Source: Bacteroidales bacterium (GTDB taxonomy: Bacteria; Bacteroidota; Bacteroidia; Bacteroidales; UBA10428). Taken from it: a DNA stretch of 64,000 nucleotides. Each line of letters begins with the position of its first letter. Position 1 is the stretch's first letter. Below the pieces are notes generated by a model. It worked only from the letters and a program-made list of their open reading frames with translations, had not been told where the DNA came from and searched no databases. This document shows, in pieces, positions 1-64,000 of the stretch. Position numbers and translations under genes: made by a program. The stretch lies in assembly GCA_016931575.1 (NCBI GenBank), contig JAFGEO010000101.1, positions 1 to 64,000 of the forward strand, written 5' to 3'.

Positions 1-325
1 CCTCATAACCGGCCCTGGTGAACTCTCCCAACCTTCCAGGCGTAAACACCCCGATAGCATAACTTTCCAGGAATGCCCCCAGGTTGTATATAAAGTTTCC
101 TGACCTGATATTTTCCGCCTTGAGCATCTGCCAGCGTATACCTTTGATTAGGAGCATAAGTAGCTGGAACAGGATTGCTAAAATAAAGAACAAGGGATTT
201 ATTTCCCGAAGGTTATTCCAGACTTTTGGAAGATCAAGACGCAGCAGAATGACTATAAACAAGGCAATACCAATAAGCCTCAGCAGCAGCAGCCAGTTCC
301 ATTTCTTTACTTCACGCAGCTTCAT
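1..325 (-). CDS. LPG synthase/AglD-type (UPF0104) membrane protein, 3' part missing
   Basis: The gene starts at the ATG at 325-323 and runs off the left edge, so about 108 N-terminal residues are visible. They begin MKLREVKKWNWLLLLRLIGI, with a membrane segment, a second hydrophobic stretch (about residues 36-55), and then FTPGRLGEFTRAGY. The PGRxGE motif after a hydrophobic helix is typical of the lysylphosphatidylglycerol synthase transmembrane family (PF03706). That family includes putative lipid or glycolipid flippases. The start lies 6 bases after the stop of the FrhB-like gene, so it is probably the last visible gene of the minus-strand operon starting near 3227. The neighbouring glycosyltransferase and methyltransferase suggest a role in moving or modifying a polyprenyl-linked glycan, which is inference. 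Confidence 0.75.
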   Translation of the reverse strand, partial: MKLREVKKWNWLLLLRLIGIALFIVILLRLDLPKVWNNLREINPLFFILAILFQLLMLLIKGIRWQMLKAENIRSGNFIYNLGAFLESYAIGVFTPGRLGEFTRAGYE

Positions 326-331
326 GCTCTG

Positions 332-1657
332 TCAGGTCAGGTTAGTACGTTTAATTTTATAGGTTGATTTTTTCCAGAATGTCCTGGCCTTTTCAAACCA
401 TTTTCCTATGAAGACGGGTGAGAACAACCCGATGAACCACCTTGCCGGAGTAGTCCCCAGCACCAGGAAAAGGAAGCTGATCATGGCCTCCATCAGGTAA
501 CGGCTAAGCGGGAAACCTTTAAGTGCATAGCCGTAATCAGGCACGGACCTTCCAGTTAATCTCCTGAACCTGATACGGATAAAGGCACCGCGTTTCTTCA
601 GGTCGTAACCATGGGAATGCATGGTGATCGCTTCATTTTCCGTAATTTCCCCAAAACTGATGTACCCCTCATCGACCATCTTTTGAAGGAGATCATTCCC
701 TGTCTTCGTCCGCGTGAAAAGGATGGAATATCCCATTCCCCTCTCTTCATAATCCGGGGCCCAGGCATCGCCCCCGGAGATATCAGTAAACTCATTTGTA
801 AGATCGGTACAGTAAAGGCTGTTTTTCAGAATATGAAAGGGGATAAGATAATTGGCATGGAATTTTTTCAGCTCAATGACCCGCCCTCCCCGCATTTCGA
901 TTCGCATGTTTCCCGGCCATTCCCCGTGACGGAAATACAGTTTTTCAATCGCCGTATAATCATTTTCGTGATAGGTCCTCAACAGGCTTCGTACCGAAGA
1001 AAAATGAAGGGTATTTCCATAAAAAGGACCGAAAATATACTTTATCCTTGTTACTGCGGGATCGTTTATTGCCTGCAACTTGCGGATCGACTGGACCTGG
1101 GGCGGTAAACCGATATAGGCCAGATCGCCATCAAAAGAGGCAATGGCAGGCAATAGTTCATTTACCGAACTGATGCAATATTTACTTTGCGCAGCGTCCA
1201 GGACTTCTTCCCGGGTAGTAGCAATCACCGGCTCATTTAACCAGGGCTTATCAGGATTCATCCTGAGGGTGACCACTCCCCGGATCATTTTCTTCTCCAG
1301 CAGATAGATCAGGATCTGTGAAATGATGCCTCCGCTGGCCCCGTTGGCACGAATAGCAGGATCAGTTGAGTAGCCTATGCCTATTCGCTCGTAGGGCCCT
1401 GTGTAGGGATGAAAATGAGATGCATTCCTGTAAAATAATTCCCGATAAGCCGGGAAATCAAAATACTTTCCGCTGCAGGCTTCCCAGATCCGGCCGGCCT
1501 GTTCCTCAGAAAGTTCCTTCACCAGTTTGGGCCGGTATTCCCCTTCCCTGTCTACCATAACAATGGCACCATCCGACAATCCAACACAGCTTCCACACCG
1601 GTTGCACAGATCGGAGCGCATAATAGCCTTTAATTCTCTATATTTTTTCGCAGACAT
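332..1657 (-). CDS. FrhB-like iron-sulfur protein (coenzyme F420 hydrogenase beta-subunit family)
   Basis: 441 residues. Cys18, Cys21 and Cys24 (CNRCGSC) form the start of a 4Fe-4S motif. The following GGII and GDAWAPDYEERGMG segments match the FrhB N- and C-terminal domains (PF04422/PF04432). In Bacteroidota such proteins are often encoded in exopolysaccharide or glycolipid loci and are not linked to F420 itself. They are thought to be flavin/Fe-S redox proteins that modify sugars or lipids, with substrate unknown. The start overlaps the end of the upstream methyltransferase gene by 20 bases, which indicates an operon. The C-terminal ~60 residues include a hydrophobic stretch (LMEAMISFLFLVLGTTPARW) that may bind the membrane. 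Confidence 0.8.
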   Translation of the reverse strand: MSAKKYRELKAIMRSDLCNRCGSCVGLSDGAIVMVDREGEYRPKLVKELSEEQAGRIWEACSGKYFDFPAYRELFYRNASHFHPYTGPYERIGIGYSTDPAIRANGASGGIISQILIYLLEKKMIRGVVTLRMNPDKPWLNEPVIATTREEVLDAAQSKYCISSVNELLPAIASFDGDLAYIGLPPQVQSIRKLQAINDPAVTRIKYIFGPFYGNTLHFSSVRSLLRTYHENDYTAIEKLYFRHGEWPGNMRIEMRGGRVIELKKFHANYLIPFHILKNSLYCTDLTNEFTDISGGDAWAPDYEERGMGYSILFTRTKTGNDLLQKMVDEGYISFGEITENEAITMHSHGYDLKKRGAFIRIRFRRLTGRSVPDYGYALKGFPLSRYLMEAMISFLFLVLGTTPARWFIGLFSPVFIGKWFEKARTFWKKSTYKIKRTNLT

Positions 1658-2372
1658 AAAATTGACGAATCCCTAATTCTGAAATACAAGTTCTTTGCAG
1701 CTTACGAATGATCCACTCCCCGAATTTTTGTATAAACACAGGTCCTACAGGAATTAACAAGGTTCCGTAATGGTGCAGCACGTTCCATCCCGTATGTTTC
1801 AGCAAGGTTTTAACTTCCCGGGAAGATAAAAATCGGTGAGGCCCTTCACCATGGCCGCCAAAAAAAAAGGTAAACACCCTATAGGCAGGCTCGCTGGTCC
1901 GTGGCGGACAACTGAGAACCATTCTGGCTTCCGGGGAGGAAATTCTGTGCAGTTCCCAAAGAAAATCAACTGGCGATGCAACATGCTCCAGGGTTTCAAG
2001 GCATACAATCCTGGAAAACTGCTCCCGTTCAAACGGAAGTTCAGAATAAGTCTGGACCTTTACCTGTTCCACATACGGACGTACACGCCTTGCTTCGTTC
2101 ATTAAGCCCTGCGAAATTTCTGCATTGATAACCCGGACGGAAGGTTCCCTGCTCAGAATATATTCTGCAGCTTCGCAGTCCCTGCTGGTGATATTTAAAA
2201 TTGTGCTGTTGCTTTCAGGACTCAAATGCTTTAGCATTTCAATGAAACGCTGGTCATGCGCCTGCCTTACCTTATTATTTTCCCGGATATAGCTATCACT
2301 CACACGATCCCAATGAGCTTCAACATCCTGATCGGACCATGGATTTTTTCTATCCAAAATACTCCTGCCCAT
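1638..2372 (-). CDS. SAM-dependent methyltransferase-like protein
   Basis: 244 residues with a class I methyltransferase layout. There is a beta-strand/loop near residues 58-72 (STILNITSRDCEAAEYIL), then FSRIVCLETLEHVASP and a MVLSCPP strand, as in Methyltransf_11/UbiE-like enzymes. The oddity is motif I: the usual glycine-rich D/E-x-G-x-G is absent and replaced by NITSRDCE, so SAM binding may be altered or lost. It lies 6 bases after the GT2 gene and overlaps the FrhB-like gene, within the same minus-strand operon. A role in methylating a glycan or lipid precursor is inference from context. Confidence 0.75.
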   Translation of the reverse strand: MGRSILDRKNPWSDQDVEAHWDRVSDSYIRENNKVRQAHDQRFIEMLKHLSPESNSTILNITSRDCEAAEYILSREPSVRVINAEISQGLMNEARRVRPYVEQVKVQTYSELPFEREQFSRIVCLETLEHVASPVDFLWELHRISSPEARMVLSCPPRTSEPAYRVFTFFFGGHGEGPHRFLSSREVKTLLKHTGWNVLHHYGTLLIPVGPVFIQKFGEWIIRKLQRTCISELGIRQFYVCEKI

Positions 2373-2378
2373 ATAAAC

Positions 2379-3227
2379 CTAACGTTTATTAAGCGTTGAA
2401 ATTTGCTCAGAAATAAGGCCCATAAAAAAGAAAAGCACCCCCATCATGCTGGCCAGGATAGCCGTGTTCGAAAAACGCTCATACGAAATATACCCGTAGA
2501 TACCCCAAAGGATTCCGGCAATGAACATAAACAGACTGACCGGCAGAAATACCTTCAGGGGATTAAAGATAACAACCATTTTGAGGATAATCAGCAAGGT
2601 GCTGGGACCATGTCTCAGCTGCCTGACTGTACTTTTTCCCAGCCGCTTGTTCACTTTAATGGGATAATATTCTACAAAGTATCCCAGGTTCATGAAGGCA
2701 ACGGTGCTGGTGGTTGAAAATGAGAACGAATCAGAAAACAGATGCAATTTGTCAACGAGCTTATCACGACGTATTACACGAAGTCCGGAGTTCAGGTCAG
2801 GGATCTTCCTGCCGGTAAGAAAATTGGCTGTGCATGTCAATATCCACTTCCCTGGCCGGCGAAGCCAATCCTGATGCGAATCTTTACCCCTCATACCGAT
2901 CAGCATGTCATAACCACCCCGGTTATTCCACAAATTGATCAGATCTTCAGGATTATGCTGTCCGTCAGCATCATACAGGGCAATGTACTCTGAAGATGCA
3001 GCGCGTATGCCTGTTTTCAGCGAAGCTCCATAACCCTTGTTATACGGATGATTTATCAATTCAACGCTTTTAGATTCGACGATCTGTTGTGTCCCGTCTG
3101 TTGAACCGTCATTGATAACAATGATCCTGAAATTATGCTTTTTTGCTTCGGGGATCAGCAGGTCGAGCGTCTGCCCGATACCCTCCTCCTCATTATAAGC
3201 CGGTAGAATGATGGTCAATTCACTCAT
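2379..3227 (-). CDS. GT2 family glycosyltransferase (polyprenyl-phosphate sugar transferase-like)
   Basis: 282 residues. The N-terminus (LTIILPAYNEEEGIGQTLD) and INDGSTDGT at residues 38-46 are the GT-A nucleotide-sugar fold. The DxD-type motif is D86-A-D88 in LYDADGQHNPED. The order resembles dolichol/undecaprenyl-phosphate mannosyl- or glucosyltransferases (DPM1/GtrB type). Two C-terminal membrane helices (about 225-275) fit the membrane-anchored GtrB-like group. It is the first gene of the minus-strand set running towards the left edge. Its likely role is transfer of a sugar from a nucleotide donor to a lipid carrier on the inner membrane. The sugar cannot be read from sequence. Confidence 0.88.
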   Translation of the reverse strand: MSELTIILPAYNEEEGIGQTLDLLIPEAKKHNFRIIVINDGSTDGTQQIVESKSVELINHPYNKGYGASLKTGIRAASSEYIALYDADGQHNPEDLINLWNNRGGYDMLIGMRGKDSHQDWLRRPGKWILTCTANFLTGRKIPDLNSGLRVIRRDKLVDKLHLFSDSFSFSTTSTVAFMNLGYFVEYYPIKVNKRLGKSTVRQLRHGPSTLLIILKMVVIFNPLKVFLPVSLFMFIAGILWGIYGYISYERFSNTAILASMMGVLFFFMGLISEQISTLNKR

Positions 3228-3331
3228 AATTCTCAGAGCATTACCATGCTCATTTTGTAAGAGATATGTTGCTATTCAGAAATAATACCCGAATATAACA
3301 CTTTTAGAACGATGAATACTCCGATAAACTG

Positions 3332-3359
3332 AAAACCCGGACTACAATTCATAGTCGGG
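3332..3359 (-). terminator. Probable intrinsic terminator after the 3376-5160 gene
   Basis: On the minus strand, CCCGACTA and TAGTCCGGG pair with one bulged base, followed by TTTT. It lies just downstream of the large membrane protein gene and separates it from the glycosyltransferase operon. The stem is short and imperfect. Confidence 0.5.
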
Positions 3360-3375
3360 ACAGGCCTAACTACCC

Positions 3376-5160
3376 TTAGTGTTGTTTCTTTTCTCCAGCA
3401 TATTTCTGAATGGCCATCAACAGCCTGTATGAATCGAGGCTCATGCCTCTGTTGTTAGCTGCAGCTTCCTGGGAATGTTTCTCAGAGGGAGTTGCAGACT
3501 GAAACTGAGCTTTTATATCCAGAATCTCATCCATGCAGGCAAGCTTATATACCCGGACAATGCCGCCGGAGGAGGTATATTCCGGTGCATAGAAATCCCT
3601 GAGTATCCTTTCCATGTTAGGATCCTCAGGAGTCTCTCCCTTTTTCCGGTTATCATTGAACCGAATGACGTAGCTGGCAAGTTTGATATCCCGGGGTTCG
3701 GTGCCATCATAGCTAGTTGAAAACCCATGCAGGATCAGGCTGTCACCGACATAATTCAAAGGTATTCGCTGATTGTTCCAGCGTACCGGGAACTGCCCGT
3801 CACTCTGGGGAGCTTTTATACTGATAAGTGCTTTATCAACCCCTGCATAACAGATGAAATGGTTGGTATACCACCTCACTGATTCATTCACCGGAAAGTA
3901 TATTGTATTCTCAGGGATCATTTCTCCGGCTTCCTCTACCTCCGCTATCACAGCATTTATCTTTATGTACACATTATGCAGTATGATTTTCTGGTACACA
4001 AAGAGCACCATCATCACCGCTATGGCCGCCAGGCTAAGCCTCTTTGGAAAATCCTTTTGTGCGAGCCAGATCAGTAAAATGAACTGAAAGGCTACCCCCA
4101 GGCGATCTACCATGTTCCCTGAGAAGAGTGCCTCAGGCATAAAGAAGTAAGCAGTAAAAAGGAATACTCCGATAAAAAGCCAGGTATTCTCCGGCTTGTC
4201 CCTTAACCGCCGTAAGCTTGATTTCATGCCGGTTTTCTTTGCCTGATTAATAAAGCTGTACGCTAAATAAAACAGGAGAACAGCGATCACAATAAACATT
4301 CCTGTGGTTGGAAAAACCTCCAGGTCGCGCTGGAAACCATGCAGTAACCTGAGATGAACCAGGTCCGTTAGCCTGTCACTCAGTGCTTGCTGCCGAACTG
4401 TATTTCCGGCACCGAATGAATCGACATGCCGGTAATACAGGGAAAAAAGAATGATGGCAGGCATGGCGGCCAGCAAAATTTTCAGGGATTTCAACAGAAA
4501 GTCCGTAAATGCCTTCTTAAACATTTTTAGATCCTGGGATTCTTTTATAAGACCCGCCAACAAATACAGTATGAGAATCAGTCCTGTAAAAGCGAAAACG
4601 GTAGCATGAACCAGGTACACAAGCAGAAGCAGGAGCATGATGAAACTATACTCCTTTACCCCCATCCTTTTTTCATGCCTGATCAGGTACCCGAAGAAAA
4701 GAAATAATGCGCTGAAGCCAAGGGAGAAGGTGTAGTATCCCAACAGAAAAAAATGATGCAGGGCAAAAGGGAAGATCAGAAAACTTACCGGATTGTTACC
4801 TTTCCCCGAAGCCTTAACCAGATAGCGGAATGAAAAATACAGGCTCCAGAGGTAGAGCACAATGAAGAATTTTTCCGCCAGGCAGGCCGGTAAAAACAGG
4901 TGGAATATCCCGATAGCGAAATGTGCCCCCCAATAGCCGACTATTACGGGATTAATCCGAAAATACTCCCTTACGGCATCGTTCCCGAAAAGTATACTCT
5001 TCAGCAGGTTTACGGAATACAGGTGTTGCGGTCCGTCAAGCGAAGGAACATATTTCACAAAGAAGAAGGGGACAACACTAAGAACTGCGATAGAATAAAA
5101 CCAAAACCTCTCGTTTTTATACCACTCGCCCTTCATGTCCGGCAATTTACTAAACCCCAT
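3376..5160 (-). CDS. Polytopic membrane protein of unknown function
   Basis: About 594 residues from the chosen ATG at 5160. Another ATG at 5136 is equally possible, and upstream extension would run deep into the NUDIX gene. Roughly ten hydrophobic helices fill the first ~380 residues. They are followed by a soluble C-terminal part (~200 residues) with aromatic and charged residues (VRWYTNHFICYAG, YVIRFNDNRKKGE). The first extracytoplasmic loop has PSLDGPQHLYSVN. An Asp-containing motif in this place is common in GT-C glycosyltransferases, and the helix-plus-soluble-tail layout also fits them, but no family is recognised. The gene overlaps the NUDIX gene by 11 bases and is probably co-transcribed with it. 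Confidence 0.75.
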   Translation of the reverse strand: MGFSKLPDMKGEWYKNERFWFYSIAVLSVVPFFFVKYVPSLDGPQHLYSVNLLKSILFGNDAVREYFRINPVIVGYWGAHFAIGIFHLFLPACLAEKFFIVLYLWSLYFSFRYLVKASGKGNNPVSFLIFPFALHHFFLLGYYTFSLGFSALFLFFGYLIRHEKRMGVKEYSFIMLLLLLVYLVHATVFAFTGLILILYLLAGLIKESQDLKMFKKAFTDFLLKSLKILLAAMPAIILFSLYYRHVDSFGAGNTVRQQALSDRLTDLVHLRLLHGFQRDLEVFPTTGMFIVIAVLLFYLAYSFINQAKKTGMKSSLRRLRDKPENTWLFIGVFLFTAYFFMPEALFSGNMVDRLGVAFQFILLIWLAQKDFPKRLSLAAIAVMMVLFVYQKIILHNVYIKINAVIAEVEEAGEMIPENTIYFPVNESVRWYTNHFICYAGVDKALISIKAPQSDGQFPVRWNNQRIPLNYVGDSLILHGFSTSYDGTEPRDIKLASYVIRFNDNRKKGETPEDPNMERILRDFYAPEYTSSGGIVRVYKLACMDEILDIKAQFQSATPSEKHSQEAAANNRGMSLDSYRLLMAIQKYAGEKKQH

Positions 5161-5761
5161 AATAGGTAAAAACATCACGTATGGCCGGATAGGTATTCTG
5201 AAGATAGTATTCCAGTTTATCTGCCGGGACCCAATGTACATCCGTTATCTGTTCTTGAGCCTGGGGTACAGGCATTTCGGTTCCTGAAAAGCTCATTTCA
5301 AACCACATGGTCTTTTTCAGGGCTACACCCTCCTTGTAAGGATATGTATGGTAGGTAGAAATCAATGGGCGGTCAAGTACAATCTTTTTAAGTCCGGTTT
5401 CTTCCCTTACTTCGCGAAGGGCCCCGTCTTCAAAACTTTCCTTTTTTTCCAGTTTGCCTTTCGGGAGGTCCCACCTGCCGCGGCGATGAATCAGCAGGTA
5501 CTCGCCTTTCTGATTACGAACCAGTCCCCCGCCGGCATTAACCGGAATAAAACACCTGGTGAATTCTTCCCGCAATTCCTCAATATCCTTATGAAAAAGG
5601 TAGAGCGTGTCAATCCGGGTAAGTTTACTGTAAAAGCTGATCAATTCCCTTAAATCCTCCGTCTCACGGTACTTATAAAACAACCCGTATTTCACCTCAA
5701 AATGTTTGGCGAAATTATCCGTCAAAAAGAGCTTACGATCGTTAAAAAAAACTTTATACAT
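5150..5761 (-). CDS. NUDIX hydrolase with N-terminal extension
   Basis: 203 residues. A complete NUDIX box is present at about 98-120: G-x5-E-x7-REVREETGL (GKLEKKE...ALREVREETGL). This coordinates the metal used to hydrolyse a nucleoside diphosphate linked to another group. WDLPKGKLEKKE immediately before is typical of the ADP-ribose/ADP-sugar or diadenosine polyphosphate branches. The first ~75 residues are an extra domain with no recognised family. Its start codon is only 8 bases from that of the divergent pyrE gene. The downstream membrane-protein gene overlaps its end. The substrate cannot be told. Confidence 0.9.
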   Translation of the reverse strand: MYKVFFNDRKLFLTDNFAKHFEVKYGLFYKYRETEDLRELISFYSKLTRIDTLYLFHKDIEELREEFTRCFIPVNAGGGLVRNQKGEYLLIHRRGRWDLPKGKLEKKESFEDGALREVREETGLKKIVLDRPLISTYHTYPYKEGVALKKTMWFEMSFSGTEMPVPQAQEQITDVHWVPADKLEYYLQNTYPAIRDVFTYYGV

Positions 5762-5764
5762 TTG
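5757..5764 (+). promoter_or_regulatory. Bacteroidota -7 box (TACATTTG) for pyrE
   Basis: The sequence TACATTTG fits TAnnTTTG exactly and ends 5 bases before the pyrE ATG at 5770. The predicted transcript start therefore falls on or within a base or two of the start codon, suggesting a leaderless mRNA. No clear -33 TTTG is seen at the normal spacing. The box also overlaps the NUDIX start codon on the other strand. Confidence 0.55.
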
Positions 5765-5769
5765 CCGGT

Positions 5770-6402
5770 ATGAAAGAATATGAAAAACAAATAGCGCAAC
5801 AACTTCTGCAAATTAATGCAATAAAATTAAATCCCGCAAAGCCATTTGTCTGGGCCTCTGGCTGGAATTCACCCATTTATTGCGACAATCGGAAGACTTT
5901 ATCCTATCCGGCCGTTCGCGGCATGATCAGGGATAGTTTCGTTCAACTCGTAAGGGAAAAGTACCCTTCAGCTGAAGGTATTGCCGGGGTAGCAACCGGG
6001 GCTATCGCACATGGTGTGTTGGTTGCCGAGGCTATGGACCTTCCTTTCATCTACATACGCTCGGCATCGAAGGGGCATGGATTAGAGAATCTGATTGAGG
6101 GCCAGTATTCGCCGGATCAACGTTTCGTGGTGATTGAAGACCTGATTTCTACCGGCGGGAGCAGTCTTAAAGCTGTAAATGCACTGCGTGACAGTGGCTG
6201 CGAGGTTTTAGGCATGCTTGCCATCTTTAGCTATGGCTTCCCAAAAGCTGTTGATAACTTTTCTGAGGCCAAATGCCAGATCGACACCCTGAGCAACTAT
6301 GAGACACTCATCCAGATCGCATCCGAAACCGGATACGTCAGCGAAAACGAAATAGAAACACTTCGGGAGTGGAGAAAATCTCCGGATACCTGGAAAAAAT
6401 AA
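5770..6402 (+). CDS. pyrE: Orotate phosphoribosyltransferase
   Basis: 210 residues, the normal length. The enzyme joins orotate to PRPP to make orotidine 5'-phosphate in pyrimidine synthesis. The PRPP-binding loop is visible as FVVIEDLISTGGSS, together with the SPIYCDNRKTLSYP segment and the GxATGAIAHG stretch typical of PyrE. An SRPBCC-like gene follows 3 bases after its stop. Confidence 0.95.
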   Translation: MKEYEKQIAQQLLQINAIKLNPAKPFVWASGWNSPIYCDNRKTLSYPAVRGMIRDSFVQLVREKYPSAEGIAGVATGAIAHGVLVAEAMDLPFIYIRSASKGHGLENLIEGQYSPDQRFVVIEDLISTGGSSLKAVNALRDSGCEVLGMLAIFSYGFPKAVDNFSEAKCQIDTLSNYETLIQIASETGYVSENEIETLREWRKSPDTWKK

Positions 6403-6405
6403 AGC

Positions 6406-6816
6406 ATGAAATTAGAGAGCAAGATAGCCCGTGCAGGGAGTGCTGATGAAAAGGTATTCAACTTCCTTACGGATTTCAATAACTTCGAGAACCTGATCCC
6501 TAAAGACAAAGTTGAAGCCTGGGAATCTGATAAGGACTGGTGTCGTTTCAAAGTAAATCCTATAGGGAATACCGGTATCAAGATCCTTGAAAAAGAACCC
6601 TTCACATTGATTAAGTTGTCCAGCCTGGAGGAAGGGAAATTCGACTTTTCCTTCTGGGTTCAGATCAAGCAGGCTGGTGAAAACAATTGTTATCTGAAGC
6701 TTACCCTTGAAGTTCATCTGAATGCCATGCTGGAAATGATGGCGAAAAAACCACTGCAGGAATTCCTGGATAAGCTGGTTGACCAGTTATCTGTGTACCC
6801 TTACCCGGAGACCTAA
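6406..6816 (+). CDS. SRPBCC/START-like small protein
   Basis: 136 residues. The sequence begins KLESKIARAGSADEKVFNFLTD and continues with NFENLIPKD and a strand-rich middle (FSFWVQIKQAGENNCYLKLTLEV), ending in a long helix (MMAKKPLQEFLDKLVDQL). This is the helix-grip layout of SRPBCC (Bet v 1/polyketide cyclase-like) proteins, which bind hydrophobic ligands. It is adjacent to pyrE and probably in its transcript. It overlaps the convergent birA gene by 4 bases. The ligand and function are unknown. Confidence 0.75.
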   Translation: MKLESKIARAGSADEKVFNFLTDFNNFENLIPKDKVEAWESDKDWCRFKVNPIGNTGIKILEKEPFTLIKLSSLEEGKFDFSFWVQIKQAGENNCYLKLTLEVHLNAMLEMMAKKPLQEFLDKLVDQLSVYPYPET

Positions 6817-7547
6817 AGTACCAGGGTAATTTCATTGTACAGATACGCTTTCAGTTCGTTTTCCTCTGAGCGTATCAGGATTTCCCCCTGGGGCCGGATA
6901 TCCTCAAGTGTCCCATGGCACGTTTCGCCTCCTACGATAAATTTAACCAGGCTGCCCAGACCAAGTACCTTTTGCAGGTAGTTCCGGTGCAGCAGCTCCC
7001 ATTGGTTTTCCCTGACCAATTGGTACCTGTGGGCCAGATGATCCAGCAAAACCCCGGCAAAATAAATCCTGTCTACCTCATTGCCCAATACATTTCTCAA
7101 GGATATTGGATTGGGTAAATCAGAAGGGAAACTTGTGGCATTCAGATTCAAACCCAGTCCGATGATCGATTGCCTGATCCGGGAACCCGAAAGTGAATTC
7201 TCAATCAACAGCCCCCCAAGCTTCTTCCCCTGGAGGTAGATATCATTGGGCCATTTAATCCCTGGGCTGACACCAAAGGCCCGCAGGGTATCCATCACAC
7301 TAAGCGATACCAACTCGTTGAGAAAAAAATGATCCTGAACCGAAATAGCAGGTTTCAGAAGAATGCTCATCAACAGGTTTTCCTTTGGCGCGGAATGCCA
7401 TCTGTGATCTCCTCTGCCACGACCGGTTGTCTGAAAATCTGCCAAAATAACAGTCCCCTCCTTTCCCCTGCCCTCGGAAATAAACTTTTTCATCACTTCA
7501 TTTGTTGAAGTAACTTGCTGATAATCTATAATTTCAAATTCCAACAT
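6813..7547 (-). CDS. birA: Biotin--[acetyl-CoA-carboxylase] ligase, catalytic form without HTH
   Basis: 244 residues. The enzyme activates biotin to biotinyl-AMP and attaches it to the lysine of acetyl-CoA carboxylase carrier protein. The signature TTGRGRGDHRWHS holds the GRGR-x4-W adenylate-binding motif, and WPNDIYLQGKKLGGLLIE is the second conserved block. The usual N-terminal DNA-binding domain is missing, so it probably does not act as a repressor. The C-terminal SH3-like domain is present. Confidence 0.93.
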   Translation of the reverse strand: MLEFEIIDYQQVTSTNEVMKKFISEGRGKEGTVILADFQTTGRGRGDHRWHSAPKENLLMSILLKPAISVQDHFFLNELVSLSVMDTLRAFGVSPGIKWPNDIYLQGKKLGGLLIENSLSGSRIRQSIIGLGLNLNATSFPSDLPNPISLRNVLGNEVDRIYFAGVLLDHLAHRYQLVRENQWELLHRNYLQKVLGLGSLVKFIVGGETCHGTLEDIRPQGEILIRSEENELKAYLYNEITLVL

Positions 7548-7567
7548 GCTAAAATATTCTTATACAA

Positions 7568-7575
7568 CAAAAATA
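7568..7575 (-). promoter_or_regulatory. -7 box (TATTTTTG) for birA
   Basis: The minus strand reads TATTTTTG, an exact TAnnTTTG match about 20 bases upstream of the birA start. No convincing -33 box is visible. Confidence 0.5.
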
Positions 7576-7682
7576 AAATGATTTGTGGTACTGTTATTGA
7601 TTTTAGGAAATGTCCAGGTAATGGGTCTTATTGACTGCAATTTTGACCTGTTGACATGAAACATAAATAGTCATAAATTCAT

Positions 7683-7690
7683 TACATTTG
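7683..7690 (+). promoter_or_regulatory. -7 box (TACATTTG) for the rsfS-ftsH run
   Basis: TACATTTG matches TAnnTTTG exactly and lies about 27 bases upstream of the rsfS TTG start. The transcript would have a short leader of roughly 20 bases. A TTTTGACC stretch is too far upstream (about 37 bases) to be a normal -33 box. Confidence 0.55.
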
Positions 7691-7717
7691 CAGTAAAATA
7701 TATTCGAAGATAATCTA

Positions 7718-8080
7718 TTGGCAAACAAGAATTTACTTTTAGAAAATATTATCGAGGGGATCCTTCAGATAAAGGGGCAGGAAATTGTAGATATTGATCT
7801 GACAAAAATAAACAGTACCCTTTGTGATCATTTCATAATTTGTCATGCCGAATCAGGCACCCAGGTTGGTGCAATAGCTGATTCCGTGGAAAAACTGGTA
7901 AAAGAGAGTTTAAATATCCGGGTTGGGCATCGTGAAGGAATGCAGAATGCCTCCTGGGTTCTGCTTGATTTCAGTGATATTGTCGTTCATATTTTCCAGC
8001 GTGAAATCAGAGATTACTATAAGATTGAAGAACTCTGGGGAGATGCACACCAGACAAAAATTGAAGAGAGTTACAATTAA
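7718..8080 (+). CDS. rsfS: Ribosomal silencing factor RsfS
   Basis: 120 residues from a TTG start (7718). An in-frame TAA at 7694 and no ATG between make this the only reasonable start. The family binds ribosomal protein L14 (uL14) and blocks joining of the subunits in slow growth. Visible signatures are INSTLCDHFIICHAESG, RVGHREG and WVLLDFSDIVVHIFQ. It lies 12 bases before ftsH, an arrangement common in Bacteroidota. Confidence 0.93.
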   Translation: MANKNLLLENIIEGILQIKGQEIVDIDLTKINSTLCDHFIICHAESGTQVGAIADSVEKLVKESLNIRVGHREGMQNASWVLLDFSDIVVHIFQREIRDYYKIEELWGDAHQTKIEESYN

Positions 8081-8092
8081 ATTATTTCATCA

Positions 8093-10195
8093 ATGGCTGA
8101 GAATAAACAAAAACCACAACAAAATAAAATGCCTGGTAGTAGCAATCCCGGACCAAGAGGAGGTGGTAATGGTGATAAGAAGAGTCGGTTCAATTCGATG
8201 TTGGTCCCCATTCTGATCGGTGTGGCCATCCTATCCATTGTATTGGTATCCAGTGGAAAGAGTGCTATTGAGATACCGCGTAAAGAACTGCAGAAATACC
8301 TGACTGAAAAGCAGGTAGACAGGATAGTTATTATTAACCAGTCGTATGCGGAGATCTATATTAAAACTGATTTCCTAGACCAGCCTGAGCACAGCAGGGT
8401 TCTGGACCGCGGTCTGGACCGTTTTGCCAAGAGCGGTCCCCATTATCAGTATAACTTCCCTTCACTTGAGAAATTCGTCGAGGATCTTGAAAGCCTGCAG
8501 GAGGAAGCCGGCATCCCTGATAATGAATGGGTTGATGCCACCGCAAAAGAGAAAAAGGATATTTTTGGGGATATTATTGGCTGGGTTTTCCCCATTGCCA
8601 TACTGGTGGTCATCTGGATTATTATCTTCCGCAGGATGAGTGGTGGTGCAGGAGGTGGAGGAGGTGCCGGAAATATTTTTAATGTAGGGAAATCGCGTGC
8701 AAAAATATTCGATAAGGACACGAGTGTAAAAATTGATTTCAAAGATGTAGCCGGACTTGCGGAAGCCAAGGTTGAAGTTATGGAGATCGTGGAATTCCTG
8801 AAAAAACCAAAAAAATATACTGAACTCGGTGGAAAGATACCGAAAGGCGCCCTGCTGGTAGGGCCTCCTGGTACCGGCAAAACCCTGCTGGCAAAAGCAG
8901 TTGCCGGAGAAGCCAATGTGCCGTTCTTCTCCATGTCGGGTTCCGACTTTGTAGAGATGTTTGTAGGGGTGGGAGCTTCAAGGGTCAGAGACCTGTTTAA
9001 GCAGGCTAAGGAAAAAGCACCCTGTATTGTCTTTATAGATGAAATTGATGCCATTGGAAGGGCCCGTGGCAAAAACGCCAACTTCGGCGCAAATGACGAG
9101 CGCGAAAATACGCTGAACCAGCTTTTAACGGAAATGGACGGATTTGCCTCCAATTCCGGCGTAATTATCCTGGCGGCTACAAACCGGGCAGATATCCTCG
9201 ACCGGGCGCTGCTCCGCGCAGGTCGCTTCGATCGCCAGATCCACGTTGAGCTTCCCGATATGAAGGAACGCGAGGAGATCTTTAAGGTGCACCTGAAGCC
9301 CCTTAAGCTTGAGAAGACCCTGAATATCGAATTCCTTGCCAAGCAGACTCCCGGGTTCTCAGGTGCGGACATCGCCAATGTCAGCAACGAGGCTGCGCTT
9401 ATTGCAGCACGTCAAAATAAGAAGAGTGTACAAAAGCAGGATTTCCTGGATGCAATTGACCGGATCATCGGTGGCCTTGAGAAGAAAAACAAGATCATCA
9501 CGCAACATGAAAAACGTACCATCGCTTACCATGAGGCTGGACATGCTACCGTGAGCTGGCTGCTGGAACATGCAAGCCCCCTGTTGAAAGTTACCATCAT
9601 CCCCAGGGGGAAAGCCCTGGGCGCAGCCTGGTACCTGCCCGATGAGCGTCAGATTACTACACGTGAACAGCTGCTGGACGAAATGTGCTCCACTTTGGGG
9701 GGACGTGCTTCCGAGGAACTTATCTTTGGACGGATTTCAACCGGAGCACTGAACGATCTGGAAAAAATCACCAAACAGGCCTATGCCATGGTTTCCTACT
9801 TTGGGCTCTCTGACAAGATAGGAAACAAAAGTTTCTTCGACAGCACAGGGCAGAGTGAATACAACTTTACAAAACCCTATAGCGAGAAAACCGCTGAACT
9901 CATCGACAACGAAGTCAGCAAACTGATTGATGAGCAGTATAAGCGTGCGATAGCCATTCTGAAGAAGAGTCAAAAAGGACTTACCAGGCTGGCAGAACTC
10001 CTGCTGGAAAAAGAAGTGATCTTCTCTGAAGACCTAGAGAAAATCTTTGGCAAAAGAATTTCAAATCCTGAAGATATGCCAATGGTGGAAGCTGCAATGG
10101 AAGAAAAAGAGATGGAGAAAGCTAAACCGGCTCCCAAAAAAACAACCAGCAGGAAAAAGCAGAAACCGGAAGAAAAGGGCCAGGAGGAAAATTAG
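8093..10195 (+). CDS. ftsH: ATP-dependent zinc metalloprotease FtsH
   Basis: 700 residues. It is a membrane-bound AAA+ protease that degrades misfolded and some regulated membrane proteins. Membrane helices lie at about 35-53 and 160-179, with a periplasmic domain between. Walker A is GPPGTGKT at 257-264 and Walker B FIDEID at about 314-319. The second region of homology is at about 361-378, with the arginines of LLRAGRFD. The zinc site is HEAGH at 480-484. A Gly-rich linker (GGAGGGGGAG) precedes the AAA domain. The C-terminal tail is Lys/Glu-rich. A hairpin follows the stop. Confidence 0.97.
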   Translation: MAENKQKPQQNKMPGSSNPGPRGGGNGDKKSRFNSMLVPILIGVAILSIVLVSSGKSAIEIPRKELQKYLTEKQVDRIVIINQSYAEIYIKTDFLDQPEHSRVLDRGLDRFAKSGPHYQYNFPSLEKFVEDLESLQEEAGIPDNEWVDATAKEKKDIFGDIIGWVFPIAILVVIWIIIFRRMSGGAGGGGGAGNIFNVGKSRAKIFDKDTSVKIDFKDVAGLAEAKVEVMEIVEFLKKPKKYTELGGKIPKGALLVGPPGTGKTLLAKAVAGEANVPFFSMSGSDFVEMFVGVGASRVRDLFKQAKEKAPCIVFIDEIDAIGRARGKNANFGANDERENTLNQLLTEMDGFASNSGVIILAATNRADILDRALLRAGRFDRQIHVELPDMKEREEIFKVHLKPLKLEKTLNIEFLAKQTPGFSGADIANVSNEAALIAARQNKKSVQKQDFLDAIDRIIGGLEKKNKIITQHEKRTIAYHEAGHATVSWLLEHASPLLKVTIIPRGKALGAAWYLPDERQITTREQLLDEMCSTLGGRASEELIFGRISTGALNDLEKITKQAYAMVSYFGLSDKIGNKSFFDSTGQSEYNFTKPYSEKTAELIDNEVSKLIDEQYKRAIAILKKSQKGLTRLAELLLEKEVIFSEDLEKIFGKRISNPEDMPMVEAAMEEKEMEKAKPAPKKTTSRKKQKPEEKGQEEN

Positions 10196-10235
10196 GGATA
10201 CTGTTAATTTCTCATAAAAAATAAGGAGTATAAAA

Positions 10236-10260
10236 GGGTGAGCCTGTTTTCTCACCTTTT
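10236..10260 (+). terminator. Weak intrinsic terminator after ftsH
   Basis: GGTGAG (10237-10242) pairs with CTCACC (10251-10256) around an eight-base loop and is followed by TTTTT. It lies between ftsH and the DUF2007-like gene. The stem is only 6 bp, so read-through into the next genes is likely. Confidence 0.5.
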
Positions 10261-10276
10261 TATTTTATTTTCGTGT

Positions 10277-10510
10277 ATGGAAAGTTGGGTAAGTATTTTC
10301 AATACAGATAAACCATACCTGGCAGAAATTGCCAAAGAAGTCCTGTTCGATCATGGCATTCAGGCTGTGGTTATCAATAAACGCGACTCCTCCTATCTTT
10401 TCGGATCCATTGAAGTACATGTCCCCCAGGATCAGGCCATTCGCGGTAAAATTGCTTTACAGACATTAAATGACTCCCCGGAAATTACCGGTGAACAAAC
10501 AGATGAATAA
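10277..10510 (+). CDS. DUF2007-like small protein
   Basis: 77 residues from the ATG at 10277. A GTG at 10238 would add 13 residues inside the hairpin region and is less likely. The sequence WVSIFNTDKPYLAEIAKEVL, followed by GIQAVVINKRDSS and a SIEVHVPQDQ strand, matches DUF2007 (putative signal-transducing protein), a small alpha/beta fold of unknown role. Its stop overlaps the cdsA start by 8 bases, so the two are translationally coupled. Confidence 0.75.
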   Translation: MESWVSIFNTDKPYLAEIAKEVLFDHGIQAVVINKRDSSYLFGSIEVHVPQDQAIRGKIALQTLNDSPEITGEQTDE

Positions 10511-11315
10511 CTTCTCTCAGCGTATAGTAACGGGTGCCGGATATGTACTGGTGATTTTCCTATCCCTGATCACTCATCCAATTGCATTTATCTTACTCTC
10601 AGGATTGATCAATCTCCTGGCTCTCCTTGAGTTCAGGAAGATGGACAAAACACTTGCGGCAAACCGCCCTGACTGGATTTATGTTAGCTCCGTCATTTTT
10701 ACGGGTTCCTTATTGTTAAGCTTTTTTCTCGCTGAGGACGGGTTCAACCTGATCAGTATCCTGATCACAGGTGTTTTCCTTTTTGTTTTCGGAATTTATA
10801 AAAAGAGTGAGCATAGCTGGAACTTTATTGTTAAATCAGTCTTCAGCATCCTCTATATCAGCGTCCCGCTTATCCTGCTGAATCTAATGCATATTGAATC
10901 CGATGTCGATAGCTTTTCAATCGTCCTCATCCTCTTTATCCTGAACTGGACAAACGATAGTTTTGCCTATGTCTTTGGCTTGCTTTTTGGCAAACACAGG
11001 CTTTTTGAGCGCATATCACCAAAAAAATCATGGGAAGGATTCTTTGGCGGTGTGATTATGACCGGAATAGCTGTATATATCCTTTCTTTCTTTAATAATA
11101 AACTGGAAGTCCCTGAATGGATCATACTCGGCGTGCTGACTGCCATTTCCGGTGTTTTTGGTGATTTTGTTGAGTCGGTTCTGAAACGGTCTGCGAATGT
11201 TAAAGACTCGGGGTCACTCCTCCCCGGCCATGGCGGTCTGCTGGACCGAATTGATTCACTGCTCCTGGTGAGTCCCGTAATCTACAGCTACTTTTACATC
11301 ATTCATTTGCTCTAA
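10503..11315 (+). CDS. cdsA: Phosphatidate cytidylyltransferase
   Basis: 270 residues from the ATG at 10503. The enzyme makes CDP-diacylglycerol from phosphatidic acid and CTP in the inner membrane. The complete family signature is visible near the C-terminus: SVLKRSANVKDSGS followed by LPGHGGLLDRIDS, with the KD and HGG...DRID residues that hold the substrates. About eight hydrophobic helices precede it. The start codon overlaps the DUF2007-like gene. Confidence 0.95.
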   Translation: MNNFSQRIVTGAGYVLVIFLSLITHPIAFILLSGLINLLALLEFRKMDKTLAANRPDWIYVSSVIFTGSLLLSFFLAEDGFNLISILITGVFLFVFGIYKKSEHSWNFIVKSVFSILYISVPLILLNLMHIESDVDSFSIVLILFILNWTNDSFAYVFGLLFGKHRLFERISPKKSWEGFFGGVIMTGIAVYILSFFNNKLEVPEWIILGVLTAISGVFGDFVESVLKRSANVKDSGSLLPGHGGLLDRIDSLLLVSPVIYSYFYIIHLL

Positions 11316-11337
11316 GGACAGGGATAAACCATTCATT

Positions 11338-11402
11338 CCTGATCCGGGACCTTCGCCCTATCCTGGCTGCCGGCGGTCCGCCAGTGAAGGAATGCGATCA
11401 GG
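11338..11402. other. Nested inverted repeats, possible structured RNA
   Basis: Three stems nest inside one another. The outer one is CCTGATC (11338-11344) with GATCAGG (11396-11402). The middle one is CCTTC (11350-11354) with GAAGG (11386-11390). The inner one is CTGGC (11363-11367) with GCCAG (11380-11384). No T-run follows, so it is not a standard terminator. It lies just after cdsA and may be a 3' RNA element or an accidental fold. Confidence 0.3.
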
Positions 11403-11485
11403 GAAAACCCGGCTAATTGGCAGGCTTTTAACACCTAAACCCAGCTTTTAACATGGGATTAACATAAAAAGACTTCTGTATCGCT

Positions 11486-11493
11486 TATTTTTG
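11486..11493 (+). promoter_or_regulatory. -7 box (TATTTTTG) for the Cys-rich small protein
   Basis: TATTTTTG fits TAnnTTTG exactly and lies 29 bases upstream of the ATG at 11522. With the strong terminator at 11797 it suggests a separate short transcript of about 330 bases. Confidence 0.5.
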
Positions 11494-11521
11494 ATGGAGT
11501 ATTAACCAAAAAACTATTTTC

Positions 11522-11776
11522 ATGAAAAAGATCATTCTTATTGCTTTTCTCGGATTATTCGTATTTGCCGCTGCAGCTAGTTTTGCTAATGGCGTTAACG
11601 CTTTGAATACTAACCCGATTGTGCAAACCGATGATGACCCCACTCAAAAAGAGAAAGCGGAATCTGAGGAGCAACAATCTGAATGTCAGAAGAAGTGTGA
11701 AAAGTCATGCGAAAATAAATGCTGCAAAAAAGAGAACAGCAGCTGTTCTCACGAAGAAAAAGAAACAGAGAAATAA
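11522..11776 (+). CDS. Small secreted Cys-rich charged protein
   Basis: 84 residues. The first ~22 are a Sec signal peptide (KKIILIAFLGLFVFAAAASF-A). After a short spacer rich in Asp, Gln and Glu comes a Cys-rich tail: Cys55, 59, 63, 67, 68 and 75. The first four are each four residues apart (C-x3-C-x3-C-x3-CC), with Lys and Glu between. In a helix they would lie on one face, which could bind a metal, or they could be disulfide-linked in the periplasm. Own promoter box and strong terminator. No family is recognised; the function is unknown. Confidence 0.8.
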   Translation: MKKIILIAFLGLFVFAAAASFANGVNALNTNPIVQTDDDPTQKEKAESEEQQSECQKKCEKSCENKCCKKENSSCSHEEKETEK

Positions 11777-11796
11777 AACGTATCTCTTGTACTGAG

Positions 11797-11828
11797 ACCA
11801 CTGCCATAGTACGCAGTGGTTTTTTTTT
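11797..11828 (+). terminator. Strong intrinsic terminator
   Basis: ACCACTGC (11797-11804) pairs perfectly with GCAGTGGT (11813-11820), and eight T residues follow. It ends the transcript of the small Cys-rich protein. Confidence 0.9.
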
Positions 11829-12000
11829 AGCATACAGCGGTTTAAGTACATTACGGTAGAATCTGTTCCCTGAAAACCAATGCTCACGGATCCATTACCT
11901 GCCAATCAGGATTGGTCGACTATTAAGAACCATTCCATGAACTTCTTTCTGGATTTCTTCCTAAATTTATGGCAAATCAATCACAGATAAATTACCGATT

Positions 12001-13203
12001 ATGAGTGAGATCCTTAAGATAAATGACACTGTCAGCTGGATAGGAATACTCGATGATGCTATTGTCACCTTCGATATCGTCATGGAAACACAACATGGAA
12101 CCACCTATAATTCCTATTTCATTGATGCCGATGTTAAAGCCGTAATCGATACCGCGAAAGCCTCTTTTAAGGAAGAATATCTCGGAAATATTTGTCAGGT
12201 AACCGATCCTGAGCTTATCGAGGTAATCGTGGTGAACCATACCGAGCCGGACCATTCCGGAAATGTTGCCTCCCTTCTTGAGATTGCCCCGAAAGCCAAA
12301 GTATACGGTAGCCGTCAGGCCCTCAACTACCTTAGTGAAATGTTGAATAAACCCTTTGATTCAGTGGTTGTCAAGGACGGTGATACCCTTTCGCTTGGAA
12401 ATAAAACCCTTCGGTTTATTGGTGCTCCCAACCTGCATTGGCCGGACAGCATCTATACTTACCTGGAGGAAGACGGGCTTCTGTTTACCTGTGATTCATT
12501 CGGGGCACACTTTTCTGATCCAAAAATGTTCAATGATCTGACAGGCGATTACAGGGAGGCTTTTGATTATTATTTCCATGTAATTCTTGAGCCCTTCTCG
12601 AAGTTTATGCTGAAAGCCATTGAGAAGATCGAAAACCTCGAAATCAAAGCCCTCTGCCCGGGCCATGGGCCAATCATCAGAAAAGACATCAGGGAGGTTA
12701 TCGCAAAAACAAAAAAAGCCTCCGAAAAGTACCTTCAGACAACAGAATGCGAGGGAAATGAAATCCTTATAACCTATGTTTCCGCCTATGGATATACCCG
12801 GGAAATGGCAGAATATATTGCTTCCGGCATTCGTGAAAGGGCAAGCTGCAAAGTTCATCTTACGGATATCGAGGACATTCTGTCTGGTGACCTGGAAGAA
12901 CTGCTGGTTAAGTGCAATGCCCTGCTGATTGGGTCGCCTACCATCAACCAGAATACGGTTCTTCCTGTCTATAAGCTGTTTGCCCTCATTAATCCAATTC
13001 GCGATAAGGGAAAAAAGGCCGCAGTCTTCGGTTCCTATGGATGGAGCGGAGAGGCTGTAAAGCTGATCGAAGAACAGCTAAAACTGCTAAAACTTAATGT
13101 GATTCTCGATGGCATGTCTGCCCGGTTTGCTCCCAGTAGGGATCAGGCAGCCGCCCTGGTTGAATATGGCAGAACCTTCGCAGATAGGCTGAAAGGGGAA
13201 TAG
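12001..13203 (+). CDS. Flavodiiron protein (oxygen/NO reductase)
   Basis: 400 residues. The N-terminal metallo-beta-lactamase-like domain carries the diiron ligands His80, Glu82, Asp84, His85, His146, Asp165 and His222 (seen in VNHTEPDHSG, NLHWPDS, CDSFG and PGHG). From about 254 a flavodoxin-like FMN domain follows (ILITYVSAYGYTREMAEY). The enzyme reduces O2 to water, or NO to N2O, in the cytoplasm and protects anaerobes. There is no rubredoxin domain, so an external electron donor is needed. The weak TAAATTTA box at 11962 may be its promoter. Whether it prefers oxygen or NO cannot be told. Confidence 0.95.
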   Translation: MSEILKINDTVSWIGILDDAIVTFDIVMETQHGTTYNSYFIDADVKAVIDTAKASFKEEYLGNICQVTDPELIEVIVVNHTEPDHSGNVASLLEIAPKAKVYGSRQALNYLSEMLNKPFDSVVVKDGDTLSLGNKTLRFIGAPNLHWPDSIYTYLEEDGLLFTCDSFGAHFSDPKMFNDLTGDYREAFDYYFHVILEPFSKFMLKAIEKIENLEIKALCPGHGPIIRKDIREVIAKTKKASEKYLQTTECEGNEILITYVSAYGYTREMAEYIASGIRERASCKVHLTDIEDILSGDLEELLVKCNALLIGSPTINQNTVLPVYKLFALINPIRDKGKKAAVFGSYGWSGEAVKLIEEQLKLLKLNVILDGMSARFAPSRDQAAALVEYGRTFADRLKGE

Positions 13204-13405
13204 GCCGGTCCAATAAAGAAAGTTGATTATTATTTTTGGTTAAAAAGGATAGATCGTTGAGAAAGTTAAGTCATATATGATTCTTAATCTTCTTAGAATT
13301 CTAAACCATTCTTAAGATTATCAGTCAAATCCAGTTTTAACAATTACTGAATAAACGTCAAAATCCCGGAAAGGATACCTGGCCCGTTCCCCGATCTGTT
13401 AGTAT

Positions 13406-13438
13406 AAAAAAACTCCGGTATGCAAGGCATACCGGAGT
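13406..13438 (-). terminator. Strong terminator for the 2037-residue T9SS gene
   Basis: ACTCCGGTATGC (13412-13423) is paired with GCATACCGGAGT (13427-13438) around a three-base loop. The A-run at 13406-13411 becomes a U-run on the minus strand. It is 61 bases beyond the stop of the large minus-strand gene, as expected for its terminator. Confidence 0.88.
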
Positions 13439-13498
13439 GCAGGCTACTAATTTTATTCTCAGGAAATTATTACTGGTATAACTAATAGATCCCCGTAC

Positions 13499-16400
13499 TT
13501 ATTGTCTGCTGAGTTTAATTAATTTCCGTATTCCATAAACCTGGTCCTTACCCTTTAAGCTGACGGTGTACATACCGTCCTGCAAACCTTCCAATGATAT
13601 CCTGATGATGCCCGCAGCACCATAGAGGTCTTCCTGATAAACCAATCTTCCGTTAATATCCATCACTTCAAGGCTTACAGCCCCTAAGGGTTCATTGAGT
13701 TTTAAGAAGGTATGCTCTTCAGCCGGATTCGGGAACAGATCAAAGAAGCGGTTTTCCTCACGCGCCGGGCCAAGATCTGTCTTTGGATTCGGATCCACGA
13801 TAGCCGCCTGGTAGACCTTCCTGGTATCCGGATCCTGAAGGAATACAACAGCCCGAAGGGAAGTGTCGCTGAACACACCATTATATTCATAGGTGAAGTT
13901 ATATACTTCCATATCATTCACCTCCCAGCTACGGGTAATGGTTGTTCCAAAAGCTTCGGGCAGCATGGTCTTGAAAACACTCTCAAAATGGGTCTCCCCA
14001 TTCGCTCCCGTTACTTCCTCGATCACATTTTCAACTACCACAACATGCAATACCAATTCCTTCTCAGGTATATTCCTAAGGGCAATAACTTCAACCTGTA
14101 GGTCAAAATAATTGGATTGAGGACTTGCATCCAGGTTAATATCAAAGTCATTATCCTCCAGAGCTGCCAGGTTAAGCTGGTTGGATGTAAGCTCTTCTTC
14201 CTCCGTGAATCTCAATTGATTCTGATTGCCCAGGCCTCCATCAATCACGCCATAAGGTACAGACTGAACATTGTAATAGACCTTGCGCGAATTTACAAAC
14301 TCCGGGTTCAGATCATAGAAGGGGTCATCACCAAAATCTGGCTGCCCAATATGATATTGGATGTCAATGACATCCCGGTTGTTTTCAGCGGCATTAAAGA
14401 GTGCATTAACTTCGCTGTTGATAAAAGCACAATACTCATCTGAGGAGTTTGTAAAGTGTTCAAACAATACATTTTTCTTTCGTACCCCGATCCATATACT
14501 GTCAATGGCAATTCCGTAGTTTTCCGAAATTTGCCCTGTTGCCCCGTATGCAATCCGGAAACGGACACTCTCACTTTCCATTAAGTCGGGAATATCCAGC
14601 TTATGCTTGGCCGTATGCCAGTGCTCATCGTGCAGGTTGGAGGTCCATCCAACAGGCTGATCCCCTGGATTTCCCTGTATTCCGGTACTGTTATACCAGT
14701 TTATTCCATCATCTTTCTCCCCAATGATGTGCCAGTTTAATCCGTTATCGTTTGTATACTGTAATACGGCACCATCAAAAGATTGAGAAAAGCCCTTCCA
14801 GAGAGATAGTTTGATCATCATGGGTTGTTTTGCATGACTGAAATCAAAACAAGGGCTGATAATATAGGAATCTTCAGCAGACAGGTGGTTCTGAACATTT
14901 GTATACCACGCCTTTTGAGTCGATGGGACTCCACTCCATGGTCCCTGTGGAGGGGATGAAGGTGTTCCGAAAGTCCAGCTGTTCTGCGCATTTTTACTTA
15001 TCGCTGACGAAGTCCAGTAGGCAGTATCGTTGGCAAAGGTTTCGTAATACGTGATACTTCCTACATCAATGGTCGGTTTCAGGTTAAATGGTTTGCGAAC
15101 TGTATCATAACAGACATCATCATTGAATGACCTGGAAACAATCAGCTGTACCTCATGACGCTGAAGATCGTTGTAGAAAACCGTGGCTGCCGATGTATCC
15201 GCTGTAATGGTATCATCCGGGAAATAGAATTCCCAGTTCCATCCGGGATCCCCGTATGAACTTGAAGAAGCATCGGTAAAGGTGATATAAGTTTCATCTG
15301 TGAGGCATTCCTTATTCCAGGAGAAGTCTCCTACAACCTTATTGAAATTCAGAATTTTCTGCGCAATCTCAATTTCACCATCAATGTCAACGGTGTAAGT
15401 TATTGTCTTCTGCCCTTCCTTAAGGATCCATGGGAATACCACGGCACTGTCCGCATCCAGTTCAACCATCCCCTCATTGTTCGTTATGGTAAAATACCCG
15501 TCGTTATCGCGGATGTTCAGCCCGAAGATCTTCAGGGTATCATCATTGTGACAATACATTTCTTTCTCATTATCGATCTGGATTTCAGCTGCGTTCTGAA
15601 TAATGAACACACGCTCCTCATCGGTACCTACACAACCGGTTGCCGGATCCTCATAACTATACCTTACCCAGAAGGGAGAACCATAGTTGATATAGGCAAA
15701 AAACGGGGTGAAATACCATTCATTGTTATTATACCAGAATGCTGTTGGGGCATCAGAGAGATCAAAATTACCTCCTTCCGGTTCCACATTCATCAGCACG
15801 GCATCGGTCCGAATACTGTATTTAGATTCCAGCCCCAGGATAGATACCTCAGGCAAGAGATCAATAAACAAGCTGCCAACGCCTGATCCGGCACCAACAC
15901 AGTGTGAATCTTCCACCCCGGTAATGGTGTAGTTGCCGGCTGCAGATGCGGATAAGGGGTATGGATTCGTACTAATGTCCCTGATGGTATCAACAGGTTC
16001 CGTGTTGTGCCTGTAGGCTAATGACCACGGTGCTTCTCCTGTCAGCGCAATTTCAAATTCAGTAGGGGTGCCCATACACGTTCGTTGTGTTCCGCCTATG
16101 GTTGCCGAAGGTGCAACATAATGATCAACATTTATGCTGCCACTGGCGCATCCGTCATCTTCCGTGTCTGTTACTCCCACTAATTCATAGATTCCCTGAT
16201 CGGCAACTTCAAGCTCATAGAGAAAGGATGTTCCCGACTCATTAACCGTCTCGGTGATCTCATCCCCCTGATCACGGGTATAGGTGAACGACCAGGGACC
16301 AACCCCTGACAGCTCAATTTTGAGAATGGCAGGATCGTTCGGACAAACCGATGTATCTCCCTCCATAAACGCTATCGGGCTTTCTTTTACCAGGACATTT

Positions 16401-19400
16401 GTGGAACCGGTTGCCGCTGCAACACAATTCGCATCCCAGACATGCAGCAATTCATAGTTGCCCACAGCTGCAACGCTAACATTTATGCCGTAGTACGCAG
16501 TATCAATGTTGACAACGTAGCTTGAATCCACAGCTCCGTCAAATTGATAACTGAGCTTCCAGGGTGCTACACCCGACAGGTTCACCGGGATTTCATAGCT
16601 TGCTGCATCATTATTGCAAATGGTGAGTTCTGCATCCGGCATCGTGGCCTCAGGCATCTCAAAATAGTGTACAACAGCAGTTCCGGAGAAAAGTCCGTGT
16701 GGTACTTTATCATCACTGACACCAACCAGTACGTAGGTACCAGTATCCGTCACAGTAAAATCATAGGGAGAAACATTAATTTCGGGACTGATCAAAGTAT
16801 CTCCGTCATTGAGGGTATACTTGATAATCCAGGGAGGATTGGTACCGGTCAGGTTCACTCTGAGGGTCGCTTCATCTACGCCTTCGCAGATCCTAATGCT
16901 GTCATCAAGCTCACCAGGAATAGACAGTGTTGCGACAGGTAATTCACTGACCAGGAACCATTGTGACTGGTAAACCAGGCCCGGAGATGATCCGTCCAGC
17001 GCATGGGGTGTTCCCCTGACAGCTATCCACCGGTTTTTTTCCGATTCACCGATAACAAAACTATCCCTGACCTCTCCGGTCAAAACAGCTGCACCGGTCC
17101 AGCTATTAATGGTATTTCGGTACCACTGGAATTCATGATTGCCTTCCCCGTCTCCTTCAACATCATCGTAGGTAAAATCGGCATGAACAACCTCACCGGG
17201 TGCAAACACATTCTGGTTAATATAATTCTTTACGGTGAAGTTTATAAATTCCGGGGCCGCATCAATATACCTCCATTCCGTAGTATCGATGATGCCGACC
17301 TTGCCAAATTCATCGGTAGGGCGCACCCAGGCGCTAAGGTACAGTCCTCCTTCTGAAAACCTGGTGGTAAAGGTGTCCTGTAGCCGCCAGTCGACGATCA
17401 TGTTCCTGTTGCTGCCCTGAGCATCTTGTGCTGTATACCACCTGAAGGAGGTATTGCCCTCATCATCCCCGTCGGGATCTGTAAAGACATAATCAATGCT
17501 TAGCAATTCATCGACATAAAAATCGGTGCCAATAATGGTAGCCTCTGTAGCTATAGGAGCATCATTTAACGGCACTATTTCGATAACTCTTGATACCGGG
17601 TCACTCTCATCTATTCCGTCACTAATGGTAAAGCTTACCCTGCGGTATTGCGTATTTGGATTTTCATCGTTAGTATTCCAGTACTTAATATTCCGCAGCA
17701 GGCTCTGATAGGAACTAAAAGATCCAACCCCCGTTGCCGTTAATTCACCGGTCAAGGTGTCAAATACAATAGTGATCCCGGATACCTGTGAAAAGACCAG
17801 TGAATCTTCAGACATGATATAGCCCTGGTCAATTACGGCCGTAGCCGAAGTATATTCTAGATAATCCTCATCTTCAATGATTACATTGGGGATGACAGTT
17901 CTTGCCAAAGGACCTTCCTCATACGTAAGGGTGTCTTCAGGAATGTTGAGAAGTACCGGGGGATCATTCACCGGCAGCATACTAATGTTCACCTCAACCG
18001 TATCACTTCGATCGAGACCGTCCCAGGCATAGTAGGTAAACATGTCAGAAAGTACATTTGTACCGTTGTGTACATAGTTAAAGCGCCCATCAGCATAGAA
18101 ATTAAGCGTTCCTGTTTGTACATTTGCAACCAGATAGGCTGTCTTGGCTGACGGACCGTCAAGGTCCTCATCGTTGAACAGGACCCCGGTAGCAGCAGTT
18201 GTTGTAAGGGTTCCACCCTCCGGAACATTGAAATAATTATCCGGTTGGGCATTAGCAGGATCGTTCACAGCCGTAAAATCAATGGTCCGGGTAACCGTAT
18301 TGCTGACAGCGGTTCCATCATTCACCAGAAAGCTGATTGTCCGGTTCCCGTCGTTGGGGTTAATCTCATTGGTGTTTCTATACTTTACATTCCGCAATGC
18401 TGTCCTGTAGTCAGCTACCGGGGCCTTTCCGGTAATAGAAAGTACTCCGGTTGCCTGTGTATACATGGAAGAAAGGGGGGCAGAAGCGATAAAACTAAGA
18501 CGATCTTCTGCACTTACAAGACCTCCGGAAATGGTAATTGTTGCACTTACAAGGGAGTCATTATCAACATCTGTAACATTTAACGTAGCTGAAATAATTT
18601 TAGCTGCCTCGCCTTCCTCATAACTTAGCTGGGTAGCCTCAATGTTGCTGAGCTGAGGAGCATTATTAACATTGGACACCTCGATTTCAAATTCCTGATC
18701 ATCGTAGGCACTGCCGTCAGACACCCTTAGGTGCAAGGCATGCGTACCAACATGATCATTTATTGGTGTCCCGGTTAAAAGACCCGTACCATTTCCATAG
18801 TTCGTCGGGGTCAGCCAGGAAGGAAGGATATCCACATAGGAAATGGTCAGGGCAGTAGTTTCTTCATCGCTGGCAGTGATGTTATAGGTATATGTGACAC
18901 CTTCGGTAGCTGTGGTTATGGGATCGGAAGTAATTACCGGCGGATCATTCACGGCCATTACCTGTATGTTAACCGTAGCCGCGGTACTGTACTCATACCC
19001 ATCGTATGCTCTGTAGGTGAAGTTATCCGTATGGTCTTCAGTGCCGTCATGGGAATAAATAAAAGAGCCGTTGGTGTTCAGGGTCAGGGTACCATGAGAA
19101 GGATTGGTATAGACAATAGCCTGCAGGGAATGTCCATCGTTATCGGAATCCCCGTTAAGAACCCCGGGGGCGGCTATGCTCAGGTCTGCGCCCTCATTTG
19201 ACTGGTTCGCATAGCTTTCATCATCCGCCAGGGGAAGGCTGTTTATTAATTCCCAATTACTGTATACGGTTGTACCCGAACCATCCGTTGCATTACTGGG
19301 AGTAACAGCCATGGCAATATATTTCCCGCGATAGGCAGCAGTAACGTTAAAGCTTGTGGATCCTGAGGTTATCAGGCTCGCCCCGGATTGGGAGGCGGTT

Positions 19401-19612
19401 GTATTCTGGTACCATGCTATCACGGTTCCTGATTCCGTATCGCCATCTGCATCGAAATAGGAATATGTTCCGGTAACAACATTACCCGGAATAAATGGCC
19501 CCGTAGTTATGGATACCCCATTTGCTACCGGAAGCGCAGCCCGGGCTGCTGAATAAAGGAAAATTGCTGCCAGGCTGAGCATGATTCGGGTCATATACTT
19601 GTGCATACTCAT
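13499..19612 (-). CDS. Giant T9SS cell-surface/secreted protein with cadherin-like, Ig-like and Omp28-like domains
   Basis: 2037 residues. A signal peptide (about 1-26) is followed by tandem Ig/cadherin-like repeats. Their ends show VNDPPV-type linkers (about residue 221, then again later) and DPDGD-type calcium-site residues. About four repeats with a common L-S/T-G-x-x-PW core follow (for example VAPWKLSYQ, VGPWSFTY, EAPWSLAYR). Further on come a PKD-like stretch, a jelly-roll/MAM-like domain and an Omp28-like thioredoxin-fold segment (FEHFTNSSDEYCAF). The last ~80 residues (FDLFPNPAEEHTFLKLNEP..., with MDINGRLVY and GMYTVSLK) are the type A T9SS sorting domain. It probably acts as a surface adhesin. 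It ends the minus-strand set starting at 29791. Confidence 0.9.
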   Translation of the reverse strand: MSMHKYMTRIMLSLAAIFLYSAARAALPVANGVSITTGPFIPGNVVTGTYSYFDADGDTESGTVIAWYQNTTASQSGASLITSGSTSFNVTAAYRGKYIAMAVTPSNATDGSGTTVYSNWELINSLPLADDESYANQSNEGADLSIAAPGVLNGDSDNDGHSLQAIVYTNPSHGTLTLNTNGSFIYSHDGTEDHTDNFTYRAYDGYEYSTAATVNIQVMAVNDPPVITSDPITTATEGVTYTYNITASDEETTALTISYVDILPSWLTPTNYGNGTGLLTGTPINDHVGTHALHLRVSDGSAYDDQEFEIEVSNVNNAPQLSNIEATQLSYEEGEAAKIISATLNVTDVDNDSLVSATITISGGLVSAEDRLSFIASAPLSSMYTQATGVLSITGKAPVADYRTALRNVKYRNTNEINPNDGNRTISFLVNDGTAVSNTVTRTIDFTAVNDPANAQPDNYFNVPEGGTLTTTAATGVLFNDEDLDGPSAKTAYLVANVQTGTLNFYADGRFNYVHNGTNVLSDMFTYYAWDGLDRSDTVEVNISMLPVNDPPVLLNIPEDTLTYEEGPLARTVIPNVIIEDEDYLEYTSATAVIDQGYIMSEDSLVFSQVSGITIVFDTLTGELTATGVGSFSSYQSLLRNIKYWNTNDENPNTQYRRVSFTISDGIDESDPVSRVIEIVPLNDAPIATEATIIGTDFYVDELLSIDYVFTDPDGDDEGNTSFRWYTAQDAQGSNRNMIVDWRLQDTFTTRFSEGGLYLSAWVRPTDEFGKVGIIDTTEWRYIDAAPEFINFTVKNYINQNVFAPGEVVHADFTYDDVEGDGEGNHEFQWYRNTINSWTGAAVLTGEVRDSFVIGESEKNRWIAVRGTPHALDGSSPGLVYQSQWFLVSELPVATLSIPGELDDSIRICEGVDEATLRVNLTGTNPPWIIKYTLNDGDTLISPEINVSPYDFTVTDTGTYVLVGVSDDKVPHGLFSGTAVVHYFEMPEATMPDAELTICNNDAASYEIPVNLSGVAPWKLSYQFDGAVDSSYVVNIDTAYYGINVSVAAVGNYELLHVWDANCVAAATGSTNVLVKESPIAFMEGDTSVCPNDPAILKIELSGVGPWSFTYTRDQGDEITETVNESGTSFLYELEVADQGIYELVGVTDTEDDGCASGSINVDHYVAPSATIGGTQRTCMGTPTEFEIALTGEAPWSLAYRHNTEPVDTIRDISTNPYPLSASAAGNYTITGVEDSHCVGAGSGVGSLFIDLLPEVSILGLESKYSIRTDAVLMNVEPEGGNFDLSDAPTAFWYNNNEWYFTPFFAYINYGSPFWVRYSYEDPATGCVGTDEERVFIIQNAAEIQIDNEKEMYCHNDDTLKIFGLNIRDNDGYFTITNNEGMVELDADSAVVFPWILKEGQKTITYTVDIDGEIEIAQKILNFNKVVGDFSWNKECLTDETYITFTDASSSSYGDPGWNWEFYFPDDTITADTSAATVFYNDLQRHEVQLIVSRSFNDDVCYDTVRKPFNLKPTIDVGSITYYETFANDTAYWTSSAISKNAQNSWTFGTPSSPPQGPWSGVPSTQKAWYTNVQNHLSAEDSYIISPCFDFSHAKQPMMIKLSLWKGFSQSFDGAVLQYTNDNGLNWHIIGEKDDGINWYNSTGIQGNPGDQPVGWTSNLHDEHWHTAKHKLDIPDLMESESVRFRIAYGATGQISENYGIAIDSIWIGVRKKNVLFEHFTNSSDEYCAFINSEVNALFNAAENNRDVIDIQYHIGQPDFGDDPFYDLNPEFVNSRKVYYNVQSVPYGVIDGGLGNQNQLRFTEEEELTSNQLNLAALEDNDFDINLDASPQSNYFDLQVEVIALRNIPEKELVLHVVVVENVIEEVTGANGETHFESVFKTMLPEAFGTTITRSWEVNDMEVYNFTYEYNGVFSDTSLRAVVFLQDPDTRKVYQAAIVDPNPKTDLGPAREENRFFDLFPNPAEEHTFLKLNEPLGAVSLEVMDINGRLVYQEDLYGAAGIIRISLEGLQDGMYTVSLKGKDQVYGIRKLIKLSRQ

Positions 19613-19735
19613 TGTTTTACGGTTTCTGGTGAAGGAAATGTAAAAATAATCAATCTGTAAGATTCAGTCACTATGTATTTGATGAACTCAGGAAAAGCTT
19701 ACTCTAAGCAAGTTGAATGCAAAGTGAATGGAAAT

Positions 19736-20938
19736 CTAATTCCTCAATTTACTGAGTACAATCGCGCTTTGCTCACTGGTATATACGGCTCCGGTTAAAA
19801 TAAATCCACCCTCAGCTGTGATGTCAAATCCAATTGCCTGATAGGAATTTCCATCACCCTGATAGAGGTATTCGGTCCCTGATCCATCCAGATTTCCATC
19901 CATGATGAACATATCACCCCTGTCGGAAGATTCGGAGCTTGTTCCTGCCAGATAAAGTTTATCACCGGAGATTTTCATTTCACTCACACTGTTACGGTTG
20001 CCCTCGCCAAATTGCAGGTTTTCAGGGAAAGTCCATTGCCAGGGAGACCGGTTCATATCCAGGGTAGCCACCTGAACATATGATTCCTGGGTTTCAACAT
20101 CCTCAACGTGACATGCCAGGTAATAGTTACCATCAGCTACTTTTTCAATGTCAATGATTTTCCCGTTATGATTATCTCCGATTGTCCGGTATCCAAGTAT
20201 CCCAATGTTTGAGGCCCAGTCCCATTTCAAAGCGAAAGGTCTCCATGAGATACCCGAGGTGTTTCCTGCCGGCATGCCGGCATAACCGGCCAGTACGTAT
20301 CGCCCGTTGGATATACTGATTGCAGTGGCAATCTCATCCTCACTCTGACCGTAATCCCTTATATCCAGCTGAAAGGTATCGTCTGTAAAATTTACTTCGA
20401 TCAGCAGAACATTCAGCCCTTCCCCGTCAATTTCGGTAGAACCGCAAACGGCGATATCTCCATTTTCATGAACAAAGACATCCCGTGCCTCATCATTCAT
20501 GGAAAAACCGGTATCTATTTCCCATAATACTTCGGTAGCCTCAGCATTTAGCTGAACGATGTAAGCATTCGAATATCCTGATTCCTGCTTGCGGGTTGAA
20601 CCGACCAGGATAAATCCCTGATCATTTGCCTTCATGGCAATCCCCTCGTCTTTAAATTTCCCCCCGATAATTATCGGGAACTGTACGGTATTCCCAAAGC
20701 GATCAGTTCTGATTACAATAATATCCTGCCCTCTATCCGGATCTTCAATATTTCCCATGATCAGGTAACCCTCATCCAGGCTGATAACCTGCATTCCCAT
20801 ATCCCTCATTCCTGCTCCGTAGAATTTCAGGAAACTTTCCGACTGCAGAACCGATATTTCATCCCTGTCGCAGGAAAGGAACAGCCATACCGGAAGGAAC
20901 AGGCAAAGCAGCATGCTGTATTTTTTCTTGAACTTCAT
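19736..20938 (-). CDS. Lipoprotein with beta-propeller-like repeats
   Basis: 400 residues. The signal peptide ends in LFLSC, a good lipobox, so Cys is lipidated and the protein sits in the outer membrane or periplasm. The rest is a series of strands such as GYLIMGNIEDPD, GFILVGSTRKQE, GDIAVCGSTEIDG, YVLAGYAGM and GGFILTGAVY. These repeat about every 50-60 residues, as in propeller-type (delta-60-like) proteins. Its start overlaps the stop of the upstream outer-membrane gene by one base, which suggests coupled translation. No enzymatic motif seen; a sensor or scaffold role is inference. Confidence 0.85.
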   Translation of the reverse strand: MKFKKKYSMLLCLFLPVWLFLSCDRDEISVLQSESFLKFYGAGMRDMGMQVISLDEGYLIMGNIEDPDRGQDIIVIRTDRFGNTVQFPIIIGGKFKDEGIAMKANDQGFILVGSTRKQESGYSNAYIVQLNAEATEVLWEIDTGFSMNDEARDVFVHENGDIAVCGSTEIDGEGLNVLLIEVNFTDDTFQLDIRDYGQSEDEIATAISISNGRYVLAGYAGMPAGNTSGISWRPFALKWDWASNIGILGYRTIGDNHNGKIIDIEKVADGNYYLACHVEDVETQESYVQVATLDMNRSPWQWTFPENLQFGEGNRNSVSEMKISGDKLYLAGTSSESSDRGDMFIMDGNLDGSGTEYLYQGDGNSYQAIGFDITAEGGFILTGAVYTSEQSAIVLSKLRN

Positions 20939-21987
20939 CAGAATCTGTCTTTTCTGGATTGATAAATTGAAAAGTGATAACCTATCGCCATGGAAAAAGA
21001 ATTCAGCCTGAAATCATCATCCAGGTGAAAGTAACTTGTATTAAGCCTTGAATTCGCATTCCTTAAGTCAGAAATGGGTACTTCGGAAAGCCCCAAACGA
21101 TATCTCAGATCAAGCACCAGATAACCGCGTGGTACCTTGTATTCCATGCCACCGCCAAAAATAACCGCATAATCAAGTGCTTTCCTGTACTCCCTTATGT
21201 CAAAATTTGATGAAATATCGTTGATTAAACCGGTTTGAGTCCTGTTAACAGATAGTTTTGCACTGGTTATATAACCGACCGAAAATCCAAGACGAGCCGT
21301 GTAATGCAAATTCCCCCTTCCAAAATAATAGGTCATGCTCAAGGGTAATTCAATCCGGTCAATTTTTTCTTCCGCACGGGTTTCTGCAAAAGTATACAGC
21401 TTATCTGCCAGCTGAATTCGGGAAGTCTCATTAAAAGAGTAGTTATAGGTCGAATAGAACAGGCCAATATTCGCGTTCACCGATTTAAACAGGTTTCGGC
21501 TTATCCCCAGACCTAGTTGAAAACCTGTTCCCGTTTTGTCATTGAAGTCGGTATTTGAAACATCAAGCAGGGAATACTGTTCCAGAATCACCGGATTGGT
21601 GAAAGTCGGCCCGAAAGTCAGGTTGATCGAATAAAAGGAGGAAGTTTTATACGATTCCAGCAGGTAAACAAACTCCACCGGGTCGTTTGGCATAACCTCA
21701 TATTCCGGGAATTTCTTCAGGAACTCGTCCATAGCTTTTTCTGCGGCAAACTGATCATCATCAAAAAGGTAAGAAAGGATGATAAGTTTATAGGCTTCTA
21801 CCCGCTGTCCCCGGGTAAATCCTGATTCCATGCACTCAGAAAGCATATTGGGGATATCATCGATCAAACCTTGTTCATAAAGTTCCCTGGCTTCCCTCAG
21901 GGTGTTGAGGCAGCTTTTCTGACCAAACAAGGATAGATTCAGAAAAAGAACGCTGATTAGCAAGATTATGAGACGCTGTAACTTCAT
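20938..21987 (-). CDS. TPR-containing outer-membrane beta-barrel protein
   Basis: 349 residues. A signal peptide (about 1-22) is followed by a helical part of about 90 residues with TPR-like helices (SCLNTLREARELYEQGLID, AYKLIILSYLFDDDQFAAEKAM). It also contains PNDPVEFVYLLESYK. The C-terminal ~220 residues are alternating strands ending in GYHFSIYQSRKDRF, typical of PorT/OmpW-like beta-barrels. It has its own -7 box upstream and is the first gene of the surface-protein half of the cluster. It may link the inner-membrane proteins to the outer surface, which is inference. Confidence 0.85.
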   Translation of the reverse strand: MKLQRLIILLISVLFLNLSLFGQKSCLNTLREARELYEQGLIDDIPNMLSECMESGFTRGQRVEAYKLIILSYLFDDDQFAAEKAMDEFLKKFPEYEVMPNDPVEFVYLLESYKTSSFYSINLTFGPTFTNPVILEQYSLLDVSNTDFNDKTGTGFQLGLGISRNLFKSVNANIGLFYSTYNYSFNETSRIQLADKLYTFAETRAEEKIDRIELPLSMTYYFGRGNLHYTARLGFSVGYITSAKLSVNRTQTGLINDISSNFDIREYRKALDYAVIFGGGMEYKVPRGYLVLDLRYRLGLSEVPISDLRNANSRLNTSYFHLDDDFRLNSFSMAIGYHFSIYQSRKDRF

Positions 21988-22029
21988 TTCATTGAACTAT
22001 GGGGTTCAGTCTGTTTTTTCCTGAGCTGA

Positions 22030-22037
22030 CAAAGATA
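22030..22037 (-). promoter_or_regulatory. -7 box (TATCTTTG) before the outer-membrane genes
   Basis: TATCTTTG fits TAnnTTTG exactly on the minus strand, about 43 bases upstream of the 21987 start, in the 90-base gap after the STAND gene. It suggests that the outer-membrane gene, the lipoprotein and perhaps the T9SS gene can be transcribed separately from the three upstream genes. Confidence 0.5.
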
Positions 22038-22077
22038 GTTTATTATTCTTTTTTGTAGGATATCCTTTTACGCAATC

Positions 22078-25000
22078 TTACTCAAAGTTAGAACAGGTCC
22101 GCTCATAGGAAATATCATTCCCGATGTAGATATCCCATTCCTGTTTCAGGAAATTCCGGTCGATCATACCACAAATTTCCGAGGCCATGTACTTATCCCG
22201 GGACGACCAGTAATAGATCTCTCCGGTTTGGGTAGAGGTTATCAGGATCTTCCCATCGGGACTGAAGGCCAGTGCCTTTACGAAGGATTCCTGTTCAGTA
22301 ATAACAATTGGACTCTTCGCCAGGTTCCTGCTATCCCAGATATGGATCTCCCCTGAACTGGCCGACGCCAGCTGGGTATCATCCGGGCTGAAGGCCAAAG
22401 AGGAAACTCGTCCGTTGTAAGGCTTTTTACGTTGCTGCACCTTACCATTTGCAGGATCAATAATGAAAATATTGCCTTTTTTATCTCCGAATGCCATTCG
22501 CCTGCCCCGTTTATCCAGCGCCAGCGTCATCACCGACTCACCTGCATTGTCATAAACAACTTTTGCCTCACCGGATGAAAGTGTCCATCGGATGATTTTA
22601 CCGTCATCTGTTCCGCCATAGACATAGTTTCCGTCTTTGGATGCCTTAATGGTACGGATACGTGTTGAATAGGTAGCAACCTTACTTCCCTGGTCAGTAA
22701 GCAGATTCCACATCATAACGGTTTTATCGCCTCCCACGGTCAACAGAATATCCCTTCCTTCAATAAAATCCATATCCACAACTGAGATCTGGTGCCCCTC
22801 AAGCAATTTTGGTGGATCATTGGGCTGGTTCAGGTTAAAAAGCTGTATCAGGGCTGTCCCTGTTCCGCAAGCCAGCCAACGACCGTTAGAGCTTGCTGCC
22901 AGGCTATAGTTTGTAAAGTTATTCTTCAGGATGACCTGGGCTTTAGGCTTGATCTGGGAGAGGTCCCAACGCAGGATATTACCGTCGGAGCCGGAACTGA
23001 AGAACACCCCGCCTGAACCAAGGAATGCCAAAGCATCCACAGAACTCTGATGCCCCATCAGCATATTGAATTTAGCTCCCCGGTCCCCTTCTATGGCACT
23101 GTGCAGCCCTTTGTAAATATTCTGACTGTTTTCTTCTCCGCCATATTTAATGTTGAATTTGTACGCCTGGAGTGAAAGAAGTCCTTTGAGTGTTGCATTA
23201 TCTGTCTGAACGGCTCTCAGGGCCATGGTCTGTGCTGTAGAGAGCATTCGTTTGGTCATCTCCTCTGTCGTTTTCTGAGTGGCCGCTATCTCACGAATTT
23301 TTGCGGCATTCTTCTCGATTTCAGCGAGCTCTTTCTGTATCCTTTCCTGTTCGGCTTTTTGTTGCTCGGTCAAGGCCTGCTGCTGAAACTTCATAGCCTC
23401 AAATTCTGCCAGCCTTTTTGCCCTGTCAGCCGAGTCGGCCTGCATTTTTGCCATTTCGGCCAGGTATTCGGAAGAAGCCTGTTCATAACGGGCACGTTCA
23501 GCTTCCAGCTCGGCAAGCTCCTGCCCTTCCAGCGCCCGGCTGGCTTCAAAAGTTTTGGTTTCGGCTTTCGTTTCAGCTGCTTTCCTGAGCTTCCCAGCTT
23601 CCGCAGCCGACTCGATGGCAATTCCAACGGCTATAATCAACAGGATCGCAGCAATACCCATGAAGGAGGCAAATCTTCTGGTCCGGTTAAGGGTTCGCCG
23701 CTGTAACTTGATCTTGTTCTGTTCTTCCTGCTGGAATTTTTTCTCACTGGCATCCAGAAAGACCATCACCTTCTCGAATGCAGGATTGTACTTTTTAGCC
23801 CAGGCCAGAGAGGGCTGCTGGGTTTTTTTCCAGTTCAGTGCCAGCTGCAAATCGGGTGGGCGCCAAAGGCCGGTCTTTCCAAGCTGATAGAGACTTGAAG
23901 CCTCTGACAGCCTCATATACATCTGTACCGAATTACTCTCCTCCTCAACCCATCCTTTCAACCTGTCCCAGACACGCATGAGACTTTCATGGGATATATC
24001 AATGACGGTAAGCTCTGTAAGTTCAATATTTTCAGCAGGCGTTACAAAGGATCTGCCCCGGCATCTGAAAACATTCACCACTTCCCTGACCGCATCATAA
24101 CCGGCCTGTGCGACATCGGCAATTTCCTTAATGGTGGCCGGGTGTCTGATACCCTTATTGTCAGTACTTTTTTCAGTAAGCGTTCTGAACATGCTCTTGC
24201 AGATGCTCTTCCCTTCCTCGCTCAGTTCTTCATATGCCTCATTTGCATGCATGGACAATGCATTCTCCATCTTCCCGGCCGCCTCATAATCACGCAACCT
24301 GAGCGGAGTCCCCGGCTCATTATATTTTCTCCAGAACTCCCAGGTACGCATCATGGCGTGCTGCAATACGGGTAACTGGTCGGAACCCTCGGAAATGGAA
24401 TTCAGGACCTCCTGATAGAGTTGTGGGTCCATTTTTGCTCCTGCCACTGCGATGGGACCAAGCACAGCTTTTGAGAAATCCTCACGGGTCATCTGCGGAA
24501 CCAGGAAATTACTGTCATTGATCAGCGCGGTCAGATCCTGGAACTGGCTGCATTCCCCGATAAAATCGGAGCGCATGGTCAATACAATATAAATCGGGAG
24601 TTTTCTCTGGTGTACTGCATTCACCAGAAGCTTGATAAAAGCTTCTGTCTCATTAATTGTTGTGTGCTTGTCATCCCTGCTTTCCTTAAAACGGAAAAGT
24701 TCTTCAAACTGGTCAATGATCAGCAGTATGTTTTCCCCTTTCTTGCTTCCCAGCTGTGAAATGGCATCCACCAAACCGTAGGAATTTCTGCGCAGCGAGG
24801 CATAGATCAGATTCTGAACAGAATCCTTATCTCCATATTCTTCATCATTCTCCACTACTTCTGCTTCAGCCAGCGCTTCAGCCAGATTCATCACCGGTTT
24901 GTTCCCGGGACGCGTGGCAATGATTCTCCAGTTGGAACCTGCCCCGGTGATAAAACCACCGAAAAGGATAGGAACCAACCCACAATAGATCAATGATGAT

Positions 25001-25188
25001 TTCCCGCTTCCGGATGCTCCGGTGACGGCGGCAAAATGGTTTTTTGCCAGGTATTCAAGAACAATCTCACTCTGACCTTCCCGGCCAAAGAACAGATGAC
25101 TCTCTTCAATGCCAAAGGCGCGCAATCCAGGAAAGGGATTGTCCTGTTCATTTAGGTTATATGCCGCTTGTACCTTATTGGTAATCAT
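22078..25188 (-). CDS. Membrane-anchored STAND ATPase with WD40 repeats (nSTAND1-like)
   Basis: 1036 residues. The N-terminus NPFPGLRAFGIEESHLFFGRE is the hallmark opening of nSTAND1 ATPases. Walker A is GASGSGKS at 57-64 and Walker B ILLIIDQFEELF at 154-165. An alpha-helical region follows. One membrane segment lies near 505-525 (FMGIAAILLIIAVGIAI), with a long Ala/Glu/Lys coiled coil after it to about 640. From about 690 there are six to seven WD40 repeats (GHQSSVDALAF, VSSLAFSPDDTQL, VKALAFSPDGK). STAND proteins act as ATP-driven switches that assemble after a signal. The start overlaps the end of the preceding gene by 4 bases. No effector domain is fused, so partners are likely encoded alongside. 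Confidence 0.9.
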   Translation of the reverse strand: MITNKVQAAYNLNEQDNPFPGLRAFGIEESHLFFGREGQSEIVLEYLAKNHFAAVTGASGSGKSSLIYCGLVPILFGGFITGAGSNWRIIATRPGNKPVMNLAEALAEAEVVENDEEYGDKDSVQNLIYASLRRNSYGLVDAISQLGSKKGENILLIIDQFEELFRFKESRDDKHTTINETEAFIKLLVNAVHQRKLPIYIVLTMRSDFIGECSQFQDLTALINDSNFLVPQMTREDFSKAVLGPIAVAGAKMDPQLYQEVLNSISEGSDQLPVLQHAMMRTWEFWRKYNEPGTPLRLRDYEAAGKMENALSMHANEAYEELSEEGKSICKSMFRTLTEKSTDNKGIRHPATIKEIADVAQAGYDAVREVVNVFRCRGRSFVTPAENIELTELTVIDISHESLMRVWDRLKGWVEEESNSVQMYMRLSEASSLYQLGKTGLWRPPDLQLALNWKKTQQPSLAWAKKYNPAFEKVMVFLDASEKKFQQEEQNKIKLQRRTLNRTRRFASFMGIAAILLIIAVGIAIESAAEAGKLRKAAETKAETKTFEASRALEGQELAELEAERARYEQASSEYLAEMAKMQADSADRAKRLAEFEAMKFQQQALTEQQKAEQERIQKELAEIEKNAAKIREIAATQKTTEEMTKRMLSTAQTMALRAVQTDNATLKGLLSLQAYKFNIKYGGEENSQNIYKGLHSAIEGDRGAKFNMLMGHQSSVDALAFLGSGGVFFSSGSDGNILRWDLSQIKPKAQVILKNNFTNYSLAASSNGRWLACGTGTALIQLFNLNQPNDPPKLLEGHQISVVDMDFIEGRDILLTVGGDKTVMMWNLLTDQGSKVATYSTRIRTIKASKDGNYVYGGTDDGKIIRWTLSSGEAKVVYDNAGESVMTLALDKRGRRMAFGDKKGNIFIIDPANGKVQQRKKPYNGRVSSLAFSPDDTQLASASSGEIHIWDSRNLAKSPIVITEQESFVKALAFSPDGKILITSTQTGEIYYWSSRDKYMASEICGMIDRNFLKQEWDIYIGNDISYERTCSNFE

Positions 25189-26597
25189 TCTGCGATAAGT
25201 TTTTGTAAGATTAGATCAGAAGCCGGCTGAGGGTCATCCAGTACCTCAACACTTGATTTTATCATCCTGACCAGTTGAGCGTCAGGCAGGATTTTAGTAA
25301 TAATCAGAACCTTCCTGAAAGGGGTAGTCCTTCCAATACCCGGTGACTTGATCAGGTCCCTGAGTTTACTGCTTAGCCAGTATTTATTCTCACTGTGTTG
25401 GACAATAATCACCGCTTCGGCATTGCGCAGGGAATTCAGGTAACGGGTGTATATTCCCGTTTGCTCCTCATAATTCAGGGTGCTGACCTTCAGGCCTGAT
25501 TCTACCAGGGTAGCGTACAGCTCTTCAGTATAGGCACTTAAACCCTCCTCCTGAAGCAGGAATACTTTGGAAAGATTCTCGAAATCCTTCCCTGGAACCT
25601 GCGATGCTGAATCGAGCCTTGAGGACAAAATCGTCTTAAAGGTTTCCAGAGGACTTTCAATGATCTCCGTTCTGATACTTGCTTCATCCCTGCGGATCCT
25701 CTTCAGGTTAAGGGCCTGACGCTGATCACTGATTTTCATATTTTGCGGGATCCAGATGTAGCGTTTCATGTCTTTTCCCCCGGGCTCATTCAGAAATTCG
25801 CTGATAATCTTGTTCTGATGATCCTGCAAAGAATGCCGGAATCCTTTCAGCACATCACCATATTGTGAACCCATCAGCTGAATGGCAATGGAAGACCTGG
25901 ACAGATCTTCCTTCATGTTTTTATCAAATTCCTCTGCGGTCTTTGGCAGGTTTGAAGCCGGCAGAACCCTGTAACCGTAATGCAGAAGTTCTCGCCTTAT
26001 CTCGTCCCTGGCCTGCTGTTGATCGAATGTTGTTAGTGCCAGGTAGATATACTTATGATCTCCTGTAATCCCATCCACTTCCTTTGTCTGTAAAGGATCG
26101 GACATATCGTACGCAAGGTCCAGCAGCCTGCTGTATAAGGTCGCCATGATCTCCCCTTCATTGAAACTCAGGCTTTTAATTTTACGGTTATAGCGGTTTT
26201 TCTCAAAGAAATCATACGAGAGGAGTTCGTCAAGGCAAGCTGGTTTTATCTCCTTATTGGGAGGCTGGAGGCTCAGTTTAAAGATATACCGGGAAAGGTT
26301 CTTCTGCTCAGGGCCATAGTGTTTGCATAGGGATTCCAGTTCATTTTGGTATTCCACGTCCTCTTCGAAGGCAGGATGCATAAAAACCAGGGCAATAGTA
26401 CTGCCATCCATAAATTTCCCGGCACTGTCAAAATGAAAGTCCTTACCCTTGACAACCAGGTTCAATTCCCGCCTTATAATCCTGCGTAAAGCAAGCCGCA
26501 GGTTGTAAATAGTCCTGGCTATCATCTCAGCTAACTCGGCATCGACCTTTACGCAGGCTTCCGAAAAAGTAATATATAAATCGTGTTTACTTTCCAT
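25185..26597 (-). CDS. Three-module TIR/DUF4062-like protein
   Basis: 470 residues. Three segments look like the same Rossmann/flavodoxin fold. The first (about 1-165) has LYITFSEACVKVDAELAEMI and STIALVFMHPAFEEDVEYQN. The second (about 180-345) is KYIYLALTTFDQQQARDEIR, then RSSIAIQLMGSQYGDV, as in DUF4062. The third (about 350-470) has LSAYTEELYATLVES and RNAEAVIIVQHSENKYW. These resemble TIR-type domains, but the catalytic Glu of NAD-cleaving TIRs cannot be placed with confidence. No signal peptide or membrane helix is seen, so it is probably cytoplasmic. It is joined to the STAND gene by an ATGA overlap. Confidence 0.7.
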   Translation of the reverse strand: MESKHDLYITFSEACVKVDAELAEMIARTIYNLRLALRRIIRRELNLVVKGKDFHFDSAGKFMDGSTIALVFMHPAFEEDVEYQNELESLCKHYGPEQKNLSRYIFKLSLQPPNKEIKPACLDELLSYDFFEKNRYNRKIKSLSFNEGEIMATLYSRLLDLAYDMSDPLQTKEVDGITGDHKYIYLALTTFDQQQARDEIRRELLHYGYRVLPASNLPKTAEEFDKNMKEDLSRSSIAIQLMGSQYGDVLKGFRHSLQDHQNKIISEFLNEPGGKDMKRYIWIPQNMKISDQRQALNLKRIRRDEASIRTEIIESPLETFKTILSSRLDSASQVPGKDFENLSKVFLLQEEGLSAYTEELYATLVESGLKVSTLNYEEQTGIYTRYLNSLRNAEAVIIVQHSENKYWLSSKLRDLIKSPGIGRTTPFRKVLIITKILPDAQLVRMIKSSVEVLDDPQPASDLILQKLIAE

Positions 26598-26602
26598 GGT
26601 AT

Positions 26603-29600
26603 TTAACTGGCCTTTTTAAACTGTTGGACACAACTTAGCACACAACTGGCAATTTCGGTGTGGTCAAATAATAATTCTTCAATAGATTCTTTCTTTACTG
26701 CCAGAATAGTTGTATTCTCGTTGAAATGAATTGTGTTCATTCCGGCATTCGGGAAAATATTGACGTAATAAAGATTCCTCAATTTTCCAGGCTGGATTTC
26801 TCCCTCCGGGCCTTCAAAATGCATACTCCCTTCCACCATAAAGAATAGGGTGAAATCATTACAATTATGGCCAATATCAAGGCTTGTACCCGCTTTGAAC
26901 CCAACTTCATAAAAGAGCTCAGCAAGATTGATCAGAATATCTTCGGGTATATATTTCAATCTCTCCATCTCCTTTAACAGGTTGAATTTTTCAGTAAGCA
27001 GCAACCTCGATCCTCTTTCAACAATCGATAATGCATCCCTAAGTTCAAACTGCACATCTGGATCGAGCCGTTCCATGATACTTTCAAACAGTTCCGGATC
27101 TCTTTTGTGTACGACAAGGGCAGCAGCCTCACGTAACATGCGGTTGGGGTGAAAAAGGTTTGAAATAAGTTCCTGTGTAAGTTCGAGACCCGGGAGTATG
27201 AGCGCCAGCCGGAGGGCACAAATCCGTGGATAAACCCCCAGAAGATTGTAGTCGCGCATGAGGATCGATGAGATAAGTTCCTCCTTATCCATTTTCTCAA
27301 TAGGGAAGTAATACTGGAGTCTTTGCACACGCTCTTTGGCAGAGATATTCTCAATAATTGGAAATAATACGGGTTTGATGTCTTCCATCACAAACTGGTC
27401 CAGCAACTCGATCGCATGACTGATATCCTCCTCGGAGCCTTTTTCAAGCAACTCCTGGATTTCAAGAATTGTCCGGGAATTATAGGCCAGTGCAAGCAAA
27501 TCAAAGAGTAGCCCGTAACTGGTATTGATCTCATCCACCAGGGAGGCTTTCAATTCGCGATAGGCAGCTTTTGAAGGAAGCGAAATGTAAATAAGGTGGT
27601 TCCATCCCAGTACATGGATCGTACGGACCACAATATTGAGAATCCGGTGGACATTCATAGAATTGGCCTGGAAGTTGGCCTCCTGCAAAGCAGAAATTGT
27701 TGTTGATGTGACCCGCTTGCTTTGGTTTTCCAGTTTGGAAAGCAGGTAGTCCACCGCTTTTGGGGTTGCCACCTTTCCGTAAATTCTGATGGCACGCGAA
27801 AGGATTTTATCATCCGTATTCGGATTGATGAACAGCCGTTCCAGGTAGTCCAGCGCAGGATCTCCGATCTGAACCAGGGCTTCGAATGCATAAGCGTGGT
27901 ATTCCGGAGAACTAAGGAATTCCATGAGCAAATAACTATGGTCCGAACTGCTGATGCGGGCCATGGCCTTTACAGCGGCTATTTTTACGTCGGGCTCAAA
28001 TTCACGGGTCAGATTCACCAGTACCGAGGTATAGGTGACATCCTTTCTGGATCCGATGATCTCAGCGGCAAGGACCCTTTTTGCCACCTGCCTGCTATTC
28101 ATCAGCTCCTCAATATCAACTCCCTCATGCAATAGCTTTTCCCGCTTTTCAAAGTTTTGGATCAGTTTACCCAGAGCAGGAACTGCCTCTTCTGAGGCAG
28201 GGGAAAGTTTCTGTAAATCGGGAAGCAGTCCAAGCAACACCTCTTCCTCAATACACTTCAGAACGTAGGCCTGGACTTCCGGTTGCGGGTTTGCGAGCAT
28301 TCGTTGCAGCCCCTTCTCATAACTCAGCGGCTCGATCAGAGCTGAAAGCTTCATGGCATTGATTACCTTGACCGGATCATCCCCGACAAGTATCTCCCAT
28401 AATTTTTCACTGTATGATTCCGTATATTTCCGGATGGTCCGGTTAATCCTCAGTTTTCGGTAACTGTCCTCCAGTGCTCTGCGGTATCGTTTGATCAGCT
28501 TCACAGCAAAAAAGAACCAAATCAATGAAAGTACAATGCTGGTTGTCAGGTTGACAATTTTATTGTCAAGATTAAATTGCTGAATAAGAAATATCACCCC
28601 CCCGGAAATAAGCAGTCCTAACATGGCTGCAGCACCCTCAATCCTCGGGTAAATGATCTGCAGAAAGCGGATATCCAAACTCCTGTAAAGTGTTCTGGAA
28701 GAGGGCAGCTGAATGGTATTTTTACTGACTTCGTATACCATCTTGTTTATTCCGATCAGGAGTAGTACCGGTAAGGGATGCTTAATGCCTGCCTTTTGCA
28801 GGATGACGATACCGCCGAGGGTAAGCAGCAGGAAGAAAAACACACCCAGAGGCATGATAACCAGGCTGTATGGGGAATCGTAAGAATAGAGGATGCTATG
28901 CACCAGGATTTTATCTGTAAAATAGATCAAGGCATACAACACGGCAATATACAGGACATAATATTTCGAGAAGGTGTCGATCTCAAAATAGTAATCCTGG
29001 AACTCCGTAACGAAGGTATAGTGGAGATGGAATCCGACAATCGCTGATAATATCGTAAAAAGGAGCAGGTTTCGGGTAAACCTCGTCGACCATAATAAAA
29101 AAATGGAAGCCCGAACAGGGACTTTTCTTTCTTTTTTATGATTGAAGGCCTTATTGCGGTTATGAGCGATGTTCGTCAGGACCTGGATAAGGAATAAGCC
29201 AAGCATAAAAAGTGCCGTTAGGACACTTGTGGCATCAAACCCCATGTAAAAGCTTACCAGGAATATCAGTCCGCAACTGGCTATAATCCCACCAATAAAT
29301 CCAAACTCAACCACATTAAAAATCCGCTTGGCCTGCTCCGGAAGAAGAAGTTTTCTGACATATCTCCAAAATGTCAGGAGCAACAATAAATTAACAGGGA
29401 ATACAAGCACCAGACCAATGAATGCAAGCTTTTTATTATCCAGGAATTCTTCAGGAAAAAGATAATAGAACACCAGGTATGCCAGCACAATGGCAGTGAT
29501 CAGTGATATATTGACGAAATGAAAAGATTTGTAGGAGATCCTTTTGTGCAGCACCGTATAAATCCCAAATAAAATAACCCCGAAGGTTCCTCCCAGAATG

Positions 29601-29791
29601 TAGGCCAGGGGGAAATGCTCCCTGAACATCAGGGAATCCTTTTTTCCCCAATATTCAAAATAGTTCGTGTGTGCGATAATGTCAAAACTCCCAAGTACTC
29701 CCCCCAATAAAATGGCAGAAACAAGCAGAAATATAGTAAATCCGGCTTCCTCTTCTTTGATAGCGAGTCTTTTGAGTATGTATTGATACAT
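26603..29791 (-). CDS. NTT/MFS-like membrane protein with HEAT repeats and a cyclic-nucleotide-type domain
   Basis: 1062 residues. About 11 membrane helices in the first 450 residues resemble the nucleotide transporter (NTT/Npt) branch of the major facilitator fold. From about 460 to 900 there are helical HEAT-like repeats (VAKRVLAAEIIGSRKDVTYT, KIAAVKAMARISSSDH). The last ~130 residues resemble a cyclic-nucleotide-binding fold (AGTSLDIGHNCNDFTLFF, MVEGSMHFEG). The FGExAL...R phosphate-binding signature is not obvious, so binding of cAMP or cGMP is doubtful. It starts the minus-strand set and is followed 5 bases later by the TIR/DUF4062-like gene. Confidence 0.75.
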   Translation of the reverse strand: MYQYILKRLAIKEEEAGFTIFLLVSAILLGGVLGSFDIIAHTNYFEYWGKKDSLMFREHFPLAYILGGTFGVILFGIYTVLHKRISYKSFHFVNISLITAIVLAYLVFYYLFPEEFLDNKKLAFIGLVLVFPVNLLLLLTFWRYVRKLLLPEQAKRIFNVVEFGFIGGIIASCGLIFLVSFYMGFDATSVLTALFMLGLFLIQVLTNIAHNRNKAFNHKKERKVPVRASIFLLWSTRFTRNLLLFTILSAIVGFHLHYTFVTEFQDYYFEIDTFSKYYVLYIAVLYALIYFTDKILVHSILYSYDSPYSLVIMPLGVFFFLLLTLGGIVILQKAGIKHPLPVLLLIGINKMVYEVSKNTIQLPSSRTLYRSLDIRFLQIIYPRIEGAAAMLGLLISGGVIFLIQQFNLDNKIVNLTTSIVLSLIWFFFAVKLIKRYRRALEDSYRKLRINRTIRKYTESYSEKLWEILVGDDPVKVINAMKLSALIEPLSYEKGLQRMLANPQPEVQAYVLKCIEEEVLLGLLPDLQKLSPASEEAVPALGKLIQNFEKREKLLHEGVDIEELMNSRQVAKRVLAAEIIGSRKDVTYTSVLVNLTREFEPDVKIAAVKAMARISSSDHSYLLMEFLSSPEYHAYAFEALVQIGDPALDYLERLFINPNTDDKILSRAIRIYGKVATPKAVDYLLSKLENQSKRVTSTTISALQEANFQANSMNVHRILNIVVRTIHVLGWNHLIYISLPSKAAYRELKASLVDEINTSYGLLFDLLALAYNSRTILEIQELLEKGSEEDISHAIELLDQFVMEDIKPVLFPIIENISAKERVQRLQYYFPIEKMDKEELISSILMRDYNLLGVYPRICALRLALILPGLELTQELISNLFHPNRMLREAAALVVHKRDPELFESIMERLDPDVQFELRDALSIVERGSRLLLTEKFNLLKEMERLKYIPEDILINLAELFYEVGFKAGTSLDIGHNCNDFTLFFMVEGSMHFEGPEGEIQPGKLRNLYYVNIFPNAGMNTIHFNENTTILAVKKESIEELLFDHTEIASCVLSCVQQFKKAS

Positions 29792-29939
29792 AGAGTTGGA
29801 GATTGCCTGTATTAGTCTAAGTTGTAAGTAGTTCTGAAATAGCGTGATAAATTTAGTAAATTGTAATGGTTCAGACCTTATCCCTTATCACCGGGAATCG
29901 AACTTTCACCGTCTAAAAACGTCAGATTATGTAAATTTA

Positions 29940-29947
29940 TATTTTTG
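29940..29947 (+). promoter_or_regulatory. -7 box (TATTTTTG) for the queuosine-precursor transporter
   Basis: TATTTTTG on the plus strand fits TAnnTTTG and lies 52 bases upstream of the ATG at 30000, in the gap shared with the divergent 29791 gene. Confidence 0.45.
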
Positions 29948-29999
29948 AAGGAAAAACTAATCAACTTTTCCATTTGTTACAAGAGAAATACTACGATTT

Positions 30000-30782
30000 A
30001 TGTTCAATTCAACGAAAGAACCGGAAAACAAGTATGAAAAAAGGCGGGAAATAGTCTTTCTGTTGTTTGCTGGCTTATTTATTGGCACCCTGGCCATGCT
30101 AAATATTCTGGGGATCTCCCGGCTGATCGACCTCAGCTTCAAAATCGGCAGCATTACATTCCCGCTGCGTGTTTTTGTCGGTGTTCTTCCTTATCCCATC
30201 ACGTTCCTGTGTACTGACTTTATCAGTGAATTTTATGGAAAAAAACGTGCGTCGAATGTAGTCTGGATAGGTTTTATCCTGAATCTTTGGGTCGTTTTCA
30301 TCCTGTGGATAGGAGGGATCCTGCCCCCTGTGCCGCAAATTGAGTCGCTGTCAGCACTGCCATCCGACGACCCAAACTACATTTTCTATCAGATCAGGCA
30401 TTACACATTTTCCACAACCTTCGCCTCAATGGTGGCCTACCTGACTGCCCAATTTGTGGATGTCCACGTTTTTCATTACCTGAAGAAGCGTACTGCGGGT
30501 AAAAAACTATGGATCCGGAATAACGGCTCCACACTAACGAGTCAACTTATTGATTCATTAGCTGTTGTACTGATTACATTTACCTTCACAACAGCCATTA
30601 AGGTACCTGACAGTTACTCCGTCACGGAGTTCCTGCTCATCCTGATCTTTTCAAATTACCTGTTTAAGTTTGCAGCTGCACTGCTGGATACCATCCCATT
30701 TTATTTGGGGGTGAAGTTCCTGAAAAAGTACCTGGATCTGGATCCTGTAAGTGAGTTCAATATTTCCCCTGATAAAAAATGA
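30000..30782 (+). CDS. yhhQ: Queuosine-precursor transporter (YhhQ/VUT family)
   Basis: 260 residues with about six membrane helices. PYPITFLCTDFISEFYGKKRA after the second helix is the hallmark of the YhhQ/VUT family (TD.I.E.YG). Family members import queuosine precursors (preQ0/preQ1) through the inner membrane. No queuosine synthesis genes are present in the window, so the cell may salvage or synthesise elsewhere. It is alone on its strand between two minus-strand groups. Confidence 0.88.
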   Translation: MFNSTKEPENKYEKRREIVFLLFAGLFIGTLAMLNILGISRLIDLSFKIGSITFPLRVFVGVLPYPITFLCTDFISEFYGKKRASNVVWIGFILNLWVVFILWIGGILPPVPQIESLSALPSDDPNYIFYQIRHYTFSTTFASMVAYLTAQFVDVHVFHYLKKRTAGKKLWIRNNGSTLTSQLIDSLAVVLITFTFTTAIKVPDSYSVTEFLLILIFSNYLFKFAAALLDTIPFYLGVKFLKKYLDLDPVSEFNISPDKK

Positions 30783-30829
30783 AACGGACTCTTGACACCT
30801 GAATACTTTTGATAAGCCTTGTCTCCTGG

Positions 30830-31360
30830 CTACGATTTATGTTCCAGAACTTCGATAATACGTTCCACCGTAAGATCTTTTGCATCCACCACGTATTTTG
30901 CCCTAAGGTAATGATGCTCACAGCGTGACCGGATATCGCGGATATAGAAACGCAACTGCTCATCGGTTTTGTTCATCACAATGGGTCTGTCTACGGTGGC
31001 CTTTTTCAGGCGGCTGACCAGGGTGTCGTTATCCAGTTGGAGGTAGATCACCTCTCCATGCTTTTCGATCAGGTTCATGTTGTCGCAATGGCAGGGGGCC
31101 CCTCCACCCAGGGCGATGACCACATGATCGGTCTGGACCACTTCCAGCAGTGCCTCCCACTCTTTGTTCCTGAACTCGGCATCCCCGACAGCTGTATACA
31201 ATTCGGGGATGGTCATCCCTTCCCGCCTTTCGATAACATCGTCCAGGTCAATAAAATCAAGTCCCAGGCGCTTTGCAAGCTTTCTTCCCATGGTGGACTT
31301 TCCACTGCTCTTATATCCAATTAAAAAATAACGCACTGCCTCTCTGTTTTCTGGTTTCAA
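30830..31360 (-). CDS. aroK: Shikimate kinase
   Basis: 176 residues. The P-loop GYKSSGKST is near residues 14-22. The shikimate-binding DLDDVIERREGMTIPELY and the glycine loop LGGGAPC are also visible. The enzyme phosphorylates shikimate at the 3-OH with ATP, two steps before chorismate. It lies downstream of aroA and aroC on the same strand but is separated from aroC by a terminator-like hairpin at 31424-31454, so it may have its own promoter. Confidence 0.94.
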   Translation of the reverse strand: MKPENREAVRYFLIGYKSSGKSTMGRKLAKRLGLDFIDLDDVIERREGMTIPELYTAVGDAEFRNKEWEALLEVVQTDHVVIALGGGAPCHCDNMNLIEKHGEVIYLQLDNDTLVSRLKKATVDRPIVMNKTDEQLRFYIRDIRSRCEHHYLRAKYVVDAKDLTVERIIEVLEHKS

Positions 31361-31423
31361 ACAATTCGGGTTCCTTATAGTTCACAAGAAAATTCAACAG
31401 AAACTAATGATTCAGGTAGATGT

Positions 31424-31454
31424 AAAAAGTTCGAGACGCGATGGATCGCGTCTC
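31424..31454 (-). terminator. Perfect 10-bp hairpin (GAGACGCGAT) between aroC and aroK
   Basis: GAGACGCGAT (31433-31442) pairs perfectly with ATCGCGTCTC (31445-31454) around a GG loop. On the minus strand TTTTT follows after four bases, as in a terminator of the aroA-aroC transcript. The GAGACGCGAT...ATCGCGTCTC pattern also resembles dispersed palindromic repeats reported in several bacterial groups. Other copies in this window were not seen. Confidence 0.6.
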
Positions 31455-31479
31455 TGCTTCAGTATAGTTTATTTTTGAG

Positions 31480-32799
31480 TTACCTGACTGGTTTCATTGA
31501 CTGGTATGCCACGTGTTGCATATAGGCATCCAGAATGATCAGGGCGGTCTGTGCTTCAACCACAGGCCACATCCTGGCCACGATGGTGGGATCGCGACGG
31601 GTAACAGCAGCGAGATCCTTATCTTCCAGACTAACCTTATCGACGGTATGCTGTGGTTTAGCGATTGTCGGGGTGGGCTTCACGGCAACGCGGGCAACGA
31701 TGTCCTGCCCGGTTGTCAGGCCTCCGGTAATACCACCGGCATTATTGGAATCAAATACAACCTTACCATCCTTGATACGCATGGCATCGTTACACTGGGA
31801 TCCGGTCATGTTGGCCGCTTCCATTCCACATCCTACCTCAACGGCTTTCACGGTACCGATGGCCATCAGACGTCCCAGTTCACCATCAAGCTTGTTGAAT
31901 ACAGGTTCTCCCATACCTGCGGGAACCCCTGTTACCACAACCTCGACGAGTCCGCCGGAAGAATCGCCCTCCTTCATGATCCGGACAATTTCATCGTGCA
32001 TTTTATCGGCCAGCTCTGCATCGGGGCAGAAAAGTTTTGGATTGATCCCGAACCTGGCTTTGATCTCTTCCTCGTCGTAAACCGGCTTTTTAATCTCGGG
32101 GATACGTTTCTCCAGGTCGGCGAGGATCGCAGCCTTTTCGAAAAAGCGCATGCCGCTTTTCAATTTGTCAGAAGCGAAGAGTTCGAGGTATATGGGATCG
32201 TACTGCTTTCGCACCTCGCGGTATGCTGCAGCCTTTTTCTTGATCTCACCGATAGGCATATCCCCCATGCGGATTCCGGCAGCTTCGCGTATGAAAGAAA
32301 CCACCTCAATCCCATGATCCTTCAGGATACGTTTTGCAATGGTACCTGCAGCAACGATGGATGAGGTATACCTTCCACTGAAAAAACCTGCTCCGATGGA
32401 ATCATCGAATTCTCCATATTTCTGGTAGCTGGCATAAGAGGCATGGCCCGGACGGGGGGTGCGGTTTGTCAGCTGGTATTGCTCAATGTGCTCAAAATGA
32501 CGGTCGACATTGGGGATCAGGATCACCAGGGGCGTACCGTTGGTATAGCCCTTATTCTTAAATCCCGGCATGGTGTCTGCCGCATTCACGCCACTATAGA
32601 TGATCGGCACATCAGCTTCGCGACGGGGGGAAGTCAGCTCGCCCTGTCCCGGTTTTCTGAGCATCAGCTCAACATAGATCTCCTCTTCAGTAAACAGGTA
32701 TCCGGGCGGGCATCCCTGTATGTTGATGGAGAGTCCTTCCTGATATGACCCGCCTGCAACTGTTGTCTTGAATAATGTTCCGTGCGTACATCCTAACAT
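31480..32799 (-). CDS. aroC: Divergent chorismate synthase
   Basis: 439 residues, longer than the usual 350-390. The enzyme removes phosphate from EPSP to give chorismate with reduced FMN. Family blocks are visible: LFKTTVAGGSYQEGL, RRPG-like RKPGQGE, TPRPGHASYASYQKYG, EGDSSGG, GVPAGMGEPVF and NNAGGITGGLTTGQ. Key differences exist. The first conserved His of GESHG is Tyr19 in GGSYQEG. The GGRSSARET block is replaced by GAGFFSGRYTSS. The RHDPCV block is RRDPTIV. An insertion of about 65 residues lies near 180-250. His119 of the second motif is kept. It sits between aroA and aroK, so a shikimate-pathway role is likely, although it might have shifted. Confidence 0.85.
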   Translation of the reverse strand: MLGCTHGTLFKTTVAGGSYQEGLSINIQGCPPGYLFTEEEIYVELMLRKPGQGELTSPRREADVPIIYSGVNAADTMPGFKNKGYTNGTPLVILIPNVDRHFEHIEQYQLTNRTPRPGHASYASYQKYGEFDDSIGAGFFSGRYTSSIVAAGTIAKRILKDHGIEVVSFIREAAGIRMGDMPIGEIKKKAAAYREVRKQYDPIYLELFASDKLKSGMRFFEKAAILADLEKRIPEIKKPVYDEEEIKARFGINPKLFCPDAELADKMHDEIVRIMKEGDSSGGLVEVVVTGVPAGMGEPVFNKLDGELGRLMAIGTVKAVEVGCGMEAANMTGSQCNDAMRIKDGKVVFDSNNAGGITGGLTTGQDIVARVAVKPTPTIAKPQHTVDKVSLEDKDLAAVTRRDPTIVARMWPVVEAQTALIILDAYMQHVAYQSMKPVR

Positions 32800-32813
32800 A
32801 GTCGTATCGTGTT

Positions 32814-34079
32814 TTAGTTATCTTTCTGCATCTGCGCCCCGAGGGCAACAAAGTCATTAAAAAATCCGGGGTAAGTGACTGCTACGGCTTCTGCGGTATC
32901 AACCTCTGTAAGTCCTTCTGCTCCCATTCCGGCGAGGGCCAGCGACATCACCATGCGATGATCGTCATAGCCGTGAACCTGTGTGCCTTTCAGCTTACTC
33001 TTGCGGACAATGAGCCCATCCTCAAATTCCTCGATGTCAGCGCCCATTTTTTTCAGCTCTGTGGTGATGGCACTAATACGGTCACACTCTTTCAGGCGTG
33101 CCTGTGCCACGTTGTAAAGCTTCGTCTGCCCTTCGGCAAAACAGGCCGTGACAGCCAGCGCCGGTAAGGCATCCGGGGTATCGTTCATGTCGATATCCAA
33201 ACCCTTGAGCGGCCTGCCCCTGACCATGACACCCTCCGAAGTATGTTCAAGCTCAACACCCATGGCCTGTAAAAAGTCGAATACCTTCTTATCTCCCTGA
33301 TGATCTGCGAAATCCAGTCCTTTGATAAGCACTTCCGACCGGGTGATCGCAGCAGCACAAAGGGCAAAGGTGGCGGTTGAGAAATCAGCCGGTATCGGCC
33401 TGTCGAAGGCCGTGTATTTTTGCCTGCCCGGAATCCTGAACCAATCAAGTCCTTTTTGTTCAAACTTAATTCCCTGTGCTCTGAGCCAGTCGAGGGTAAT
33501 CTCAATATAAGGCCTTTCATGCAGGTTGTCAACGGTTATTTCCGATGTGCCCTCAGCAAGCGGACAGGCGAACAGGAGGGCTGTAAGGAACTGTGAACTG
33601 ATCCCGTTCACCCGGGTTTGTCCTCCCTTCATCGGTCCCTTTACCGTAAAGGGACATTTTTCATTCTGGCTTTTTACCTGAACCCCCAGATTGCTTAGCG
33701 CGCTCAATAGCGGGGTCATTGGGCGCTTTCGGATCGATGCGTCCCCATCGAAGGTGATTTCCTGGTTGGTAAGGGACGCCAAGGCGCTGAATATCCGGAG
33801 GGATGTTCCTGAATTCGCAACATCTACAAAGCAGGCGAGTTTACTGATCTGACCACCGATGCCATCAATGATCCAGTCGCCATTCTCCTCCCGGATGGTG
33901 GCGCCAAACTCCATAGCAGCCCTGAAGGCTGAGCGTGCATCTGCGGATTCCAGAGGATTTCTGAGGATCGATCTTCCCTGCGCCATGGTAGCAATTGCCA
34001 CCGCGCGGATCGTGTGCGATTTGGAAGCGGGGATGAGGATCTCTCCCTGCAGATTTGATTTTTTTGCCGTGAATATCAC
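32814..34079 (-). CDS. aroA: 3-phosphoshikimate 1-carboxyvinyltransferase (EPSP synthase)
   Basis: 421 residues. The enzyme transfers the enolpyruvyl group of PEP to shikimate 3-phosphate. The phosphate-binding Lys20, Ser21 and Arg25 are visible in SKSHTIRA. The NSGTSLRI loop (about 89-96) and DASIRKRPM follow. Asp303 (TPDALPAL), Glu331 and Arg334 (KECDRI), and Arg375 (DDHRM) match the active-site set. The SKSHTIRA sequence differs from the usual SKSxSNRA and looks closer to archaeal/deep-branching forms. It is 14 bases upstream of aroC on the same strand. Confidence 0.93.
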   Translation of the reverse strand: MIFTAKKSNLQGEILIPASKSHTIRAVAIATMAQGRSILRNPLESADARSAFRAAMEFGATIREENGDWIIDGIGGQISKLACFVDVANSGTSLRIFSALASLTNQEITFDGDASIRKRPMTPLLSALSNLGVQVKSQNEKCPFTVKGPMKGGQTRVNGISSQFLTALLFACPLAEGTSEITVDNLHERPYIEITLDWLRAQGIKFEQKGLDWFRIPGRQKYTAFDRPIPADFSTATFALCAAAITRSEVLIKGLDFADHQGDKKVFDFLQAMGVELEHTSEGVMVRGRPLKGLDIDMNDTPDALPALAVTACFAEGQTKLYNVAQARLKECDRISAITTELKKMGADIEEFEDGLIVRKSKLKGTQVHGYDDHRMVMSLALAGMGAEGLTEVDTAEAVAVTYPGFFNDFVALGAQMQKDN

Positions 34080-34201
34080 CTGTACAATTTTACCGGTCGC
34101 AAAAATAGCCCTAACTGAGCTTTTTACAAAATATTATGCACAGGAAATCATTCCATGACATACAATAAACAGCATAGAGAATCCATTATCCGGACTGTGC
34201 C

Positions 34202-37048
34202 TCAGAAGCCAAGAGACATCTGCTCTCCGGTCGTCCCCTGGTTTTTATCCGGCGGATCCTTCTTTGGCTTCTCTTTCGGCTTTGGCTTCTCTTTTACAGG
34301 CGAAGCCCCTTCCCCGTCGGATTCCGGCTCGCCGGGTTCATCTTCCTCCGTGTCTTCCACTTCAGCTACATCTTCCCGGACAGGTTCTTCAACCTCAAAA
34401 GGAATATCATCCTCTTCCATATCCTGGTCTGCATCTTCGGTCTCCGGGGGAAAGTCTTCCTCATCGTCTTCAGGTTCCCCATCAGGCCCAAAAGGATTCG
34501 TTTCCTCTTTAAACCTTACCGGTTCCAGCTCTTCAACCGATTTGATCTGAAAGTTTGACAGGCGCTTACCCTTGGCTTTAAATCCTTTCACTGCAATAAA
34601 GGGTTCCACATCCAGTTCTTCGGCTTCCCTGTCCTTGTGCTTGCCTCCGAAAATAAGTCGGAACAGAGGATAATCTTCTGCCGAGAGGTGCACAAACTCC
34701 ACTTTCGTGTCATCCGGAAGGTAATACTGTGGTTTTCCGTTCAGGTCGGCAACAAAACGTTTCACATAGTGGTAATTTTGTTTTACATCGAGATACACAG
34801 CGGTATACACTTTCTCTGCCACATACTTCTCCATCATGACGATACCCTCATCAAAGTGAGTCATCAGTTCCGGTTTATACGTGCAGCACATCCCTGAATC
34901 ATAGAAGACAATGATCCTGTCAACTGTCTGGAACTCACCGATGTAATTGCCCCGAGCCTCGGTATTGAGCCGCTGGACTTCCGTGTCGAACCAAATTTTC
35001 TGTCCCCCGAGGGTAGACCCGATTTTTTCCTTCAGCTCAATGCGGTGGATGGCATACTTCGTGAGAATATTACCCATGGAGTTCTTTCCCTTGATTGCCA
35101 GCTGGCTGAAGTCGTAATCGAAATGGAGGTTGCGAAGCCTGGGCCTGGGTTTTAAAGAAATCTTAAGAATTTCAGCCTCTCCATTGGGATTGGAAGTAAG
35201 GTGCAGGATTTTTGAACCTTCAGAACCTTTGGAAAGATCGTATTCCTTATCACGGGTCAGACCGGTAATGGAACAACGCTTGGCCATAATGGCACCTTTC
35301 ATGCCGTCGCGATAGACGACGTTATAGATGGTGCGTGAGTCGTTCTTCCTGAAAACGGCCACATGAATAATATCTTTTCCGACGAAAGCCTTGTCGGCCA
35401 CTTTCGATATCAGGTACTTGCCATCGCCCCGGATAACAATGATATCATCAATATCGGAACAGTCGCAGACAAATTCTTCTTTCCTCAACCCCGTTCCGAT
35501 AAAGCCTTCTTCGCGATTGACGTAAAGCCTGGCATTTGCAACGACAACGTGGGTTGCCTCAATGGTGTCAAAGCTTCTGATCTCAGTTTTTCGTTCCCTG
35601 TTCTTACTGTACTTCTTCTTGATCTGCTTGATATAATTGATGGTGTATGGAACGATGTGCCTGATGTGATTCTTTATCTCCTCCATTTCAACTTCCAGGC
35701 CTTTGATGTGATCATCGGCTTTAAAGGAGCTGTACTTTGAAATGCGCTTGATGGGTATATTGGACAGGCGGATCAGGTCCTCGCGGGTCACCTCTCTCCT
35801 TAGGTTAACGACAAAGGGTTTCAGGCTTTCATCAATGGTCTCGAGGATCTCCTCTTCAGTTTTACAGGTCTTGATGTGCTCATAGAGTTCATTTTCTATG
35901 AAGATCCTCTCCAATGAAAACAGGTGCCATTCTTCGTTCAGCTCGTCCAGCCGGATCTCCAGCTCCTTCATCAGAAGTTCCCGGGTATGATCGGCTGAAT
36001 GCCTGAGAATGTCAGAGACACCGATAAAATGAGGCTTGTTATCCTCTATGACGCAGGTGTTGGGTGAAACAGACACTTCACAATCTGTAAAGGCATAAAG
36101 CGCATCAATGGTTTTATCCGGGGATACGCCGGCCGCCAGGCTGATGAGGATCTCAACATTTGCGGCAGTGTTATCATCGATCTTTTTAATTTTGATCTTG
36201 CCCTTCTCATTCGCTTTGACGATGGACTCAATCAGCGAACCCGTGGTCTTTCCAAAGGGAATTTCCGTAATGGAAAGGGTTTTATTGTCGATTTTCGAAA
36301 TTTTCGCGCGAATCTTAACCGCCCCGCCCCGTATTCCGTCATTGTATTTAGACACATCCACCATACCCCCCGTAGGAAAATCGGGATAGAGTTCGAAAGG
36401 TTTTCCTTCGAGGTAAGCTATGGAAGCATCACACAGTTCGATGAAATTATGGGGTAGTATTTTAGATGCCAGTCCAACAGCGATTCCCTCCACGCCCTGC
36501 ATAAGCAACAGAGGAAATTTCACCGGAAGCGTGATGGGCTCTTTGTTCCTGCCGTCGTAGCTAAGTTTCCATTCCGTGGTTTTGGGGTTGAACACCACGT
36601 CGATGGCAAACTTTGTAAGGCGCGCCTCAATGTAACGGGGAGCTGCAGATCCGTCACCCGTAAGCAGGTTCCCCCAGTTTCCCTGGCAGTCAATCAGGAG
36701 ATCCTTTTGTCCAAGCTGCACCAGGGCATCGCCTATGGAAGCATCGCCATGAGGGTGATACTGCATGGTATAACCTATGACATTGGCAACCTTATTGTAG
36801 CGGCCGTCATCCATCCTCCGCATGGCATGAAGAATCCTGCGCTGAACCGGTTTCAGTCCGTCATCAATATGAGGAACGGCACGTTCCAGGATAACGTAGG
36901 ATGCATAATCAAGGAACCAATCCTGATACATCCCTGAAAGCTTGGTGACATGCGTTGATTTTTGATGTTCTGCCAGCTCAGACTGAACACCGTTCTTATC
37001 CTCCTCTTCAGGTAATCCTTCTATCTTATCAATCTCTTCCTGGCTCAT
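34202..37048 (-). CDS. parC: DNA topoisomerase IV subunit A with acidic C-terminal tail
   Basis: 948 residues. The breakage-reunion domain starts about residue 34. The catalytic tyrosine is Tyr139 in SAAPRYIEARL. The sequence QYHPHGDASIGDAL precedes it. The last ~100 residues are highly acidic (DDEEDFPPETEDADQDMEED) and end in a Lys/Pro-rich stretch and MSLGF. The beta-pinwheel is represented by strands in the region 500-840. It relaxes and decatenates DNA with ParE. The ATG is 10 bases after the parE stop. Confidence 0.9.
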   Translation of the reverse strand: MSQEEIDKIEGLPEEEDKNGVQSELAEHQKSTHVTKLSGMYQDWFLDYASYVILERAVPHIDDGLKPVQRRILHAMRRMDDGRYNKVANVIGYTMQYHPHGDASIGDALVQLGQKDLLIDCQGNWGNLLTGDGSAAPRYIEARLTKFAIDVVFNPKTTEWKLSYDGRNKEPITLPVKFPLLLMQGVEGIAVGLASKILPHNFIELCDASIAYLEGKPFELYPDFPTGGMVDVSKYNDGIRGGAVKIRAKISKIDNKTLSITEIPFGKTTGSLIESIVKANEKGKIKIKKIDDNTAANVEILISLAAGVSPDKTIDALYAFTDCEVSVSPNTCVIEDNKPHFIGVSDILRHSADHTRELLMKELEIRLDELNEEWHLFSLERIFIENELYEHIKTCKTEEEILETIDESLKPFVVNLRREVTREDLIRLSNIPIKRISKYSSFKADDHIKGLEVEMEEIKNHIRHIVPYTINYIKQIKKKYSKNRERKTEIRSFDTIEATHVVVANARLYVNREEGFIGTGLRKEEFVCDCSDIDDIIVIRGDGKYLISKVADKAFVGKDIIHVAVFRKNDSRTIYNVVYRDGMKGAIMAKRCSITGLTRDKEYDLSKGSEGSKILHLTSNPNGEAEILKISLKPRPRLRNLHFDYDFSQLAIKGKNSMGNILTKYAIHRIELKEKIGSTLGGQKIWFDTEVQRLNTEARGNYIGEFQTVDRIIVFYDSGMCCTYKPELMTHFDEGIVMMEKYVAEKVYTAVYLDVKQNYHYVKRFVADLNGKPQYYLPDDTKVEFVHLSAEDYPLFRLIFGGKHKDREAEELDVEPFIAVKGFKAKGKRLSNFQIKSVEELEPVRFKEETNPFGPDGEPEDDEEDFPPETEDADQDMEEDDIPFEVEEPVREDVAEVEDTEEDEPGEPESDGEGASPVKEKPKPKEKPKKDPPDKNQGTTGEQMSLGF

Positions 37049-37058
37049 TCATGCATAT

Positions 37059-38900
37059 TTATATCTCAACAAGATCTTCCTCGACTCTCAGATTATCAAT
37101 GATGAATTCCTGTCGCTCCGGTGTGTTTTTTCCCATGAAGAAAGGCAGCATGGAACTGATCGAATCTTCCTTTTTCAGGCTTACCGGCTCGAGGCGCATA
37201 TCCTTACCAATGAAATGTTGAAACTCATCCGGTGAAATTTCACCCAGCCCCTTGAAACGGGTGATTTCCGGATTGGTGCCAAGCTTGATTATGGCCGCCT
37301 GTTTTTCCTCGTCGCTGTAGCAATAGATGGTGGTCTTCTTATTCCGGACCCTGAACAAGGGAGTTTGCAGGATGTATACATGTCCCCTGCGGACAAGTTC
37401 CGGGAAGAACTGCAGGAAAAAAGTCAGCAGCAGCAGGCGGATATGCATGCCATCCACATCGGCATCTGTAGCGATCACTACGTTATGGTAGCGCAGGTTA
37501 TCTATCTCTTCTTCAATGTTCAGAGCCGCCTGCAGAAGATTGAACTCTTCATTTTCGTAGACGATCTTTTTTGTCAGGCCAAACGAATTCAAAGGTTTCC
37601 CTTTCAGACTGAACACCGCCTGGGTGTTCACATCACGTGATTTGGTAATGGAACCGCTGGCCGAGTCACCCTCGGTAATGAATATCGTGGATTCCAGTTT
37701 GCGGTCATCCTTGGTGTTCAGATGAACCCGGCAGTCACGGAGCTTTTTGTTATGCAGGCTTACTTTTTTAGCCCTCTCCCTCGCGAGTTTCTGAATGCCG
37801 GATATTGCTTTGCGCTCTTTTTCAGCTTCTATGATCTTCCGATGGACCGCGTCGGCAGTTTCGCTGTGCCTATGGAGGTAATCATCCAGCTCCTTCTTGA
37901 TGAAATCATTGATAAATCTGGAGACGGAAGGCCCTTTTGGCCCCATGTCCTTCGATCCTAATTTCGTTTTGGTCTGAGACTCAAAAACCGGTTCCTCAAC
38001 CTTAATGCTGATAGCAACAATGATGGAAGCCCGGATATCGGAAGGATCAAAACTTTTGTTAAAGAACTCCCTGATGGTTTTGACATACGCCTCACGGAAA
38101 GCCTGCAGGTGTGTCCCTCCCTGAGTGGTATTCTGCCCGTTGACGAAGGTAAAATAAGTTTCACCGTACTGATTCCCGTGTGTCAGTGCAACCTCAATAT
38201 CATCCCCTTTCAGGTAAATGACGGGGTACAGGCCTTCCGAACTCATATTTTCCTCAAGGAGGTCCAAAAGACCGTTCTTAGAAATATATTTAACACCGTT
38301 CAGGTTGATGACCAGTCCTGCATTCAGGTAAGTATAATTACGAACCATGGCCTCAACATAGTCTTCGATAAAACGGTAATTACCGAACAGACCCGAATCC
38401 GGGACAAATTCAACAGAGGTTCCGTTTTTTTCTTCAGTAGACACTTCCTGATCTTCGTTCACTACTTCTCCTTCCGAGAAATAGATGGCTTTCATCTTTC
38501 CGTCCCTGAATGCTTTAATATCAAAACGGGTTGAAAGGGCATTTACAGCCTTGATACCTACCCCGTTCAAACCAACCGACTTTTTAAAGACTTCTGAATC
38601 GTATTTTGCACCCGTATTCATCCTGGAAGCGACATCCTTCAGCTTGCCCAGGGGAATACCCCGTCCGTAATCACGGATCGAGACTGTATTCTCATTGATC
38701 GTAATATCGATTGCCTTTCCAAAACCCATCATAAACTCATCGATGGAGTTGTCAAGGACTTCCTTAACAAGGATATATATCCCGTCATCCTTGGAAGAAC
38801 CGTCCCCCAGCTTCCCGATGTACATGCCCGGACGCCTGCGGATATGCTCCTTCCAATCGAGCGTACGTATACTATCTTCTGAATAATTTGCCACCGACAT
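37059..38900 (-). CDS. parE: DNA topoisomerase IV subunit B
   Basis: 613 residues from the ATG at 38900; the codon two before it is TTG and is not needed. The GHKL ATPase domain shows [28 protein letters not shown] and [10 protein letters not shown]. The TOPRIM part shows [10 protein letters not shown] and [19 protein letters not shown]. It supplies the ATP-driven gate of topoisomerase IV and is followed 10 bases later by parC. A TATATTTG box lies about 18 bases upstream. Confidence 0.93.
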
Positions 38901-38917
38901 AATCAAACGCTTTGCAG

Positions 38918-38925
38918 CAAATATA
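38918..38925 (-). promoter_or_regulatory. -7 box (TATATTTG) for parE-parC
   Basis: The minus strand has TATATTTG, an exact TAnnTTTG match, about 18 bases before the parE ATG. The predicted leader is only about ten bases long. No clear -33 TTTG is seen. Confidence 0.55.
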
Positions 38926-39014
38926 GAGATAAAGCCGAAGCCCGGAGAATTTCTTTTTCAACCCGAAATTAACAGGTCCCGTTGTTGATTTGTTAGTAAA
39001 TGACTTAGGGTGTT

Positions 39015-39049
39015 AAAAAAAGAAGCCCCGACTGTTGGGTCAGGGCTTC
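39015..39049 (-). terminator. Strong intrinsic terminator
   Basis: On the minus strand GAAGCCCTGAC pairs with GTCGGGGCTTC over 11 bp (one G-U pair), with a six-base loop and a run of seven U residues. It lies 250 bases beyond the lysS stop and may end lysS or the short RNA. Confidence 0.88.
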
Positions 39050-39080
39050 GGGTGTCAATCAATCAATAACTTAAAATTAG
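39015..39080 (-). ncRNA. Candidate short RNA between lysS and parE
   Basis: A promoter with TTTG, 20-base spacing and TATATTTG ends at 39086 on the minus strand. A strong terminator follows at 39015-39049. The predicted RNA runs from about 39080 to 39015, roughly 65 bases, and contains no ORF. The terminator stem makes most of its 3' half. It could be a small RNA, or the end of an untranslated piece of lysS transcript. Confidence 0.4.
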
Positions 39081-39085
39081 CTGAT

Positions 39086-39117
39086 CAAATATATTAAATC
39101 TTTACCTGAGATGCAAA
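39086..39117 (-). promoter_or_regulatory. Full Bacteroidota promoter for the short RNA
   Basis: TTTG at 39114-39117 (minus strand) and TATATTTG at 39086-39093 are separated by 20 bases, the normal spacing of Bacteroidota promoters. The -33 box overlaps a second TATATTTG at 39114-39121. This is the only promoter in the window where both elements are clear. Confidence 0.6.
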
Positions 39118-39299
39118 TATATATTAATGAAGGTGTTATGAATAATACTTCAAACTCCGGCATTATAGAAAGCGGTGATCTGGGATATCTGCGGGAAATG
39201 TTGAAAAACTGATTAGCCGAAGAGTCGATGAGTTTGAGTCGATCCTCCTGCCCGGGCAGCTGTATTTTTGATCGTGGATTTTTCTTCCTGCTAAATAAC

Positions 39300-41003
39300 T
39301 TAAACTAAAGAAACTATCAAGCCCTCGTCCTTCTTCTCCACATCAATAAGATGGTGTTTGCGAAGACCCTTAATGGCCAGGTCCCACTTCTTGTTGCTTA
39401 GTCCGGTCTGGTCTTTGAGCACATTCAATTCAAGTGGGGAATTATCTTTTAACAGGTCATATACGAGCTTTTCCTCCTCATTTAGCTTAACGGCTTTTCT
39501 TTCAGGTTTCATTTGTGGGAAGAACAGGACATCCTGGATGCTCGGCTGGTTGGTCATCAGCATGGTAAGCCTGTCTATCCCGATGCCCATTCCGGAGGTT
39601 GGGGGCATGCCATACTCAAGTGCGCGGACGAAATCCATATCGATAAACATGGCCTCGTCATCCCCCTTCTCCGAGAGCTTAAGCTGATCCTGGAAACGCT
39701 CCAGCTGGTCGATGGGGTCGTTCAGCTCGGAGTAGGCATTACACAGTTCTTTTCCGTTTACGATCAGCTCGAAACGCTCGGTGAGCTCCGGATCTTCACG
39801 GTGCTTTTTGCAGAGGGGCGACATCTCCACCGGGTAATCGTAGATGAAAGTAGGTTGTATCAGATGGTCTTCGACTTTCTCGCCAAAGAGCTCATCAATC
39901 AGCTTGCCTTTACCCATGGTCTCGTCCACCTCTACATGCAGTATTTTGCAGACCTCGCGCAGCTGCTTCTCATCCATGCCGGCAATGTTTATGCCGGTAT
40001 ATTTTTCGATGGATCCGATCATGGTAAGCTTTTCGAACTTGCCGAAGTCAATGACTTTATCACCCACCTGAACCTCTGTCTTCCCGTGCAGGTCCATGGC
40101 CACTTTCTTCAGCATTTCAGCAGTAAAGTCCATCATCCAGTTGTAGTCCTTATACGCAACATAGATCTCCATGACCGTGAACTCCGGGTTATGGGAACGG
40201 TCCATACCCTCGTTCCGGAAGTCCTTTGAAAATTCGTACACACCCTCATATCCCCCAACGATCAACCGCTTGAGGTAAAGTTCATTGGCAATACGCAGGT
40301 AGAGCGGAATATCCAGTGAATTATGATGGGTGATGAATGGCCGCGCTGCGGCACCCCCGGGAATGGATTGAAGCACCGGGGTTTCCACTTCCAGGTAGCC
40401 TTTCGAATTAAACAGTTCGCGCATGCTGGTGTAGATCTGTGTCCGCTTACGGAACAGCTCCCTGACTTTCGGATTTACCACCAGGTCGACATAGCGCTGA
40501 CGGTAGCGAAATTCCGGATCGGTAACGGCATCGTAAACCTTCCCGTCTTTTTCCTTCACGATCGGCAAGGGTCGGATGGATTTGGAGAGTACGGTCAGTT
40601 CCTTAACATGTACGGAGATCTCCCCCATCTGGGTGATAAAAACAAATCCCCGGACACCGATAAAGTCACCGATATCCAGCAGCTTTTTGAAAACGGTAGT
40701 GTAGAGCGTGGTATCCTCTCCCTCACAAATGTCATCGCGACTGATGTACAACTGCATGCGACCCTTCTCATCCTGTATCTCGGCAAAAGAAGCTTTCCCC
40801 ATGATGCGCTTGCTCATCAGCCTGCCGGCGATGATCACATCCTGCAGGTTGTTTTTCTCCGCATCGTATTCCTTTTTAATCTGCTTTGAGTTGCTGTTAA
40901 CAGGAAACATGGCTGCGGGGTACGGATTGATCCCCAGCTTACGCAATTCTTCCAGAGATTGTCTCCTGAATAGTTCCTGCTCGCTTAATTCCAAATGGCT
41001 CAT
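39300..41003 (-). CDS. lysS: Lysyl-tRNA synthetase (class II)
   Basis: 567 residues from the ATG at 41003 ([20 protein letters not shown]). An in-frame open stretch extends upstream to 41369 but covers the thioredoxin-like gene and does not resemble LysS. An OB-fold anticodon domain comes first, then class II motifs such as [20 protein letters not shown] and [16 protein letters not shown]. The C-terminal ~70 residues after [16 protein letters not shown] are an extra small domain seen in Bacteroidota LysS. It attaches lysine to tRNA-Lys. A TATCTTTG box lies 26 bases upstream. Confidence 0.95.
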
Positions 41004-41028
41004 CGATATGCTGTTTTCAAAATATCTG

Positions 41029-41036
41029 CAAAGATA
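41029..41036 (-). promoter_or_regulatory. -7 box (TATCTTTG) for lysS
   Basis: An exact TAnnTTTG match on the minus strand, about 26 bases upstream of the lysS ATG at 41003. It supports that start over the longer in-frame extension. Confidence 0.55.
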
Positions 41037-41140
41037 GAAAATATCCGGGGAGTTGGAATGGTGGGAAATTGAAAGATAGTGGGACCTGGCAGATTGTGCA
41101 AAAATTGAATGAAAGGTGTCCAGGCATCCAGGTTTCCGGC

Positions 41141-41449
41141 TTATTCCCGAAGTTGGTTGAGGATGTTTTTCAATTTGGTGAAATCCAGGTATGCCCCTTC
41201 CTTGTATTGCTCCCTTCCCTGGTAAAAAACTTTGGTGACGGGAACGGTAAAGACCATCTGGGCTCCGGATAGATGGGGATTTTCCTGAAGGTCGATCACC
41301 TTTAATCCCACCTTCATCTCTTCTGCCAGAGATTGCAATTTTGGAAGATGCACATGGCATACCCCGCAACTTTCCAATTTAAAATAGAGGATGGCTACTT
41401 CGTGGCCGCCGATCCAGTTGTTGAGTTCCTGTTCACTTAGCTGGCTCAT
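41141..41449 (-). CDS. Thioredoxin-like protein
   Basis: 102 residues with a CGVC motif near residue 28 in [18 protein letters not shown], a conserved cis-Pro in [10 protein letters not shown], and the usual thioredoxin length. It lacks a signal peptide, so it is cytoplasmic. CGVC rather than CGPC suggests a thioredoxin-fold protein with altered redox properties. It is followed by lysS on the same strand and is divergent from lipA. Confidence 0.85.
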
Positions 41450-41477
41450 CCTTCAAAAATATGAAAGATTTTGTCAG

Positions 41478-41520
41478 ATTTTACTCATCGGATGACTTGG
41501 AGTCATCCGATGAGTAAAAT
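41478..41520. repeat. Perfect 20-bp inverted repeat
   Basis: ATTTTACTCATCGGATGACT (41478-41497) is exactly complementary to the right arm (41501-41520) around the loop TGG. It lies between the divergent thioredoxin-like and lipA genes, so it is not a simple 3' terminator of either. It may be an operator, a REP-like element or a bidirectional terminator. Confidence 0.7.
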
Positions 41521-41579
41521 TTTAAACTCAAAAAAAGTTTAGCCTGTAAGAAATCAGGAATTATCCCTGAACATTTCAC

Positions 41580-41587
41580 TAGTTTTG
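41580..41587 (+). promoter_or_regulatory. -7 box (TAGTTTTG) for lipA
   Basis: TAGTTTTG matches TAnnTTTG and lies about 17 bases upstream of the lipA ATG. It is downstream of the 20-bp inverted repeat at 41478-41520, so that repeat could influence the promoter. Confidence 0.5.
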
Positions 41588-41604
41588 TATCAAAAATCAC
41601 AAGC

Positions 41605-42465
41605 ATGGATATCCGAGACAAGCGACCCCGATTACCCCACTGGATGAAAGTGCCGCTTCCGCACGGCGAAGATTATTCGCGGGTAAAGAACCTGGTGCTC
41701 CGCCAGAAGCTGAATACCATTTGTGTCAGCGGAAACTGTCCGAACAAAGGGGAATGCTGGAGTGCCGGCACCGCCACCTTCATGATCCTCGGTGAGAAAT
41801 GTACCCGTAACTGCAAATTCTGCCAGGTGCATACCCTGAAACCTGATGAGGTGGATTGGGACGAGCCTGCCCGCCTGGCTGAGACAATCAAAGCCCTAAA
41901 CCTGAAGCATGCCGTGATCACCTCCGTATGCCGCGATGAACTGGCGGATGGCGGCGCACAATTCTGGGCCACCACGATCCGCACGCTTAAAGAGGTCAAT
42001 CCGGAACTTACCATGGAGGTCCTGATCCCGGATTTCAGACGGGGAAACCATGCCCTCGACCTGGTGATCGCTGAAAAACCGGAAGTCATCTCACATAATA
42101 TCGAGACCGTCAAACGCCTTACTCCTGAAGTGCGTTCCATGTCGCGTTATGACCATAGTCTTGAAGTACTTGAGTATATCGCCCAATCAGGCTTGGTCCC
42201 TAAATCGGGCCTGATGATGGGCATGGGCGAAACAGAAGAGGAAGTCCTTGAGGCCATGGAGGACCTGGTGAAGATCGGCGTAAAAGTCTTCACGGTCGGG
42301 CAATACCTTCAACCCTCCGCTAAGCATTACCCGGTAAAGGAGTATGTCCACCCCGATGTCTTCGCCCGCCTGAAGGAAACCGGCCTGAAAATGGGTTTCC
42401 GATACGTAGAGAGCGGTCCGCAGGTACGCTCATCATATCATGCTGAGCAACATATCCACGCCTGA
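41605..42465 (+). CDS. lipA: Lipoyl synthase
   Basis: 286 residues. The radical SAM enzyme inserts two sulfur atoms into octanoyl groups on E2 or H proteins. Cys40, Cys45 and Cys51 (CVSGNCPNKGEC) hold the auxiliary cluster. Cys66, Cys70 and Cys73 (CTRNCKFC) hold the SAM cluster. The C-terminal RSSYHAEQH contains the serine that completes the auxiliary cluster. lipB follows 10 bases later. Confidence 0.96.
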   Translation: MDIRDKRPRLPHWMKVPLPHGEDYSRVKNLVLRQKLNTICVSGNCPNKGECWSAGTATFMILGEKCTRNCKFCQVHTLKPDEVDWDEPARLAETIKALNLKHAVITSVCRDELADGGAQFWATTIRTLKEVNPELTMEVLIPDFRRGNHALDLVIAEKPEVISHNIETVKRLTPEVRSMSRYDHSLEVLEYIAQSGLVPKSGLMMGMGETEEEVLEAMEDLVKIGVKVFTVGQYLQPSAKHYPVKEYVHPDVFARLKETGLKMGFRYVESGPQVRSSYHAEQHIHA

Positions 42466-42475
42466 TCCATTCCTG

Positions 42476-43159
42476 ATGATAAAACAAGCAGATTACATCG
42501 ACCTCGGAGTAAAAGAATATAAGGAAGCATGGGATTTCCAGGAGGACAGGCTTGCCCTGACGCTTAAACATCGCGATGAACCCGGTGGCGATTCCGATGT
42601 CGGCACACTAATACTCTGCGAGCATCCCCATGTGTACACACTGGGAAAAAGCGGACAGCAAAACAACCTCCTGATTCAGGATGAATTCCTGAAAAAAATC
42701 AATGCCACCTATTACCGGAGCAACCGGGGCGGGGATATCACGTACCATGGTCCGGGACAGATTGTGGGCTATCCCATCTTCGATCTTGAAAAACTCGGAC
42801 TGGGGGTCAAAGAATACGTTCACCGACTGGAGGAATCCATCATACGCACCCTCGCAGAATATGAGATACCTGCCCGGAGGCTTGAAGGCGCCACCGGGGT
42901 CTGGCTTGATACCGGCACACCACGGGCCAGGAAGATCTGTGCTATCGGGGTACGGGTCAGCCGTGCAATTACCATGCATGGTTTTGCGCTGAATGTGAAT
43001 ACTGACCTTTCCTATTTTTCGCATATCAATCCCTGTGGTTTTATAGACAAGGGCGTGACCTCCATCCAACAGGAGAAAGGTAACCCCATCCCATTTGAAG
43101 AAGCCAAGAATAAGGTGAAAGCGCACATCGGGGAAATCTTTGGCATCGCCATAGACTAG
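42476..43159 (+). CDS. lipB: Octanoyltransferase LipB
   Basis: 227 residues from the ATG at 42476; an ATG at 42440 would overlap lipA by 26 bases and adds 12 unconserved residues. The enzyme transfers octanoyl groups from ACP to the lipoyl domains. The motif RGGDITYHGPGQIVGYP and the catalytic pair, Lys in ARKICAIG and Cys in INPCGF, are present. It follows lipA and completes the lipoate pathway. Confidence 0.94.
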   Translation: MIKQADYIDLGVKEYKEAWDFQEDRLALTLKHRDEPGGDSDVGTLILCEHPHVYTLGKSGQQNNLLIQDEFLKKINATYYRSNRGGDITYHGPGQIVGYPIFDLEKLGLGVKEYVHRLEESIIRTLAEYEIPARRLEGATGVWLDTGTPRARKICAIGVRVSRAITMHGFALNVNTDLSYFSHINPCGFIDKGVTSIQQEKGNPIPFEEAKNKVKAHIGEIFGIAID

Positions 43160-43219
43160 CCAGCCGTAAAAATTACGTTTACCGCATGGGTTTTTTCTGA
43201 AACCCACGCGCAATTTTAC

Positions 43220-43227
43220 TACATTTG
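43220..43227 (+). promoter_or_regulatory. -7 box (TACATTTG) for recJ
   Basis: TACATTTG fits TAnnTTTG exactly and lies 59 bases upstream of the recJ ATG at 43287, giving a leader of about 50 bases. The imperfect GGGTTT/AAACCC hairpin at about 43188-43207 may be a weak terminator of lipB. Confidence 0.5.
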
Positions 43228-43286
43228 TGACTCCGATTGCATCACCGGTCAGCCTCATTATTAGTATCGCCCCTGGTTTAAGATTT

Positions 43287-45002
43287 ATGAAAAAATATTG
43301 GAAAATAAAAGAAAGCGGACGTAAGGTCGATATTGACAAGCTGGTCTACGAGCTGAATATTAATCATGTACTGGCAAACCTGCTGGTGCAGCGCAATATC
43401 AACACCTACGAAGAGGCAAAAGATTTTTTCAGGCCCAGCCTGGAAAACCTCCACGACCCCTTCCTGATGAAGGATATGGATAAAGCCGTTAAACGGCTTG
43501 ATGAAGCCATCTCCAACAAAGAAAAGATATTGGTCTACGGGGATTACGATGTGGATGGCACCACTTCTGTAGCACTCACCTATTCTTTCCTGAAAAAAAT
43601 ATACGACAATGTGGATTACTACATCCCAGACCGGTATTCCGAGGGATATGGGATATCCCAGAAGGGGATTGACTATGCTGCCAAACAGAAGGTTAGTCTG
43701 ATCGTTGCCCTTGACTGCGGTATCAAGGCCGTTGAAAAGATCGAATATGCGGAAAAGAAACAGATCGATTTCATCATTTGTGATCACCATACACCTGGGG
43801 ATAAGCTCCCCGATGCGGTAGCCGTGCTGGACCCCAAACGCCCTGATTGCGAATACCCTTTTAAAGAACTCTCCGGTTGCGGGGTGGGTTTCAAACTTCT
43901 CCAGGCCTTTTCCCAGACAAAAGAAATTCCCGATGAGGAACTTTATAACTACATCGATCTGGTGGCTGTCAGCATTGCTTCCGACATCGTTCCGATCACG
44001 GGTGAAAACCGTATCCTGACCCATTTCGGGCTCAAAAAGCTGGAAGAAAGTCCGTGTACCGGACTTAAAGCCATCAAGTGTGTCGCCGGCATTGACGACC
44101 GTGCCCTGACTGTCGAAGACATTGTCTTCAGGATAGGGCCACGGATTAATGCAGCCGGACGGATGGAGTCGGGAAAACAAGCCGTTGACCTGCTGATCTC
44201 AATAAATCCGGAGGAAGCTTTTGTTCTGTGTGACAAGATTGACTCCCACAATCAGACACGCAGAAACATTGATAAGAACATTACGGAAGAAGCCATCCAG
44301 GAGATCAAGAAACTGGGGAAGGAGTACCCCTTTTCCAACGTCCTTTATAATCCGGACTGGCACAAGGGAGTCGTGGGAATCGTAGCCTCCCGGCTGATCG
44401 AAACTTACTATAAACCCACCATCGTCCTGACGGAATCCAACGGTTTTGCAACGGGATCCGCCCGGAGTGTTGATGGCTTCGACCTGTATGAGGCTATCAA
44501 CGGGTGCAGCGACCTGCTTGAAAGCTTTGGGGGGCATATGTATGCTGCCGGCCTGACCCTGAAGAAGGAAAATATCCCTGCCCTCCGGGAACGCTTCGAA
44601 AAAATTGTCAGCGAGCGCATCACTCCCGAACAACAAATACCGCAGCTTGATATTGATGCCGAGCTGGATTTCGGCTCCATCACCCAGAAATTTTACCGGA
44701 TCCTGAAGCAGTTCGAACCTTTCGGACCCGGAAATATGAATCCTGTGTTCTTTGCTGAAAATGTTGCGGACAACGGACAGGGCCGTAAGGTTGGCACCAA
44801 TGGCGACCACCTAAAACTCAACCTTATTCAGGAAGAAAACCCTTTCAACGACCTTCCGGCCATTGCTTTCGGCCAGGGGGAGAAATTTAACCTGATAACA
44901 GGAGGCAGCACCTTTGACATTGCCTATACCATCTCTGAGAACCACTTCCGCGGGCATACTACTTTACAATTGAATATCAAGGATATCAAATCAGATTCTT
45001 AA
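43287..45002 (+). CDS. recJ: Single-stranded-DNA exonuclease RecJ
   Basis: 571 residues from the ATG at 43287; 20 in-frame residues upstream do not look coding. The DHH catalytic motifs are visible: VYGDYDVDGTTS, ALDCGIK and ICDHHTPG. FRIGPRINAAGRMESG and SFGGHMYAAGL belong to the DHHA1/C-terminal parts. The enzyme degrades ssDNA 5' to 3' in recombination and mismatch repair. The gene converges with the HIT gene. Confidence 0.95.
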   Translation: MKKYWKIKESGRKVDIDKLVYELNINHVLANLLVQRNINTYEEAKDFFRPSLENLHDPFLMKDMDKAVKRLDEAISNKEKILVYGDYDVDGTTSVALTYSFLKKIYDNVDYYIPDRYSEGYGISQKGIDYAAKQKVSLIVALDCGIKAVEKIEYAEKKQIDFIICDHHTPGDKLPDAVAVLDPKRPDCEYPFKELSGCGVGFKLLQAFSQTKEIPDEELYNYIDLVAVSIASDIVPITGENRILTHFGLKKLEESPCTGLKAIKCVAGIDDRALTVEDIVFRIGPRINAAGRMESGKQAVDLLISINPEEAFVLCDKIDSHNQTRRNIDKNITEEAIQEIKKLGKEYPFSNVLYNPDWHKGVVGIVASRLIETYYKPTIVLTESNGFATGSARSVDGFDLYEAINGCSDLLESFGGHMYAAGLTLKKENIPALRERFEKIVSERITPEQQIPQLDIDAELDFGSITQKFYRILKQFEPFGPGNMNPVFFAENVADNGQGRKVGTNGDHLKLNLIQEENPFNDLPAIAFGQGEKFNLITGGSTFDIAYTISENHFRGHTTLQLNIKDIKSDS

Positions 45003-45056
45003 AGATGATGCCTGGTAGGTTGCAGGGCAGAATCCCTTTTTGAATTGAATACTATT

Positions 45057-45521
45057 CTAGAATTCTTCAAGCTTTTCCATGCGCAGCCGGCTGACGATCT
45101 TCTGCATCTCTTCCGGGGTCAGGCGTTCACGGGCCCCGCTATCCAGCAGCTGACCGGCATTCTCTTGTAGCTTCGGGTACCAATCTCCGGGTTCCGGCAA
45201 ATCGCCCGGATAACGAAGGACGATGTGCAGGTGCAGGTGCATAATAGTCTGCCCGGCGATCTCCCGATCCTGAATTGACCAGTTAAAACCCTCCGTATCG
45301 AACACTTTCTGCAGCAGACGGGTAACCTTTCTGGCAAAATCGATCATCTCGGTTAACATACTTTCATCGAGCTCCAGCATGGATTCAATATGCTTCCGGG
45401 GTATAATCAGGGAATGACCAGGGAGGATGGGGGCAAGGTTATAAACTGCCAGAAAGTTCCTGGACCTTGCGAAGGCCGCATCGCCAATAGAAGGATTACA
45501 AAACGGGCAAGTGTGCTCCAT
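45057..45521 (-). CDS. HIT family nucleotide hydrolase/transferase
   Basis: 154 residues. The histidine triad is visible as TIMHLHLHIVLRY (H-x-H-x-H-x-x). CPFCNP at the start (residues 5-8) can bind zinc, and NLAPILPGHSLIIPRKH is a typical HIT N-terminal block. Such proteins hydrolyse adenosine phosphoramidates or dinucleoside polyphosphates. The exact subtype (Fhit- or Hint-like) is uncertain. Confidence 0.9.
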   Translation of the reverse strand: MEHTCPFCNPSIGDAAFARSRNFLAVYNLAPILPGHSLIIPRKHIESMLELDESMLTEMIDFARKVTRLLQKVFDTEGFNWSIQDREIAGQTIMHLHLHIVLRYPGDLPEPGDWYPKLQENAGQLLDSGARERLTPEEMQKIVSRLRMEKLEEF

Positions 45522-45643
45522 GGTAATTGCTCTGTCTCAATCAGAAATAAAGGTATGACCTTCTGTCGGTATTATCAATTTTTTTTAGTCCGGAAAAATT
45601 AAAAATTGAGATGGCTGTTTCTTTTCCAGCCAGCAGTGTCATC

Positions 45644-47752
45644 TTACTCCGAAGGAAAAAAACTGAATCGTTCCAGGTTCTCCAGGTCAGGCTTTTCTTT
45701 AGCTTTTTGCAGGGATTCGCGGTACAGACTTTCAAGATCTCCCAGTTCAACATCCGAGCCTTCCCGCATGAAGAGCGGAATTTTATGCAGGGGCGTCTCC
45801 ACGGTGACTGTTTGGCCTCCCTCATAAACGTTTCCGTCCCAGGCATCCACCCAACGGTTTCCTGCAGGGAGAGCCACATCCACCTCCTCAACCCCTTTCT
45901 CCCAGAGGGCATACACAAGGATATCCTGTCCGTAAAGGAAGGACTCCCAGGTTTCCCATACACCCTCCTGCTCCGGATACATCAGGAAGAGGGGACGAAC
46001 CAGGGGCATGCCTGTTTCGTGAGCCTCCTGTGCCAGTGCATGGGTGTAATCTGCCAGTCGGGCATGCAGGCGGGCATACAATCTCCAGATGGCAATCAGT
46101 TCAGTATCGTAATGAGGTTTGGAATCCATATTCCAGGGGGCCCGGTTTTCAGTTGGCCCAACTTCCATGATGGGATTGAAACATCCGAAAGCCAGCCACC
46201 GTGCAAATACCTCCCGGTCGAGGTCACCCTGCCAGTAACCGCCGATATCGGATCCCCAGATGGGGAATCCTATGATCGAGCTTCGCTGCAGGGCAATGAT
46301 GGCGGCACGCAATCCTTCCGGGGGCGACCCGATATCCCCTCCCCAGAAACCGCTGTACTTTGAGCTGCCGGTATATCCAGCCCGCGGTATTAATATAAAA
46401 TCATCCCCGAGAATTTTCTGGCAGCTCTCATTAACGGTTTTCACATAAAGTACCGGGAATTCGTTTCGCACTTCACGCGCTGTCCGCCCGTCATGCAAAA
46501 TAATTTCCCGGCTTTCAAGGATGGTCTCTTCGGCACGATCAAGCTTAAAGCCATCCACGCCCTGCCGCAAAACCTTTTCAATCCCCTTCTCCTGCCACCA
46601 GCGGCAGGCTTCAGGATTGGTAAAGTCAAGTAAGGCAGCATTGGCAGAATCCACACCGATATGATATTTCATGGGCTGGTCGTAGCCCTTGTTCCTGGCC
46701 TCGATACGCATGTCCCCGGACACCCAGGGTGCTATCCAGAGCATGAACTTCATATCGCGATGGTGCAACCAGTTGATCATGGCCTCAGCTTCAGGAAAAC
46801 GTTCCGGATCCCATTCAAAATCATTATAGCCATTCTCCCCGATTGCCCAGGGCCTGTCGATCCAGTATACCCCACAGGGAATGCCGAAGGCCTCCATCAT
46901 GAGCACATCTTCGACAACTTCGCTGTTATAGGGAGCCGTAACCGGGGTTTGATCGTAATATTCAGTTCGGTTTACGTGCTCATCCCTCCAGCGCCATGGA
47001 AGGAAGGCCCATCGCGGTGGAACGATGGTTGGCCCGACGTGCAGGGAATGCGCCCTGACGATATCTGCGGGATCCCGGGAAATATACAGGCGGCTTTTGA
47101 GGGCAGATCCTTCAAATTCTATCTTAACACGTTCGGGGTCCGTCTTGCAAAAATCATAATGCCCCGGCCAGGTGCCCTCCATAAAAAGCCCGTATCCCGC
47201 GGATGACAGGTAAAAAGGGCAATACAGAGACACCGTCGGCTTTATCAGCATGTCCACCTCCTGTCCCCTGAGGTTCATTGCCTCTGAAATTCCCTCTTTC
47301 CACGATTCTTCCTGATTTCCGTCTACTACCCGTTCAAACAGCCCGGTGAAAAATTCATCCTGCTGAGCATTTAAAGCAAATCCCCATTTCAGGATATCAT
47401 CTCCCGGAATGGCCTCAAGACAAAAAGTATAATAGCCCTGCTCTTTCGTAAACCTAAGCAGTACCTTCCTCGAACCTAGCAACCAGCCAACCCGGGCTTC
47501 TTCCTCCCCATTTTGAATATACCAGGGTTCGCCCTTCAGCTCAACTCTGCCCATTGCAGTTTCAAACCAGATTGCACCGTCGCTTTTTGCCGTTCCATCC
47601 GCAAACTGCAGGGGTGCATCGAGGCTCCCATCGATAAGCATCAGGCTTGGGCGGTGTTCCTTCCCATGCCAGGAAATATCCAGCAGCTCCTGGCTCTGGC
47701 AGGGAATGAGAAAAAGTAAGGTAAACAGGAATAAAGAAGTAGTACGTTTCAT
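45644..47752 (-). CDS. Glycoside hydrolase family 31 (alpha-glucosidase/alpha-xylosidase type)
   Basis: 702 residues from the ATG at 47752 (MKRTTSLFLFTLLFLIPCQSQ), which begins a signal peptide. The nucleophile is Asp405 in DGFKLDRAEE and the acid/base is Asp473 in SGFWGGDIG. VYWIDRPW and IAPWVSGDM precede them. The (beta/alpha)8 barrel is followed by C-terminal beta-sandwich strands. It is likely periplasmic or surface-exposed and cleaves alpha-linked glycans. It lies 58 bases after the six-hairpin glycosidase gene and is probably co-transcribed. The substrate (glucose, xylose or other) cannot be told. Confidence 0.88.
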   Translation of the reverse strand: MKRTTSLFLFTLLFLIPCQSQELLDISWHGKEHRPSLMLIDGSLDAPLQFADGTAKSDGAIWFETAMGRVELKGEPWYIQNGEEEARVGWLLGSRKVLLRFTKEQGYYTFCLEAIPGDDILKWGFALNAQQDEFFTGLFERVVDGNQEESWKEGISEAMNLRGQEVDMLIKPTVSLYCPFYLSSAGYGLFMEGTWPGHYDFCKTDPERVKIEFEGSALKSRLYISRDPADIVRAHSLHVGPTIVPPRWAFLPWRWRDEHVNRTEYYDQTPVTAPYNSEVVEDVLMMEAFGIPCGVYWIDRPWAIGENGYNDFEWDPERFPEAEAMINWLHHRDMKFMLWIAPWVSGDMRIEARNKGYDQPMKYHIGVDSANAALLDFTNPEACRWWQEKGIEKVLRQGVDGFKLDRAEETILESREIILHDGRTAREVRNEFPVLYVKTVNESCQKILGDDFILIPRAGYTGSSKYSGFWGGDIGSPPEGLRAAIIALQRSSIIGFPIWGSDIGGYWQGDLDREVFARWLAFGCFNPIMEVGPTENRAPWNMDSKPHYDTELIAIWRLYARLHARLADYTHALAQEAHETGMPLVRPLFLMYPEQEGVWETWESFLYGQDILVYALWEKGVEEVDVALPAGNRWVDAWDGNVYEGGQTVTVETPLHKIPLFMREGSDVELGDLESLYRESLQKAKEKPDLENLERFSFFPSE

Positions 47753-47810
47753 GGTAACTGAGTTAAGTTGATTTTTTTCAAACACTAAATTTAATCCTTT
47801 CCCTGAATTC

Positions 47811-49949
47811 CTACCAAGGAGCTGAGAGCTTCTCACTCTTTACCTTCCAGCCATCTTCAGCCGGAAATACCTCTCCGGGAAATTTTTCTTCCAGGGCGCA
47901 TAGAAAAGCTACTGCGGTCAGTAAAGCACCATTCCCGGGTAAATAAAGGCTCAGACTTTGATTTTGGTAATTATGCCCGTTCGACAGGTAGTTGTTTTTG
48001 GGATTATCCATCAGTAAAAGCTTCAGCGCAAGGGTATATTCCCCAAGACTTGCTGCATTCATGCATGCCATTGGAAAATCCCATCCCCAGCAGCTTTCCC
48101 AGTTCCACTTTCCCTCTATCGCTTTTAGGGTATTCCTCATAATTTCGTTGTCGACAAGCTTCGTTGGGGGAAGAAATCCCAGGATTCCCAATACCATAGG
48201 GTGATCGGTGAGGTAAACCGGATTTGTATAGCTATCCAAAGCATCTTCAGTGAAAAGGTAAAGGCTGTCCTTTGCTGCAAGCGGGGGGAGCTTATCAAGG
48301 ACTGTCTGCCAGGAAGAATCCCGCTGCAGCCCCAGCTGTTCCCTCCATTGCTGGGCCGCCTCCAATCCCCAGTGCCAGTAGGCCAGCTCAAAAGCAGGAT
48401 TTAGAGTGGTCTCCGGATCAAATCGTTCCTGCGCCGGGATGAGGGCGGGCCCCAGGACATAGCTGTCGCTCATGCTGTCCAATCTCGCATAGGAAGCCAT
48501 GAAGCGGGCGGTTTTAAAAACCAGGTCGCTATACGTATTCAGTATTTCGGGATCTCCTCCTGATAATCTGTAAAGCAGGTCGACATAATAAATGAAATGA
48601 GGCTGCTGCCAGATGAGAAACACCCCGATGCTGCTGGGGCTCTCCCGACCCTCCGGATCCGTCATCTTCGGCCAGCGCACGCCCTCGTATCCCTGCCATG
48701 CTGCAACCTCTGCGGCCTGACTTTCAATCTTCCGGTAATATTCCAGCTGCGGCTTGATCAGCTCCTGCCGTCCCCAAAGCATAAAATGCACCATATGCCA
48801 CCAGTGCATCTCCAGGTGAAATTTGCCGTGCCAGCTGTTAAAAGTGAGACCTGTTTCCTGCGGGGGCAGAAAACCGGTGCATTGCACCCGAGTCAGGTAT
48901 TGTGACAGGATCACCCTGCGCTCCAGTTCTCCGGCCAGGGGATTAATCGATCCCGAGAAATCTATCGCCCCTCCGCTTTCCCAGAATTGCTCCCAGCTTA
49001 TTTGATTATTAACCCGGGTCTGCTCAAAATCAGGGAAAAGACCCAGGGTCATTTTTTCGCTGAAAAGCACTTCAAACTCAAAGTTATTCGAATGTTGTTC
49101 AGGCTGAATAAGAAACTGATGCCTTCCTTCCTCCTTTATAAGCAAGCGGTCCGAAGCCTGGATCCGGGCGTAATAACGGTCCTTATCCAATGTCCTTTCG
49201 ATGATGGCCCACTCACTTTTTTGATCTATCACCCGACTGGTGTGTACCTCGGGCCTGGCAAAATCGTAGCCCGGGGAAAACTTCTCATGGGTACCGTATG
49301 GAAAATGAATGGATACCAGCAGACGTCCCTCCTCAATGAGCGGCGATTCAATCCGGACACTGATCATATCGAGCTGTTGATGGCAGAGCGTGATCACTTC
49401 AACGGGAAGTCCTTCAATCTCGAACCGGCTGGTAAGCTCTCCTGTCCATAGGTTTAGCTGTTGCCGGGGATTGCGGATGTCTGAAAGTTTCCCTTTCGAA
49501 CCATCCTTCTTTATCATCTCCAATCCAATAAGCCCCAGGTGCAAACGGTGAGGATTTTCGCGAAGCCAGGTAGTGGCCTCATTTTTTCCTGAGTCCTTAT
49601 CATCGGAAAACTGAAAATAGTAGGGTACCGAATCCTGTCCGACAGGATAGTAACGGATTACATCTTCGAGGGAATAGTCATTGGGGTTTGGAAAGGAATG
49701 CCATGCCCATTCTGCCATCGTTCCAAGGGGAATGCCTTGTTCATAGGCTCCCGGAAAAGACTGTAAGCCTGTAATATCTGCCGTAAAGGCAAATTTTCCA
49801 TTGCCCACCGTCAGGGGATTCAGGGGATCTGCTTCCGTATGTATGATGCTATGACGGCTAAGCACTTCCCTGCGGTCAATCTGTCCCTGAGCAGAAAAAT
49901 GAACAAGAACTGAAAACATGATAAATACGCAGCGGATTGGCAGGTGCAT
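47811..49949 (-). CDS. Six-hairpin glycosidase-like protein (GH65/GH95-like)
   Basis: 712 residues from the ATG at 49949 (MHLPIRCVFIMFSVLVHFS), a likely signal peptide. The N-terminal beta-sandwich includes LNPLTVGNGKFAFTADITGL and the RLHLGLIGLEM segment. The (alpha/alpha)6 barrel has HGKFHLEMHWWHMVHFMLWG and ends with WNWESCWGWDFPMACMNAA. This layout is common in GH65, GH95 and related families. The catalytic glutamate cannot be placed with certainty. It precedes a GH31 gene and may act in the same glycan breakdown route. Confidence 0.7.
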   Translation of the reverse strand: MHLPIRCVFIMFSVLVHFSAQGQIDRREVLSRHSIIHTEADPLNPLTVGNGKFAFTADITGLQSFPGAYEQGIPLGTMAEWAWHSFPNPNDYSLEDVIRYYPVGQDSVPYYFQFSDDKDSGKNEATTWLRENPHRLHLGLIGLEMIKKDGSKGKLSDIRNPRQQLNLWTGELTSRFEIEGLPVEVITLCHQQLDMISVRIESPLIEEGRLLVSIHFPYGTHEKFSPGYDFARPEVHTSRVIDQKSEWAIIERTLDKDRYYARIQASDRLLIKEEGRHQFLIQPEQHSNNFEFEVLFSEKMTLGLFPDFEQTRVNNQISWEQFWESGGAIDFSGSINPLAGELERRVILSQYLTRVQCTGFLPPQETGLTFNSWHGKFHLEMHWWHMVHFMLWGRQELIKPQLEYYRKIESQAAEVAAWQGYEGVRWPKMTDPEGRESPSSIGVFLIWQQPHFIYYVDLLYRLSGGDPEILNTYSDLVFKTARFMASYARLDSMSDSYVLGPALIPAQERFDPETTLNPAFELAYWHWGLEAAQQWREQLGLQRDSSWQTVLDKLPPLAAKDSLYLFTEDALDSYTNPVYLTDHPMVLGILGFLPPTKLVDNEIMRNTLKAIEGKWNWESCWGWDFPMACMNAASLGEYTLALKLLLMDNPKNNYLSNGHNYQNQSLSLYLPGNGALLTAVAFLCALEEKFPGEVFPAEDGWKVKSEKLSAPW

Positions 49950-50069
49950 CACAAAAATTACTTTAAAATTGCAAGATACATAATTACTGCTCATTGATAA
50001 AGCAGAATTAAAACGGTATCAACTCCGAATAATTTATTCTCTATCTTAGTCGGGTGTAAAGATCCAAAC

Positions 50070-51032
50070 ATGGTGCGACATTCAATGAAAGCTACCCTGA
50101 AACTTGTCGGAATCCTTTCCTGGCTTCTTATGCTTCCCTGCAAAACAAATGCTGCAGATTATACCTGGTGGAACGAGATTCATGACTGGGACGGAGTTAC
50201 CCCTTGGGTGAACTACCTGACCATATCACCGGCATTCCTGGGCCCGAATGCCATGCCGGTGCCTGATTTCAGGGAGGGCATCCTGCCGGAAAACGGAAGC
50301 TTGGAGCTGTCGGCTGAAAATCATTTCGGGAGTGGCGACTACACCCGGAATCTGTATACGGAGTTTTATTTTCCCCTGTATTCCCGGCTGGCAGGACTGC
50401 ATATCAGCTACGTGCCCATTGAGCAATACAATATGGATACCATCACCCGGGATTTGCGTGCGGCAAGGGATTACGACGGCGAAGGGTTTTCGGCCGGAGA
50501 TTTCTATGTCGGCACCTCCATCCAGATCATCCGGGATAAGAAAGGCTTCCCGGATGTGATGATCAGCGCCAATATCAAAACAGCTTCGGGCACCAACCTG
50601 GAAGCTGCACGCTTTAATGATACACCCGGTTATTACTTTGATATCTCATTCAGTAAATCATTCCCACTGAATGAGCCAGGAACCATTTCCCTTCGCCCTT
50701 TCCTGCTTACCGGTTTTTATTGCTGGCAGACCTACCGCACCCGTAATCCGCAAAACGATGCCTATATGTATGGAGCAGGTATCGATCTCGACCTGAAAAA
50801 ACTAAAAATCATTAACAGCTTTGGAGGTTATTCCGGATGGGTGAATGACGGGGATAAACCTATGGTCTACCGCCTGGAATTACAAACCCGCTTTGATTCC
50901 AGGCTGAATGCGAAACTCAGGTTCCAGCATGGCTTCCGTGACTTTCCCTATACCTCCGTACGTCTGGGCGTGGTGTACAACCTCAGTCCCACCCTGAAAA
51001 AAATCAGAAAACATACGCTTCCGCATTCCTGA
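50070..51032 (+). CDS. Outer-membrane beta-barrel protein of unknown function
   Basis: 320 residues. A signal peptide (about 1-28, ending near TNAADY) is followed by alternating strands: YTRNLYTEFYFPLY, FYVGTSIQII, RPFLLTGFYCWQTY, MVYRLELQTRF and VRLGVVYNL. This indicates a beta-barrel. No TonB box, SusC motif or enzyme motif was found. It is divergent from the two glycosidase genes and could be involved in uptake of their products, which is inference. A TATCTTAG-like box at 50042 may be its promoter. Confidence 0.8.
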   Translation: MVRHSMKATLKLVGILSWLLMLPCKTNAADYTWWNEIHDWDGVTPWVNYLTISPAFLGPNAMPVPDFREGILPENGSLELSAENHFGSGDYTRNLYTEFYFPLYSRLAGLHISYVPIEQYNMDTITRDLRAARDYDGEGFSAGDFYVGTSIQIIRDKKGFPDVMISANIKTASGTNLEAARFNDTPGYYFDISFSKSFPLNEPGTISLRPFLLTGFYCWQTYRTRNPQNDAYMYGAGIDLDLKKLKIINSFGGYSGWVNDGDKPMVYRLELQTRFDSRLNAKLRFQHGFRDFPYTSVRLGVVYNLSPTLKKIRKHTLPHS

Positions 51033-51044
51033 TCCGGCTTCCCC

Positions 51045-51155
51045 TTAACCTGCTATTTCCAAACGAGAATCTGTGTCGAATTCTATTGTCAGCTTCACGC
51101 TGGCCTTCAGTGCATCGAGAACTTTTAATACAGTAGATAATCTCACATCCTTAGA
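51045..51155 (-). pseudogene. Remnant of an XRE/HigA-type antitoxin C-terminus
   Basis: The minus strand reads in frame HSKDVRLSTVLKVLDALKAS, then VKLTIEF and a few more residues before a TAA at 51045-51047. The pattern R-LST-L-K--D-AL...V-L-I is typical of the end of the helix-turn-helix domain and tail of XRE-type antitoxins. The N-terminal part, where the recognition helix would be, is missing: the fragment runs straight into the 3' end of the HHH gene. No partner toxin is seen. Confidence 0.5.
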
Positions 51156-53199
51156 ATGAAGCCAGGACCTGCAGCTTTACCTCTGTTTTGTGGTTTTCTG
51201 AAATCCGGTTGAGACCGCTGCCGATTTCCGTTTCACCCGGATACAGGCTTTGGGATAGTTTTATTCCAAGCTTCAGGGCTGAGTTCCATTTGTAATCCAG
51301 GATCAGGGAAAACCTCCACCCCCTTCCGTAATACATCTGCACTCCACCGGTGTAAAGCAGGTCAGGCTCATAGACATATAAACGGGCAGGATATCCTTCT
51401 GCCCAAAACCAGGCAATACGCGTGCGCAGCCTGCACTTTTTTTCACTCCCGGCAAGCACCATATCCTGACTAAAGAAACAACCTGCATTCAAGCTATCCT
51501 CTGCCGAAAGGTCTAAAACAAAATTAGAGCGCCATTGCAGGGAGAACCGGTCCACGGGGTCCCAGTTTACCCGGATCGCACCGCTGTGTTTTTCATGCTG
51601 TCCGTATGAGCCCTGGATCGCCATCCCGGAACATGACTCCAGCACATTCTTATACCTGTAATTCATAAAGAGCTTCAATGCATCAAATTGCCGTTCCCAC
51701 CGTATCCCCCACTCTGCTCCCAAGGAGGGAACATCCACCCCGTAGCGCAACCAGGGAAAAGAGAAGATATCCGCATAAAATACCCAGTGCCCCCTGCCCG
51801 GCTGGAAATCTGCTGTCAGGTATAGTCCTTCCTCATTGTTCACGCGGCTGTTCTCTCCGAAAGCACTGGCCAATGCCGAAAAGTAATCACGCTGGTAGAA
51901 GCGGTGCAAAATCCCAACCGAAATACCTGATTTTAAAAAGAACAGCATCCCATTCAGGGCCGCCCAACCCCGGTATGCCCTGCTCCATTCCCCGAAAAGC
52001 TGGATCCTTCCGGCCAGGTACCTGAAATCGGCTGATATACCTGAATTCCCGGTTCCATTGAAGAGAAAATTCTGGTATAACTTACTTCCGGGGAGAACCA
52101 GCCCGTCGTATCGCTGCCACATGCCATTAAGTCCCAGGTGCAGCCGGTTTCCATCATATGCCAGCAGCGCACCTGCCATATCCTCCCGTATCAGTCCCTT
52201 CTGCTTCAGGCTTGTCGGTGTATTATGTAAGCCTGAGGTCTGAAACCCGGTAAGGGTAATTAAACCATTCAGGGTATCGGCAGGAGTGGCATCCAGCCTT
52301 CTGGAGGATCCAAAGAGGGTAAGACTTAAGTTTTTCGCACCGATACAGACAGAAGCCCCCCGCAAATGCCTGTTCTCACTGGCCGAACGGTTACCTTCAA
52401 TGCCGGAAGGGCGACGGGATAATCCGGAGATCCCTGCTGACTTCCCCATGCTGAAAGAGGTCCACATGAGCAAACCCTGCCCTGCCCGTACCTGGAAGTC
52501 CCCGACCAGAATATGCCTGAAAAAGCTCCCGGAAGGGGAATAGCGCAGGGAGCCGGAGTAAAAATCAAATCCGCGGGAACTGACCAGGGTTTCTCCTGCA
52601 TCCTTTTCCATCACCACTGAAACAGCGAGTTGGTCTCCTGCCTCCAGCAGGTAGCGGAGGTAGATCTTATCCGGACTTCCCAGGTAGTGCGATTTTTCTG
52701 GGTTTGCAGCCTGTATAGAATCGGAGAGCTCCAGGTATCCCGAGGCAGATTCAAGAATCCGTTGGTATCTTAATAGCAGTTGATGTTTCGCTGATTTGAA
52801 AAAATTTTCCTGTCTGGCTTTCTGCTTTTCAAAAGGAATGCAATTCACCAGTGGCAGAAGATTTTGTATATCCTGCTGCCGGAAGCCCGGCACATATAAC
52901 AGTTCGTACACACTCAGGATTGAACGATTCTTTCGGTAATCCAACAGCATGGCGACCTGAAACTCGTTCAGCAGACCCAGCTCCGACAATTCCCGGGAAG
53001 ACACCGTGTTTAGATCCAGGGGTTCATTGCCGGGCATCGGGAATAATTCCTCCAGCTCCCCTGCATCAGCAGCTTCTTCCGATTCCATAGCCTGTTCCTC
53101 CAGCAGATTTTCAAATAATCGGCTTCTGTCCACCTCAGACTGCGCAAAGCAGACTATGCCAGTGTAGAAACTCAGGACTAAGAAATACCCCCTTTTCAT
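51151..53199 (-). CDS. Helix-hairpin-helix (ComEA-like) outer-membrane beta-barrel protein
   Basis: 682 residues from the ATG at 53199 (MKRGYFLVLSFYTGIVCFAQ, a signal peptide). After a Glu-rich linker, LDLNTVSSRELSELGLLNEF and SVYELLYVPGFRQQDIQNLL look like two HhH units (about 60-125). The rest, from about 140, is strands such as YLRYLLEAGDQLAVSV, LVGDFQVRAGQGLLMW and ending in KTEVKLQVLASF. This is an outer-membrane barrel with an N-terminal HhH domain. Its ATG overlaps the preceding stop by 4 bases (ATGA). DNA binding by the HhH part is inference. Confidence 0.8.
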   Translation of the reverse strand: MKRGYFLVLSFYTGIVCFAQSEVDRSRLFENLLEEQAMESEEAADAGELEELFPMPGNEPLDLNTVSSRELSELGLLNEFQVAMLLDYRKNRSILSVYELLYVPGFRQQDIQNLLPLVNCIPFEKQKARQENFFKSAKHQLLLRYQRILESASGYLELSDSIQAANPEKSHYLGSPDKIYLRYLLEAGDQLAVSVVMEKDAGETLVSSRGFDFYSGSLRYSPSGSFFRHILVGDFQVRAGQGLLMWTSFSMGKSAGISGLSRRPSGIEGNRSASENRHLRGASVCIGAKNLSLTLFGSSRRLDATPADTLNGLITLTGFQTSGLHNTPTSLKQKGLIREDMAGALLAYDGNRLHLGLNGMWQRYDGLVLPGSKLYQNFLFNGTGNSGISADFRYLAGRIQLFGEWSRAYRGWAALNGMLFFLKSGISVGILHRFYQRDYFSALASAFGENSRVNNEEGLYLTADFQPGRGHWVFYADIFSFPWLRYGVDVPSLGAEWGIRWERQFDALKLFMNYRYKNVLESCSGMAIQGSYGQHEKHSGAIRVNWDPVDRFSLQWRSNFVLDLSAEDSLNAGCFFSQDMVLAGSEKKCRLRTRIAWFWAEGYPARLYVYEPDLLYTGGVQMYYGRGWRFSLILDYKWNSALKLGIKLSQSLYPGETEIGSGLNRISENHKTEVKLQVLASF

Positions 53200-54020
53200 G
53201 ACCTTCCGGGGCAAAAGCTTATCATCAGGGCGGCGGAACCACCCAAAACCAGATGCTCCTCATATCCGGCGGTAAGTACGTAATTTCCAAGGATAACACT
53301 CATTCCAAATGAGTAAGTGAACGACTGTCCTGTCCTTAGTCCTGTTCTGAAAACAAGCTTTCTGAATACATAATATTCACATCCTGCCGATGCCTCCAAT
53401 TGTGCGTAGTTTATCAGCACCATCTGAGCGGAAGCAGCAAAATGTTCCGGCTCTACCCAGGCAAAAGAAAGGTTCATATATGAATCCCCCTGACGGTTGA
53501 CATCCCGGTAAGCTGCCCGGTTGGGATTGAGCAGGCAATACCCCAGCCTGAGATTTCTTCTGATCCTGATTTCCATTCCCAGGTCAGCTGATACATAGTG
53601 CTCATAGTGCGGAAGTACCGGAGAATTTCTCCCTGAATAATTTATCCGAATGCCCGCCTGTAATCTCCTGCCGAGGGTACGGTAGTAGCTCAGATACAGC
53701 TGCGACTCATGAAATAAGCCGGAACCGAAATACCTCATCCCTGCCACCATCCCGTTTCCATGCATAGTATACCTGACAGCCACACCACTCGTGGTCAGCT
53801 CCTGTAATCCAAAACGATTTACCGCATTCAGGCAAATTTCCCAGGAGCCGGCACAGTGGTCCATCGCCGGATTGGCATTAAACATCCCCGCGATAAACCG
53901 GCTGTCATTACCGGAGAGCGCCAGCATGGCAGCACTGTTTCTGTCCATATACTGTGCATAAACCCCCATGCTGAGCATGGACAGCGCCAGCAGGATTGAT
54001 AATTTTCGCCTAACCAACAT
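53196..54020 (-). CDS. PorV/PorQ-like outer-membrane beta-barrel protein
   Basis: 274 residues. A signal peptide (about 1-23) is followed by SAAMLALSGNDSRFIAGMFN and strands typical of a beta-barrel: MVAGMRYFGSGLF, LQAGIRINYSGR, SFTYSFGMSVILG and YVLTAGYEEHLVLGGSAAL. It is translated upstream of and coupled to the HhH barrel gene. A role as an outer-membrane partner of that protein is inference; PorV/PorQ-type homology is tentative. Confidence 0.75.
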   Translation of the reverse strand: MLVRRKLSILLALSMLSMGVYAQYMDRNSAAMLALSGNDSRFIAGMFNANPAMDHCAGSWEICLNAVNRFGLQELTTSGVAVRYTMHGNGMVAGMRYFGSGLFHESQLYLSYYRTLGRRLQAGIRINYSGRNSPVLPHYEHYVSADLGMEIRIRRNLRLGYCLLNPNRAAYRDVNRQGDSYMNLSFAWVEPEHFAASAQMVLINYAQLEASAGCEYYVFRKLVFRTGLRTGQSFTYSFGMSVILGNYVLTAGYEEHLVLGGSAALMISFCPGRS

Positions 54021-54191
54021 ACTTGCCTTGCTATCGATGTTTCAACGTATATGCTTTGCAAGAAACTTAAACAAAGCCTGCATTCCAAGGATTACCCGGT
54101 TGAATTTCGTTTAAAGTTCCTGTTGGAAAAAAGGATACATCCCAATCGAAACTGAATTACCTTTAGGGCATAAACTAATCAGGCAAACAAA

Positions 54192-55025
54192 ATGAAAAAA
54201 GTCTTCTTTCTCTTCATGCTTTCGGGAATTTTCATGGTGTCACTTTCCCGTGATAACGATACCCTTACCGATAAAAAAGGGACTCCTGTCCTGCCCCAGG
54301 GGGGCGATTTCGGGTTTGGGATCAGTGCGAATCCCATCCTGAGTTACATCGGAAACATCTTTCATGAATCAGGGAGTAACAGCTTGTATTTAAGTCTTCC
54401 GGGAGGATCCTTATACGGAAAATACTTTTTGAATGCGAAATCGGCCCTTCGCTTTAAGCTCGACTTGCTCTACACTTCGGAAACCATCAGTAATGATGTT
54501 GTTAACGACCTTAATAACAATGGTACCGTTACCGATGTCATGAAGGACAATGATACAGAGATCACCTTTTCTCTTGGTTATGAGAAAAGGAAAGGTTCCA
54601 ACCGTCTTCAGTTCTTCTATGGAGGTGAACTAAACCTCGGATTTTCAAAGCAGAAAACTACCTATTCCTACGGAAACAGCTTTTCTGTTAATAATATCAA
54701 TCCTACAACAACCCTTGATTTTCAAAGCGGAGCCAACTACCGGACCTCCAACCGTCCCCTGGAAAATCTGTCAAGTTCGGGGATTGGGGTTGGTGCCAGG
54801 GGATTTGCGGGAATTGAATACTTTATCCTGCCAAAAATATCGGTAGGGGGTGAATTCGGTCTGGGTTACACACATTACTTCGGTGGAAAAGAGGTGGATG
54901 CGGAAGAATCCTGGGATTTCCTGGATAATGAGTATACCAGCGATCTGACCGAATTGGCTAAAAGTAAAACGATTGCTGCCTCAGATATCTCCAGTGGCAT
55001 GCTCTTTTTTATGTTTTATTTCTAA
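54192..55025 (+). CDS. Outer-membrane beta-barrel protein
   Basis: 277 residues. A signal peptide (about 1-20) is followed by GDFGFGISANPILSYIGN, SALRFKLDLLYTSE, TFSLGYEKRKGSN, FFYGGELNLGFSK and SVGGEFGLGYTHYFGG, ending in MLFFMFYF. The final Phe and alternating strands indicate an outer-membrane barrel. No family is recognised. A TACCTTTA box at 54158 may be its promoter. Confidence 0.8.
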   Translation: MKKVFFLFMLSGIFMVSLSRDNDTLTDKKGTPVLPQGGDFGFGISANPILSYIGNIFHESGSNSLYLSLPGGSLYGKYFLNAKSALRFKLDLLYTSETISNDVVNDLNNNGTVTDVMKDNDTEITFSLGYEKRKGSNRLQFFYGGELNLGFSKQKTTYSYGNSFSVNNINPTTTLDFQSGANYRTSNRPLENLSSSGIGVGARGFAGIEYFILPKISVGGEFGLGYTHYFGGKEVDAEESWDFLDNEYTSDLTELAKSKTIAASDISSGMLFFMFYF

Positions 55026-55033
55026 ACGGCTTA

Positions 55034-55080
55034 CGGGAAGTGCAGGGGGATATTGTTGAATATTTCGCTGCACCTTCCCG
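55034..55080. other. Long imperfect hairpin at the convergent 3' ends
   Basis: CGGGAAGTGCAG (55034-55045) pairs with CTGCACCTTCCCG (55068-55080) with one extra base, and ATATT/AATAT pairs inside the loop. It lies between the stops of the convergent 55025 and 55197 genes. No T-run follows on either strand, so it may be a bidirectional rho-independent-like element or just RNA structure. Confidence 0.4.
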
Positions 55081-55196
55081 AAACTTAAACCTGCTTCCCC
55101 AATGATCGGTTAGGATTTTTTAAGCGGGTTCCTAAGACAATAGCCAGGTATTGACGCGGTCCCGGGTTTATCTGAAAGCTCTCCTGAATGCCGCCC

Positions 55197-55703
55197 CTAA
55201 TTAGTCTTAAAAGGATATTTCACCTCCTTAAGTTCCTCATTGGCTTTAACGATTTTCTTCTTTAACCCTGCTTTAAAATCCGCCAGCCTTTCTGCAAGTT
55301 TGGCATCTCCAAGACTGATCATCTGAACTGCAAGGATACCAGCATTCATGGCTCCGTCAATGCCAACCGTAGCAACCGGAATTCCGGGAGGCATCTGAAC
55401 GATTGCCAGAAGGGCATCCAGACCATCCAGACTGGCATTTATCGGGACACCGATAACGGGAATTTTTGTCATAGAGGCAATCACTCCGGGCAGATGAGCA
55501 GCCATTCCTGCAGCCGCAATGATCACCTTGATACCTCTGGATTCCGCATTCCCGGCAAATTCCTCTACCGCTTCCGGAGTGCGGTGTGCCGATAAGGCAT
55601 TTATCTCGAAGGGAACTTCCATGTCATTCAGGAAATCCGCTGCTTTCTTCATTACCGGCAGGTCGGAGGTACTTCCCATGATGATGCTTACTAATGGCTT
55701 CAT
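55197..55703 (-). CDS. purE: N5-carboxyaminoimidazole ribonucleotide mutase
   Basis: 168 residues. The enzyme moves the carboxyl group of N5-CAIR to carbon 4 in purine synthesis. [28 protein letters not shown] and [12 protein letters not shown] are the class I PurE motifs, with the catalytic His in SAHRTP. No purK is seen in the window. Confidence 0.94.
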
Positions 55704-55814
55704 AGCTATGTTTTTTTAATTAATGCTTTTCGGATTGATTTTATATTAACGCCTTTCAGATAATAGTCCGGTCGATTTTCGTATTTTCGTACACTCTATC
55801 AGCTAACAAAGATA

Positions 55815-56354
55815 ATGGAAACTGTTTCAATCCATGACAAGAAATTCAGGCTTTATATCCCATCGGAGGACATAGACCAAAAAGTCTCGGATTTAGCCCT
55901 GCAGCTCAGCAAAGACCTTAAAGGAAAGGAGCTGGTCTTCCTGGTGGTGTTGAACGGAGCCTTTATGTTTGCGTCGGATTTGATGAAAAAGCTGAAGCTT
56001 CCGGCCCGCGTTTCCTTTGTAAAGCTGGCCTCCTATGAAGGTAGCCAAAGTTCGGGGCAGGTCAGGGAGCTTATTGGCATCAATGAAATCCTGAAAGATA
56101 AAACTGTCGTACTGGTTGAGGATATTATTGATTCCGGAAATACGCTGGACGAACTCCTGCAGGCCCTTAAACCACATGAGCCCAAAGAGATCAGAGTGGT
56201 ATCCCTGCTTTTTAAACCTGATGCTTACGAACAAAGCTTCAGGATTGATTACACCGGGTTCAGAATTCCCAATGATTTTGTCGTTGGCTATGGACTGGAT
56301 TACGATGGATTCGGACGTAATTTGAAAGATATTTTTACAGTTGTTGAATTTTAA
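55815..56354 (+). CDS. hpt: Hypoxanthine phosphoribosyltransferase
   Basis: 179 residues. The PRPP loop VVLVEDIIDSGNTLDELL is visible, as are VVLNGAFMFASDLMKKL and DFVVGYGLDYDGFGRNL. It converts hypoxanthine and guanine to nucleotides in purine salvage. It is the first gene of the plus-strand hpt-adk-obgE-PAP2 run and lies opposite the purine-synthesis gene purE. Confidence 0.94.
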   Translation: METVSIHDKKFRLYIPSEDIDQKVSDLALQLSKDLKGKELVFLVVLNGAFMFASDLMKKLKLPARVSFVKLASYEGSQSSGQVRELIGINEILKDKTVVLVEDIIDSGNTLDELLQALKPHEPKEIRVVSLLFKPDAYEQSFRIDYTGFRIPNDFVVGYGLDYDGFGRNLKDIFTVVEF

Positions 56355-56369
56355 AAACAGATAGGTAAC

Positions 56370-56942
56370 ATGTTAAATTTAGTATTATTTGGCCCTCCGG
56401 GCGCAGGAAAAGGAACGCAAGCTGCAAAGTTGCTGGAAAAATACCAGTTGGTACATTTATCGACCGGTGATATTTTAAGGTCGGAACTGGCAGCACAGAC
56501 TGAATTGGGCCTGGAAGCCAAGAAATTTATGGAAAAGGGTGAGCTCGTTTCCGATGCTGTCGTAATTGGCATGATCGAAGGAAAAATTGACAGTAACACC
56601 GGTGCCAAGGGATTCATTTTCGACGGTTTCCCAAGAACTACCGCTCAGGCAAAAGCTCTGGACAAAATGCTCGAAAAGAAGAATTCCCCGATCACCTGCA
56701 TGCTGGCCCTCGAAGTTGAGAAAGAAGAACTCATCAAACGTCTCCTTCTGCGCGGCAAGGATTCAGGAAGAGCTGACGACCAGGATCAGTCAATTATCGA
56801 GAACCGCATTAAGGTATATAACAGCGAAACCACTCCTGTAAAGGATTATTACGAAGCTCAGGATAAATACCAGGGAATCCGGGGCATGGGAAGCATCGAA
56901 GATATCTTCGGACGCCTCTGCGAAGCCATTGATAACTTGTAG
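56370..56942 (+). CDS. adk: Adenylate kinase
   Basis: 190 residues. The P-loop GPPGAGKGTQ and the STGDILRSELA motif are typical. DGFPRTTAQAKAL binds AMP. The lid is short (RADDQDQSIIENRIKVY), without zinc cysteines. It interconverts ATP, ADP and AMP. The gene is 15 bases after hpt. Confidence 0.96.
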   Translation: MLNLVLFGPPGAGKGTQAAKLLEKYQLVHLSTGDILRSELAAQTELGLEAKKFMEKGELVSDAVVIGMIEGKIDSNTGAKGFIFDGFPRTTAQAKALDKMLEKKNSPITCMLALEVEKEELIKRLLLRGKDSGRADDQDQSIIENRIKVYNSETTPVKDYYEAQDKYQGIRGMGSIEDIFGRLCEAIDNL

Positions 56943-57076
56943 ATTTATCAGGAAATCATTTATTTGCAGCAAACTTTGTGTTTTAGAATGGGCCCCCGTC
57001 TGGAACCTCCTCCCTTCCGGTGTGAAGGAAATGCCTGAAATACAAAGTTTGCTCTTATCTCTTTAATGCTGAAGCA

Positions 57077-58072
57077 ATGCCCGATTCGAATTTTGTAGAC
57101 TACATCCGTATTTTCTGTCGCTCCGGGAAAGGAGGTGCCGGATCTGCCCACCTTCACCGGGCTAAATATATCCCCAAAGGCGGACCAGATGGCGGAGATG
57201 GTGGTCGGGGCGGCCATATCTTCATCGAAGCTAACCGGAACTTATGGACACTCATACACCTGCGGTTTAAGAAGCATATCAATGCAGGGAACGGCCAGCC
57301 GGGAAGCTCAGCAATGAAAACCGGGGCTGATGGAGGAGACATCATCATTGAAGTGCCCCCGGGTACTATCGTTAAAGACGAGGAAACAAATGAGGTGCTT
57401 GCCGAAGTAACGCAACACGGAGAAAAAAAGATCCTGCTGCCCGGTGGCCGGGGCGGATTGGGAAATACTCATTTCAAGTCGCCAACAAACCAGACTCCCC
57501 GCTATGCACAGCCTGGCGAAGAAGGAAGGGAAGCTTTCATGTATTTCGAACTAAAAGTACTGGCTGATATTGGCCTGGTAGGCTTCCCAAATGCCGGTAA
57601 ATCCACCCTGCTCTCCGTACTCTCAGCTGCCAAACCTAAAATTGCCGATTACGCCTTCACTACCCTTGAACCCAGCGTAGGTATCGTCAGCTACCGCGAC
57701 GACCGGTCCTTCGTGGTGGCCGACATCCCGGGTATCATAGAAGGGGCTTCCGAAGGCAAGGGACTGGGTCTCCGGTTCCTGCGCCATATTGAACGAAATG
57801 CCGCACTGCTGTTCCTCGTTCCTGCCGATAGCCATGATATCAACCAGGAATACAGGATCCTCCTCAGGGAACTTGAAAAATACAACCCCGAACTCCTGGA
57901 TAAAAAACGTGTCCTGGCTGTTACAAAGTCGGACCTGCTGGATGAAGAACTTATGCTGGAGATTGTACCGGATCTCCCCGATATCCCGCGTATTTTTATA
58001 TCTTCTGTCGCACAATATAACCTGGAAAAGCTGAAAGACCTCCTTTGGTCACAACTTACCCTGACCGAATAA
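57077..58072 (+). CDS. obgE: GTPase Obg
   Basis: 331 residues. The glycine-rich Obg fold begins [19 protein letters not shown], followed by [16 protein letters not shown]. The G domain has [12 protein letters not shown] (G1), [16 protein letters not shown] (G3) and TKSD (G4). The C-terminal TGS/OCT domain found in some Obg proteins is absent. It acts in large-subunit ribosome assembly and stress responses. The PAP2 gene begins 3 bases after its stop. Confidence 0.95.
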
Positions 58073-58075
58073 ACC

Positions 58076-58663
58076 ATGTTGGAACGCCTGATTCAATGGG
58101 ACAAGGACCTGTTCCTTTGGCTGAACAGCCATCACTCCGAACTCCTGGACCGGATGATGTGGTTCATTTCAGGGAAATGGGAATGGATTCCGCTTTACCT
58201 TTTTCTGGCCGGATGGCTTGTTTATCGGTTCAGGTACAAAAGCATCCCTTTTTTCCTGGCCATTCTGTTGGCTTTGGTCGTTACTGACCTGTTGGCAGTG
58301 CATGCCTTCAAAGAAGTGGTGGAACGACTGCGTCCCAGCCATAATCCGGAGTTCGTGAACAGCATCCACCTTGTCAGGGATTATCATGGGGGGAATTTTG
58401 GTTTTGTCTCAAACCATTCTGCCAACAGTTTTTGCCTGGCTACCTTACTCAGTCTTATCTTCCGGAACCCTTATTTCACCCCTGGAATTTTTCTTTGGGC
58501 TGCCCTGGTTTCCTATAGCCGGATCTACCTGGGGGTCCACTACCCTGCCGATATCTTTGGCGGAGCAATCCTTGGCGCCGGAATTGCCAGTCTCTTTTAT
58601 TTTGTTTTAATGAAGTTCATGGCTGGGAAATGGTATCGGAGCCTTGTGAAAGAAGCAAAGTGA
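58076..58663 (+). CDS. PAP2 family membrane phosphatase
   Basis: 195 residues with five to six membrane helices. KEVVERLRP (K-x6-RP), SNHSANSF and SRIYLGVHYPAD (SR-x5-H-x3-D) are the three motifs of the PAP2 superfamily. The middle motif normally reads PSGH; here it is SNHS, with the His kept. Candidate roles include undecaprenyl-diphosphate or lipid phosphatase activity. The gene is close behind obgE. Confidence 0.9.
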   Translation: MLERLIQWDKDLFLWLNSHHSELLDRMMWFISGKWEWIPLYLFLAGWLVYRFRYKSIPFFLAILLALVVTDLLAVHAFKEVVERLRPSHNPEFVNSIHLVRDYHGGNFGFVSNHSANSFCLATLLSLIFRNPYFTPGIFLWAALVSYSRIYLGVHYPADIFGGAILGAGIASLFYFVLMKFMAGKWYRSLVKEAK

Positions 58664-58695
58664 AATTTCAGGCAGTGAGCTTGTCGGGATTTAAT

Positions 58696-58738
58696 AAAAA
58701 AAAGGCTGTAAATGGTGACCGCCATTTTTACAGCCTTT
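58696..58738 (+). terminator. Terminator-like hairpin after the PAP2 gene
   Basis: GGCTGTAAATGG (58704-58715) pairs with CCATTTTTACAGCC (58722-58735) with two extra bases, flanked by an A-run and TTT. The same sequence would also work as a terminator on the opposite strand, with eight U residues. Confidence 0.6.
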
Positions 58739-58950
58739 CACATACCGATTAAAATTCCTATTGTACAAAAAGTTTTTGCACTGTTTGAAGTTCAAATCAA
58801 CAACACTTTTTTTTATCGCCAATGACTTTTGGGTTTACAAAGGCCAGATAAGTTTGAAATCGCGTATTTAGGGGTGAAAATTAAAATAGTGGGGTGAAAA
58901 CCAAAAACATGATTTTAATGCCCGGTTAGAATCAATGTGATTTTATTTCC

Positions 58951-58958
58951 TACATTTG
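58951..58958 (+). promoter_or_regulatory. -7 box (TACATTTG) for the LytTR gene
   Basis: TACATTTG matches TAnnTTTG exactly and lies 12 bases upstream of the ATG at 58971. This argues against the in-frame TTG at 58956, which lies in the box itself. Confidence 0.55.
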
Positions 58959-58970
58959 TTTCAAAGCTGC

Positions 58971-59852
58971 ATGCAAATGGACCTCTCTCAAAAAATACCC
59001 CTCTACCTTACCGAACCTAAAAACATTCTTAAACTGGTTCTTTTTACTGCCGTATTTGCATTGGTTTTCATTAATCTCTATTCCCCCTTCCAGGTGGAAA
59101 AACTGATCCAGAAAGCAGAAAATTCATTTGAACTGAACAGGGACCTGATAGTCCTGATCACATCCAGTCTCATCATTCTCACCGGAGTATTGGTAATCGT
59201 GATCAGCCGCATCATCCTGTATATAAAAACGCGCATGTCCGGAAGTGTCTCTTTCATTGAATACCTGATCTGGATTGCCGTGGAGATTATTGCGATGGCG
59301 GTGTTTTATGCTGTTTTTGAAGAGATCCTGATCAAAGATGCCCGGAGTTTCCTTGTTTCATTCCGAATGTCTATCCAGAATACCGCCCTGGTCCTTCTCA
59401 TTCCCTATTCCGTGAGCTGGTTGTATTTTTCCTGGATCGATAAGAATAAAATGCTGGAAAAACTGAAGGAAGGTGAAATTGCTGTTCCCGTGGGCAGGGA
59501 AATGATCTTTTTCCACGATGAAAAGGGTACCATGAGGCTTTCCATGAAATTCTCCGAGCTCCTGTACCTTCAGGCTGCCGATAATTATGTAAATATTGTG
59601 TACAAGCATCGCGATAAACAATCTAAGTACATGCTCCGTTCCTCGCTTAAACTTCTTGAAGAGCAGTTCAAAAATTTTCCACTGGTACGTTGCCATCGCT
59701 CCTACATCGTTAATTTTGATCATGTTAAGATCATTCGCCGGGAAAAAGACGGGCTGAAAATTGAGCTCGACTCTTCGCCTGATTTTATCATTCCAGTGTC
59801 CTCTACTTATATGGATGAGGTGTTTAAATCATTCGGCCATTTCAAGGAATAG
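58971..59852 (+). CDS. LytTR-type transcription factor with membrane helices
   Basis: 293 residues from the ATG at 58971; the ATG two codons later is also possible. Four to five hydrophobic helices occupy about 25-180. The C-terminal LytTR DNA-binding domain (about 190-290) shows ELLYLQAADNYVNIVYKHRD, LVRCHRSYIVNFDHV and IPVSSTYMDEVF. This is a membrane-integrated regulator without a receiver domain, so a signal is probably sensed in the membrane. Targets are unknown. Confidence 0.9.
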   Translation: MQMDLSQKIPLYLTEPKNILKLVLFTAVFALVFINLYSPFQVEKLIQKAENSFELNRDLIVLITSSLIILTGVLVIVISRIILYIKTRMSGSVSFIEYLIWIAVEIIAMAVFYAVFEEILIKDARSFLVSFRMSIQNTALVLLIPYSVSWLYFSWIDKNKMLEKLKEGEIAVPVGREMIFFHDEKGTMRLSMKFSELLYLQAADNYVNIVYKHRDKQSKYMLRSSLKLLEEQFKNFPLVRCHRSYIVNFDHVKIIRREKDGLKIELDSSPDFIIPVSSTYMDEVFKSFGHFKE

Positions 59853-59951
59853 CATCTCCCCTGCCATTACCCGGGATGGTTTTATGAGCTAAAAGTCCTA
59901 CTTTTAACAGCATTTATATCTGCCTGCATCATCCGGATTAATTCAATTGCC

Positions 59952-60701
59952 ATGACCAAGCTAAGATCCATTCTTTCAGAAAAACAACTTATCAGTTCTG
60001 CAGAAACCGATTTTACCAAAAGGCTTAGTTTAAGTTCCCTGGTTAACCTACATATCCAAATCGCCTGGCACCACGCCGAACACCTCGGTTATGGAAAGGA
60101 TTTTCTGCATGAAAACGGCCTGGTATGGATGCTCTCCCGTCTTCACATCAAAATTGATCAGTATCCGGAGTGGAATGAAATGATCAACCTGGAATCCTGG
60201 CCAAAAGGGATCCGCCGACTCTTCTACATGAGGGATTTTCACTTCCGGGATCTCAGTGGTAAAACCGTGAGTAAAGCTACTTCAGAATGGCTGATCATCA
60301 ACTGGAAGGCAAAACGCCCCAAGCTCTATAACCCGGATAACAATGTGTTTAACGAAAATATGGACCGGTATGCCCTGGAAGGCGCAGTCCCGGAATTGGC
60401 ACCTCCGGATAATCAGCCAGAGCTTTTTCATAACCGGGTAGTTTACAGTGACATTGACCTAAACCAGCACTTAACCACAACTCGCTATATTGAGTGGATG
60501 CTGGATTGTTTTGACATGGAATACCTGAAGCAGCATCAATGCAACGAACTCATCGTTAATTTTATTAAAGAAATCCCTTACGGAACTGAGGTTTTAATAA
60601 GTCGTTACCCTGCTAATACCCTGAATAGTTATCTGTACGAATACTGTCTGCCAAATGACCAGACTTTATGCTTCAGGGGACAGGTGAGTTTCTCTGAATA
60701 G
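59952..60701 (+). CDS. Acyl-ACP thioesterase (FatA-like)
   Basis: 249 residues. Two hotdog domains are indicated. The first includes WHHAEHLGYG and VWMLSRLHIKIDQYPEW. The second carries SDIDLNQHLTTTRYIEWML, with Asp, Asn and His as the likely catalytic set. The enzyme releases fatty acids from acyl-ACP in the cytoplasm. No fatty acid synthesis genes are adjacent. Confidence 0.88.
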   Translation: MTKLRSILSEKQLISSAETDFTKRLSLSSLVNLHIQIAWHHAEHLGYGKDFLHENGLVWMLSRLHIKIDQYPEWNEMINLESWPKGIRRLFYMRDFHFRDLSGKTVSKATSEWLIINWKAKRPKLYNPDNNVFNENMDRYALEGAVPELAPPDNQPELFHNRVVYSDIDLNQHLTTTRYIEWMLDCFDMEYLKQHQCNELIVNFIKEIPYGTEVLISRYPANTLNSYLYEYCLPNDQTLCFRGQVSFSE

Positions 60702-60906
60702 GATGTTGCTTCTTTGGGCCCCATTGGATCTGTAAAAAGTTTCTTTGAGGCGATCACCTGAGTCAGTTTAAACGAGTTTGATTCAACGAACTTCTATCAG
60801 ACGGATTGATGGCATAGAATGCTACCCATAACTACTTGACTTAGCAGGTGACAATTCTGCAAGATAGTATAATTCCAAACCGGCTTCCCCCGCAATTCCT
60901 CCACTG

Positions 60907-61758
60907 CTATTCCATTTCTTCCAGCTTATAGATCCTGATCATATTGTTCCACAGGCAGGGTACAAAGAGAAGGCCTTTCGATTCGATATACTCAAAATCT
61001 GCCAGGTAGACCCCCTCCTCGCGGGTATTGATCAATTCTATCACCTTTCCCTCCAGGCTCACCCAAAATAAATTGCCCTCAAAAAGACTGACCAGGTACC
61101 CTGATCCACAGGGCCTGATACCATCAACGATCTGCTCTCCAATGTAGGCAATCAAACTAATCTCCCTGGTTTCAGGCTTTATCATCTTTAAGCATCCGTC
61201 ACCGGTTGTCCCAACCAGCAGCCGACCCTTGTGGTAAAGGATGCCGTTTGGATTATGGATACCCTCATCCTCCAGCCAGACAGTCGGTCCGTTCTCGTCA
61301 ATACAAAGAATCTTTGAGGTCCCACTCACCGTGACAAAAATATTCCCCGCAGGATCAAGGGTAATATCGTTTAAAAAATCTTTCGTTTCTATTGGGATCC
61401 TTTGCCTGATCTCCTCCTTATCCAGGTCGAAAATTACCACCCCTTGCCGCTCAACAATATAGAGGTCACGGTTGTAAATGCAAATTCCAGTAGGCATCGA
61501 CAAGCCTCCTATATAATCTGTTTTCAGCAATTCCCCGTTCAATCCGATCTTCGAAATTGTATTATCGGTGCGAGGTTTGCCATCGGCTCCTACACCCGAA
61601 AAATTGGATACATAAAGCACCCCCCGGAGGCTGTCATAGGCTATGGATTCAGGAGCTTTGTACAGGGTGTCACTCTCAACAATCATTTTTGCCTGTGAAA
61701 ATGCCAGGACATGGTTCAGTGCCATCAGCATTAAAAAGATCATGTACTTCATTGTCAT
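60907..61758 (-). CDS. Secreted beta-propeller protein (SMP-30/gluconolactonase-like)
   Basis: 283 residues. A signal peptide (about 1-21) is followed by repeats such as APESIAYDSLRGVLYVSNF, MPTGICIYNRDLYIVER, FLNDITLDPAGNIFVTVSG and NPNGILYHKGRLLVGTT. This is a six-bladed propeller of the SGL/NHL type. The usual metal site residues are only partly visible, so it may be a binding protein or a lactonase. It is divergent from the caspase-like gene. Confidence 0.82.
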   Translation of the reverse strand: MTMKYMIFLMLMALNHVLAFSQAKMIVESDTLYKAPESIAYDSLRGVLYVSNFSGVGADGKPRTDNTISKIGLNGELLKTDYIGGLSMPTGICIYNRDLYIVERQGVVIFDLDKEEIRQRIPIETKDFLNDITLDPAGNIFVTVSGTSKILCIDENGPTVWLEDEGIHNPNGILYHKGRLLVGTTGDGCLKMIKPETREISLIAYIGEQIVDGIRPCGSGYLVSLFEGNLFWVSLEGKVIELINTREEGVYLADFEYIESKGLLFVPCLWNNMIRIYKLEEME

Positions 61759-61908
61759 ATAATTATTATCTCATCAATCGTAGTTTATCCTGAAAGATAT
61801 CCGGTAATGAACCAGCTGCTATTCATCAAACAATACCTTTAGAAATTTCATTTTTTCTGGAGTTTATGGTAAATTACATCATAATTTTCTTGTAAAACAA
61901 AATTTTCC

Positions 61909-62706
61909 ATGAACCCTAAAAGAATTTTGAAAACAGGATTGATAGCGCTGATTATTCTTTTTTGTCCGGCCTGGAATTTTGCGCAGGTTAATAACAGTGT
62001 TATGGGAAAAACCTGGGTCGTGTTTATTGAAAATTCAGAATATGAAACCTTCCCAAGACTTGAAGGCCCGACTCAGGATGTTATTCTGATGAAAGCTGCA
62101 CTGATGGATTATAAAATTGACCGGATAATCCATAAGCAGAATATGACAAAGAAAGACATGGAAGATTTTTTCAGCCGGGAACTGCCGGAGCTGATCATCA
62201 ACAACCGGGTTAATTCCATTCTTGTCTGGTACGCAGGGCATGGTAAGTTTATTTATGATACCGGGTACTGGATCCCTGTTGATGCAAAAAGGGATAAGGA
62301 AGCCACGTATTTCAATACTACCTACCTTAAGGAATCCCTGCAAAAATATGAGAATCACATGACGCATATCCTGGTTATTACAGACGCTTGCGAATCGGGC
62401 CCCTCTTTTTACCAGGCTATGCGTAATTCTGGCAGGGAAGTTAGCTGCAGTGACCTGCAGGCTTCACAATCGAAGTCTTCACAGGTATTCTCATCCTCAG
62501 GCTATGATCTTGCCATTGATGAGTCCAAATTTACCCGCTCATTCGCTGAAGCTCTAAAAAGCAATGCAACCTCCTGCATCCCGATCGAAAAGATCGTATC
62601 CCAGGTTACTTCAGCAGTCATGGGTAATAACCAGCAAAAACCTAAATTTGGAAAAATAGATGGACTGATAGATGACGATGGAACCTTCTTCTTCATAAGC
62701 AAATAG
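61909..62706 (+). CDS. Secreted caspase-like (C14) protease
   Basis: 265 residues. A signal peptide (about 1-25, ending AWNFAQV) puts it in the periplasm or outside. The catalytic dyad is His111 in WYAGHGKF and Cys161 in ITDACESG, both in the usual context. The tail has SGYDLAIDESKFTRSFAEAL. Such proteases cleave after basic or acidic residues in metacaspase-like families; here specificity is unknown. The two-component propeller gene starts 16 bases after its stop. Confidence 0.87.
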   Translation: MNPKRILKTGLIALIILFCPAWNFAQVNNSVMGKTWVVFIENSEYETFPRLEGPTQDVILMKAALMDYKIDRIIHKQNMTKKDMEDFFSRELPELIINNRVNSILVWYAGHGKFIYDTGYWIPVDAKRDKEATYFNTTYLKESLQKYENHMTHILVITDACESGPSFYQAMRNSGREVSCSDLQASQSKSSQVFSSSGYDLAIDESKFTRSFAEALKSNATSCIPIEKIVSQVTSAVMGNNQQKPKFGKIDGLIDDDGTFFFISK

Positions 62707-62722
62707 TCAAAGCAAACCCGTA

Positions 62723-64000
62723 ATGCCCACCAAACCAACCGCTAAATCCTGCTTCAGCCTGTGGTATGCTTTCATGCGATCTACGCTGATATTCATGGCT
62801 TTGCATCTTCAGTTTGCTGCATTTGCGCAGACCTACTACTTTGATACCTACGGACCTGTTGAGGGCTTGTCCTCAAAAATCTATTGCCTCCTGCAGGATA
62901 AGTACCACAACCTGTGGATGGGTACCCCGAATGGTGTTGCCCGTTTCGATGGAAACAGTTTCCTTGAATTCAATAATAACCATGGAATGGCCTCCCAGGG
63001 AGTGAAGTGTATGATGATGGACAGTCAGCAAAACATCTGGTTTGGCCACTGGGGTGGGGGAATTTCAATCTATAACTATAAATCTTTCCAGACTTTCGAC
63101 TTACTGGATACAGATATCGACGGCGATGTGACCTCTATCTTCGAAGACTTCAGGCATCGCATCTGGGTAACAACCAGTAAGTCGGGAGCTTTTCTGATCA
63201 CAAATCCTTTCAGGAAAAAAGGAAGAAGCTTTAGGCAATTCCTGGGCAAGCAGGGTTTAAGTGACATGGTTTTCGACTACTGCATGACCGCTAAGGATTC
63301 AGTATACCTGATTACCGAACTGGGGGTCAGAAAGTTTATTGAGGATGTGAATAATCCGGAAGACTCTCACTTTAAAGTTTTCTACCCAAAGGGATTCGCA
63401 GAATTCTTCAACATCATTACCATGTTCGAGGACAAGCGGCAGGATCTATGGTTCGGGACCCATAATGGAGGCTTATACAAGTATGACCATACCCGGGATA
63501 CCGTTTATATTTACGACACCCGCAGCGGACTTTCCTCCGATATGATAACGGCCATTACCCAGGACAGCAGGGGCAACCTGTGGATAGGCTCATGGGGCAA
63601 CGGAGTCTGCCGCTACGATGGTGAAAATTTTAAAGTGTTCAACCATACTAACGGCCTGGATGCTAAAGATATCTCCGATATCATTGAGGACGTGGAGGGT
63701 AACATCCTGATAGCTTCCCATAACAAGGGACTCGCGATCTACAAGGGAGACCTGATTGAAAATTACGGTCTCCAGGATGGACTAAAAGATCTTGAGGTAT
63801 ATGCCATCCTGAAAGATTATGATGGTGATTTCTGGATCGGAACCGATTCAGGTGTCAGTATTTTGCCGGCTGATCAGACAGCGCGCATAAAGGATACTGC
63901 ATTCCAGAATAAAAAAAATGATCTCACAGAAAATTCCAAAAATATCAAAGTCCGGTTTCTGAAAATGGATGCCAACCATACTATCTGGATCGGAACACTT
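62723..64000 (+). CDS. Two-component regulator propeller protein, C-terminal part missing
   Basis: About 426 N-terminal residues are visible, running off the right edge. The signal/anchor region (LIFMALHLQFAAFA) is followed by Reg_prop repeats: KIYCLLQDKYHNLWMGTPNG, MMMDSQQNIWFGHWGGG, ITQDSRGNLWIGSWGNGV and IIEDVEGNILIASHNKG. These make a beta-propeller that senses extracellular or periplasmic ligands, usually glycans, in Bacteroidota. The rest likely holds a Y_Y_Y domain, membrane helix and a kinase or regulator part beyond the window. It may be co-transcribed with the caspase-like gene. Confidence 0.88.
   Translation, partial: MPTKPTAKSCFSLWYAFMRSTLIFMALHLQFAAFAQTYYFDTYGPVEGLSSKIYCLLQDKYHNLWMGTPNGVARFDGNSFLEFNNNHGMASQGVKCMMMDSQQNIWFGHWGGGISIYNYKSFQTFDLLDTDIDGDVTSIFEDFRHRIWVTTSKSGAFLITNPFRKKGRSFRQFLGKQGLSDMVFDYCMTAKDSVYLITELGVRKFIEDVNNPEDSHFKVFYPKGFAEFFNIITMFEDKRQDLWFGTHNGGLYKYDHTRDTVYIYDTRSGLSSDMITAITQDSRGNLWIGSWGNGVCRYDGENFKVFNHTNGLDAKDISDIIEDVEGNILIASHNKGLAIYKGDLIENYGLQDGLKDLEVYAILKDYDGDFWIGTDSGVSILPADQTARIKDTAFQNKKNDLTENSKNIKVRFLKMDANHTIWIGTL

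What the first reader, a model, noticed from the sequence alone, without database searches (positions are those of the whole stretch)
31480..32799. Chorismate synthase with altered catalytic motifs and an insertion
Where canonical enzymes have the first catalytic His in FGESHG, this one has Tyr19 (GGSYQEG). The GGRSSARET block is replaced by GAGFFSGRYTSS, RHDPCV by RRDPTIV, and about 65 residues are inserted near 180-250. His119 and other blocks remain. The gene sits in an aroA-aroC-aroK neighbourhood, so it probably still works, by a changed chemistry or substrate contact. Bacteroides AroC is canonical from memory, so this could be a separate lineage of the enzyme.
Basis: partly seen in the sequence, partly recalled or inferred. 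Interest (0 to 1): 0.7.

Follow-up and report, generated by a model that had tools for sequence, protein, structure and literature searches.

The report
Chorismate synthase lacking its catalytic histidine
This gene belongs to an undescribed, highly conserved branch of chorismate synthase, found here only in uncultivated bacteria, in which a histidine described as present in every known version of the enzyme is always a tyrosine, yet gene losses in related genomes indicate that it still makes chorismate.

Summary
The gene at 31480-32799 (-) encodes a 439-aa PF01264 protein in which the catalytic His of GESHG (N. crassa His17) is Tyr19, within an aroA-aroC-aroK run. The other two catalytic residues, His119 and Asp403, are kept.

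The genome also has a canonical AroC on contig C117. Even so, the evidence favours a working chorismate synthase. Within the family, one genome lost the variant cleanly (aroA then abuts aroK) and keeps canonical aroC. Four others keep aroB-aroD but lack the canonical aroC after aroD, and keep the variant. 29 of 50 genomes from other lineages carry only the variant; 30 of 32 genomes checked have chorismate-using enzymes.

The variant forms one clade (SH-aLRT 100) with fixed G17-S18-Y19-Q20, R402 and a helical insert. Two spirochaete sequences have Tyr and TRRDP but no insert, so those changes probably came first. The aroA-aroC' pair appears to have entered this Bacteroidales family horizontally. 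All 69 database loci are metagenome-assembled.

The GGRSSARET and RHDPC changes matter less, because canonical AroCs also vary there. Activity, and whether Tyr19 replaces His17 as the acid, are untested. I rate it a new variant of a known enzyme.

The parts
31480..32799 (-). variant aroC (439 aa), chorismate synthase of the Tyr19 lineage
   Evidence: ORF; PF01264 318.6 bits, TIGR00033 320.7 bits (cut-off 212)
32743..32745 (-). codon 19, Tyr in place of the catalytic His (N. crassa His17, S. pneumoniae His10)
   Evidence: Tyr in 67/67 relatives with that part present, His in 76/76 canonical AroCs; 1QXO chain residue 1 aligns at model residue 10, i.e. offset 9
32443..32445 (-). codon 119, retained catalytic His (N. 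crassa His106)
   Evidence: invariant in both groups
31591..31593 (-). codon 403, retained catalytic Asp (N. crassa Asp367)
   Evidence: invariant in both groups wherever present
31594..31596 (-). codon 402, Arg in TRRDP (His in RHDP-type, Ser in RSD-type canonical enzymes)
32044..32259 (-). helical insert, about residues 181-252, absent from the Bacteroidota canonical AroCs compared
   Evidence: alignment; AlphaFold2: helices 183-200, 202-209, 219-235, 243-250, block pLDDT 83-96
32560..32586 (-). small insert, residues 72-80 (NAADTMPGF), almost invariant in the lineage
32814..34079 (-). aroA (EPSP synthase), 14 nt upstream, the only EPSP synthase over the TIGR01356 cut-off in the genome
   Evidence: groups with variant-linked aroA of other phyla, not with other Bacteroidales
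30830..31360 (-). aroK (shikimate kinase), downstream
   Evidence: PF01202 134 bits

Best explanation
The gene encodes a working chorismate synthase of a distinct lineage. It converts EPSP, made by the adjacent aroA, to chorismate with reduced FMN, keeping the flavin-side machinery (His119, Asp403, Ser18, Ser141, conserved Arg and Lys). The residue that in known enzymes is proposed to protonate the leaving phosphate (His17) is replaced by Tyr19 in a rebuilt pocket. Shown here: conservation, reciprocal gene loss, operon context, predicted fold. Inferred: that it is active, and on EPSP. Speculative: that Tyr19, perhaps with Arg402, takes over the acid or phosphate-binding role.
For: Reciprocal losses: G042 lacks the variant, with aroA 12 nt from aroK, and keeps canonical aroC; G639, G153, G650 and G638 keep aroB-aroD but lack aroC after aroD (in G638 aroB is partly masked) and keep the variant. 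All 23 family genomes have at least one. 29 of 50 genomes from other lineages have only the variant. In a sample of 32 genomes (31 in which only the variant type was found, plus G000), 30 have chorismate-binding enzymes. Of 42 genomes checked, 41 have exactly one AroA over the cut-off and one has a cut-off fragment. aroA lies directly upstream in 34 of 69 loci. The gene is under strong constraint: median dN 0.109 against 0.305 for aroA and 0.236 for canonical aroC, with synonymous sites saturated. The fold matches chorismate synthases only (Z 28-38; next best 4.2).
Against: No activity has been measured. The residue proposed as the acid for the leaving phosphate is gone. Most family genomes keep both copies, which pure redundancy does not easily explain. 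Absence of canonical aroC outside this family rests largely on draft metagenome assemblies of unknown completeness.
Confidence: 0.82

Rival explanations
1. The protein is a paralog that lost chorismate synthase activity or acts on another substrate, and the canonical AroC on C117 does the work.
For: A canonical aroC exists in a run with aroB and aroD on C117. The catalytic His is replaced. 16 of 23 family genomes keep both types.
Against: Four family genomes have the canonical aroC removed from beside aroD while the variant stays. 29 other genomes have the variant alone. Only one AroA is present per genome, so there is no sign of a parallel pathway.
Confidence: 0.1
2. The two enzymes both make chorismate but are specialised, for example for different redox conditions or flavin supply; the helical insert might give its own flavin reductase activity or a contact with another pathway enzyme.
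For: Both are retained in 16 of 23 family genomes. The variant evolves more slowly than its neighbours. The insert is confidently predicted as helices with invariant residues R197, D201, R218, K222, E230.
Against: There is no direct evidence; bifunctionality is said not to be predictable from sequence (PMC2386126). One genome lost the variant and four lost the canonical form, so neither is indispensable.
Confidence: 0.35
3. The Tyr is only a tolerated drift of a non-essential residue, with no change of mechanism.
For: From memory, His17 to Ala in N. crassa lowers but does not abolish activity (Kitzing 2004, not read here); by comparison the Asp367 mutants lose 300-600 fold (PMC3509576).
Against: Tyr and Gln are fixed across several phyla, which drift would not give.
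Confidence: 0.2

Closest known systems
Canonical chorismate synthase AroC (EC 4.2.3.5; PF01264, TIGR00033), e.g. S. pneumoniae 1QXO, H. pylori 1UM0, Candida lusitaniae 7RCA
   Same: Profile match over the whole length, fold (Z 35-38, rmsd 2.4-2.7 over about 350 residues), His106 and Asp367 equivalents, conserved Ser and Arg positions, place next to aroA and aroK
   Different: Tyr for His17, Gly for the Glu two residues before it, Gln for the following Gly, TRRDPT for GRHDPC, inserts at 72-80 and about 181-252
The genome's own canonical AroC (C117, 331 aa, short type)
   Same: Same family, all catalytic residues present
   Different: Canonical GESHG and GRHD; in a run with aroB and aroD; no helical insert; does not group with the variant in the tree
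Spirochaetota intermediates (G719 L214:533-1723; G731 L266/L267)
   Same: Tyr at the His17 position and TRRDP, directly downstream of aroA
   Different: Keep GES and G/A around the Tyr, keep SGRET/SGRES, have no 65-residue insert; have their own short insert after GESYGGG / GESYAGG

Membership tests
Chorismate synthase (PF01264 / TIGR00033) | Profile match above curated cut-off over the whole protein | tested here: met
   PF01264 318.6 bits (cut-off 27), TIGR00033 320.7 (212), NF003793 325.3 (321)
Chorismate synthase (PF01264 / TIGR00033) | Chorismate synthase fold | tested here: met
   AlphaFold2 pLDDT 84.5, pTM 0.90; only chorismate synthases among the strong structural matches
Chorismate synthase (PF01264 / TIGR00033) | Catalytic His of GESHG (His17 N. 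crassa, His11 M. tuberculosis), described as conserved in all known species and part of the signature (PMC2386126) | tested here: not met
   Tyr19 in the window protein and in all relatives with that part present
Chorismate synthase (PF01264 / TIGR00033) | His106 near the flavin (His110 S. pneumoniae) | tested here: met
   H119, invariant in both groups
Chorismate synthase (PF01264 / TIGR00033) | Asp367 that primes flavin N5 | tested here: met
   D403, invariant in both groups; role from PMC3509576
Chorismate synthase (PF01264 / TIGR00033) | Conversion of EPSP to chorismate with reduced FMN | not testable with these tools
   Indirect support only: reciprocal gene loss and variant-only genomes

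The most novel reading that the evidence does not exclude
A lineage of chorismate synthase performs the phosphate elimination without the histidine described as universal, using a Tyr-Arg pair (or a new loop His, 101 or 104) instead, possibly with a helical lobe that changes how the flavin is supplied, and it spreads between phyla linked to aroA.
Probability: 0.35. Interest if true: 0.72.

Novelty: new variant of a known kind. Interest (0 to 1): 0.58.

Why it matters
Chorismate synthase is a textbook flavoenzyme without net redox change, and a published comparison calls this histidine conserved across all known species (PMC2386126). A natural lineage fixed for Tyr there, and apparently the only chorismate synthase in many uncultivated bacteria, gives a direct test of what the histidine does. 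Spirochaete sequences with Tyr and TRRDP but no insert suggest an order of changes and natural starting points for swaps. It also widens the picture of a pathway pursued as a drug and herbicide target.

Tried and rejected
Chance or error: rejected by fixation across 67 relatives. Sole aroC of the genome: rejected, a canonical copy exists. Contamination as the source of either copy: unlikely, since 16 of 23 family genomes have both types and the flanking genes are collinear. Parallel pathway with a second aroA: rejected, single AroA. RHDPC and GGRSSARET changes as loss of catalytic residues: rejected, canonical types vary there. A wide presence in Bacteroidota: rejected, no genome outside the family among those drawn from the order (247) and phylum (395) showed a full-length match. 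A wide presence in the Aminicenantes phylum: not seen, only the centre genome of 149. Literature search found no description of such a variant, within open-licence PMC papers only. Distances in the predicted active site could not be measured; the stretches at 51-60, 101-120 and 131-140 have low confidence.

Full report
What is there. The ORF at 31480-32799 (-) encodes 439 residues and matches chorismate synthase models over its length: PF01264 318.6 bits, TIGR00033 320.7 bits against a cut-off of 212, NF003793 325.3 against 321. aroA ends 14 nt before its start and aroK begins 119 nt after its stop, all on one strand. His119 (His106 in N. crassa) and Asp403 (Asp367) remain.

How unusual it is. 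In an alignment of 68 variant and 76 canonical sequences, Y19, Q20, G17 and R402 are present in all variant sequences that cover them and in none of the canonical ones. A published comparison states that the equivalent His11 and Asp343 of M. tuberculosis occur across all known species and are part of the signature; the N. crassa mechanism has His17 protonating the leaving phosphate (PMC2386126).

A second copy. The genome holds a canonical 331-aa AroC on contig C117, in a run with a DAHP-synthase-like gene, a prephenate-dehydratase-like gene, aroB and aroD (the first two named by eye from sequence).

Where the lineage occurs. A scan of 84,980 species genomes gave 69 loci at 62-91% identity, all with MAG titles, from Bacteroidales, Armatimonadota/Hebobacteria, Aminicenantes, Hydrogenedentota, Planctomycetota, Spirochaetota and a few others. 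In this family 20 of 23 genomes have it; no genome outside the family among those drawn from the order and the phylum showed a full-length match. About 20 of 247 Spirochaetota do, and only the centre genome among 149 in the Aminicenantes phylum. In the tree the 45 variant rows are one side of a branch with SH-aLRT 100. That tree was a quick search without bootstrap, with few phyla outside those searched and no archaea.

Evidence for function. In the same genus, G042 has aroA directly followed by aroK with the variant missing, and keeps canonical aroC. In G639, G153 and G650 the run of two upstream aromatic genes, aroB and aroD is intact but canonical aroC is absent after aroD; in G153 and G650 the next gene is the relative of the one that follows aroC in G042. 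G638 likewise lacks aroC beside aroD, though parts of that genome are masked. These four keep the variant. So each form has been lost where the other remains. Among 50 genomes of other lineages (one of them, L104, is a second handle on the family's single-contig genome) 29 have only the variant and 21 have both. Of 32 genomes checked, 30 have chorismate-binding enzymes. Each of 42 genomes has an AroA match and 41 have exactly one over the cut-off; the weaker hits are probably MurA. AroB passes its cut-off in 22 of 29, but is missing in several genomes, among them Armatimonadota and Planctomycetota ones.

Constraint. Within the family the variant is 85% identical (median dN 0.109), canonical aroC 69% (0.236) and aroA 63% (0.305); synonymous sites are saturated so no ratio is given. 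The genome sets for the three genes overlap but are not identical.

Transfer. The family's AroA is at best 36% identical to other Bacteroidales AroAs (best 252 bits) but scores 375-464 bits against variant-linked AroAs of other phyla and groups with them (SH-aLRT 99). The nearest variant AroCs are those of Aminicenantes. I infer that aroA and the variant entered this family together.

Intermediates. Two Spirochaetota genomes carry a sister form: GESYGGG or GESYAGG and TRRDPS, without the long insert, downstream of aroA. Only the G719 sequence was in the tree, as sister to the variant clade. The simplest reading is that Tyr and Arg402 came before Gly17, Gln20 and the insert. This is one lineage, so it is not independent evidence that Tyr and Arg work as a pair.

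Structure. AlphaFold2 gave pLDDT 84.5 and pTM 0.90. Only chorismate synthases match strongly. The insert is modelled as helices with good confidence, while loops that probably line the active site are not confident, so I make no claim on distances.

Mechanism. Most likely the enzyme makes chorismate from EPSP in the known way on the flavin side, with a rebuilt phosphate pocket. Which residue, if any, supplies the proton to phosphate is open: Tyr19, Arg402, or an invariant loop His (101 or 104). Retention of both forms in 16 of 23 family genomes suggests some specialisation that I cannot name from sequence.

Noticed in passing
L214:533-1723 (G719) and L266/L267 (G731): Spirochaetota AroC with Tyr at the catalytic His and TRRDP but no long insert; apparent intermediate, downstream of aroA.
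   Followed up: yes
L170, L172-L179 (Hydrogenedentota, Planctomycetota genomes): A second, long-branched canonical AroC type (TAGESHG, LERASARET, RSDxC) coexists there with the variant.
   Followed up: partly
G661, G666, G668, G669, G679: Genomes with the variant aroC and aroA but no AroB over the TIGR01357 cut-off; the early pathway may use another route.
   Followed up: no
G663 (L110, L114) and G866: Two variant aroC copies in one genome.
   Followed up: no
26603-29791 (-): 1062-aa protein with a transporter-like N-terminus and a long C-terminal part; a relative lies near the aro genes in several family genomes (cluster 9). Named by eye only.
   Followed up: no
L130 / L191 (G681): Canonical aroC and the variant lie about 1 kb apart on the same strand, with aroA and aroK upstream.
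   Followed up: partly
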